A stretch of DNA of 39,537 nt from the NCBI RefSeq assembly GCF_000337095.1, contig NZ_AOIV01000003.1, positions 174,955 to 214,491 on the forward strand, given 5' to 3'. The position numbers and the translations under genes are program-made. Position 1 is the first letter of the stretch. Each line of letters begins with the position of its first letter. Below the pieces are notes generated by a model. That model was not told where the DNA came from. It worked only from the letters and a program-made list of their open reading frames with translations, and made no database searches. Shown here one piece after another: positions 1 to 39,537 of the stretch. The stretch is from Halogeometricum pallidum JCM 14848. GTDB taxonomy: Archaea > Halobacteriota > Halobacteria > Halobacteriales > Haloferacaceae.

Positions 1-12
1 CCCACTTTTTCC

Positions 13-57
13 GGGGGCTCACTTCGTTCGCCCCCCGCAAAACCTGGAGGAAAAAGC
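13..57. terminator. Hairpin and T-tracts downstream of elp3
   Basis: On the minus strand a T5 run (53-57) follows the elp3 stop codon after a few bases, and a T4 run (39-42) comes next; archaeal termination relies mainly on such T-tracts. Beyond them lies an inverted repeat, GGGGGC (13-18) with GCCCCC (30-35), whose minus-strand loop contains GAACGAAGT. A T5 run on the plus strand (6-10) could serve a gene arriving from the left, making this a two-way terminator. The terminator role is inferred from position. Confidence 0.5.
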
Positions 58-61
58 CGCC

Positions 62-1795
62 TCAGAACCGCTTCGAGACGTACGGCCCGTCCTGGTGGTA
101 CCCCAGTTTCTGCTTGTAGTACTCGCGGACGCCGATACCGGAGATGACGCTCACCTTGTCGTAGCCGGCGTCGCGGGCCATCTCCTCGGCGCGTTCGAGG
201 AGGCGGCGGCCGTAGCCCTTGTGCTGCCAGTCGCCCTGCGTTCCGATGCCGGCCTCGGAGCCGTACACGTGCAGTTCGCGGACGAGCGCGGCGTTTTCGA
301 GTTCCCTCCGCACCGGGTCGCCGTCGGACGCATCCGACGAGCCTCCGCTCACACCGCTCGCGGAGGCGTGCGGGAACCGAAGCCGACAGAAGCCGACGAG
401 GAGGTTCTCGACGGGGTCCTCGAAGGAGAGGAAGTGTTCGGTCCCCCCGGCGGCCTCGTACGTCTCCACCTGCAGTTCGACGCGTTCGGGGTCGGGGTCC
501 GCCTCGTTCATCCCCGCCTCGCGGGCGCGGACGTCGTTCACCTCGATGCCCTTCTCCTCGGCCCGTTGCTCGGCCAACTGTCGGAGGTTGGACTTCCAGA
601 CGCCGGCGTCGATGAAGTCCGCGGGGATGTCCCGCTGGACCCGTTGGAGGCGCGTGTACTTCGGAATCATCCCCATCACCTCCGCGACGACGTCGGCGGC
701 CTCCTCGTTGTTCAGCGGGTCGTACTCGTCGTTGCGCCACATGTCGTACGTTATCGTGTCGCGGACGACGAGCGTCGGGTATATCTTCAGGTAGTCGGGC
801 CGCCAGTCGGCGTTCTCGAACAGTTGGCGGAAGTCCTCGACGCACATCTCCTTGGTCATCCCCGGTTGCCCGGGCATCATGTGGAAGCCGACCTTGAACG
901 CCGAGTCGCGGAGCCGGCGGTTCGCGTCCAGCGAGGCCTGCACGCCGTGCCCGCGGTGCATGTCGCGGTTGATTCGCTCGTAGGTGGTCTGGACGCCCAC
1001 CTCCACCTTCGTCGCCCCTAGATCGAGCATCCGGTCGATCTGCTCGGGGTCGCACCAGTCGGGCTTCGTCTCGAACGTCGTCCCGATGTTGCGCACGTCG
1101 GCCGTCTCGTTCTCGGCGATGACGTCCTCCAGATAGCGGAACTCCACGTCCTCGGGGTCGGGCTTGAACGACCGGTCCTCCGCCGGGTTGGGTTCGGAGT
1201 CGAGGTCGTAGTCGTTCATCGCTTCGAGGGCGCGCTTGACGAACCACTCCTGGTAGTCGTGGCTCCGGGCGGTCATCGTCCCGCCCATCAGGATGAGTTC
1301 GACCTTGTCGACGGGGTGGCCGATGTGGCGCAACTGTTCGAGTCGGAGCGTTACCTGTCCGTACGGGTCGTAGTCGTTCTGGACGCCGCGCGCCGCGGCG
1401 GGTTCGTGACCCGTGTACGACTGCGAGGAGGAGAACTCGGAGGCCGGTCCTCCCGGGCAGTACAGACACTTGCCGTGCGGGCACATGTGCGGGGAGGTCA
1501 TGATGGCGACGGGCGAGACGCCCGAGGCGGTCCGAACGGGCTTTCTCCGAACGACCTCCTTTATCTCCTCGCGCCGGCCGTCCGGGGCGTACTGAAGGAT
1601 TTCGGCGTTCTTCGGCACTTTCGGCGAGGAGTGCTCCGAGCAGGCGTCGAGTTTCGCGGACTCGAGGTCGTCGCGTCCCACCTCGCCGTCGAGGATGCGC
1701 TCGACCAGCGTCTCGCAGGTGCGGCGGAACGCCTCCGTCTCGGTGGGGTCCTGCTCTTCGGCGTCCACGGCGTCGGCGTCGGTGTCCGTGCTCAC
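62..1795 (-). CDS. elp3: Elp3-type tRNA uridine-34 carboxymethyl synthase (radical SAM / GNAT)
   Basis: This is the archaeal Elongator-3 homologue, which uses radical SAM chemistry and acetyl-CoA to place the carboxymethyl group on U34 of tRNA anticodons. With the GTG start at 1795 it has 577 residues. The radical-SAM cluster motif CPHGKCLYC (Cys 105, 110, 113) is followed by the PGGP and QSYTGHEP blocks characteristic of Elp3. The C-terminal GNAT domain carries the acetyl-CoA loop QHKGYGRR and ends in KRF. An ATG 33 codons upstream (1894) is possible, but the residues it adds are basic and low in complexity and look like intergenic DNA; the acidic stretch from the GTG is normal for a halophile. 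A Ser/Gly-rich insert (SGVSGGSSDASDGD) sits between the two domains. It appears monocistronic. Confidence 0.93.
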   Translation of the reverse strand: MSTDTDADAVDAEEQDPTETEAFRRTCETLVERILDGEVGRDDLESAKLDACSEHSSPKVPKNAEILQYAPDGRREEIKEVVRRKPVRTASGVSPVAIMTSPHMCPHGKCLYCPGGPASEFSSSQSYTGHEPAAARGVQNDYDPYGQVTLRLEQLRHIGHPVDKVELILMGGTMTARSHDYQEWFVKRALEAMNDYDLDSEPNPAEDRSFKPDPEDVEFRYLEDVIAENETADVRNIGTTFETKPDWCDPEQIDRMLDLGATKVEVGVQTTYERINRDMHRGHGVQASLDANRRLRDSAFKVGFHMMPGQPGMTKEMCVEDFRQLFENADWRPDYLKIYPTLVVRDTITYDMWRNDEYDPLNNEEAADVVAEVMGMIPKYTRLQRVQRDIPADFIDAGVWKSNLRQLAEQRAEEKGIEVNDVRAREAGMNEADPDPERVELQVETYEAAGGTEHFLSFEDPVENLLVGFCRLRFPHASASGVSGGSSDASDGDPVRRELENAALVRELHVYGSEAGIGTQGDWQHKGYGRRLLERAEEMARDAGYDKVSVISGIGVREYYKQKLGYHQDGPYVSKRF

Positions 1796-1919
1796 GGCGC
1801 CACCACCGCCGCGACGGACGTTCGAGCGAGAGACATCGTTGCCTCTGAGTCGCGTCGTTTCGGGGTTAAGGGTGTCGCTCGGGGGCCCCGCCACCCCGTG
1901 GGCCTCCTCCGCCCTCCGG

Positions 1920-2453
1920 TCACGGCGTCAGCCGGTAGAACCGGAAGAAGAAGTCTTCCACGGGGAGCACCTCGAACTCGGAGAACCCCGCCTCCTCGGC
2001 GTACCCGCGGAGCGTATCCGAACGCACGACAGTTCCCGTCGCCGCCGAGGGCGACTCGACGCGACCGACCGGCAGGCAGTGCAGGACGCTCCAACCGTAC
2101 ATCAGCGGCTCCACGTCGTTGCCCGTCTCGGTGAAGGCGTCGCCGACCCGTTCGTCGACGACGAGCACCGTCCCGTCCTCGCCCGCGAGGCGGCGCATGG
2201 CGCGGAGGACGCCGACCGGGTCCGACATGTCGTGGACGCATTCGAACGCCGTCACGAGGTCGTACTCGCCCTCGACGGACTGGTCACCGGCGTCGCGGTG
2301 GTGAACCTCGACTCTGTCTTTCAGCCCCGCGGCGGCGACGTTCTCGCGGGCCCCCTCCACGGACGCCGCGTCGAGGTCGTAGCCGTCGACGCGGACGTGC
2401 TCGTAGGCGCGGGCGAGGCCGATGGCCGACCAGCCGTAGCCGCACAGATGTAT
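1920..2453 (-). pseudogene. 5'-truncated class I SAM-dependent methyltransferase
   Basis: The reading frame encodes the C-terminal two thirds of a Rossmann-fold methyltransferase. It begins inside motif I (CGYGWSAIGLARAY), continues with the acidic end of strand 2 (DGYDLDAAS) and a motif IV-like stretch (DLVTAFECVHDM), and ends in FFFRFYRLTP. Family members with this ending normally carry an N-terminal winged-helix domain of more than 100 residues; here everything before motif I is gone. Reading back toward 2550 the frame stays open, but the residues are a meaningless Arg-rich string with no ATG until the stop codon of the neighbouring RecJ-like gene. The first usable start, GTG at 2360, lies after motif I, so a product from it could not bind SAM normally. 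A deletion of the 5' part is the simplest reading. The rest of the frame has no internal stops, so the loss is probably recent. Confidence 0.75.
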
Positions 2454-2549
2454 CGGTCGGCGTCGGAGCCTGTCGGCCCGGCGTCGCCGGCGGGCGGAGA
2501 AGAGAGCGACCGCTGACGGAGGGTGGGGAACGGGACGGAGGGAGCCGCG

Positions 2550-4748
2550 TTAGAACTGGTCGACGACGGCGTCGATGACCGCCTCGACGACGGCGTCGCG
2601 GGCGCCCGAGAGGAACTCGATTCGGTTGTCGCGGACGGCGACGGCGGTGACGCCGCCCTCGGGGACGGCCTCGCGCGCGGCGTCGGCGATGGCGCGGATG
2701 TCCACGTCGCCCGTCCCGCGGACGAACAGTTCGTCCGTCGAGGTGGCGACGGTGACGTACGCGTCGCCCTCGCGGTTGCGGCGGTGGAGTTCGTCGACGA
2801 GCAGCGACGTCGGCGGGAAGTCGAAGCGGTGCGTGTACGCCTCGGCGTCGAGGACGGCGACGGTGACGTCGCCCTCCTCGCGTTCTTCGAGGTTCGCCTG
2901 CGCCGTCTCGACCTCCGTGTCGAGTTTGATGCGGAACTGCTCGGCGATGTGACCGGCGAGGTTCCCCTCGACGGCGTCAGCGGCGCGCTGGGCGCCCGAG
3001 GAGACGCCGTCGTCGAACAGCAGGTCGGTGATGAGTTCGCGCTTGTCCTCGTAGGACTGGTAGTACGCCTCCAGGGCGATGGCCTCGCGGAGTTCGCGCG
3101 TCCGGTCGGCGTCGTAGCCGGTCTCCTCGGCCAGTGAGACGTACGCCTCGGGGGTGTTCTCCCAGTAGCTCACGGCGGGCAGGTGGCCGATGTCCTCGCG
3201 GACGTCCGCGTCGAGGGTGGCGGCGAGGTTCGCGCCGAGGGCGCCCGTCGACAGGTCGCCGGCGTCGGCGCCGACCAGTCCGGGACTGACGACCACGTCG
3301 GCCTCGTCCTCGACGTCCTCGTCGGCGTCCGCGGCGTCGACGACGACGCGGTTTGCGCCGTAGACGCCGAGGAGGCCGAGTCCGTCCAGCGATTCGGCGG
3401 TCGCGCCGACGCCGAGCAGGAGGACGAGCGGCAGTTTCTCGTCGTGGCGCTGTTCGTCCTGCAGCATCCGCGTCACGTCGTTCGTCGCCGCGTCCATGCC
3501 GTAGACGGGGTCGTCGAGCGGTCGGCGGGTGAAGTAGTGGTACTCGGCGTCCGCCCGGTCGTGCTCCTCGCGGATGCGGGGGAGCACGGCGCGTTCGACG
3601 GCCGCGCCGGCGACGTAGCCGTCGGCGGTGGCCGGGTGGCGGACGACGATGGGCTGGGATTCGAGGATGGCGCGGTTGATGACCTCCGCGGCGTCGGTCA
3701 ACTGCTCGGTGACGGCCGCGACCGGCGCGTGGTCGGCCAGCGGTTCGACCGACTCGGGGCGAGCCTTCGCCGCCAGCGCGTCTTCGAGTCGCTGGCGGAC
3801 GGCCTCCTCCTCCTCGTCTTCGAGCACCGCGAGGTCCTCGGTCTCGACCTGCAGTTCGTCGCGGCGCATCTCCACCTCGCCGTCGAGGCGGACCGCGTCG
3901 CCCTCGTCGACCTCGGGGTAGGCGCGGACGCCCGCCTCGACGAAGGCGGCGCAGTCGACGACGCCCGTCTCGTCTCGGAGTTCGAAGATGGTCGGCCCGC
4001 CGGTCTGTCGCGTGCTGACGACTTCGCCCTCGAGGCGCACGTCGTCGCCGACACGGTCCGAGAGGCTATCGACGGTGACGAGCGTGAAGCGGTCCTCGTC
4101 GGCGTCCGTCTCGGCCACGTCGTCGGCGTTCCCGTCGTCGCTCGGAACCGCTCGCTCCTCGTCCGTCTCGCTCCGTGCGTCGTCGGTGTCATCGTCGTCG
4201 GCGTCGTTGCCAGCGGCGGTGTCGGCGTCGGTCGACTCGGCGTCTGCGGCGTCGTTATCGTCGCTCTGCGCTGCGTCGCTCTCGTCGTCCGTTGACTCGT
4301 CGCTTCGGGACTGGCTCTTCCCGTTGCCGCGGCCGGAGGCCGACCCCGTCGACCCTTTCGGCTTCATCTTCACCGGGCCGGAGTCGTCGTCGTCGGACGA
4401 CTCGACCGGTTCGCCGTCGTGGTCGCCGTTCGGGTCGTGAATCTTCGACCCGCGGAACTCGCGCTCGGACTGTCGGATGGACCACCCGAGGTCGATGTTG
4501 CCGTTGTCGCGGATGTTCTTCACCTGCACGAACACGGTGTCGCCCGACTCCCAGTCGAGACTCTCCAGTCGACGGTCGAGTTCGCTGCGGTGCAGCAGTC
4601 CCGTCACTCCCTTCGCGAGGTCGACGAACACGCCGAACTCGGCGAAGCCGTCGACCGTACCCTTGTAGTAGCGCCCCGGCGTCAGCTGCTGCGGGGAATT
4701 TCCCCGAAACTCGAACCACACGTCTTCGTCGTGCGTAATCCAATCCAT
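2550..4748 (-). CDS. RecJ/DHH-family protein with S1 and OB domains, catalytic motifs degenerate
   Basis: A 732-residue protein starting at the ATG at 4748 (a TTG four codons earlier is weaker). Domains in order: S1 RNA-binding domain (about 24-92, with GTVDGFAEFGVFVDL); a very acidic Ser/Gly/Asp linker (about 100-220); an OB-fold nucleic-acid-binding domain (about 228-308); and a RecJ-like DHH phosphoesterase region (about 365-732). Active DHH enzymes have an H-x-D-x-D-G type motif and a DHH triad that bind Mn2+, and a GGH-type C-terminal motif. Here these read RHPATADGY (370-378), VVVDAADAD (468-476, DAA in place of DHH) and EGGVTAVAV (697-705). It probably binds nucleic acid without nuclease activity, like Cdc45 or the structural RecJ-like subunits of archaeal replication and RNA-processing complexes; that role is inference. 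The S1 domain suggests RNA contact. Confidence 0.85.
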   Translation of the reverse strand: MDWITHDEDVWFEFRGNSPQQLTPGRYYKGTVDGFAEFGVFVDLAKGVTGLLHRSELDRRLESLDWESGDTVFVQVKNIRDNGNIDLGWSIRQSEREFRGSKIHDPNGDHDGEPVESSDDDDSGPVKMKPKGSTGSASGRGNGKSQSRSDESTDDESDAAQSDDNDAADAESTDADTAAGNDADDDDTDDARSETDEERAVPSDDGNADDVAETDADEDRFTLVTVDSLSDRVGDDVRLEGEVVSTRQTGGPTIFELRDETGVVDCAAFVEAGVRAYPEVDEGDAVRLDGEVEMRRDELQVETEDLAVLEDEEEEAVRQRLEDALAAKARPESVEPLADHAPVAAVTEQLTDAAEVINRAILESQPIVVRHPATADGYVAGAAVERAVLPRIREEHDRADAEYHYFTRRPLDDPVYGMDAATNDVTRMLQDEQRHDEKLPLVLLLGVGATAESLDGLGLLGVYGANRVVVDAADADEDVEDEADVVVSPGLVGADAGDLSTGALGANLAATLDADVREDIGHLPAVSYWENTPEAYVSLAEETGYDADRTRELREAIALEAYYQSYEDKRELITDLLFDDGVSSGAQRAADAVEGNLAGHIAEQFRIKLDTEVETAQANLEEREEGDVTVAVLDAEAYTHRFDFPPTSLLVDELHRRNREGDAYVTVATSTDELFVRGTGDVDIRAIADAAREAVPEGGVTAVAVRDNRIEFLSGARDAVVEAVIDAVVDQF

Positions 4749-4953
4749 TGCGTGCAACAAACGACCCGGGACTAAAACCCTTGTCGAATCGCTCTCGGCG
4801 ACGCGTTCGTCTCGGCGCCGTTGCTCCGCTCTGCCGTCGAATTCGCCCGAAGACGGCCGGAAAGGTCGGCGCTCCGATACGTCTCAGCCCGTCGTTTTTC
4901 CGACGCGGCGCGACGCCGTCGGGTCCGCACGGCCGGTGCCGACCGGGCGACGT

Positions 4954-5556
4954 TCAGATGAGACCCGCGAGGCGGAGGACGTGCTCGAACGCCGTCCACC
5001 CGCCGAACGCGTAGCCGAACAGGAACGCGGCGGGGAGCGCACCGACGGCCAGCGCGCGGCGGGGGCTCACGTCGTGCACCTCGCTCAGACCGACGACGAG
5101 GAGGGCCGCGCCGTAGGCGGTGCAGACGAAGCGGAGTCCGAGCGACGGAAGGCCGGCGAGGACGCACGGCGCCGCCGCGTAGGCGACGACTTGCACCGTC
5201 TCGCTGATACCCCTGCGGTCCCGAACGCCGACGAGGAGCAGGACGGTCTGTATCGCCGCAGTGAGATGCAGCACCGCGGGGGCGAGGAGGAGAGCGACGA
5301 GGGCGAGGCCGAGGAGCGCCGAGACGGCCGGACCGCCGGCGAACGAGGGAATGCGGTCCGGGGTGAACGCGAACAGACCGGTGGAGTACGCGACGGCGAC
5401 GACGACGGCGAAGACGAGTCCCGGCGCCTGGTCGCCCGGTGCGACGCCGTTCCTGAAGAACCGGCGGGGGCGGACGAGCACCTCGACCCACGCGCGGGCG
5501 ACGCCGCGCGGACCGCGTTCGCGCCCGCCCTCCGGATGTTCGACCCACGTAGTCAC
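4954..5556 (-). CDS. Yip1-type polytopic membrane protein
   Basis: A 200-residue protein with a hydrophilic N-terminus containing RPRRFFRNGVAPGD, a hallmark of Yip1-domain proteins (VLVRPRRFF just before the first helix). Four to five hydrophobic segments follow, roughly residues 45-65, 75-105, 120-140, 145-160 and 168-185. Haloarchaeal members are integral membrane proteins of unknown function. The gene ends 205 bases before the RecJ-like gene and starts 9 bases after the thymidine kinase stop, so it is probably the second gene of a tdk operon. No enzymatic motif is visible. The family call rests on the N-terminal motif and topology only. Confidence 0.7.
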   Translation of the reverse strand: MTTWVEHPEGGRERGPRGVARAWVEVLVRPRRFFRNGVAPGDQAPGLVFAVVVAVAYSTGLFAFTPDRIPSFAGGPAVSALLGLALVALLLAPAVLHLTAAIQTVLLLVGVRDRRGISETVQVVAYAAAPCVLAGLPSLGLRFVCTAYGAALLVVGLSEVHDVSPRRALAVGALPAAFLFGYAFGGWTAFEHVLRLAGLI

Positions 5557-5565
5557 GTCGCTAGC

Positions 5566-6153
5566 CTATTCGCGCTGAAGCGTATGACAGTTGCGACATC
5601 GCGCCTCGTAGGACTCCTCCGCTCCGACGACGATGGTCGGGTCGTCGTAGCGGGCGGGTTCGCCGTCGACGAGTCGCTGGTTCCGGGTCGCGGGTTCGCC
5701 GCAGACGGTGCAGATGGCCTGTAGCTTGTCGACGTACTCGGCCGTCGCCATCAGTTGGGGGAGGGGTTCGAACGGTTCGCCGCGGAACGTCTGGTCGGTG
5801 CCGGAGACGAGGACGCGGCGGCCGTCGGCCGCGAGGCGTTCGCAGACGTCCACGAGTTCGGCCGAGAAGAAGTTCGCCTCGTCGACGGCGACGACGTCCT
5901 CGCCGTTCAGTTTCTCGAGTATCTCCCAGACGCCGTCGCCCTCGGCGGGCACGACGTGCGCCTCCCACTGGCTGCCCGCGTGAGAGCCTACCGTCGTCTC
6001 CCCGTAGCGGTCGTCGACGGCGGGCTTGAACACCCCGACCTCCTGCCCGGCTATCTCGGCGCGCCGCAGACGACGCAGGAGTTCCTCCGTCTTTCCGGAG
6101 AACATCGACCCCGTGATGACCTCCACCCACCCGCTGTTCGTGATGGCGTGCAT
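5566..6153 (-). CDS. tdk: Thymidine kinase, type II
   Basis: It phosphorylates thymidine to dTMP using ATP, as a salvage route to dTTP. The 195 residues match the size of type II (bacterial/human TK1-like) enzymes. The P-loop is GSMFSGKT (15-22); the Walker B and catalytic pair is VAVDEANFF (Asp91, Glu92); the lasso-type zinc site is Cys148/Cys151 (CTVC) and Cys186/Cys189 (CRNC). The start is the first ATG and gives the usual short N-terminus before the P-loop. The Yip1-type gene follows after 9 bases. De novo dTMP synthesis is encoded at the other end of the window (thyA, folA). Confidence 0.96.
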   Translation of the reverse strand: MHAITNSGWVEVITGSMFSGKTEELLRRLRRAEIAGQEVGVFKPAVDDRYGETTVGSHAGSQWEAHVVPAEGDGVWEILEKLNGEDVVAVDEANFFSAELVDVCERLAADGRRVLVSGTDQTFRGEPFEPLPQLMATAEYVDKLQAICTVCGEPATRNQRLVDGEPARYDDPTIVVGAEESYEARCRNCHTLQRE

Positions 6154-6271
6154 ACCTCCTTGGGGTGCGAGCGAGCGGCAAAACCGTTGCCCATTCGCCG
6201 CTCCGAGGGAATCGGTGCCGCGGTTCGGTCGCGGGCACCGGGTCCGCGTTCCCGCCGCGAAACCCCGTCGA

Positions 6272-6853
6272 CTACCGACCGCCGGCGCCGACGTTCTCGC
6301 CCGCCTCGAACGTCGCCGGGTCGGGTTCGATGCTCGCGTACTCCACGACGCGTTGCCCGAGGACGTGGACTCGCCGCTCCAACCCCTCGTTCGTCAACGC
6401 CCCGTCGCAAAACTGCGAGGAGACGTGCGGCAGGGCGACCTGGTGGGGAAGGACCCACGCGTTCAACGCGCGGCAGACGGAGCGGAGGTGTTCGAGGGCC
6501 GTGACGGGAAAGCCGCCGCCCGCGACGGCGAGGAGGCCGACGGTCTTTCCGTCGAACTCGTCGAACCCGCAGTGGTCCAGCGCGTTCTTCAGCACCCCGG
6601 AGTACGACCCGTGGTAGACGGGCGTCCCGAGGACGAGGGCGTCGGCGTCGCCGACCCGTTCGACCACCGCCTCGCTGTCCCCCTGGGCGTCTTCGTCGGC
6701 GTCCAACACCGGCAGGTCGTACTCCCGCAGGTCGAGCACCTCCCCCGTCCCGCCCGCCTCGCGGACGCCGTCGAGCGACCGCTCCAGCGCCAGTCGGGTG
6801 TAACTCCGCTCTCGAAGGCTCCCGCAGACGGCGACGACGTGCGTTGCTGCCAT
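6272..6853 (-). CDS. NAD(P)H-dependent FMN reductase, flavodoxin-like
   Basis: A 193-residue protein of the NADPH-dependent FMN reductase / azoreductase superfamily, which reduces free or bound flavin and can pass electrons to quinones or azo compounds. The phosphate-binding loop GSLRERSYTR (11-20) and the flavin-contacting motif TPVYHGSYSGVLKNALD (77-93) are both clear. The ATG at 6853 is preferred because a TATA-like AT-rich box (minus-strand TTTATTTCC, 6873-6881) sits about 24 bases upstream, which fits a leaderless transcript; the open frame beyond it is a non-coding extension. The substrate cannot be told from sequence. Confidence 0.88.
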   Translation of the reverse strand: MAATHVVAVCGSLRERSYTRLALERSLDGVREAGGTGEVLDLREYDLPVLDADEDAQGDSEAVVERVGDADALVLGTPVYHGSYSGVLKNALDHCGFDEFDGKTVGLLAVAGGGFPVTALEHLRSVCRALNAWVLPHQVALPHVSSQFCDGALTNEGLERRVHVLGQRVVEYASIEPDPATFEAGENVGAGGR

Positions 6854-7024
6854 GACGCACGGTTCGTCCGAGGAAATAAAAGTGATGTGCGGTCGTCGAT
6901 GACGGCGGACCGACGGCGTCGGCGAGTCGACGCGACGAGCGAAGCGATCGATAGTGGCAGGCGAAGCGGTCGACGGTGACGGGCGGCGGGAACGCTGAAG
7001 GACGCCGCGGGCGTGGGAAGCGAT

Positions 7025-7363
7025 ATGAAGACCGTGTTCCACCTGACGAGCGGCGACGTCGGCGACTGGCGGCACGCGCTGGGGAACGTGACCAACCTCC
7101 TCGAGGACGAGACGGTCGAGATGGAGGAAGTGGCGCTCCTCGTCAACGGCGACGCCATCCACCTGTTCGCGGAGGGGTCGCCGCTGGCCGAGGACGTGCG
7201 CGCCCTCGGCGACGACGTGCGCTGTCTCGGGTGCCGCAACTCGCTGACCGGCCGCGACATCCCCGAATCGAAACTGCTGGCGAACGTCGACTCGGTCCCC
7301 TCGGGCGTCGGCGAACTGACGCGGCTGCAGTCCGACGGCTACGCCTATCTGAAAGTGCCGTAA
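7025..7363 (+). CDS. DsrE/DsrF-like family protein
   Basis: A 112-residue protein with the DsrE-like fold pattern: an N-terminal strand (KTVFHLTSG), a helix and loop with NVTNLLED, the strand VALLVNGDAIHLF, and a Cys pair Cys67-Cys70 (CLGCRNSL). DsrE-family proteins carry persulfide sulfur or have structural roles; the C-x-x-C pair would allow sulfur relay, but there are no sulfur-metabolism genes nearby, so the role is open. The ATG at 7025 is chosen over a GTG four codons earlier. The gene converges on the SHOCT-protein gene with a gap of about 33 bases. Confidence 0.75.
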   Translation: MKTVFHLTSGDVGDWRHALGNVTNLLEDETVEMEEVALLVNGDAIHLFAEGSPLAEDVRALGDDVRCLGCRNSLTGRDIPESKLLANVDSVPSGVGELTRLQSDGYAYLKVP

Positions 7364-7396
7364 AGAACCCCCACCGCTTCGTCGGAGCCGAGCGCG

Positions 7397-7801
7397 TTAC
7401 TGACCCGTGAGTCGCCGCCGCCGCGACTCGAACTCCGCCTCGTCTATCTCGCCGCGAGCGTACCGCGTCCGCAGTTCGTCCATCGCGGGGTCGGGTCGGG
7501 CGCGTTCGCCGTTCCCGTCGCGGGCGAGCAGCCAGTAGGCCGACACCGCGAGGAGGCCGACGAGGAGGGCGACCCAGAGGAGGCCGACGAGTAGCATCCC
7601 GACCCCCCAGCCGGTACCCATTCCCATCCAACTACCGCTCCCCATTCCCATCCCCATCCAGCCGTGGGTACCTGCGCCCGCGCCTGCGCTCGTGTGGCGC
7701 ATCCACCCGTTCGCCCCGCCGACCGTCGCGGCGACGAGGGCGAACGCGGCCGTCGCGACGGCGGCACCGACGGTCCAGCCGACGAGTCTCTTCGTGGTCA
7801 T
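7397..7801 (-). CDS. Met/Gly-rich membrane protein with C-terminal SHOCT domain
   Basis: A 134-residue protein. Residues 8-30 form a hydrophobic helix (signal or anchor). Residues 47-69 are a Trp/Met/Gly-rich low-complexity segment repeating WMGMG. Residues 68-93 form a second transmembrane helix. The C-terminus (about 104-131, AMDELRTRYARGEIDEAEFESR) is a SHOCT motif, a short oligomerisation module found at protein ends. Both termini are predicted cytosolic with the Met-rich loop outside. Methionines with two nearby histidines (36, 46) could bind Cu(I) or Ag(I); this is a guess from composition. The ATG at 7801 precedes the first hydrophobic segment. Confidence 0.7.
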   Translation of the reverse strand: MTTKRLVGWTVGAAVATAAFALVAATVGGANGWMRHTSAGAGAGTHGWMGMGMGSGSWMGMGTGWGVGMLLVGLLWVALLVGLLAVSAYWLLARDGNGERARPDPAMDELRTRYARGEIDEAEFESRRRRLTGQ

Positions 7802-7911
7802 TCGAGTCACCCGTCTGAACGGACGAGCGGCGGGAAGATAAGGCGTTGATCCGGTTCCCTCGAACTGAGAACGACGTGCGTCGACTCCGGGGGGTCCGTA
7901 GGGCCGCCCCC

Positions 7912-9177
7912 TCACGACGACCGGCGTTCGAGCAGCTTCAGCGCCGGCGTGGCCGAGACGCCGTGGACGACGACGGAGACGAGGACGACGGCGCCGACGA
8001 GCGCCCAGAGCCGTCGCGCCTCGGGGAACGGGGCGACGTTCAGCGCGTGGGCGAGGTAGTAGAACGAGCCCAACCCTCGGATGCCGAACGAGGCGATGAC
8101 GCCGCGCTCGAAGGGGTCGCGGTCGAACCCGAAGAGACCGACGGCGCCCGCGAGGGGGCGGACGACGAACACGAGCGTCAGCGCCACCGCGACGCCCGTC
8201 GTCGTCAGCGGGTCGAGCAATCCGGTTGCGAGCGCCCCGCCGAACAGCACCATGAGCACCGTCATCAGCGTCTGCTCGCTCTTCTCGGCGACGTCGTGGA
8301 GCGTCTCGTTGTAGTCGTGGCTCCGCTCGGCGTCCCGGACGACGAGGGCGGCGACGAAGACGGCGAGGAAGCCGTACCCGCCGACGAGTTCGGTGAACGC
8401 GTATACGAGGAGCGTCCCGCCCAGCGCCTCCATCCCCCGGACGCTCCGCGCGAGTTCCGAGTCCGGGCTCCCGGCGAAGACGACCCAGCCGAGCGCTCGG
8501 CCGAGGATGTACCCCGAGAGTAATCCGACGGCGAGTTTGTACCCCACGTCGACGAGCGCCCACTCGCCGAACCAGAGACCCGGGTCGACCCCGAGCAGCG
8601 CCACGGCGATGGCGAGGTTCGTGAACGGGAACGCGAGGCTGTCGTTGAGGCCGGCCTCCGAGGTGAGCGCGAATCGGACCTCGTCGGTCTTTCCGGCCGC
8701 CCCCTCGACCGGTTCGTCCTCCGCGCCCGCGCCGGGCTCTTCGACCTGCATCTCGGAGGCCAACACCGGGTCGGTCGGCGCGAGCACGGCGCCGAGAAGC
8801 AGTGCGGCCGTGAGTGTGAATCCGGCGACGCCCCATCCCAACACCGCCGCGGCAACGATGGACAGCGGCATCGTCACGGCGAGCAGTCGCCACGTCGACG
8901 CCCAGTCGCGGAGGCCGGGAGTCCGGTCGAGTTTCAACCCGGCGCCGGTCAAAGCGAGGATGACGCCGAGTTCGGTCAGCTTCTCCGCGAGCGTGCCGTA
9001 CTTCAGGGGGTCCGGCGCCGGCAGACCCAGCGGGAGGGAGAAGGCCGCGAAGCCGAGACTCACGTAGAATATCGGGAGCGAGACGGGCCAATCGCTGACG
9101 AACCGGGGGAGCACCGCCAGACCGACGAGGGCGAGTCCGACGACCAACTGCGCGAAGAAGTACGGTTCGAGGGCCAT
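7912..9177 (-). CDS. Monovalent cation:proton antiporter, NhaP/CPA1 type
   Basis: A 421-residue polytopic membrane protein with about 12 hydrophobic segments. CPA1 hallmarks are LAPTDPVLA (TDPV 135-138) and EAGLND (174-179); the Asp residues of these motifs bind Na+ and H+ in family members. It should exchange Na+ or K+ for protons across the membrane, important for pH and salt balance in a halophile. An acidic loop of about 20 residues (146-165) separates the two core motifs. The ATG at 9177 is preferred: an AT-rich TATA-like box (9201-9210) lies about 27 bases upstream, as expected for a leaderless gene. The TTG at 9225 would put the promoter inside the gene. Confidence 0.9.
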   Translation of the reverse strand: MALEPYFFAQLVVGLALVGLAVLPRFVSDWPVSLPIFYVSLGFAAFSLPLGLPAPDPLKYGTLAEKLTELGVILALTGAGLKLDRTPGLRDWASTWRLLAVTMPLSIVAAAVLGWGVAGFTLTAALLLGAVLAPTDPVLASEMQVEEPGAGAEDEPVEGAAGKTDEVRFALTSEAGLNDSLAFPFTNLAIAVALLGVDPGLWFGEWALVDVGYKLAVGLLSGYILGRALGWVVFAGSPDSELARSVRGMEALGGTLLVYAFTELVGGYGFLAVFVAALVVRDAERSHDYNETLHDVAEKSEQTLMTVLMVLFGGALATGLLDPLTTTGVAVALTLVFVVRPLAGAVGLFGFDRDPFERGVIASFGIRGLGSFYYLAHALNVAPFPEARRLWALVGAVVLVSVVVHGVSATPALKLLERRSS

Positions 9178-9200
9178 GGCGGCGACTCTCCCCGGCCGCG

Positions 9201-9249
9201 TAAATAAATAATCGCCAATCTGCAAAAATATTTATTCATACTGATATAG
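9201..9249. promoter_or_regulatory. Divergent promoters, antiporter and lipoprotein genes
   Basis: The 97-base gap is strikingly AT-rich. On the minus strand TATTTATTTA (9201-9210) is centred about 28 bases before the antiporter ATG. On the plus strand GATATA (9243-9248) is about 29 bases before the lipoprotein ATG at 9275. Both spacings fit archaeal TATA boxes of leaderless transcripts. Between them lies AAAAATATTTATTCATA (9225-9241), partly palindromic (AAATATTT), which could hold a shared regulator site. Confidence 0.55.
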
Positions 9250-9274
9250 AATTAACCTCCACTCACTCCATCTC

Positions 9275-9823
9275 ATGCGACGACGCCACATCCTCCGTCG
9301 GGGCGCGGCCGCCCTCGCGGTCGGCCTCACCGCCGGGTGCGCGGCGAAGGCGGACGGCGGGAAGGACACGCCGACGGCGGCGCAACGACAGACCCCGGTC
9401 CACGGCGACCTCCCGGCTCTCCCCGTCGAGGAGCGGTGGGCGGTCGCCGGGCGGTCTATCGAGGACGCCGCGTCGGCCGACGTCGCCGACGCCGACGCGT
9501 TCGAGACGGCCGTCGCCGACGGCGGGCCGGCCGTCGAGAAACTGACGAAGCGCGGGAAGAAACTCGAACTGAAGGCGACCCCGAGCGACGCCGCGACCCG
9601 CGGCGTCGTCACCGACGTGGGACACGTCGCCGGGGCGTACGCCGCCCTCGTTCGAAGCGACGACTCCTTCGAGCGCGTCAGCGTCACGCTTCTCGACGGG
9701 TCGAAGAGGCCGTTCGGGTCGTTTCAGGTCGTCACGGCGTGGGCGAAGCGGTACGTCGACGGCGAGTGGACCGCCACGGAGTACGGCGAGGCGGTCCTCG
9801 GAACGCTGAAGACGAAGTCGTAA
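9275..9823 (+). CDS. Tat-exported lipoprotein of unknown function
   Basis: A 182-residue protein with an Arg-rich N-terminus (MRRRHILRRG), a hydrophobic stretch and the lipobox LTAGC (Cys22), the arrangement of haloarchaeal lipoproteins exported by the Tat system and anchored outside the membrane. The rest is soluble, Ala/Asp-rich and shows no recognised catalytic motif; one alternating segment (SVTLLDGSKRPFGSF, about 128-142) may be a beta sheet. It sits 76 bases before the exported carbonic anhydrase on the same strand, so both may act at the cell surface, but the second gene has its own TATA-like sequence. Function not recognised. Confidence 0.72.
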   Translation: MRRRHILRRGAAALAVGLTAGCAAKADGGKDTPTAAQRQTPVHGDLPALPVEERWAVAGRSIEDAASADVADADAFETAVADGGPAVEKLTKRGKKLELKATPSDAATRGVVTDVGHVAGAYAALVRSDDSFERVSVTLLDGSKRPFGSFQVVTAWAKRYVDGEWTATEYGEAVLGTLKTKS

Positions 9824-9899
9824 CCGTCGCTGTCGAGGGAGTCCGGACGACGCCGCCGGCCACCGCTTCTAAGTACAGATTGAGAGAAGCGGCAAAAGC

Positions 9900-10766
9900 A
9901 TGAGCGACGACACCGAGATCAGTAGACGGAAGGCGCTGAAAGCCGGCGGTGCGGGCGCGACGATGCTGGGTATCCTCGGGTACGGGGCGAGAGGGGTGGC
10001 GGCCGCCGACGCCGACTCGAGGTCGGACCGCGAGGACTCGGAGCCGGGGTCGGACCGCGACGAGTTCGCCTTCGGTGGCGACCTTCCGGGGCTGCTCGAA
10101 CGCAACGGCCTCTGGTCGGACGCGCTCCCGGAGGGATACTTCGAGGGCGTCCGGACCTCCCAGTCCCCGGCGGTCGTCTCGATCTGTTGCTCGGACTCGC
10201 GGGTCTCACAGGCGGGGATGTTCGCAGCACCGCTCGACGCCGGCTTCCTGTTCAAACCGTCCAACATCGGCAACAAGGTCACGACGCGCGTCGACGGGGA
10301 GCGGGCGGTCGACGGGAGCTTCCTGTACGGGTTGGAGGTGTCCGGCGCCTCCTCCGGCGTCGTCGTCGGCCACACGGGATGCGGGGCCGTCACGGCCGCC
10401 TACGAGTCCGTCGTCGGCGAGACTGAAGCGCAACCCCCCGGAATCGAACAGGAGGTCGCACCTATCGTCGACGTGGTCGAGGAGGCACTCGACGGCGGCG
10501 CCGTCGAGACGGACGCCGAGAGACGAGCGGTCATAAACCAACTCGTCGAGTACAACGTCCACGCGCAGGTGGAGTATCTCCGCGGGAGCGACGAGGTATC
10601 CGAGGAGAAGGACCTCTACGGCTTCGTCTACGACTTCCAGAGCGCCTACGGCGACGTGGACGGTCGGACCGTACTCGTCAACGCGGACGGCGAGACCGAC
10701 CCCGACGCGCTCCGGGAGACGGTCCCGGACGGCTACGAGGAGTTCGTCGGGAGTCTGCTCCACTGA
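9900..10766 (+). CDS. Tat-exported beta-class carbonic anhydrase
   Basis: It interconverts CO2 and bicarbonate. The 288 residues start with a twin-arginine signal (SRRKALKAGGAG) and a hydrophobic stretch ending in VAAAD, so the mature enzyme is probably outside the membrane. The beta-CA zinc site is complete: CSDSR (Cys97, Asp99, Arg101) and GHTGCGAV (His158, Cys161); the Asp-Arg dyad is intact. Between signal and enzyme is an acidic Ser/Asp/Glu-rich linker (about 36-55). CTTCTAAGTAC (9866-9876) is a plausible TATA region for a leaderless start at 9900. Export of a beta-class enzyme suggests supply or recovery of bicarbonate at the cell surface; that is inference. Confidence 0.9.
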   Translation: MSDDTEISRRKALKAGGAGATMLGILGYGARGVAAADADSRSDREDSEPGSDRDEFAFGGDLPGLLERNGLWSDALPEGYFEGVRTSQSPAVVSICCSDSRVSQAGMFAAPLDAGFLFKPSNIGNKVTTRVDGERAVDGSFLYGLEVSGASSGVVVGHTGCGAVTAAYESVVGETEAQPPGIEQEVAPIVDVVEEALDGGAVETDAERRAVINQLVEYNVHAQVEYLRGSDEVSEEKDLYGFVYDFQSAYGDVDGRTVLVNADGETDPDALRETVPDGYEEFVGSLLH

Positions 10767-10798
10767 GGTCGCCGCGCCGTCCCGCCTCTCGGAGGCCC

Positions 10799-10878
10799 GT
10801 TCACCGCCGAAGCCGCTCGGGCGAGCGCGTGCTTCGGGAGGGCGGTCTCTTGGAGGACGGGCGCTTCCGGCGGTGAAC
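10799..10878. repeat. Long imperfect inverted repeat (15-16 base arms)
   Basis: The left arm GTTCACCGCCGAAGC (10799-10813) and right arm GCTTCCGGCGGTGAAC (10863-10878) are reverse complements except for one extra base. The loop holds a second perfect hairpin, CGCTCG (10814-10819) with CGAGCG (10822-10827). The structure lies 33 bases after the carbonic anhydrase stop codon. It could be a structured 3' end or terminator, a small RNA, or a miniature mobile element; no target duplication is obvious. Confidence 0.6.
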
Positions 10879-11033
10879 CCGGCTGGCGCCGTGGTCGGCC
10901 GCGGGGAGCGGATCGCCCGCGAATCCGCTGAGAACGACCCGGCCCCCGACCCTCACGAACGCACGGAAAATAGTTACTTGAAATAGAGTTAATTCGCAGA
11001 AGGCTTATCAGCGCACCTGACGTACGGTTTCGT

Positions 11034-11528
11034 ATGGAAACGCTAGTAGCGACTCGAAAACCCACGCAGGCCGGACTCCAGAACGTTCTCGTCGCCGTCG
11101 GACCGACCGACAGCGACCGCCTCGACCGCCTCGTCGAGGAGACGGTGGACGTCGCCGGCCCCACCGGCGCGACCGTCGTCCTCGCGCACATTTTCAGCCC
11201 AGAGGACTTCGAGGACCGAGTCGAGGCGCTGGGCTTCGACCGAGGAGCCAACGACGTCTCCCCCGACAGCGTGGCCGTCCGGTACTCCGTCATCCGGGAG
11301 TTCGCGAACCGCCTCGACGCCGAGGGAATCGACTACGAGGTCCGCGGCACCGTCGGCGTCGAAGACGAGGGCATCACCGCCCTGGCAGAGGAGTCCGACG
11401 CCGACCGTATCCTCGTCGGCGGACGCAAGCGCTCTCCCACCGGGAAGGCGGTCTTCGGGAGCCTCGCACAGCAGATTATGCTCTCCGCGCCCTGCCCGGT
11501 GACGTTCGTCCGCGCGGACACCGAGTGA
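11034..11528 (+). CDS. Universal stress protein, UspA family
   Basis: A 164-residue single-domain Usp with the alpha/beta nucleotide-binding fold. The strand LQNVLVAVGPTDS (15-27) and the C-terminal ATP-binding signature GGRKRSPTGKAVFGS (129-143) are clear, so it is of the ATP-binding type. Such proteins help cells through starvation, salt and oxidative stress. A TATA-like GCTTATC (11003-11009) lies about 27 bases before the ATG, and the region 10968-10990 upstream is AT-rich. The gene converges on the mutY tail relic. Confidence 0.92.
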   Translation: METLVATRKPTQAGLQNVLVAVGPTDSDRLDRLVEETVDVAGPTGATVVLAHIFSPEDFEDRVEALGFDRGANDVSPDSVAVRYSVIREFANRLDAEGIDYEVRGTVGVEDEGITALAEESDADRILVGGRKRSPTGKAVFGSLAQQIMLSAPCPVTFVRADTE

Positions 11529-11621
11529 GGACTTCGGTATCCTCGGACGGACCCTTTCGACCTCCGCGCTCTGCTGTGTCGTCTATGCCCGTCCCGCGTC
11601 TCGTTCCGGGCGGGGTGACGC

Positions 11622-11812
11622 TCAGCCGCGAAGCCGAGCGACAGTCTCGCCGTCGCGCTCCGCGAGTTCAACCAGTTCGTCGCTCGCGAGGTCGGAGAGG
11701 AGACCGCAGAGCCATTCTTCGCCCGTCTCGCCCCCGTAGTCGACGCGGACTCGCGGGCCGGGGTCGGTCAAGGGAGTTCGTCGTACTCGCCGAGGGCGCG
11801 ACTAACGGTTCG
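11622..11812 (-). pseudogene. Displaced, frameshifted 3' end of mutY
   Basis: The minus strand encodes RALGEYDEL (about 11775-11803), then one base is lost, and the next frame reads GPRVRVDYGG, EEWLCGLLSDL and DELVELAERDGETVARLRG up to TGA at 11622. It aligns along its length with the last 65-70 residues of the intact mutY (RVLSEYDELALDELGPKIRVDYSP...DDELVEIEDWDGNPTAKLR). It is G+C-rich like the rest of the genome, whereas the tail now attached to mutY is not. So this looks like the native tail, pushed away by an insertion. It has no start codon and one frameshift. Confidence 0.8.
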
Positions 11813-11829
11813 CGCTCTCGCGATGAGTC

Positions 11830-12689
11830 TCGTTTTGCGTCGGTGCTAACGAGGATTCGATTGCCGCCGCCATCGTCGGTACTCTGGCAGCGATACGTAG
11901 GTACTCGATTTGTCACTTGTTTACAGCAAAAGCAGCGTACACCCCTCAAATAAAGCGCTTCACAGGCACGGGCCAGCTAAATCTTGATTTCAGCAGAGTA
12001 CATTTACGCACGTCCCCGGAAGTAACGACTGCGAGTAGGGTGTAGATGTAGGGGGAGCTACCGACCTTGTAGAGAGATGGTCTCTCACAACCCGGCTGTC
12101 CGATTCAGCCAGAGATAGGCGTTTTGAACGCTTCTTCGTCCGATGTGGAGTTCTATCTCAAGAGTGAATTCAGACACGGAGACGGTGATCCGGGGCTTCG
12201 AAGAACTCTGAAACCCCAGTACACCCCGCCGAATCGGGGGTGTATCGCCAGAATCGCCTTCTGAACAGTGTGGCTCTACGCTAGATCCTAGCTACAGATG
12301 CGAGAGCAAACGCCGAGAATCGGACAGACAACCGATGGAACGTCCGAGTGTGAAATCTCGGCCGTCACCCCCGGTCGAGAGCAACAGACACTGCGAGCCA
12401 CCGCCGAAGCGGCCGCTACACCCCGTCAAGAGGACCACACTCCGGGACACAGAGGGGTGTACTCTCCTTCGATCCTCTTCTCACTATACTTGATATCTGA
12501 TATGTAAGTTTCCACTCGCTTCTTTCGCCCGAGCACAGGGCGGGAGAACGGTCGCTCGCCCAGTACCGTGCTCGGAGGATCGAAGTCACCGTCGGGAGGG
12601 AGCGTCGACCCGTGAGGGCGTTCCGTGTTCGATTCGGGCTGACGGTTGACACCGGTTCGCGTGGTTCGCTCGATGACTGGCGAGAGTAA
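11830..12689. other. Insert between native and present mutY tails, no convincing gene
   Basis: About 860 bases, visibly lower in G+C than the surroundings. Two short frames exist (12298-12507 plus, 69 codons; 12416-12718 minus, 100 codons), but neither shows haloarchaeal codon bias or a recognisable domain, and I do not call them. A minus-strand stretch (about 12090-12200) reads as a fairly plausible peptide ending RRSVQNAYLWLNRTAGL and could be a relic of an insertion-sequence or plasmid gene; I cannot name it. Stop codons are frequent in all frames. A short hairpin is at 12220-12244. No integrase, transposase or tRNA is visible. Confidence 0.6.
12220..12244. repeat. Short perfect hairpin in the mutY-tail insert
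   Basis: TACACCCC (12220-12227) and GGGGTGTA (12237-12244) are perfect inverted repeats around a 9-base loop. No gene is close, so this could be a terminator of a lost gene or a recombination-related palindrome. A second small palindrome, CTTCGAAG (12196-12203), is next to it. Confidence 0.5.
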
Positions 12690-13640
12690 CTACCGTAGCT
12701 TGGCGGTCGGATTTCCATCCCAGTCTTCGATCTCGACTAACTCGTCGTCGGCCAACTCAGATACTAATTCTTGGAGCCACGCTCGGCCGTAACTCCCATT
12801 CGGGCTGTAGTCGACGCGAATCTTCGGCCCCAGTTCATCCAGCGCCAGTTCGTCGTACTCACTGAGTACACGAACGATCCTCCCTCGGAACTGTCGCCGA
12901 CTCCCCTCGAACTCGGGTTGTGTCGGCACGTCCGGTGCGGTGAAATCGCCCGTCTCGTAGGCGTGACACCATTTTCGCCACGGACATCCAGCCTCGTCGC
13001 ACCGCGGCGTCTTCCCGCAGGCGACGCCGCCGAGTTCCATAATCGCGTTGTTCCAGACGCACGACTCCCCCTCGGGCATCAGCGCGGAGGCGACGCGTTC
13101 GAAGGCGGTGTCGTCATCCGGGGTATCGAAGGCGCGGTGCAGAACGCGCTTCACGTTCGTGTCCACCACCGCGTCGCCGTTGTCGAACGCGAAGGAGGCG
13201 ACGGCGTTGGCGGTGTAGGGCCCGACGCCCATCAGTTCGGACAGTTCGTCGGGCGATTCGGGAAACTCGCCGCCGTACTCCTCGGTCACCTGTCGGGCCG
13301 CCTCGTGGAGGTACTTCGCGCGGTTGTTGTAGCCGAGGCTGTGTCCGCTCCAGAAGGAGACCACGTCGCTGCGGTCGGCCGCCGCGAGGGCCGCCGCGGT
13401 GGGCCACTTCTCGAGAAAGTCCGCCCACGCCGCGACGACGCGGTTGAGTTGCGTCTGCTGGCTCATCACCTCCGAGACGAGAATCTCGTAGGGGTCGTGC
13501 GTCCGTCGCCACGGGAAGTCGCGGTGGTCGGCCTCGTACCACTCGACGAGGGCGTCGCGCACCGCCTCGACCTCTTCGGGGTCGTCCGGGAGGGCGGGCG
13601 CGTCGCCGGCGTCGAGGGTCGAGGCGTCGCCGTCGGTCAT
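12690..13640 (-). CDS. mutY: A/G-specific adenine DNA glycosylase (MutY-like) with exchanged C-terminus
   Basis: It removes adenine mispaired with 8-oxoguanine or G in base-excision repair. The 316 residues contain the HhH-GPD core: EVMSQQTQLNRV, the helix-hairpin-helix MGVGPYTANAVASF, and VVDTNVKRVLHR with the catalytic Asp. The four iron-sulfur cysteines are in CGKTPRCDEAGCPWRKWC, spaced 5-4-5 instead of the classical 6-2-5. There is no bacterial NUDIX-like C-terminal domain; a winged-helix-like tail of about 90 residues (RRQFRGRIVRVL...) takes its place. From about 12690 to 12900 the DNA is poorer in G+C than the rest of the gene, and a G+C-rich second copy of this tail lies at 11622-11812, so the tail appears to be an acquired replacement. 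The ATG at 13640 gives the usual short acidic N-terminus. Confidence 0.92.
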   Translation of the reverse strand: MTDGDASTLDAGDAPALPDDPEEVEAVRDALVEWYEADHRDFPWRRTHDPYEILVSEVMSQQTQLNRVVAAWADFLEKWPTAAALAAADRSDVVSFWSGHSLGYNNRAKYLHEAARQVTEEYGGEFPESPDELSELMGVGPYTANAVASFAFDNGDAVVDTNVKRVLHRAFDTPDDDTAFERVASALMPEGESCVWNNAIMELGGVACGKTPRCDEAGCPWRKWCHAYETGDFTAPDVPTQPEFEGSRRQFRGRIVRVLSEYDELALDELGPKIRVDYSPNGSYGRAWLQELVSELADDELVEIEDWDGNPTAKLR

Positions 13641-13745
13641 CGTGTGAAGGTGGGGCTGGCGCGGATTTAGGGGTGGTGATTCCGCGCCGGGGGAGTCCGT
13701 TCCGAGTCGCAGAAGCCTTACGCGCCGCAGTCCTCGGAGGCGGGT

Positions 13746-14069
13746 ATGGGACTCGACGAACTCACCGACGACGTCGAAGCCGCGTACGTCGACACCGACG
13801 AGGAGACGACGGCGTCGCTGGACCGCGAGACGCGACACGAACTGGCGATGCTGTCGGCCGCCTTCGAGACCGACGAGGTGGACGAACTGCTCCGCCGGGC
13901 GGTCCACCTGCTCTTTCAGACCACCGTCGACCGGGGAACGCTCGACTTCCACCTCCGCCAGGGCTACGACGTGACGTACGACGAGTACCTCTCGGGGATG
14001 ACGTACGACGAGATGACCGGGCAGGACCAGTACCCGCAACGCGACGACGAACGGCGCTACCAGATGTGA
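13746..14069 (+). CDS. Small conserved-looking haloarchaeal protein, function unknown
   Basis: A 107-residue acidic soluble protein. It has an amphipathic helical middle (LAMLSAAFETDEVDELLRRAVHLLFQTTV) and a Tyr/Asp-rich end (YDVTYDEYLSGMTYDEMTG). No zinc site, catalytic motif or membrane segment is seen. The start is supported by a TATA-like CCTTACGC (about 13713-13720) 26-33 bases upstream. It is divergent from mutY and converges on the next unknown gene. Codon usage is strongly haloarchaeal, so it is very likely a real gene. Confidence 0.7.
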   Translation: MGLDELTDDVEAAYVDTDEETTASLDRETRHELAMLSAAFETDEVDELLRRAVHLLFQTTVDRGTLDFHLRQGYDVTYDEYLSGMTYDEMTGQDQYPQRDDERRYQM

Positions 14070-14096
14070 GCGCCGGGGGAGTCGGACGGCGCCGGG

Positions 14097-14600
14097 TCAG
14101 CGGAACTCGACCCGCGCGTCGACCCCGTCGCGCCTGACGTATCCGGTCTCCACCGCGGCGCGGTCGATATCGAAGACGCGGAGGGAGACGACCAATCGCC
14201 CGTCGCCCAGCGACGCCCGCAGGAGGACCCCCTCGCTGGTGACGACCACGTACGGCGGGGCCGCGACGGGCGGGGCGGGCATCGGACGCCCGGCGGCCGT
14301 CACGAGGTCCGAGAGGACGCGCGGGAGGTGCGCGAGCAGTCCCGCGGCGTCGAGAGCGCGCTGAAATGCTGGGACGACGGCGTCCCGGTCCGTCGTCCGG
14401 GGGGAATGCGCGGACGAGGTTTCGCCGGGGGTATGGTCGTCTCCACCACCGTTCCACTCGGTCGCGACGGCGTCCGCGCACGTCGAGAGGCCGTCCAGCA
14501 CGTCCGAGTGCTCGGCGGACAGACGCCGTTCGACGCGGTCGACGACGCCGGCCGGGTCGGCCGAGTCGGGCGGACCGGGTGGGTCGGACGGGTCGGACAC
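14097..14600 (-). CDS. Haloarchaeal protein of unknown function
   Basis: A 167-residue protein. The first 20 residues are Pro/Asp/Ser-rich and disordered. A helical part (VVDRVERRLSAEHSDVLDGL) and a Gly/Thr-rich linker follow. The C-terminal half alternates beta strands (PYVVVTSEGVLLRASL, GRLVVSLRVFDID), resembling a small beta domain. No family is recognised. It precedes the transducer gene on the same strand, separated from it by the transducer's stop side (about 50 bases), so it lies upstream of nothing else; co-transcription with the transducers is unlikely because they end before it begins. Confidence 0.65.
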   Translation of the reverse strand: MSDPSDPPGPPDSADPAGVVDRVERRLSAEHSDVLDGLSTCADAVATEWNGGGDDHTPGETSSAHSPRTTDRDAVVPAFQRALDAAGLLAHLPRVLSDLVTAAGRPMPAPPVAAPPYVVVTSEGVLLRASLGDGRLVVSLRVFDIDRAAVETGYVRRDGVDARVEFR

Positions 14601-14650
14601 GGTGGCTCCTCCTCGACGCGTCGGAAGAAAAGTTCGTCGTCGTTCGCCGC

Positions 14651-16927
14651 TCAGTCGTCGGAGGCGACGGGTTCGGATGTCTCGGCCGCGTCGACGGCGT
14701 CTTCGAGTGCGGCGGCCGTCCCCGCCTCGAGGCCGAGGTCGCTCTCGAAGTCCACGTCTTCGTCGGTCAGGCGGAACTCCGCGAGCAGTCCTCGGAGTTC
14801 GCCCGCCCGGTCGGCGAGGTCGGTTGCGCCGTCCGCCACCTCGGTGAGCGTCGCGGTCTGCTGTTCGCTCGCCGCGGAGACGTTCTGCGCCTCGGCGGTC
14901 GTCTCCTCGCCGATGCCGGCGAGTTCGTCGGCCATCGAGAGCACCTCGTCGGCCGCGCCGGTCTGTTCGTCCATCGCGGCGGCGACTTCCTCGACGCTGG
15001 CGCTGTTCTGACTCACGCCGGCGGCTATCTCGTCGAACGACGAGAGCGCCTCGTCCACGTCGTCGGTCCCCGCCTCGACCCGTTCGCGCATCCCCTCGAT
15101 GCCGTCGACCACCTCGACCCGTTTGTCCTGGAGCGTTCCGACGTGCGTTTCGATGGTCTCGGCGTACGTCGCCGTCTCCTCGGCGAGGTGTTTCACCTCC
15201 TCGGCGACGACGGCGAACCCGGCGCCCGCCTCGCCCGCGCGGGAGGCCTCGATGTTCGCGTTCAGCGCGAGGATGTTCGTCTGCTCGGCGAGGTCGGCGA
15301 TGACGCCGGTGACGCTGCTGATGCGGGCAATCTCCTCGTCGAGGTCCTCGACCAACGCGACGGCCTCGCGCGTCTCCGCCTCGATGGCCTCGACGCTGTC
15401 GAGGGCGGCGTCGGCCGCCTCGTGGCCCTCCTCCGCCCGGCCGGCGACCTGCGCGGACCCGGCGGCCAGGTCGTCGGTCGTCGCGGAGACTTCCTGCACC
15501 GACGCCGAGAGCGAGCCCATCTCGCCGGAGAGATCGGAGAGGTGGTCGGCCTGTTCGCGCGCGCCGGCCGAGATGTGCTCGACCGAGCGGGCTATCTCGT
15601 CGCTGGCGGCGCTGACCTCGGCGGCGCCCTCGGCGACGCCGGAACTGCTGGCCGCGACCGTCTCGCCGAACGCCGTCAGGGCGAGCAGCGTCGCCTCCAA
15701 CTCGGCCGTCATCTCGTTGAACGCGACCGCGATAGTCCGCATGTCCTCGGAGTCGGAGTCTGTGTCCATCCGGACGGTCAGGTCGCCGTCGGCGGCCTCG
15801 CTCATCACGTCGCTGTAGCGACTGGCGTCCGCGCGCTGGGACTTGAGGTCGTCTCTGAGCGACGCGACGCCGTCGACGACCGAACCGAACTCGTCGGTGC
15901 GGTCCGTCGGCAGCGACACGTCCAGGTCCCCCCCGCGGAGGCGTTCGACGCGCCCCGCCAGCGCGGAGAGGGGACTGACCGTCGTGCCGTGGATGACGGC
16001 GCCGAGGACGACGAAGCCGAGGCCGACGGCGCCCAAGAGGAGGAGCAACTGCGTCGCGACCCGCGACTCGACCGCGTAGACCACATCGCTGGGCGCGTGG
16101 ACGACGGCGACGAAGTCGGTGCCGGCGACGGGCGCGTAGGCGACGAGGTGACGTTCGTCCATCACGCCGTTGGCGGCTTCCTCGTAGACGCCGGCGTTGC
16201 CGGCGGCGCCGTCGGTCAGGGCCGTCGCGTTCTCGACGCCGTAGTCACCGTAGTTACCGCGGCCCGAGGCGTCGAGTTGGACTCGTCCGTCGGCCGTGAC
16301 GACCTGCGCGAAACTCCCTTCGACTGCGGTGTCGAGGGTGAGTTCGGCGTAGCTCACGTCGGCGACGACCATCACGACGCGGTCGGACTTCAGTTGGACC
16401 GGGCTGACGAACGCCACGAGCGTCCGCCCGTCGCGCTGGTACGGGCGGGTGACCGACACCTCGTCCGCGATCGACATCTCCATCGACCCCTCGACGAACT
16501 CGGTTCCGTCGGGGAGCGGGGCGGTGCCGACGGCCTCCTCGCGGGAGCTAGCGACGATTTTCGAGTACTCGGTATCGACGTAGTGGACCTCGGCCACGGC
16601 GGTCGGGAGGACGGCTTTCTCGCGGCGGAGATACTGGGAGATGACGGGGTCGTTCGCGGTCTGGAACACGTTGTACCGCGAAATCATCCGCGCGGTCTGT
16701 CGTTGTTGGGTCATCCACCCCGACAGCTGTTCGGACTGGAGGGTGGCCGTCGTCTCCAGGTCGCGCTGGGCCGAGTGGCTCACCTCCTCGGCGACCGTGA
16801 CGTACGTGTAGCCGCCGATGGCGACGACGACCACCGTGACGACGGCGAACAACAGCGCCAGTTTCGCCAGGTAGTTTCTGCGGAGCGCTTCGGGGAGCAG
16901 TTCATCTAATTGTCGGGCGACCTTCAT
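14651..16927 (-). CDS. Methyl-accepting transducer with extracellular Cache-like sensor
   Basis: A 758-residue halobacterial transducer. TM1 is at about 19-44. An extracellular region (about 45-285) has the layout of a Cache/PAS-like ligand sensor, with [16 protein letters not shown] and later [13 protein letters not shown] and [19 protein letters not shown]2 is at about 290-312, a HAMP domain at about 315-370, then a long coiled-coil signalling domain with the conserved hairpin tip [19 protein letters not shown], which contacts CheA/CheW. It should pass an external signal to the archaellum motor; the ligand is unknown. The ATG at 16927 gives a short cytosolic N-terminus ([14 protein letters not shown]). 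The tail is Asp/Glu-rich. Its signalling half closely resembles the transducer gene immediately upstream. Confidence 0.93.
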
Positions 16928-16962
16928 TCGGTTCGTCGGACGAAGTTTCGGTTGAAAACAGT

Positions 16963-16978
16963 TCGCCGACAATTATCA
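16963..16978 (-). promoter_or_regulatory. Promoter element shared by the two transducer genes
   Basis: On the minus strand TGATAATT is followed after three bases by GGCGA, 36-51 bases before the transducer ATG. The same pair of blocks precedes the second transducer at nearly the same distance. TGATAATT may be the TATA box, which would give a leader of about 20 bases, or a regulator site. The flanking region 16979-17120 holds no gene. Confidence 0.45.
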
Positions 16979-17120
16979 AAATTGGTTTTCTAAATCGGGA
17001 GACGTAGCCGAGGTCATTCTCAATTATTCGTGTAATAAATCGCCGAGGAGGGGTAGTCGGTCGCCGTCAGGCGCCCGATTCGGAGCGGCCCGGCCGGAGC
17101 GTTCCGCCCCGAGCGGTCGG

Positions 17121-18725
17121 TTACGGCCGTCCGCCGTCCGTTCTCGCGGTCGCGCGCTCCCGTTCCGGGTTCGCGGCGTCGCCGTCGCTCGGGGCGTCGA
17201 CGGGACTCACCGACCGGTCGCCCGTCGCGTCCGCCGCGCCGACACCGTCCACCTCGAACTGGGCGAGTCGCTCTTGGAGTTCGTCCACCTGCCGTGCCAG
17301 TTGGGTGGCGCTGTCGGTTACTTCGCCGAGCGAGGCCGTCTGCTCCTCGGCCGCCGCGGAGACGTTCTCCGCCTCGCTGGTCGTTTCCTCGACGACGCTG
17401 GCGACCTCGTCCGTCATCGACTGAACGCCCTGCGCGGCGTTCGCCTGCTCGGAGGTGGCGGAGGATATCTCGCCGGCGCTGCCGTTCACCTCGCCGACGG
17501 CGTCGTCGATGTCGTCCAGCGTTCGGAGCGCGTTCGTCACGGCCTCGGTTCCCTCCGAGACCGACTCGCGCATTCCCTCGATGCCGTCGGTCACGTCCTC
17601 TCGTTGCTCGCGCACCTCCTCGACGAGCGTCGAGATGTCGTCGGCGAAGTCCCGCGTCTCCTCGGCCAGCGACTTCACCTCGTTGGAGACGACGGCGAAG
17701 CCCTCGCCGGCTTCGCCGGCGCGGGCTGCCTCGATGTTCGCGTTCAGCGCGAGGATGTTCGTCTGCTCGGCTAGCCCGCCGATGAGGTCGGTTATCTCGC
17801 CCACTTCGATCAGTTTCTCGTCCAATCGTTCGACGGCCGTGACCGTCTCCTCGGTCTCCCGTTCGATGGCGTCGATGCCGGAGAGGGCATCCTCGGCGAA
17901 CGCCTGCCCGCGTTGGCTCTGGACTGCCGTCTCGTCGGCCTGTGTCGCCACCTCGTCGGACGCGGCGGCGACCTGCTGGATGGCGGCCGACAGCCGTTCC
18001 ATCTCCGTCGAGAGCGTCCCGACGCTGTCGGACTGTTCGTGCGCGCCCGAGGATATCTGCTCGACGGACTCGGCCACTTCCTGACTCGCGCGGTTCACCT
18101 CGGTGGCGCTGGTCGCCACCTCCTCGCTCTGGGCGGCCACGTCGTCAGAGAAGCGCTTAACCGCGACCACCGTCGTCTCCAACCCGTCCATCATCTCGTT
18201 GAACGTCTCTGCGATGCGGCGCATGTCGTCGCTCTCGCTGTCCTCGTTCATCCGCGCCGTCAGGTCGTTGTCCGCGGCGGCGCGCATCGTATCGAGGTGC
18301 GCGCTCGCATCCTCGCGCTGGGCGCGCAGGTCTCGGCGGAGCATATCGACGCCGTCGGCGACTCGTCCGAGTTCGTCCGGACGATTTAGGTCCGCGCGTT
18401 CGTCCAAATCGCCCTCTCGGATGCGTTCGACGCGTCCTTCGAGCGTCTGGAGCGGTTGGGCGACGTACCGAGTGAGAAACAGCGCGATGGCCGCGAGGCC
18501 GAGCAGGGTACCGAGAAAGAGCACGCCGAGGTCTATCAACAGGGTCCGTTCGAGTTCCTGCGCGACCGCGGCGGAACTGTGTTGCTCTATCTCCGCGGCG
18601 AGGCCGACGTACGTGTAGACGCTGGCCCCGCCGACGAACACCGTGACGACGAGGAACAACGAGACGAGTACCTTCGTGAAACTGTCTCTAATTCGGTTCA
18701 GTAGGGGTATCTGTTCGACTTTCAT
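17121..18725 (-). CDS. Methyl-accepting transducer without an extracellular sensor domain
   Basis: A 534-residue transducer. TM1 (about 17-42) is followed by only about 20 external residues ([17 protein letters not shown]) and TM2 (about 67-90), then HAMP (about 90-140), and a signalling coiled coil with the tip [19 protein letters not shown]. It has no room for a ligand-binding domain, so it may sense membrane or cytosolic conditions or a partner protein; that is inference. Its start [16 protein letters not shown] and signalling half resemble the neighbouring transducer, suggesting a tandem duplication with loss or gain of the sensor. The C-terminal tail is Asp/Arg-rich. The two genes are 193 bases apart and each has its own promoter-like element. 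Confidence 0.92.
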
Positions 18726-18766
18726 CGTAACGACCGGATCGAAGGATATCGAACGGTTATACCTAC

Positions 18767-18780
18767 TCGCCTAATTATCA
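18767..18780 (-). promoter_or_regulatory. Second copy of the transducer promoter element
   Basis: On the minus strand TGATAATT then, after one base, GGCGA, 42-55 bases before the ATG at 18725. It matches the element ahead of the neighbouring transducer (16963-16978) in both blocks. A TATA-like reading gives a leader of about 24 bases. Confidence 0.45.
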
Positions 18781-18954
18781 GGTCCGATTTTAGAGATATT
18801 CAAATAGTTCGGAACTGATGCGGTAGAACATTAGTTACCGTTCGAGGAGGGTGGGTTTTCTGAGAGTAGTGTCGCGCAGTCACGGTCCGAAGCGAACCCC
18901 CTCCGCTTGGCTCCCTCCGGAGGACTTTATCGGGCGGCGGCCCCACCGGCGGGT

Positions 18955-19224
18955 ATGGAAACCGAAGAAGTCGAGCGACTCATCGAATCGGGTATCGAGG
19001 ACGCGGAGGCGACGGTGACGCTCCCGCGGGTTCCGGACGAAGAGCACGAGGACGCCCACTTCGCGGCCGTCATCGTCTCGCCGGCGTTCGAGGGGAAGAC
19101 ACTCGTCCAGCAGCACCAGATGGTGTACGACGCGCTCGGGGAGTCGATGACGACGGACATCCACGCGATGGAGTTGAAGACGTACACGCCCGAGGAGCAC
19201 GAGACGGTGAACGGGGACGAGTAG
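18955..19224 (+). CDS. BolA family protein
   Basis: An 89-residue protein with the BolA pattern: an N-terminal helix (EEVERLIESGIEDAEATVTL), the strand HFAAVIVSPAFEGKTLVQQHQMVYDALG, and DIHAMELKTYTPEE at the end. It matches the family core F-x-G-x-x-x-V-x-x-H/R-x-x-V-Y. BolA proteins partner with monothiol glutaredoxins and affect iron-sulfur handling and gene regulation; the haloarchaeal role is not established. The ATG at 18955 is supported by CTTTAT (18925-18930) about 27 bases upstream; the frame extends 16 codons further without a better start. It converges on the ABC operon. Confidence 0.85.
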   Translation: METEEVERLIESGIEDAEATVTLPRVPDEEHEDAHFAAVIVSPAFEGKTLVQQHQMVYDALGESMTTDIHAMELKTYTPEEHETVNGDE

Positions 19225-19322
19225 CACCGCTCGGACGGGGAGAGAAACGCGGTAACAGGGGAAGAACGGCGGCGGGAGAACGGGGAGACGCGGGGCCGGT
19301 CGGTCGGGCCCCGGTCAGCCGA

Positions 19323-20462
19323 TCAGAAGCGCGGTTCGGTCTCTTCGAGTTCGGCGAGCGAGCGGTTCTTCAGCGTCTCGCCCGTGTCGGTGTCGAACAG
19401 GTGGATGGCGTCCTCGGGGATGCGGGCGACGACCGGTTGCCCGGCGTCGAGGCTCCGCATCCCGTCGATGGTCGCCACGAACTCGGCGGCGCCGTCCGTC
19501 TCGAACGACAGGTAGACGTTGTTCTCGTTACCCATCGGTTCGACGACGTCGACGACGGTGCCGAAGTCGTGTTCGCCCGACCCCTCCTCGACCAGTTGCA
19601 CGTCCTCCGGGCGGATGCCGAGCGTGACGTTCGTCGCGTCGCCGACGGCCTCGCGCGTCTCCTGGGAGATGGGGTAGTCGAACTGGTCGCCGCTCAACCG
19701 GTCCTCCCGCGCCTCCATCTCGAAGAAGTTCATCGAGGGTTCGCCGATGAACCCCGCGACGAACAGGTTCGCGGGTTGGTGGTACGCCTCCAGCGGCGTC
19801 GCCACCTGCTGGAGTTCGCCGTCGTTGAGGATGGCGATGCGGTCGCCCATCGTCATCGCCTCCGTCTGGTCGTGCGTCACGTAGACGGTGGTGACGCCGA
19901 GGTCCTCCTGCAGACGCTGAAGCTCCGTCCGCATCTGCGAGCGGAGTTTCGCGTCGAGATTCGACAGCGGTTCGTCCATCAAGAACACCTTCGGGTCGCG
20001 CACGATGGCGCGGCCCAAGGCGACGCGCTGTTGCTGCCCGCCCGAGAGTTCGCCGGGTTTCCGGTCGAGGAGCGCGGCGATGCTCAGCATCTCGGCGGTG
20101 TCGGTGACGACCGAGTCTATCTCGCCGTCGGACATGTCCGTCGACTCTTCGAGGCCGAACGACATGTTCTGGCGGACGGTCATGTGCGGGTACAGCGCGT
20201 ACGACTGGAACACCATCGCGATGTCCCGGTCCCGCGGGGGGCGCCCGGTGACGACGTCACCGCCGAGGCGGATGTCCCCGCTGGAGGCCGTCTCCAGTCC
20301 CGCTATCATCCGGAGCGTGGTGGATTTCCCGCACCCGGAGGGACCGACGAGGACGAGAAACTCCCCGTCGGCGATATCTATCGAGACGTCGTCGACCGCG
20401 ACGATGTCCGAACCGTCGTCGTCGTACACCTTCGTAATGTGATCGAGTGTGAGTTCTGCCAT
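19323..20462 (-). CDS. Carbohydrate ABC transporter ATPase (UgpC/MsmK type)
   Basis: A 379-residue ATPase that powers uptake through the two permeases encoded just upstream. Walker A is GPSGCGKST (40-48), the signature LSGGQQQRVALGRA begins at 139, Walker B is VFLMDE (159-164), and the H-loop lies in YVTHDQTEAMTMGDR. The C-terminal 140 residues form the TOBE/OB regulatory domain of sugar importers (LGIRPEDVQLVEEG). Its ATG follows the permease stop codon directly, so translation is probably coupled. Such ATPases may serve several sugar systems. Confidence 0.95.
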   Translation of the reverse strand: MAELTLDHITKVYDDDGSDIVAVDDVSIDIADGEFLVLVGPSGCGKSTTLRMIAGLETASSGDIRLGGDVVTGRPPRDRDIAMVFQSYALYPHMTVRQNMSFGLEESTDMSDGEIDSVVTDTAEMLSIAALLDRKPGELSGGQQQRVALGRAIVRDPKVFLMDEPLSNLDAKLRSQMRTELQRLQEDLGVTTVYVTHDQTEAMTMGDRIAILNDGELQQVATPLEAYHQPANLFVAGFIGEPSMNFFEMEAREDRLSGDQFDYPISQETREAVGDATNVTLGIRPEDVQLVEEGSGEHDFGTVVDVVEPMGNENNVYLSFETDGAAEFVATIDGMRSLDAGQPVVARIPEDAIHLFDTDTGETLKNRSLAELEETEPRF

Positions 20463-21353
20463 TTATGTTTCACCTGCGACCCCTTCGGCGAACTGGTCGC
20501 CGAACAGGACGTACACCAAGAGCGTCGGGAGCGCCGCGACGAACGCGGCGGCCATCTGGACGTTGTACTGCTGGACCATCGAGCCTTGGAGTTTGTTCAG
20601 CGCTATCGTCGCCACCTCGCTCGTCGGCGAGGACACCAACACCAGCGCGAACAGGAAGTCGTTCCACACCTGCGTGAACTGGTAGATGAGCACCACCGCG
20701 AACATCGGCTTCGACAGCGGGAAGATGATGCGCTGATAGATGCGCGTGAACGTCGCGCCGTCGATGCGCGCCGCCTCCAGCATCGACTGGTCGAAACTCG
20801 CGTAGTACGACCGGAACAGGATGGTGCAGATGGGAATCCCGTAGGCCGTGTGCGTGACGATGAGTTCGATGAGTCCGACCCGCTGGGCGAGGAACGGCAC
20901 GCCGGCGAGGTAGTTCTGCAGGCCGACGATGGTCCAAAAGCGCGTCAGCGGAACGAGCACGGACTGGTACGGGACGAACATCCCGGCGACGAACAGCATC
21001 AGCACGCCGGCCTGTCCGCGCCAGTTGAGGTTCGTCAGCCCGTACGCCGCCACGGAGCCGATGAGGCCCGACAGCACCGTCGCCGGGATGGCGACGAACG
21101 CGCTGTTGTACAGCGCGCCGGAGAAGTCCGTGAGCGGGCCCTGCATCTGCGCCCACGCCTCGTACCACGGCTGGAGCGTGAAGCCGTCCCCGAACGGCGG
21201 GACGAACGGCGTCGACGAGAAGAACGCGTCCTGCGTCTTGATGGCCGTCATCAGTCCCGTCTCTAACGGCGCGAGGTAGAACAGCGCCATCGCGACGAGG
21301 ACGGCGTACAGCGCGACGCGGGAGACGCTCAGTCCCTCCGTGTCGGTGCTCAT
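20463..21353 (-). CDS. Carbohydrate ABC permease, MalG type
   Basis: A 296-residue inner permease with six predicted helices. The EAA loop that docks the ATPase is EAARIDGATFTRIYQRIIFPLSKP, typical of sugar permeases. The N-terminus is short, as in MalG, before the first helix (ALYAVLVAMALFYLAPL). The start ATGA overlaps the stop of the MalF-type gene by four bases (21350-21353), showing translational coupling. The transported sugar cannot be identified from the permease. Confidence 0.94.
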   Translation of the reverse strand: MSTDTEGLSVSRVALYAVLVAMALFYLAPLETGLMTAIKTQDAFFSSTPFVPPFGDGFTLQPWYEAWAQMQGPLTDFSGALYNSAFVAIPATVLSGLIGSVAAYGLTNLNWRGQAGVLMLFVAGMFVPYQSVLVPLTRFWTIVGLQNYLAGVPFLAQRVGLIELIVTHTAYGIPICTILFRSYYASFDQSMLEAARIDGATFTRIYQRIIFPLSKPMFAVVLIYQFTQVWNDFLFALVLVSSPTSEVATIALNKLQGSMVQQYNVQMAAAFVAALPTLLVYVLFGDQFAEGVAGET

Positions 21354-22366
21354 AGGTCACCCCGCTGGTACTGCACGTACAGGTAGGGACCGATGACCAC
21401 CAAGGCGAGTCCGAACAGCACGGTGGCGATGGCAGCCCCGTACGCCCAGTTCGACGAGCTGAACGCCTCGCGGAACATCATCGTCGCGAGGATGTCCGTC
21501 GAGGGGCCCGGCGTGTCGCCGAACATGACGTAGAGGAAGTCGAACGCCTTCAGCGCGAACACCATCAGCACGACGGCGGCGCTCATCGTCGAGGCGCGCA
21601 GTTGCGGGATGATGACGCGCCAGTACATGCGGAGCGTCGACGCGCCGTCGATGCGCGCCGCCTCGAACTGGTCGCTCGGGATGGCGCGCAGGCCGGCGAG
21701 GTAGACGACCATGCAGTAGCCGCTGAACTGCCACATCAGCGCGAAGATGACCGCCGCGAGCTTCGTGCTCGGGTCGCTTATCCAGTCGTTCGCGAGGAAG
21801 CCGAGACCGACTCCCCTGAGAACGACGTTGATGAGGCCGAACTCGGGGTTGTACATCCACGCCCAGAAGATGGCCGTCACGACGAACGACAGGCTCATCG
21901 GCAGGAGGTAGACGGTCCGCAGCGTGTTCTCGAAGCGGATACCCCGGTCGACGAGGATGGCGACGAGCAGTCCGACCACCAGCGAGACGACGGTGAACGC
22001 GACGAGCAGAACGACGGTGTTTCGCGCGGCGGCGACGAACGTCGGGTCGGCCAGCATCCGCGCGTACATCGAGAAGTCGAGGTTGCCGTAGTCGGGGCTG
22101 CCGAACCCCTCCCACTCGGTCAGCGAGATGACGGCGTTCCAGCCGATGGCGCCGTAGACGAACAGGCCCATGAGGAGCGCCGGCGGGAGCCAGAAGGGGA
22201 GCGAGCGGACGAACTCCGACTCGCGCCAGGACCGCTGGGACCCTCCGGTCGACTCCGTCGCCGTCTTCGTGACGGTGCCGCCGTCGGTCCGAACGTCGTC
22301 GCCGCTCGGGTCGCTCTCTTCGCCGCTGCCGCGGGTCACGAGTCGTCGAAAGAGTGATTCGAGCAT
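21350..22366 (-). CDS. Carbohydrate ABC permease, MalF type
   Basis: A 338-residue permease. A Ser/Asp/Thr-rich cytosolic N-terminus of about 50 residues precedes the first helix (FWLPPALLMGLFVYGAI); about six helices follow. The EAA loop is EAARIDGASTLRMYWRVIIPQLRAS. It pairs with the MalG-type subunit to form the channel. The stop overlaps the next gene's start, and the gene begins 9 bases after the binding protein, so this is one operon. Confidence 0.94.
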   Translation of the reverse strand: MLESLFRRLVTRGSGEESDPSGDDVRTDGGTVTKTATESTGGSQRSWRESEFVRSLPFWLPPALLMGLFVYGAIGWNAVISLTEWEGFGSPDYGNLDFSMYARMLADPTFVAAARNTVVLLVAFTVVSLVVGLLVAILVDRGIRFENTLRTVYLLPMSLSFVVTAIFWAWMYNPEFGLINVVLRGVGLGFLANDWISDPSTKLAAVIFALMWQFSGYCMVVYLAGLRAIPSDQFEAARIDGASTLRMYWRVIIPQLRASTMSAAVVLMVFALKAFDFLYVMFGDTPGPSTDILATMMFREAFSSSNWAYGAAIATVLFGLALVVIGPYLYVQYQRGDL

Positions 22367-22375
22367 CGTCGCCCG

Positions 22376-23761
22376 TTAGTTGGACGGGAAGGCGTTCACG
22401 AGCGCGGTGGTCGTCGAATCGACGTTCCACTGTTCGTTGAAGCCCGCGAACGCCTCGTCGATGTTGCCGTGAACGTCCGGCGTCACCGCCGTCCCGTGCG
22501 CGATGGTGGGCGGCTGTGACTCGGAGTTCTTGAAGTCCTCTATCTGCGAGGAGAGGAACGGTCCGAACTGGTCCGCCGGCACGTCGGTTCGCGGCGGGAT
22601 GGACCCTTTGACGGGGTTGAACCGCTCCTGCGCGTCGACGGTGCCGCAGTAGCTCAGGAACTTCCGCGTCGCGTCGGGCGAGGGATTGTTCTTCGGGAAG
22701 ACGAACGAGTCCGTCACCACGGAGTACATCGACGAGGTGCCCGGGAACGGGACCATGTTCCAGTCGCTCTCGTAGGCGAAGTCCGAGGCGGACTTGTACT
22801 GCCCCGCCGCCCAGTCACCCTGGTGGATGAACGCGGCGTCGCCGTTGACGACCTTGCTGTTCGCCTGGTCCCACGAGATGGAGCCGGCGTCGTCGTTGAA
22901 GTGCTGGTGGTAGTCCTTCAGCGTCCGGAGGGATTTCTTGACGGCGCTCTCGTGCTTGGAGATGTTGCCGTTCACGATGGCGTCGTTGTACGCGTCGACG
23001 CCGTTGTAGCCGAGGAAGATGGTCTCCCACAGCTGAACGGACGACCACGGCGACTGCGTCTGGTGGGCCATCGGCACCGCGTCGGTGTTCTCGGAGATGG
23101 TCGCGAGCGCGTCCGTGACCGCGGCGGGGTCCGAGAGGCTAGAGGGGTCGACGCCCGCCTCCTCGAGGACCGCCGTGTTGTAGAAGAGGTTGTTGAGCCG
23201 GTGGATGTTGAGCGGAACCGCGACGTAGTTACCCGACGGCTGGGCGAGGTCCTGTACGCCCTGCCGGTAGGCGTCGCGCATCTCCTGGCTCCACACCGAG
23301 TCGCCCAGCGTGTTCAGCACGTCGCCCTCGACGTACTGGGTGAGCGCCTTGCCCGGCCAGATCTGGAACGTGCTGGGCGGGTTCTGGTTGAGCACGCGGT
23401 TCTTGACGACCGTGTCGAGCGCCGACCCCGCGCCGCCGGGCGCCGGGTTGTTGTTCACCTCGACGTCCGGGTACTCCTGTTTGAACCCTTCGAGCAGCGC
23501 GTTCAGCGCGTCCTGCTCGCCGCCGGCCGTCCACCAGTGGACGAGTTCGAGCGCGTTGCCGCTGCCGCCGCTCTGTTCGGTCGCGGTCTCGGTGGATTCT
23601 CCGCTCGTCCCCTCGCCGCCCGCCTGTGTCGTTCCCTCCGTCTCGGTCTGTTCGCCGCCGCTGGAACAGCCGGCAAGTCCCGCCATTCCGGCACCAGCCA
23701 GACCGCTGAGTCGAAGATACGTGCGTCGCGAAAGTCCGTCGTCGTCGGTTTTTTCGTTCAT
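22376..23761 (-). CDS. Sugar-binding lipoprotein of the ABC transporter
   Basis: A 461-residue family 1 extracellular solute-binding protein. A Tat signal (LSRRTYLRLSGLAG) leads to the lipobox LAGC (Cys32), then a Gly/Ser/Thr/Glu-rich linker of about 40 residues and the two-lobe binding domain (ALELVHWWTAGGEQDALNAL; FIHQGDWAAGQYKS). HWWTAGGEQDALN resembles glucose- and mannose-type binders of thermophilic bacteria, so a monosaccharide ligand is possible, but weakly supported. It is first in the operon and is preceded by a strong inverted repeat over the promoter. Confidence 0.93.
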   Translation of the reverse strand: MNEKTDDDGLSRRTYLRLSGLAGAGMAGLAGCSSGGEQTETEGTTQAGGEGTSGESTETATEQSGGSGNALELVHWWTAGGEQDALNALLEGFKQEYPDVEVNNNPAPGGAGSALDTVVKNRVLNQNPPSTFQIWPGKALTQYVEGDVLNTLGDSVWSQEMRDAYRQGVQDLAQPSGNYVAVPLNIHRLNNLFYNTAVLEEAGVDPSSLSDPAAVTDALATISENTDAVPMAHQTQSPWSSVQLWETIFLGYNGVDAYNDAIVNGNISKHESAVKKSLRTLKDYHQHFNDDAGSISWDQANSKVVNGDAAFIHQGDWAAGQYKSASDFAYESDWNMVPFPGTSSMYSVVTDSFVFPKNNPSPDATRKFLSYCGTVDAQERFNPVKGSIPPRTDVPADQFGPFLSSQIEDFKNSESQPPTIAHGTAVTPDVHGNIDEAFAGFNEQWNVDSTTTALVNAFPSN

Positions 23762-23787
23762 GGTAATTTGTCGTTGACAGTTGCGCG

Positions 23788-23816
23788 TAAACCATTACCG
23801 CATGGTTTAGTTAAAC
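23788..23816. promoter_or_regulatory. Inverted-repeat operator over the sugar-operon promoter
   Basis: TAAACCA (23788-23794) and TGGTTTA (23803-23809) are a perfect inverted repeat with an 8-base spacer. The right arm overlaps a second one, GTTTA (23805-23809) and TAAAC (23812-23816). The first arm sits where the TATA box of the binding-protein gene would be (about 27-33 bases upstream of the start), so a protein bound here would block transcription. A TrmB- or GlpR/DeoR-type regulator is likely in a haloarchaeon, but none is encoded in this window. Confidence 0.6.
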
Positions 23817-24111
23817 ATTTCCGGTCTTTACTGATATATGAGTGAATCAGTATATGGGCACAGTATGGTATGTACCGAATCGCTCGACAGCGAGCGGATA
23901 CGGGCGATGTAGATCGCGTATCCGATAGGTCGGCGCTGACGACGGCAAAGAAAATCCTCTCGAACCGCGGCGTTTCGGGCCGTTACGCCGAGATTTCGTT
24001 TCGTCTCCCAGAAAATTGTTTTCAGTTCGTGAAACGGTGTCGTCGGTGCGCTGGGGGCGAATGGGACCGGGACCAACGGGTTTTACGCGGACACCCTTCG
24101 TCCCCCGACGT
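23817..24111. other. Intergenic region between the sugar operon and fumC
   Basis: About 295 bases with no supported gene; the short frames here lack haloarchaeal codon bias. ACTGAT (23830-23835) and ATCAGT (23846-23851) form an inverted repeat with a 10-base spacer, perhaps an upstream regulator site of the sugar operon. TTTTAC (24081-24086) about 27 bases before the fumC ATG is the probable fumC TATA box. The region 23870-24060 is moderately AT-rich and otherwise featureless. Confidence 0.5.
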
Positions 24112-25518
24112 ATGAGCGAGGACTACCGTACCGAACGGGACAGTCTCGGCGAGATGCAGGTGCCGGCGGACGCCTACTGGGGCGCGCAGACCCAACGGGC
24201 CGTCGAGAACTTCCCCATCTCGGGCATCACGTTCAGTCGCCGGTTCATCCGCGCGCTGGGCGTCGTGAAGAAGGGGGCGGCGCAGGCGAACCGCGAACTC
24301 GGACTCCTGGACGACGAGAAGGCCGACGTCATCGTCGAGGCCGCCGACGAGGTCATCGCTGGCGAACACGACGACCAGTTCCCCGTCGACGTGTTTCAGA
24401 CGGGGTCGGGCACTTCCTCGAACATGAACGCCAACGAAGTCATCGCCAACCGCGCCGCCGAACTGCTGGGCGAGGAGATCGGCGACCGGGTCGTCCACCC
24501 CAACGACCACGTCAACTACGGGCAGTCCTCGAACGACGTCATCCCGACGGCGATGCACGTCTCGGCGCTCGAAGCGGTCGAGAAGGACCTCCTGCCCGCT
24601 CTCGATACGCTCCGCGAGTCGCTCGAAGCGAAAGAAGAGGAGTTCTCGGACGTCGTCAAGACGGGTCGCACCCACCTGCAGGACGCGACGCCCATCACGC
24701 TCGGACAGGAGTTCGGCGGCTACCGCACGCAGGTCGAAAAGGGCCTCGGCCGCCTCGACCACGTCCGCGACCACCTCTCGGAACTCGCCCTCGGCGGAAC
24801 CGCCGTCGGCACCGGGCTGAACACCCACCCCGAGTTCCCCGAGAAGGCCGCGGAGTACATCTCCGAGGAGACCGATATCGAGTTCCGCGAGGCCGACAAC
24901 CACTTCGAAGCGCAGGCCGCCCACGACGCGATGAGCGAGGCGCACGGCGCGCTCAGAACCATCGCGGGGTCGATGAACAAGATAGCCAACGACCTGCGCC
25001 TGCTCGCCTCCGGGCCGCGTAACGGCCTCGGCGAGATAGAGCAACCGGAGAACCAACCCGGAAGCTCCATCATGCCCGGGAAGATCAACCCGGTCGTCGC
25101 GGAAGCCGTCAATCAGGTCCACAAGCAGGTCGTCGGCAACGACGCCGCCGTCTCCGCCGGCGCCGCCGAGGGGCAGATAGACCTCAACCTCTACAAGCCC
25201 GTCATCGCACACAACGTCCTCGAATCGACGCAGATGCTCTCGAACGCCGCCGAGACGTTCGGGACGAAGTTCGTCGCCAAACTCGAAGCCAACGAGGAAG
25301 TCTGCGAGGAACAGGTCGAACGCTCGATGGCCCTCGCCACCGCGCTGAACCCGACCATCGGCTACGACAAGGCCAGCGAAGTCGCCAAGACGGCGCTGAA
25401 AGAGGACAAGACCGTCCGCGAAGTCGTTGTCGACAAGGGCTATCTCTCGGAGGAGGAGGCCGACGAGGTGCTGGACCCCGAGAAGATGACTCACCGGGGC
25501 ATCCTCGGCGACGACTGA
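24112..25518 (+). CDS. fumC: Fumarate hydratase, class II
   Basis: It interconverts fumarate and malate in the citric acid cycle. The 468 residues are normal for the iron-free class II enzyme. Substrate-binding blocks are QTGSGTSSNMNANEV, VHPNDHVNYGQSSND, TGRTHLQDATPITLGQEFGG and the superfamily signature GSSIMPGKINP with the catalytic Ser on the mobile loop. The HPNDHVN block (the B-site of fumarases) favours fumarase over aspartate ammonia-lyase. The ATG at 24112 is supported by a TATA-like TTTTAC 27 bases before; the open frame extends further but into non-coding sequence. No operon partner. Confidence 0.94.
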   Translation: MSEDYRTERDSLGEMQVPADAYWGAQTQRAVENFPISGITFSRRFIRALGVVKKGAAQANRELGLLDDEKADVIVEAADEVIAGEHDDQFPVDVFQTGSGTSSNMNANEVIANRAAELLGEEIGDRVVHPNDHVNYGQSSNDVIPTAMHVSALEAVEKDLLPALDTLRESLEAKEEEFSDVVKTGRTHLQDATPITLGQEFGGYRTQVEKGLGRLDHVRDHLSELALGGTAVGTGLNTHPEFPEKAAEYISEETDIEFREADNHFEAQAAHDAMSEAHGALRTIAGSMNKIANDLRLLASGPRNGLGEIEQPENQPGSSIMPGKINPVVAEAVNQVHKQVVGNDAAVSAGAAEGQIDLNLYKPVIAHNVLESTQMLSNAAETFGTKFVAKLEANEEVCEEQVERSMALATALNPTIGYDKASEVAKTALKEDKTVREVVVDKGYLSEEEADEVLDPEKMTHRGILGDD

Positions 25519-25692
25519 GGGCGCCTCGCGCCGGGCCGAGACGGTCCGGGCGCGCCGTGATACCGCACCTCAATAGTTTCTTTCGGGGACGTTCGTTCGG
25601 CAATCGAACGACGGCGTCGCAGCCGTGCGGAACAGTCACGAGCACCGGACAGAATCGGTATTTTGATGCCGGAATCCGTAGAAATAGCAATC

Positions 25693-25857
25693 ATGCCGAG
25701 CCTTCAGTATCGGCGTGAGCACGGCCGCGACATGTTGGAGTGTCGAGGTTGCGGCGCCACGTTCCCAGAGGGGCAAGCGACGAACGACGGGTGGCACTAC
25801 GAGTGCCCCGAGTGCAACGAGGCGACGGGTCTCGGTCAGGGTTTGCGTCGCGTCTGA
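25693..25857 (+). CDS. CPxCG-type zinc-finger micro-protein
   Basis: A 54-residue protein with two zinc-knuckle pairs, CRGCG (Cys17, Cys20) and CPECN (Cys38, Cys41), spaced to bind one zinc ion. Haloarchaea encode many such one-domain zinc micro-proteins, some tied to stress and biofilm behaviour; the specific role here is unknown. The ATG at 25693 is preferred to one ten codons earlier because GGTATTTT (25657-25664) fits a TATA box about 29-36 bases upstream. Confidence 0.78.
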   Translation: MPSLQYRREHGRDMLECRGCGATFPEGQATNDGWHYECPECNEATGLGQGLRRV

Positions 25858-26054
25858 GCGACGGATAGGACGGGCCCGGTTCGGGTCCGAAACGGATGGA
25901 TGGCGCGCGGAGCGTCGATTTCCGGCGGGCGCGGCATCGACCGCGTCCGCCCGCCGATTCGAGACGTGAGGAGCGCCTCCGCCGACGGCCCCGGTCGGGC
26001 GCGCCGGCGCCCGTTGTGAATCCTTTTTACACCCCGCACTCGCATTGGCTATCA

Positions 26055-27977
26055 ATGAGCGCGTACGACTACGAGGACCTCGGACTCGTCGCGGGGCTGG
26101 AGATTCACCAGCAGCTCGACACCGCGACGAAGCTGTTCTGCGGGTGTCCGACCGCGATTCGCGACCCCGACGACGCCGAGCGGACGTTCACCCGGTTTCT
26201 CCACCCGACGAAGAGCGAACTCGGCGAACTCGACGAGGCGGCCTTAGAGGAGAGCCGCGTCGAACGCGAGTTCGAGTACCTCGCCTACGACACCACCTGT
26301 CTGGTCGAAGAGGACGACGAACCGCCGCACCGCCTCGATCGTGAGGCGCGCGAGGTGGTCATGCAGATAGCGTCCCTCCTGGACATGGAGGCGGTGGACC
26401 AAGCGCACGTCATGCGCAAACTCGTCATCGACGGCTCGAACACCTCGGGCTTCCAGCGCTCCTCCTTGGTCGCGCAGGACGGCGAGATAGCGACGAGCGA
26501 CGGCCCCGTGGGCGTCGAGGACCTGATGCTCGAAGAGGAGTCCGCCCAACGCGTCGAGGAGACGGACGACGGCGTCACTTTCTCGCTCGACCGACTGGGC
26601 ATCCCGCTCGTCGAAATCGGCACCCGGCCGGACATCTCCTCGCCCGAACAGGCGCGCGAGGCGGCCGAGACCATCGGGATGCTGTTACGCTCGACGGGGA
26701 AGGTCAAGCGCGGTCTCGGCACCATCCGGCAGGACGTGAACGTCTCCATCGCCGACGGCGCGCGCGTAGAGATAAAGGGCGTGCAGGCGCTGGATACCAT
26801 CGACGACATCGTCAGACAGGAGGTCGGCCGACAGGTCGAACTGCTCGACATCCGCGAGGAACTGCGCGACCGAGACGCCTCGGTCGGCGAGACGACGGAC
26901 GTGACCGAGGTGTTCGAGGATAGCGCGGAACGAAGTTCCGCGGACCACGCGAGCGGGCAGAGCCCGCGATCGGACACCGACTCGGGCGTCATCGGCGGCG
27001 CCCTCTCCTCGGGCGGCGCCGTCCGCGCCGTCCCCCTGTTCGGCTTCGACGGCCTCGTCGGCCGCGAGATTCAACCCGACCGCCGCCTCGGGACCGAATT
27101 TTCGGACCACGCCAAGCGCCACGGCGCGGGCGGCATCTTCCACACCGACGAACTGCCCGCTTACGGCGTCACGGAGGCGGAAGTCGCGGCCCTCCGCGAG
27201 GCCGTCGGCGCGGGCGAGGAGGACGCCGTCGCCATCGTCGCCACCGACCCCGAGACGGCGGCGTTGGCCATCGACGCCGTGCAGGCCCGCGCGGAGGCGG
27301 CACTGTCGGGCGTCCCCGAGGAGACCCGCGGCGCGAACGAGGACGGCACGACGCGCTATCTCCGCCCCCTGCCCGGCGCGGCGCGGATGTACCCCGAGAC
27401 GGACGTGCCGCCGGTCGAACTCGACCCCTCCGAGGTCGAGACGCCGGAACTGCTCACCGAGAAGGTCGAACGCTACCAATCGGAGTTCGGTCTGGGCTCC
27501 GGCCTCGCCGAACAGGTCGCCTACGGCCGGAAGATGCCGCTCTTCGAACGCGCGACCGACGAGGGCGTCGACGCGACGTTCGCGGCCGGCCTCCTCGAAT
27601 CGACGCTGACCGAACTCCGCCGCGACGACGTGGCCGTCGGGAACGTCTCCGACGACCACCTCCTCGACCTCATGCACCTCGTCGAAGACGGCGAATTGGC
27701 GAAGGAGGGCGTCAACGACGTGCTGACGGCCCTCGCGGAGGACCCGTCGCTGACGGCCGAGGCGGCCGTCGAGGAGGCGGGCCTCTCGGGCGTCGACGAG
27801 GCCGAGGTGCGCGACGCCGTGAGCGAAGTCGTCGAGCGAAACCGCGCGCAGGTCGAAGAGCAGGGCATGGGCGCGTTCTCGGCGCTGATGGGCGAGGCCA
27901 TGGGCGCCCTCCGCGGGAAGGCCGACGGCGAAGTCGTCAGTTCGGTGCTCCGCGAGGAGATACAGAAACGCGCTTAG
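26055..27977 (+). CDS. gatE: Glu-tRNA(Gln) amidotransferase subunit E
   Basis: The archaea-specific GatDE enzyme converts Glu-tRNA(Gln) to Gln-tRNA(Gln); GatE binds and phosphorylates the glutamyl-tRNA and GatD supplies ammonia. The 640 residues show the GatB-like cradle (GLVAGLEIHQQLDT, LFCGCP), VEIGTRPDISSPEQA, GTIRQDVNVSI, the AspRS-like insert of GatE (REIQPDRRLGTEFSDHAKRHGAGG), and the C-terminal tail domain (LMGEAMGALRGKADG). Residues 290-307 look like an extra palindromic insertion. CTTTTTAC (26023-26030) is a suitable TATA box for the ATG at 26055. gatD is not in the window. The stop overlaps the stop of the convergent MaoC-type gene. Confidence 0.96.
   Translation: MSAYDYEDLGLVAGLEIHQQLDTATKLFCGCPTAIRDPDDAERTFTRFLHPTKSELGELDEAALEESRVEREFEYLAYDTTCLVEEDDEPPHRLDREAREVVMQIASLLDMEAVDQAHVMRKLVIDGSNTSGFQRSSLVAQDGEIATSDGPVGVEDLMLEEESAQRVEETDDGVTFSLDRLGIPLVEIGTRPDISSPEQAREAAETIGMLLRSTGKVKRGLGTIRQDVNVSIADGARVEIKGVQALDTIDDIVRQEVGRQVELLDIREELRDRDASVGETTDVTEVFEDSAERSSADHASGQSPRSDTDSGVIGGALSSGGAVRAVPLFGFDGLVGREIQPDRRLGTEFSDHAKRHGAGGIFHTDELPAYGVTEAEVAALREAVGAGEEDAVAIVATDPETAALAIDAVQARAEAALSGVPEETRGANEDGTTRYLRPLPGAARMYPETDVPPVELDPSEVETPELLTEKVERYQSEFGLGSGLAEQVAYGRKMPLFERATDEGVDATFAAGLLESTLTELRRDDVAVGNVSDDHLLDLMHLVEDGELAKEGVNDVLTALAEDPSLTAEAAVEEAGLSGVDEAEVRDAVSEVVERNRAQVEEQGMGAFSALMGEAMGALRGKADGEVVSSVLREEIQKRA
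26922..26975 (+). repeat. In-frame palindromic insertion within gatE
   Basis: Fifty-four bases encode SAERSSADHASGQSPRSD, between the conserved TEVFED and TDSGVIGGAL of GatE; from memory of the family these two run together. The DNA has two tight hairpins: CGCGGAAC (26924-26931) with GTTCCGCG (26935-26942), loop GAA; and GCGGGC (26953-26958) with GCCCGC (26962-26967), loop AGA. The length is a multiple of three and there are no stops. The GAACGAAGT core also appears in the hairpin at 13-35. Confidence 0.6.
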
Positions 27978-28387
27978 GACTTCCGCACGAGTCCGGTCAC
28001 CGTCCCCCTCATCACCACCTCTGACTCCGATTCGGAGTCCGGTCTGGCGTCCACTTTCCGCGTACAGGTCACGTCCACCGAGAGGTCGTACCGGTCGTCT
28101 CGCTCCTCGACGCGTTCGACGACGCACTCACAGCGGACGCTGTCGCCGGTGTACACCGGCCGCTGAAACTCGAACGTGAACGAACGACCGAGCACCCCGA
28201 GGTCCCCGCCGACTTCGGTCGGCAGCGTCGCCGTCAGGAGGCCGTGGACGAGCAACCGTCCGTCCTCGTCCGGTTCGGTGTGTCTCGGCTGGTCGTCGTT
28301 CGAGAGGGCCGCGAACTGCCTGACCTCCTCGGTCGAGAACGACCGCTCCACGACGTGCGTGTCTCCTTCGCTCGGATACTGGGACAT
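27974..28387 (-). CDS. MaoC-type hot-dog dehydratase
   Basis: A 137-residue single hot-dog protein related to R-specific enoyl-CoA hydratases. The hydratase-2 motif is recognisable as FAALSNDDQPRHTE with catalytic-type Asp31/Asp32 and His36, followed by LLVHGLLTA. It should hydrate 2-enoyl-CoA in lipid or polyhydroxyalkanoate metabolism, but the substrate is not known. The region 113-127 (RPDSESESEV) is an acidic insert. It overlaps gatE tail-to-tail by four bases; no other lipid gene is nearby. Confidence 0.82.
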   Translation of the reverse strand: MSQYPSEGDTHVVERSFSTEEVRQFAALSNDDQPRHTEPDEDGRLLVHGLLTATLPTEVGGDLGVLGRSFTFEFQRPVYTGDSVRCECVVERVEERDDRYDLSVDVTCTRKVDARPDSESESEVVMRGTVTGLVRKS

Positions 28388-28445
28388 GATTCGGACGCAC
28401 TCGCCGCCGGCGGAAGAACCTGTCTCCGCCCTCGACCCGGTCGCG

Positions 28446-29414
28446 TCAGCGAATCTCGACTCGCACTCGGTCGTCCGCCGCGCGGCGGCGGAGTCGTTCG
28501 ACCCGGTCCTCGGTCCGCGGATGCGTCGAGAACAGGTCCCGGAGGGCGTGTTCCTCGCCGGACTCCACCTCGCCGCGGATCCACAGCGGCGAGAGGATGC
28601 CGAACTCGGGGGTCGCCGCCCGCTCTATCTTCTCCAGCGCACGCGCGAGAGCGAGGGGCCGTCCCGTGACGGCGGCGGCGCGGGCGTCGGCGGCGTACTC
28701 CCGGCGGCGCGAGTGCGCCCGCGCGAACAGCGTCACCGCGGCCATCGCGAGCGCGACCCCCTGTTCGAGACGCTGGCGCACCCGTCCGGGGACCGTCTCG
28801 GCCCACGAGGCGGGGTCGCCGCGGAACCACGCGGCCGCGAAGGCGAGGCCGCTGACGAGGAACACGACGGGCGAGACGACGGTGTAGGCGAGGCTGACGA
28901 CGGTCTGGACGGCGCTGAACGCGAGCGTCTGGACGAGGCTGTCGCGGCGTTCGAGGTGCGCCAGTTCGTGCGCCAACAGCCCCTCGAACTCCGCGTGGTC
29001 GAGGAGGCGGAGCAACGCCGCGTCGACGACGACGGTGTCGCGACCCGCGGTGTCGAGGGCGAACGCGTTCGGCGTCTGGAGTCGGACCACCATCAGCCGC
29101 GGCGTCTCCACGTCCATCCGTCCGACGAGGCCGTCCAACACCTCGTAGACGCCGGGACTCCGCTCTCTGGGCAGTTCGCGGGCGTCGAGTTGAACGAGGA
29201 GGCGCGCCGTCCCGACTCTGAGGCTGAGGTAGCCGAAGACGACGGTGAGGACGGCGACGGCGAGGACCGCCGTGGTCGGGTCGGGGCGCAGACGCCACAG
29301 CGTCGCCAGCGCCACGTAACTGCCGTACGCCAGCAGTCCGTAGAACAGGAGGACGACGACGCCGACGAGAAACATCAGGAGTCGGATCCCGCCGCGGGCG
29401 GAGGAGGCGGACAT
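28446..29414 (-). CDS. HtpX-like membrane zinc metalloprotease (M48)
   Basis: A 322-residue membrane protease for quality control of membrane proteins. Two N-terminal helices (about 12-36 and 48-65) precede the catalytic domain; HELAH (His149, Glu150, His153) and the third zinc ligand Glu239 in RRREYAADA are present. Two hydrophobic segments (about 163-195 and 218-231) lie between them. The C-terminus contains STHPRTEDRVERLR, typical of the family. Possible cytosolic orientation of the active site follows from family knowledge. It is separate from its neighbours by short gaps. Confidence 0.9.
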   Translation of the reverse strand: MSASSARGGIRLLMFLVGVVVLLFYGLLAYGSYVALATLWRLRPDPTTAVLAVAVLTVVFGYLSLRVGTARLLVQLDARELPRERSPGVYEVLDGLVGRMDVETPRLMVVRLQTPNAFALDTAGRDTVVVDAALLRLLDHAEFEGLLAHELAHLERRDSLVQTLAFSAVQTVVSLAYTVVSPVVFLVSGLAFAAAWFRGDPASWAETVPGRVRQRLEQGVALAMAAVTLFARAHSRRREYAADARAAAVTGRPLALARALEKIERAATPEFGILSPLWIRGEVESGEEHALRDLFSTHPRTEDRVERLRRRAADDRVRVEIR

Positions 29415-29523
29415 CGACCGTCAGTAGGGAATCGAGCGTCAAAACGGTTCGTTCGGCGGCGGGCGAGGTGGCCAACCGAGCGTCGGCGGCGGGCGAGAGA
29501 GTCGGGAGCGGTCGGCGGTCGAT

Positions 29524-30360
29524 TCAGTCGTCGCGTCCGCCAGGTTCGCCGGTCTGCGCTCCCTCGTTGGCCTCCTCGTCTCGCTCTCCGCGCCCGTCAC
29601 GCCCGTCCCGCTCTTCGCGCGCTTCGCTCCCGAACCGGTCCAATCGATCGGTGGCGCGGCGGAACACGCCCGTCAGCGTGTGGACCTCCCGGTCGGTCGG
29701 GTGGGCGCGTCCGACGACGCGGCGCATCATGCGCATCGTCTTCGGCCGCTTGTGGTCGCGGTGCTCGACGCGTTCGAGGAACGCCCCGAAGTTATCGTAG
29801 AAGCGCTCGATGTCCGCCTCTTCGGCCCTGTCGCGTTCCACGTCGGGCAACTGCGTCTCCGCGACGGTGAGCGAGCGGAGTTCGTAGAACAGCACCGTCG
29901 CCGCCTGTCCGAGGTTCAACACGGGGTACTCGCCGCTGGCCGGGATGGAGCACACCTCGTCGAGTCGCGAGAGTTCGTCGTTGTTGAGGCCGCGGCCCTC
30001 CCGGCCGAAGACGAGGGCCGTCTTCGTGTCGACCGTCTCCAGGCTCTCGCGCACCTCGACGGGCGTCTTGAACGGGTATCGGACGTGCTTTCGGCTGTCC
30101 TCGTTCGTGATGGCCGTCGTCCCGACGGTGTGGTACTCCTCGATTATCTCATCGAAGGTGACCTCCTCGGCGTTCGGGAGGACGTCCTCGCGGGCGTGGC
30201 CGGCGAACCCGTACGCCTCGCCGTCGGGTTCCAGTTCCGGCGGGTTCACGAGTTTGAGGTCCGTCAGCCCGAAGTTCTTCATCGCGCGGGCGATGGTGCC
30301 GACGTTTCCGGGCGTCTCGGGTTCGACGACGACGACGACCGGTTTGTGACTGCGAGCCAT
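29524..30360 (-). CDS. trmJ: tRNA 2'-O-methyltransferase, TrmJ/SpoU family
   Basis: A trefoil-knot (SPOUT) methyltransferase expected to methylate the ribose of nucleotide 32 in tRNA using SAM. The three SPOUT motifs are present: PGNVGTIARAMKNFGL (17-32), LVFGREGRGLNNDEL (116-130) and PVLNLGQAATVLFYEL (146-161). A helical C-terminal dimer region and a highly charged Arg/Asp/Glu tail (about 245-278) follow. Its ATG directly follows the stop of the upstream unknown gene, indicating an operon and coupled translation. Confidence 0.9.
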   Translation of the reverse strand: MARSHKPVVVVVEPETPGNVGTIARAMKNFGLTDLKLVNPPELEPDGEAYGFAGHAREDVLPNAEEVTFDEIIEEYHTVGTTAITNEDSRKHVRYPFKTPVEVRESLETVDTKTALVFGREGRGLNNDELSRLDEVCSIPASGEYPVLNLGQAATVLFYELRSLTVAETQLPDVERDRAEEADIERFYDNFGAFLERVEHRDHKRPKTMRMMRRVVGRAHPTDREVHTLTGVFRRATDRLDRFGSEAREERDGRDGRGERDEEANEGAQTGEPGGRDD

Positions 30361-30936
30361 CTACTCCGTGGGGTAGTCCTGCCCCAAGTCGAGTCGGTTC
30401 TGGTCCTCGTCGTTCCAGTCCTCGTACGTTATCTCGCCCTTCTTGAAGTCGATGCGCTTGCGCTTGCCCTCCTGTCCCTCGTTGAGACGGCGGTTGAGTT
30501 CCGCCGGGTCGGGCGGCGTCGGGAGCTCGTTCGGGTCGGTGTCGACGTGGTCGGGCCCCTCGTAGTCGTCGGGCGCGCGGCCGCCGGCCGCGAACCACTC
30601 GTGGAACTCGTCGCGGAACGTCTCCTCGCCGCGGTAGTCGGACCCGCCGGCCTCGCGGTACCAGTAGAAGAAGTCCACCTCGTGGTCGGGGCAGAGGAGC
30701 ACCTCTTCCATCGGTTCGCCGTACACCACCTTCGCCGGATTACAGCGCTTTTTCTCCCCTTCGCCGTGCACCAGATAGCAGGCGTCGCAGGGTTTCGACT
30801 GCAGGTAGGTGAGTCGGATGAGTCGCGTTCGGGCGTCCTCCGGCACCTCGTCGAGCGCACGGAACTCCCCCTCGTCGGTGAACACCTCGGATTCGTCGAA
30901 GCGCCACCCGCGGAGTCCGATGCTGACCTTCGCCAT
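30361..30936 (-). CDS. Cys-containing protein co-encoded with trmJ, function unknown
   Basis: A 191-residue acidic protein. Cys50, Cys53, Cys65 and Cys82 (CDAC, RCNP, LCPDH) with His85 could bind zinc or an iron-sulfur centre. The C-terminal third is charged and disordered, ending EDWNDEDQNRLDLGQDY. I do not recognise a named family; it looks like a conserved haloarchaeal protein. The ATG at 30936 is supported by GGATAAAAAG (30959-30968), a TATA-like box 23-32 bases upstream. It is the first gene of the trmJ operon, which suggests a role in tRNA modification or RNA handling. Confidence 0.72.
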   Translation of the reverse strand: MAKVSIGLRGWRFDESEVFTDEGEFRALDEVPEDARTRLIRLTYLQSKPCDACYLVHGEGEKKRCNPAKVVYGEPMEEVLLCPDHEVDFFYWYREAGGSDYRGEETFRDEFHEWFAAGGRAPDDYEGPDHVDTDPNELPTPPDPAELNRRLNEGQEGKRKRIDFKKGEITYEDWNDEDQNRLDLGQDYPTE

Positions 30937-31014
30937 GAGCGGAGAGTAGCGGGCGCGCGGATAAAAAGAGCGTGACTCGGGCGTTCGACGGTGGCAGCGA
31001 GGGGCGCCGAGACC

Positions 31015-31033
31015 GGACCGCATATGTCGGTCC
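31015..31033. promoter_or_regulatory. Inverted repeat over the folP TATA region
   Basis: GGACCG (31015-31020) and CGGTCC (31028-31033) flank CATATGT. The centre lies 27-32 bases before the folP ATG, at TATA-box position, so the palindrome may be a repressor site or just a symmetric promoter. Confidence 0.4.
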
Positions 31034-31052
31034 CATCCTACCACCCCACAAC

Positions 31053-32237
31053 ATGCAGACCGTCGACGCGGCCGGACTCGAAATCGGTGACGACCGACCG
31101 CCGCGCATCATGGGCGTCCTGAACGTCTCGAAGGAGTCGCCGTACGCTCCGAGCGTGTTCGACGACCCCGGCGAGGCGGCCGAGCACGTCGACGCCGCCC
31201 TCGTCGGCGAAGGCGCCGACATCGTCGACGTGGGGTTGGAGTCGGCGAACAAGCGCTTCGAGGTGCTGTCGGCTGAGCAGGAACTGGACCGCCTCGACAC
31301 CGCCGTCGAGGCGATAGAGAGCGTCTCCGGCGACGCCGTCTTCTCCATCGAGACGCGCTACCACGAGGTGGCCGACGAGGCGCTCTCGCGGGGGTTCGAC
31401 ATGGTGAACGACATCTGCGGCTTCGCCGACCCGGAGATGCCGACCGTCTGCGAGGACCACGACGCCGCCGTCGTCAAGATGGCCTCCCCGCCGGACCTCG
31501 AACGCCCCGGCGCGGTGGAGGAGGTGGACGACATCTACGACGCCCTCGCGCGAAACGGCTTCACCGACAAGACCGTCGTCGACCCCGCCTTCGGCGGGTG
31601 GTCGGAGGCGAAGACGCTCGAGGACGACCGGGAGACGTTCCGCCGCCTCCGCGAGTTCCGCGGTTACGGCCGGCCGATACTCGTCTCCATCAACCGGAAG
31701 AACTTCCTCCGCGAGGTGGCCGGACGGGAGACCGAGGCGGCGCTTCCGGTCTCGTTGGCGGCCACCTCGATGGCCGTCGAACGCGGCGCGCACGTCGTCC
31801 GGACGCACGACGTGGCGGAGACGCGGGACGCCGCGCTCGTCGGACGGGAGTTCGCCCGACGACGGACTCGCGACGCCGATTCGGACTCCAGTCCCGACCG
31901 CCTGAGCGTCGAGGAACTCGACGTGACGACGCCGCGGGAAGCCGAACGCCACCTCGACCGACTCGGCGTCGACGCGCCGGCGTCCGTCGCCGAGGAGTCC
32001 GTCGTCCGTGTCTTCGAACTCGACGGCCTCTCCGACGGCGACGTGCGAACGCTCGCCGCGGCGGCGGGAGACGCCGGCGCGACACTCGCACGAGGGGCGA
32101 CGGCCCCGGCGGCCGCCGGGCACGACGTCCTCCTCTTCGGAACCCCCCGCGCCCTCCGCGAGGCGGCGACGGTCGCCGAAGGGGGGTCCGAGGCGCTCCG
32201 GTCGGCGCTCAACTCGGTGACCCGAAAAGTATTCTGA
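31053..32237 (+). CDS. folP: Dihydropteroate synthase, divergent archaeal form
   Basis: It joins hydroxymethyl-dihydropterin diphosphate to an arylamine (p-aminobenzoate in folate makers). Of the 394 residues, 1-270 form the TIM barrel: RIMGVLNVSKESPYAPSVF, GADIVDVGLESA, a pterin-site Asp in MVNDICGFADPEM, ILVSINRKNFL and VVRTHDVAETRDA. The usual pABA loop GGESTRPG is replaced by GLESANKRF. The last 110 residues are an extra domain absent from bacterial enzymes. The ATG at 31053 is leaderless-like. mptE lies 185 bases downstream, supplying its substrate. Confidence 0.87.
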   Translation: MQTVDAAGLEIGDDRPPRIMGVLNVSKESPYAPSVFDDPGEAAEHVDAALVGEGADIVDVGLESANKRFEVLSAEQELDRLDTAVEAIESVSGDAVFSIETRYHEVADEALSRGFDMVNDICGFADPEMPTVCEDHDAAVVKMASPPDLERPGAVEEVDDIYDALARNGFTDKTVVDPAFGGWSEAKTLEDDRETFRRLREFRGYGRPILVSINRKNFLREVAGRETEAALPVSLAATSMAVERGAHVVRTHDVAETRDAALVGREFARRRTRDADSDSSPDRLSVEELDVTTPREAERHLDRLGVDAPASVAEESVVRVFELDGLSDGDVRTLAAAAGDAGATLARGATAPAAAGHDVLLFGTPRALREAATVAEGGSEALRSALNSVTRKVF

Positions 32238-32346
32238 GCGCCCGAGAATAGCTATAGAGCCACGAGAGTATCCCTATGTGCATTTCGTATCGACACTTAG
32301 TTAAGAGAAAACTTATGCCGGACGGTCGAGAATCAGCCCACTGGAA

Positions 32347-32389
32347 GCCGGAAGGGCACACGGGTAGGGGTACTTGGTGCCATTCCGGC
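32347..32389 (+). ncRNA. Strong hairpin between folP and mptE, possible small RNA or leader
   Basis: GCCGGAAGGGCAC (32347-32359) pairs with GTGCCATTCCGGC (32377-32389) at 12 of 13 positions around a 17-base loop. AAAACTTA (32308-32315), about 27-35 bases before 32342, is a plausible TATA box, so a transcript starting near 32340 would begin with this hairpin and run into mptE as a structured leader. It could also end folP transcripts, or be a free small RNA; the ACA two bases after the stem recalls H/ACA guide RNAs, but no K-turn is obvious. Confidence 0.45.
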
Positions 32390-32422
32390 CCACACCGAAC
32401 TATCTTTGCGGAGTCCTAACCG

Positions 32423-33097
32423 ATGGAGTTCACCGACTGGGAACCCGTCTACGAGCGGATTCTGTCCGATTTCGGCTACCCGCGGGAGGGCGACGAACGC
32501 GCCCGCGACGCGATGGCCGAGTACGCGCGTCCGTTCGACGCAGGCAGAGTCGACTGCGCGGGCGAGACGGTGGCCGTCGTCGGGGCCGCGCCGTCGCTTC
32601 GGGACGAGGTCGACGCCGTCGCCGACGCCGACCGGGTGTTCGCCGCGTCGACGGCGGCGGACGTCGTCCGCGAGGCGGGTTACCGCGTCGACCTGATGGT
32701 GACCGACTTGGACAAGAACCCCGAGACGGCGAGAGAGCGCACGCAGGCCGGACGGCCGGTGGCGGCGCACGCCCACGGCGACAACGTCCCCGCCGTCAGA
32801 CGGTGGATGCCCCGGTTCGACGCCGGACACGTACTGGCGACGACGCAGGCGGCCCCCGTCGAGAACGTCGTCAACTTCGGCGGATTCACCGACGGCGACC
32901 GCGCGGCGTTCCTCGCCGACGCGTTCGGAGCCGCCGAACTCCGGTTCGTCGGGTGGGACTTCGACGACCCGAGCGTCGACGCCGCGAAGGCGCGGAAACT
33001 GCGGTGGGCGGAGCGACTGCTGCACCTCCTCGAACGGCGCCGCGGCGAGCGGTTCGCGGTGCTGGACGGACGGCGGGAGTCGATACGGCCGCTGTGA
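32423..33097 (+). CDS. mptE: 6-hydroxymethyl-7,8-dihydropterin pyrophosphokinase (archaeal MptE, DUF115)
   Basis: It activates hydroxymethyl-dihydropterin with ATP for dihydropteroate synthase, replacing bacterial FolK in archaea. The 224 residues show the DUF115 motifs VVGAAPSL (52-59), LMVTDLDKNP (91-100) and AAHAHGDN (114-121), the last two being likely metal and phosphate ligands. The late block GFTDGDRAAFLADAFGA matches the family. The gene is downstream of folP, which fits a folate-precursor unit. The ATG at 32423 starts at the conserved N-terminus. Confidence 0.9.
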   Translation: MEFTDWEPVYERILSDFGYPREGDERARDAMAEYARPFDAGRVDCAGETVAVVGAAPSLRDEVDAVADADRVFAASTAADVVREAGYRVDLMVTDLDKNPETARERTQAGRPVAAHAHGDNVPAVRRWMPRFDAGHVLATTQAAPVENVVNFGGFTDGDRAAFLADAFGAAELRFVGWDFDDPSVDAAKARKLRWAERLLHLLERRRGERFAVLDGRRESIRPL

Positions 33098-33120
33098 GAG
33101 GAGAGACGGACGGTCCCGAG

Positions 33121-33140
33121 TTCCGGAGTGTTCCGGAGTG
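33121..33140. repeat. Tandem 10-base direct repeat
   Basis: TTCCGGAGTG occurs twice in a row in the gap between mptE and the convergent membrane-protein gene. It is probably replication slippage; no function is indicated. Confidence 0.7.
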
Positions 33141-33158
33141 GTCGCAGACGGGGCGCGT

Positions 33159-34073
33159 TCAGGCTTCCGCGTCGGCGTCGGGTCGGCGAGGCCGGTCGAC
33201 GCGTACGGGATCGACGGACGCCTCGAACAGACGGGAGGCGCAGGCCCCGCAGGTGGCCGCGAGGACCGATTCGCGCGCGAGGCGGGCGGAGGCAGGGTCG
33301 CCACCCCGCCGGCCGACCCGGGAGACGGAGACGGCGCCGTCGCACGCCGGACACCAGTCGAGACAGAGCCTGAGCGCCGCGAGAACGCGGGTTCGAGCCG
33401 TCGAGTCCAGCGCCCACCACTCGGGGAAGCGAGTTCGGAACTCCTCGACGGCGGTGACGTCGGCGAGGAACGCCGCGCGCGAGGGCCACCGGCCCGCGGG
33501 TCGGTCGCGGACCGAGGCGACGAGCGTCCCGTCTTCGGCCTCCCACGACAGTTCCACGTCGCGGCGCGGGACCGAGAGCAGGTCGGCGAGGGCCGCGGTG
33601 TCCTCGCTCCGGTCGCCCATCGAGACGATGCGGCGACGCCACGCCCGTTCGAACGCCGGGTCGATGCGCGGGATATCGCCCTCGCCGTCGACCAGCAGGT
33701 CGGCGCCGCGGAGGTGCGACTCGACCGGGTCGACGCCGGACTCCGCGGGGAGTCGAGACGGGTCGTCGTCGCTGGAGAGACTGCGCGCGCCGGCGACGGC
33801 GCGGCGGGGGAGTCGGCGGGCCGCGGCGCGGAACTCCGGGTTGTCGGCGACGACGACCGCGGCCGTCCCCACGAGGACGAACGAGACGACGACGCCGGCG
33901 GTCGGCCACCGCGCCACCGTCCCGACGACGACGCCCGCGAGGACGGCGAACGCCGCGACGGTCAGCACGACGACGCGGGGGTCTCGGCGGCGTCGCACGG
34001 CGAGGGCTATCGAACGGACGGACGTACCTGCAGTCGCGGTGCGTCTACGGACGCGGTCGAACACTCTCGCCAC
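33159..34073 (-). CDS. Membrane protein with C-terminal zinc ribbon, function unknown
   Basis: About 304 residues from a GTG at 34073. After a basic N-terminus (RVRRRTATAG) come two adjacent transmembrane helices (VVVLTVAAFAVLAGVVVGTV and GVVVSFVLVGTAAVVVA). A long soluble domain follows (about 90-250), and a zinc-ribbon-like pair near the end, CPAC and CGAC, preceded by RLCLDWC. I do not recognise a named family. The start is uncertain: a TTG at 34124 gives 17 more residues, but the minus-strand ATACCT (34102-34107) is placed as a TATA box for the GTG. The 220 bases upstream to the photolyase gene hold no gene. Confidence 0.68.
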   Translation of the reverse strand: MARVFDRVRRRTATAGTSVRSIALAVRRRRDPRVVVLTVAAFAVLAGVVVGTVARWPTAGVVVSFVLVGTAAVVVADNPEFRAAARRLPRRAVAGARSLSSDDDPSRLPAESGVDPVESHLRGADLLVDGEGDIPRIDPAFERAWRRRIVSMGDRSEDTAALADLLSVPRRDVELSWEAEDGTLVASVRDRPAGRWPSRAAFLADVTAVEEFRTRFPEWWALDSTARTRVLAALRLCLDWCPACDGAVSVSRVGRRGGDPASARLARESVLAATCGACASRLFEASVDPVRVDRPRRPDADAEA

Positions 34074-34343
34074 TACCAGAACCCAACGAATGCTCCGGGT
34101 TAGGTATGCGGCGCTTACTCCCAATTCACGACATATCGGCCGTTTTTTCGCCTGTCCTATCGACCATTATGTTCTGCATCGCTGAATCGACCCGAAGCTA
34201 ATCACCGGATACCGGCGAATAACGTTCACCAAAACGGAACGGTGCGGACGAACGATCCGAAACTGCGGGCGCGTTCTCCGAGTGTGAGAGAGTTTCTCAT
34301 TCGATGCCGGTAGTTTGAGGCGTATCTCGTCCTTGCCACTGGT

Positions 34344-35750
34344 ATGCAACTTCACTGGCACCGGCGCGACCTGCGCGCGTCGGACAACCGCGGTCTCGCG
34401 GCGGCGGCGGACGCGGACGAGGTCGTTCCCGCCTTCGTGTTCGACGACGACGTGCTGGCGCACGCCGGTGCCGCGCGGGTCCGGTTCATGCTCGACGCCC
34501 TCGCCGGGTTGCGGGAGCAGTACCGCGAACGCGGCTCCGACCTCGTCGTCGCCCGCGGCGACCCGGTCGAAGAGATTCCGCGCCTCGCGGCGGCGTACGA
34601 CGCCGAGCGCGTCGTCTGGAACCAAGACTACTCGGGTCTCGCGCGGACCCGCGACGCGGCGGTGCGGCGAGCGCTGGACGACGCGGGCGTCGGCCGCGAG
34701 TCCGTTCACGACGCGATTCACCACCAACCGGGGTCGATAACGACGAACGCGGGCGACCCGTACTCCGTGTACACCTACTTCTGGAAGAAGTGGCGCGACC
34801 GGGAGAAGGCCGGCCCCTACCCCGCGCCGGACGCCGACTCGCTGGCCGACGTGACGGGCGAGGACCTGCCCGGCATCGGAGACCTGGGGTTCGAGGAACC
34901 GACCGCCGAGGTGCCCGACGCGGGTACCGAGGCGGCCCGCGAACGTCTATCGTCGTTCTGCGCGGACGCCATCTACCGCTACGCCGAGGACCGCGAGTAC
35001 CCCGAACGCGACGCCACCTCGCGGCTCTCGACGGACCTCAAGTGGGGGACCGTCGGGGTTCGGGAGGTGTACGAGGCGACCGAGGAGGCGGCGGCGGAAG
35101 CCGACGGCGAGGAGGCCGAGTCGGTCGAGGAGTTCCAATCGCAGTTGGCGTGGCGGGAGTTCTACGCGCACGTCCTCTACTTCAACCCCGAGGTGGTGAC
35201 GGAGAACTACAAGTCGTACGAGAACGGGATCGAGTGGCGCGACGACGCGGCGGCGCTGACCGCGTGGAAGGACGGCGAGACGGGCTACCCCATCGTCGAC
35301 GCGGGGATGCGGCAGTTGCGCGCGGAGGCGTACATGCACAACCGGGTGCGGATGCTCGTCGCCTCGTTCCTGACGAAGGACCTCCTCCTCGACTGGCGCG
35401 AGGGGTACGCGCACTTCCGGGAGCACCTCGCGGACCACGACACCGCCAACGACAACGGGGGCTGGCAGTGGGCCGCCTCCACCGGCACCGACGCGCAACC
35501 CTACTTCCGCGTGTTCAACCCGGCGACGCAGGGGGAGCGCTACGACCCCGAGGCGACCTACATCAAAGAGCACGTCCCCGAACTCCGCGACGCCGACCCC
35601 GAGACGGTTCACGATTGGCCCGAGTTGTCGCCGACCGAGCGCGAATCGGCCGCGCCCGACTACGTCGCCCCCATCGTCGACCACTCCGAACGCCGCGAGG
35701 CGGCCATCTCGATGTTCGAGGACGCGCGCGGCGACGACGGGGACGACTGA
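34344..35750 (+). CDS. phr: Deoxyribodipyrimidine photolyase
   Basis: A light-driven flavoprotein that splits UV-induced cyclobutane pyrimidine dimers, essential for cells in sunlit brines. The 468 residues have the N-terminal alpha/beta antenna domain (MQLHWHRRDLRASDNRGL) and the C-terminal FAD domain with YPIVDAGMRQLRAEAYMHNR, FLTKDLLLDWREG and GGWQWAASTGTDAQPYFRVFNP. The pattern is class I CPD photolyase; the (6-4) alternative is less likely but not excluded. An acidic insert (AAAEADGEEAESVE, about 248-261) is halophile-specific. It is followed after about 110 bases by the PfpI-like gene, on the same strand. Confidence 0.94.
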   Translation: MQLHWHRRDLRASDNRGLAAAADADEVVPAFVFDDDVLAHAGAARVRFMLDALAGLREQYRERGSDLVVARGDPVEEIPRLAAAYDAERVVWNQDYSGLARTRDAAVRRALDDAGVGRESVHDAIHHQPGSITTNAGDPYSVYTYFWKKWRDREKAGPYPAPDADSLADVTGEDLPGIGDLGFEEPTAEVPDAGTEAARERLSSFCADAIYRYAEDREYPERDATSRLSTDLKWGTVGVREVYEATEEAAAEADGEEAESVEEFQSQLAWREFYAHVLYFNPEVVTENYKSYENGIEWRDDAAALTAWKDGETGYPIVDAGMRQLRAEAYMHNRVRMLVASFLTKDLLLDWREGYAHFREHLADHDTANDNGGWQWAASTGTDAQPYFRVFNPATQGERYDPEATYIKEHVPELRDADPETVHDWPELSPTERESAAPDYVAPIVDHSERREAAISMFEDARGDDGDD

Positions 35751-35861
35751 GCGAAACTGCTGGCAGAGGCGGCAGCGACGGTGACGCGGGCCGTTTCCGG
35801 CGCCTGCAGTCGGTATCCTCGGAGAGCATACACTCTTACTCGCGGCCACTGATGCCCCGGT

Positions 35862-36479
35862 ATGGACGTCGAAATCCTGCTCTACGACGGCTTCGACGAA
35901 CTCGACGCCGTGGGCCCCTACGAGGTGTTCCAGACGGCGGGCGCGTTCGGCGCGGACTGCGCGGCGCGGTTGGTCACGCTCGCGGAGGCCGAATCGGTGA
36001 CGGCGAGTCACGGCCTCCGCGTCGGCGTCGACGGGACGCTCGGAGACGCCCACGACCCGGACGTCGGCGGACCGAACGTCCTCCTCGTCCCCGGCGGCGG
36101 GTGGGCCGACCCGACGGAACCCGGCGCGGGGATGGAGGCCGAACGGGGGGCGATTCCCGACGCCGTCGCCGCGCACGCCGACCGCGGGGACGTTACCGCC
36201 GGCGTCTGTACCGGCGGGATGCTCCTCGCCCGCGCGGGCGTCCTCGACGGCCGGCCCGCCGTGACGCACGCGAGCGCGCTCGACGACCTCCGGGCGACGG
36301 ACGCCATCGTGACCGAGGCGCGGTTCGTCGACGACGGCGACGTGCTCACGGCCGGCGGCGTCACCTCCGGGTTGGACCTCGCCCTCCACCTCGTCGAACG
36401 CGAGTGCGGAATCGACACCGCCGAGCGCGTGGCCCGGGAAATCGAGTACGAACGGCGAAGCGCCCCGGCGGGAAAGTAG
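35862..36479 (+). CDS. DJ-1/PfpI family protein
   Basis: A 205-residue protein with the class I glutamine amidotransferase-like fold. The nucleophile elbow is AGVCTGGMLLA (Cys116), and an acidic N-terminal block (DGFDELDAVGPYEVF) carries the Glu/Asp that pairs with it. The arrangement resembles isonitrile hydratase and the sensor domain of transcription regulators of the same superfamily; the actual substrate is unknown. It could also be a protease, chaperone or glyoxalase. It lies between photolyase and SOD, both stress genes. Confidence 0.82.
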   Translation: MDVEILLYDGFDELDAVGPYEVFQTAGAFGADCAARLVTLAEAESVTASHGLRVGVDGTLGDAHDPDVGGPNVLLVPGGGWADPTEPGAGMEAERGAIPDAVAAHADRGDVTAGVCTGGMLLARAGVLDGRPAVTHASALDDLRATDAIVTEARFVDDGDVLTAGGVTSGLDLALHLVERECGIDTAERVAREIEYERRSAPAGK

Positions 36480-36581
36480 CCGTCCGAGAGACGGTCACCG
36501 AATATGACAGTGTCGTGTTAGCATAGCACTCCTCAACGTTTAACAGCGGTCCGAGACAAATACGGAGTGGAGGAATCTCTC

Positions 36582-37181
36582 ATGAGCTACGAACTCGACC
36601 CCCTACCGTACGACTACGACGCGCTGGAACCGCACATCTCCGAGCAGGTGCTCACGTGGCATCACGACACGCACCATCAGGGCTACGTGAACGGCTGGAA
36701 CAGCGCCGAGGAAACCCTCGAATCCAACCGCGAGGAGGGCGACTTCTCCTCGTCGGGTAGTGCGCTGCGCAACGTCACCCACAACGGCAGCGGGCACATC
36801 CTCCACGACCTGTTCTGGCAGAACATGTCGCCGGAGGGCGGCGAGGAACCCTCGGGTGACCTCGCCGACCGCATCGAGGAGGACTTCGGCTCGTACGACG
36901 CCTGGAAGGGCGAGTTCGAGGCCGCCGCCAAGAACGCCAGCGGATGGGCGCTGTTGGTCTACGATTCGTTCTCGAACCAGCTGCACAACGTCGTTGTCGA
37001 CAAGCACGACCAGGGCGCACTCTGGGGTTCCCACCCCATCCTCGCGCTGGACGTCTGGGAGCACTCCTACTACCACGACTACGGCCCCGCGCGCGGCGAT
37101 TTCATCGACGCGTTCTTCGAGGTCGTCGACTGGGAGGAGTCCAGTTCCCGCTACAACGAAGCCGTTCAGCTGTTCGAGTAA
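36582..37181 (+). CDS. sod: Superoxide dismutase, Fe/Mn type
   Basis: It converts superoxide to oxygen and hydrogen peroxide. The 199 residues carry all four metal ligands: His27 (WHHDTHH), His75 (GHILHDLFW), Asp157 and His161 (ALDVWEHSYY). Halobacterial enzymes of this family are mostly Mn-dependent; the sequence does not settle the metal. Unusually for this window, a Shine-Dalgarno-like GGAGG lies 8-12 bases before the ATG (36582), indicating a leadered mRNA, and TTTAA (36539-36543) upstream may be its TATA box. The five-codon extension to an upstream ATG would use the SD as coding and is rejected. Confidence 0.95.
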   Translation: MSYELDPLPYDYDALEPHISEQVLTWHHDTHHQGYVNGWNSAEETLESNREEGDFSSSGSALRNVTHNGSGHILHDLFWQNMSPEGGEEPSGDLADRIEEDFGSYDAWKGEFEAAAKNASGWALLVYDSFSNQLHNVVVDKHDQGALWGSHPILALDVWEHSYYHDYGPARGDFIDAFFEVVDWEESSSRYNEAVQLFE

Positions 37182-37322
37182 GCGACGAGACTCGGAGTTC
37201 ACTCGCTTCGAGCGTACACCCCGACTTTCTTTCGACGCCGCATCACGCCGCCAGCGACGCGTCCGTTCCCCCGACGCCGCGCAGTCACCGCGCTTACGTG
37301 CGCCGGCGGCGACTGTGTCGGT

Positions 37323-37628
37323 ATGCCCAAATCGAAAGACGAGTTCGACACGCTGTACCCCTACCAACTGTACGAACCGGAGGAGATTCTGGAGGAGGAC
37401 CTGATGTACACGGTCCCCGAGATGTCGCGCGTCCTGCAGGGACTCGACCCGGAGACGGAACTCGACGCCGAGACGGAGGACCGAATCGTCGTCTGGACGG
37501 TGCCGTGGCTGATGGCGCACGCCGACGAGTTGGTCATCAACGACCCGGAGGGCGACGAACCGGGCTACTTCGGTCTCAAATCGCAGTCGCGCCCCGCGGA
37601 CGAGATTCCCGAGGACGCCGACGAGTAG
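37323..37628 (+). CDS. Small acidic haloarchaeal protein, function unknown
   Basis: A 101-residue soluble acidic protein, starting MPKSKDEFDTLYPYQLYEPEE. It has no Cys, no membrane segment and no recognised motif. The middle (RIVVWTVPWLMAHADELVI) is hydrophobic enough to fold. Strong haloarchaeal codon bias and the position between genes support a real gene. It ends 6 bases before the stop of the convergent MBL-fold gene. Confidence 0.72.
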   Translation: MPKSKDEFDTLYPYQLYEPEEILEEDLMYTVPEMSRVLQGLDPETELDAETEDRIVVWTVPWLMAHADELVINDPEGDEPGYFGLKSQSRPADEIPEDADE

Positions 37629-37634
37629 CCCGAA

Positions 37635-38213
37635 TCACCCCATCCGGGCGGCGCGCCCGGCCGTCTCGACGTCGTCGAACGGCTGCCGCGTGACGCTCGG
37701 TCCGTGGCCGACGTGCATCTCGGCGAAGTCCTCCTCGACCGCCTCGCGGAGTCTGTCGAGGCTGTCTATCAGCGTCGGTCGGTCTCCCTCCTCCAAGTCC
37801 GTTCGGCCGAACCCGCCGTTGGCGAACACCAAGTCGCCGGCGAACAGGACGCCCGCCGCGCGCGAGTAAAAGCAGAGGTGGTCGTTCTTGTGTCCGGGCG
37901 TGTGGAGCGCCTCGTAGTCGTCGTCGCCGATGGGAACCGCCTCGCCGTCGGCTATCGCGTTGTCGACCTCCGGGCGGTCGGCGTCGAAGCCCCACGTCTC
38001 CACGTCGAACGCCTCCCGGACGGCGTCGACGTTGTCGACGTGGTCCGAGTGAGTGTGGGTGAGGTACACGCGGTCGAGTTCGTCGACGTGCTCTTCGATT
38101 CGGGGCACGACGTCGAAGTTCGCCCCCGGGTCGACGAGCGCGGTGGTGTCGCCGGTGACGAGAAAGACGTTGCTCGTGAACGCCTGCACTCCCTGCGCGA
38201 GGTTGGTTATCAC
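37635..38213 (-). CDS. MBL-fold metallohydrolase
   Basis: A 192-residue metallo-beta-lactamase-fold hydrolase, of glyoxalase-II-like small size. The metal-binding motif HTHSDH is at 53-58, followed by TPGHKNDHLCFY (third His) and GDLVF (bridging Asp) and a final GHGP. The start is GTG at 38213 (VITNLAQGVQAFTSN...); a longer open frame to 38297 has Arg-rich non-coding residues. Substrate unknown: thioesters such as S-lactoylglutathione are not expected in haloarchaea, which use gamma-glutamylcysteine. It is divergent from thyA. Confidence 0.87.
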   Translation of the reverse strand: MITNLAQGVQAFTSNVFLVTGDTTALVDPGANFDVVPRIEEHVDELDRVYLTHTHSDHVDNVDAVREAFDVETWGFDADRPEVDNAIADGEAVPIGDDDYEALHTPGHKNDHLCFYSRAAGVLFAGDLVFANGGFGRTDLEEGDRPTLIDSLDRLREAVEEDFAEMHVGHGPSVTRQPFDDVETAGRAARMG

Positions 38214-38342
38214 GGATGCGCGTAGACGCGAACGGAACTTTCGTCTTTCTCTCTGGCCGGACCCTGTCACTCGGCAAGTCGAACCCGTATCGCACACTCT
38301 TTAGGCAGCAACTGTGTCCACAATCGTAACACCAACTTCCCC

Positions 38343-39344
38343 ATGCGTCAGTATCTCGACTTGGTCTCCGACGTGTTGTCCGGCGGCCACCACAAGCCGA
38401 ATCGCACCGGCGTCGACACGATTTCGTCGTTCAGCCGCCACTACGAGGTGGACCTGCGGGAGGGCTTTCCCCTCCTCACGACGAAGGACCTCTCCGGGTT
38501 CCGCTGGAACTCGCTGATTCACGAGTTCGTCTGGTATCTGTCGGGCGAAGAACACATCCGGGCGCTGCGCGAGGAGACGGGCATCTGGGACGCGTGGGCC
38601 GACGACGAGGGCCACCTCGACACCGCGTACGGCCGCTTCTGGCGGCGCTTCCCCGTCCCCGAGGAGGGACTGCCGGGCGAGGCGTGGCCCGACGACTCCC
38701 ACCGCTGGATGAACGACGGGGAACGGACGTTCGACCAGATACAGTACGTCCTCGACACCCTCCGCGAGAACCCGAACTCGCGCCGGATGGTCGTCAACGC
38801 CTGGCACCCCGCCAACGCCGCCGTCTCCACCCTGCCGCCGTGTCACTACTCGTTCGTCTTCAACGTGCAGGGCGACGAACTGAACCTCCACCTCACACAA
38901 CGGTCGGGCGACATCGCCCTCGGCGTCCCGTTCAACGTCGCGGCGTACGCCCTCCTCGCGCACGCCGTCGCTCAGCGGACGGGCTTCGAAGTCGGGAAGT
39001 TCGCCCACACCGTCGTCGACGCGCACGTCTACTGCGGGACGGGCGAACGCGGCGCGTGGTACGGCGAGCACCTCTCGGACCTGCAGGAGCGACTCGCGAG
39101 CGTGGGTTCGCGAGAGGAGTACCTCGACGTGCGCGACTGGGTGGTCGCGGCCGCGCCCGAGGAACCCGACGGCGAGGAGGACTACGACCACGTCCCCGGC
39201 CTCCTGAGGCAGTGCGCCCGCGAACCCGGCGCCAAGCCGACCATCGAAGTGGCGGACGTGCCCCTCGAGGAACTCACCCACGACGATATCGAACTGCGCG
39301 ATTACGACCCCGACGAAGGAATTCGGTTCGCGGTGGCCGAGTGA
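38343..39344 (+). CDS. thyA: Thymidylate synthase
   Basis: It methylates dUMP to dTMP using methylene-tetrahydrofolate, releasing dihydrofolate. The 333 residues carry [14 protein letters not shown] (147-160), the catalytic Cys167 in [21 protein letters not shown] (186-198) and HVYCGTG. An additional insertion of about 30 residues ([13 protein letters not shown] region, about 105-135) is common in archaeal forms. The stop is one base before the dihydrofolate reductase ATG, so both are one operon, matching the haloarchaeal thymidylate synthase-DHFR pair. Confidence 0.96.
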
Positions 39345-39345
39345 G

Positions 39346-39537
39346 ATGGTCGGGAGCGACTCTCCCCGGGACGCCGACGCCGACTCCGTCGAGTTCGTCC
39401 TCGTCGCCGCCGTCGCCGCGAACGGCGTCATCGGACGAGACGGCGGGATGCCGTGGCACCTCCCCGAGGACATGGCGCACTTCAAGCAGACGACGACGGG
39501 CCACCCCGTCGTCGTGGGCCGGAAGACGTACGAGAGC
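39346..39537 (+). CDS. folA: Dihydrofolate reductase, 5' part (cut by window end)
   Basis: The first 64 codons of a gene whose product reduces dihydrofolate with NADPH. After an acidic N-terminus of 15 residues come [30 protein letters not shown] (folate/NADPH contact, substrate Glu/Asp in LPED) and [11 protein letters not shown] (NADPH-binding). I split this motif into its halves for reading: [11 protein letters not shown] and MPWHLPED. It follows thyA by one base. The rest lies outside the window. Confidence 0.93.

Follow-up and report, generated by a model that had tools for sequence, protein, structure and literature searches.

The window, as we term the whole 39,537-nucleotide stretch of the Halogeometricum pallidum JCM 14848 genome analyzed here, carries mutY on the minus strand at positions 12690–13640. 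TIGR01084 was the top NCBIfam match of its 316-aa product (E 1.9e-60), yet the match lies under the cut-off of that model. The last ∼60 codons of mutY are duplicated ∼0.9 kb beyond the stop codon, on the same strand and in the same order. When the reverse strand of positions 11551–11850 is translated, this second tail appears in two frames, RALGEYDELP and then DPGPRVRVDYGGETGEEWLCGLLSDLASDELVELAERDGETVARLRG followed by a stop, separated by a one-base frameshift, and tblastn with the window mutY recovers it at E 5e-8. An earlier note on this DNA had described such a frameshifted second tail at 11622–11812; the copy is real, but homology to the native gene begins near 11805, and we place the relic, which lacks its 5' part, at 11622–11805 on the minus strand. 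The contrast in composition that the note had seen by eye is borne out by counting: the displaced copy has 68.6% G+C and the rest of mutY 68.5%, as against 56.0% for the attached last 190 bp and 56.3% for the gap between the two tails. A uspA-like gene lies at 11034–11528 on the plus strand; NCBIfam gave no match for it, and it is named here from its sequence. Searches for tRNAs and known RNA families in the mutY region found none. Besides the relic, mutY is single in its own genome, which otherwise holds only more distant HhH-GPD paralogues.

The native tail can be identified from two members of the same genus, G003 and G004, in which mutY is followed directly by the native flank and a convergent uspA-like gene. 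Neither carries an insert; the empty site for which the earlier note had called is present in these close relatives. The uspA-like gene of the window is 94–96% identical to those beside mutY in G003 and G004, which identifies the flank next to the relic as the original one. The segment from the relic through uspA aligns collinearly with both genomes, with 91.9% identity to G004 over 1.79 kb and 86.6% to G003 over 1.80 kb; the relic protein is 91% identical to the G004 mutY tail. On the mutY side, collinearity with G004 (88.8% over 3.5 kb) extends up to a switch from native to foreign sequence at about codons 244–252. Sliding identity delimits a native part, codons 1 to ∼248 (12897–13640, minus strand), collinear at 88.8% with G004 and 87.1% with G003. 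The G+C-poor 3' end, codons ∼250–316 (12690–12890, minus strand), is set apart by its composition, by a drop in DNA identity to G003/G004 to only about 0.56–0.77 past codon ∼252, and by a two-residue insertion, DYxPxG, of the type found in the islands described below. Collinearity with the two congeners and the drop in identity after codon ∼252 together argue that the relic is the vertically inherited tail and the attached tail the acquired one. Read from sequence, the window mutY has had its tail swapped, and the native tail is now a relic. This agrees with the proposal that an acquired replacement tail displaced the native one while the gene stayed open, which is upheld by synteny with G003/G004 and by intact mutY islands in relatives. 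The 14-bp match GAGTACGACGAACT, put forward as a possible mark of the crossover, is ordinary coding sequence for EYDEL and occurs as well in mutY of G003, G004, G002 (both copies), G014, and G089; that suggestion is dropped.

The gap between mutY and the relic measures 877 bases, of which 540 (11930–12469, no strand assigned) are a copy of a noncoding dispersed repeat that is not part of an island. The repeat is present in five copies in its own genome (that of the window and L104, L105, L106, and L107), has conserved GTACACCCC and GGGGTGTAC motifs and 18-bp inverted ends, and was found among 170 family genomes only in G000, G003, and G004. The candidate reading in which the whole gap is an island remnant is ruled out by this genus-restricted repeat. 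The entry of foreign DNA proposed earlier stands for the acquired tail, but not for most of the gap. Two flanking pieces, also without an assigned strand, are possible island remnants: 11806–11929, which matched nothing among the compared loci of relatives, and 12470–12689, directly after the mutY stop and likewise without relatives. No island matched these remaining ∼340 bp, and a search of 12470–12695 against the family gave short, weak matches only. Integrase, cargo, and att signature were all absent from the window.

A complete mutY accompanied by a second mutY 3' part was found in 18 of the 170 family genomes, the window's own included (∼1/10); 17 were those with two or more tail matches, and G145 was added later. 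The earlier note had proposed a search for inserts at mutY in other genomes; they were found both with and without an integrase. In the first search, of 60 relatives, four genomes combined a full mutY with a second 3' part 15–58 kb downstream on the same strand, and the second part is nearly always downstream on the strand of mutY. In two of the carriers (G089, and partly G146 and G168), it lies on another contig. Among the four congeners examined, G001 and G002 carry mutY islands, and the same arrangement recurs outside the family, in G226, G356, and G415, with carriers in at least two other families. Most displaced parts with a readable start begin at codon ∼161–168. Judged by these arrangements, mutY is a recurrent integration site. 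One contig of G146 (L092, reversed orientation, 682–1128 and 5082–5486) holds two displaced mutY tails, which suggests successive integrations at the same site.

Intact islands, as read from the relatives' genomes, are 15–25 kb long, perhaps up to 57 kb. They switch mutY at codon ∼168 and provide its last ∼145 codons, so that the gene stays open; the corresponding ∼145 codons of the host gene are found at the opposite end of the island, on the integrase side. The island tail starts with the right att arm (TTTGCAGAAATCCATAAT), which is read in frame as F-x-E-I-H-N-A. At the switch, attached mutY genes have the core ACCGCGC[G/C]TT[T/C] or close variants, and island tails continue as in TTTGCAGAAATCCATAATGCGGA (FAEIHNADD). 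In a set of 89 mutY sequences, the codon-168 switch and att signature were shared by 11 carriers and absent from all other genes; the signature was later found also in G141, G174, and G301, each with one mutY. The left end, at the displaced tail, reads for example ATTTCTGCAAT in G014. Together with the right arm TTTGCAGAAAT of G017 and G127, it forms an inverted repeat around the core, with the caveat that ends from different genomes are combined here and that the att arms are less alike in several islands. The putative recombination site would be ACCGCGCG, between ATTTCTGCAA and TTGCAGAAAT arms. In the window, the corresponding position (codons ∼165–172, 13125–13148, minus strand) is of native type and without the GAAATCCATAAT signature.

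On the displaced-tail side, five islands (G001, G002, G014, G017, and G356) encode a distinctive 368-aa tyrosine integrase with the Phage_integrase domain (PF00589) and the conserved R, HxxR, and Y, features absent from the window; it is presumably active, and the islands would be able to excise. Its gene precedes the displaced tail by ∼0.1 kb (G017), ∼1.1 kb (G001 and G002), ∼3 kb (G356), or ∼4 kb (G014). Proteins at least 63% identical to the G001 integrase were the island ones and one in G352; the remaining matches did not exceed 58% identity, covered shorter stretches, and lay elsewhere. The closest match in the window's own genome was 32% identical, plasmids gave matches of only 27–38% identity, and the phage collection held no close relative. 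The combination of a SAM-like domain with PF00589 is common to several archaeal families (PMC8371274) and does not decide membership in the SNJ2 type. By family match, island cargo is largely defense-like or toxin-antitoxin: G001 has restriction-modification and GmrSD genes, G002 has PglZ- and HerA-like genes, and G017 has HmaABC-like and AbiE genes. PADLOC matched none of the G014 proteins tested. The 57 kb of G017 contain repeated transposase-like ORFs, by our reading of the sequence, and may represent more than one element. No integrase was found in the 1–4 kb between the tails of G138, G152, G179, G181, and other short cases. The G001 island (L077, 7681–12734) also carries two C5 methyltransferases, a restriction enzyme, and its own HhH-GPD glycosylase, distantly related to mutY.

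Several relatives have mutY genes that are mosaics of native and island sequence. In G152, codons 172 to ∼240 of the attached mutY resemble the native gene and the following codons match the island tails of G138 and G181 at ∼95% identity; G095 shows a native/island mosaic with an earlier switch, near codon 200. Reverse mosaics, with an island front bearing the att signature, a native end, and no second copy, were found in G141 (L127) and G174 (L128), the product that recombination of the two tails with loss of the island should leave. The window mutY has the form of G152 and G095, with its switch at codon ∼244–252. In a tree of codons 186–316, it clusters with the island tails of G001 and G002 (SH-aLRT 85); with the 67 tail codons alone, support for that cluster is 50 and an AU test does not reject a native grouping (p 0.28), in an alignment with few columns and little power. 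Like the islands, the window has a full mutY with a foreign 3' end and a displaced native part downstream on the same strand, while the codon ∼168 switch with in-frame GAAATCCATAAT arm and a cognate integrase near the displaced tail are absent. Since the window is of native type at codon 168 and switches at ∼250, it is claimed as a recombined remnant and not as an intact member.

We consider it probable that the window preserves what recombination and decay have left of an integrative island targeting mutY, and that this island family made the scar. An island with a tyrosine integrase would have inserted at codon ∼168 and supplied its own tail. Homologous recombination between the duplicated tails, in which mutY codons 218–250 are strongly conserved, would then have restored native sequence at the start of the acquired tail; the att arm would thereby have been lost and mutY would have become a native/island hybrid. 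The island would have shrunk to <0.9 kb, the genus-restricted repeat would have come to lie in what remained, and the displaced native tail would have decayed; the order of these events, and any effect on MutY function, are inferred. This reading draws on the insert-free congeners, the 18 of 170 carriers, the shared codon-168 switch and signature, the integrases of five islands, the mosaics, and the SH-aLRT value of 85. Against it count the lack of integrase, cargo, and att signature in the window, the support of 50 with the tail codons alone, and the failure of the remaining ∼340 bp of gap to match any island. Moreover, intact islands switch at ∼168 and the window at ∼250, so that either an extra recombination step or a different insertion must be assumed.

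A different insertion is the strongest of the alternatives, although we regard it as unlikely: a different, small element would have inserted at codon ∼250 and brought the last ∼65 codons only, its true ends being those now visible, with no recombination step. Native sequence gives way to foreign sequence at almost the same codon, ∼250, at which the relic starts, a coincidence that the remnant reading leaves unexplained; relics starting near codon 250 occur also in G139 and in G461, the latter outside the family. However, the attached tail of G139 is the tail of a codon-168 island, and the two tails of G461 are nearly identical, with a toxin-antitoxin cassette partly repeated, a pattern better read as a tandem duplication. 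Moreover, no intact element with ends at ∼250 was found among the genomes searched, and the window shows no shared att-like core. Small PIN-type toxin-antitoxin-like cassettes between mutY and a second, partial tail were seen in G461 (L122, 2100–3359), G013 (L096), and G106 (L089).

Somewhat less probable again is that no mobile element was involved and that foreign haloarchaeal DNA replaced the end of mutY through ordinary homologous and illegitimate recombination, displacing the native tail. Haloarchaeal genomes recombine readily, the mutY flank is homologous and sufficient for one-sided recombination, and the window lacks integrase and att sites. On the other hand, integrase islands occupy mutY in the same order and orientation in two of the four congeners and in roughly 10% of family genomes, and the attached tail of the window has the island-type insertion. 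An assembly artifact fusing two mutY loci, conceivable in a 45-contig draft, is very improbable given that the relic is collinear with the native flank over 1.8 kb and mutY with its upstream flank over 3.5 kb, at the identities to G004 given above, and that the genome has no other mutY copy.

The mutY islands, of which the window would be a remnant, are reminiscent of the gene-restoring genomic islands with tyrosine integrases known from the Islander and TIGER work (PMC4383910, PMC12884075), in that the target is split, a replacement end is supplied, and the displaced fragment marks the far end. In contrast to those, the mutY island enters a protein gene midway (codon ∼168 of ∼316) and carries nearly half of it, its att arm is read in frame, and recombination between the tails leaves mosaic genes. 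Archaeal elements that integrate in protein-coding genes have been described (PMC8371274; PMC6563490), with 14 of 68 thaumarchaeal elements doing so, in 3'-distal regions and at short att sites. They share archaeal integrases and protein targets with the mutY islands; the passages searched in those reports do not list mutY as a target. ICEEa1 of Elizabethkingia anophelis, also an integrative element with a site inside mutY, disrupts the gene at nt 841 and produces a mutator (PMC5458099), whereas haloarchaeal mutY stays open; ICEEa1 is an unrelated bacterial element. Halorubrum ezzemoulense has low-G+C integrase islands, some with restriction-modification genes (PMC11078007), which are likewise haloarchaeal and integrase-bearing; the passages searched name no glycosylase target, and mutY occurs 0 times. 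No report of mutY as a gene-restoring integration site in archaea was found in the open-access literature, which is weak evidence of absence. A core repair gene would be an archaeal integration hotspot in which the reading frame is kept although nearly half of the protein is exchanged; trees of mutY would mix vertical and island-borne halves, and scars like that of the window would record past island traffic.

In G352 (L118, 1354–8582), an island with a sister integrase, 63% identical, separates a full mutL (692 aa) from a displaced mutL 3' part. No shared core of at least 7 bases was found at G352 mutL. The displaced part covers codons 315–690 and is 55% identical. mutL is a possible second repair gene serving as an integration site. 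A broader reading, which we offer tentatively and hold to be rather doubtful, is that a haloarchaeal integrase family uses repair genes (mutY at codon ∼168; mutL near codon 315) as gene-restoring sites and carries about half of the gene, so that islands with much defense cargo would repeatedly replace and, through recombination, reshuffle half of a repair enzyme, with mosaics as their footprints. Defense-rich islands are in any case linked to repair genes as putative landing sites, mutY and, once, mutL. Separately, an island-type mutY tail fragment with the att signature was observed outside the family, in G265 (L123, reversed orientation, about 4555–4791), 182 kb from the intact mutY.
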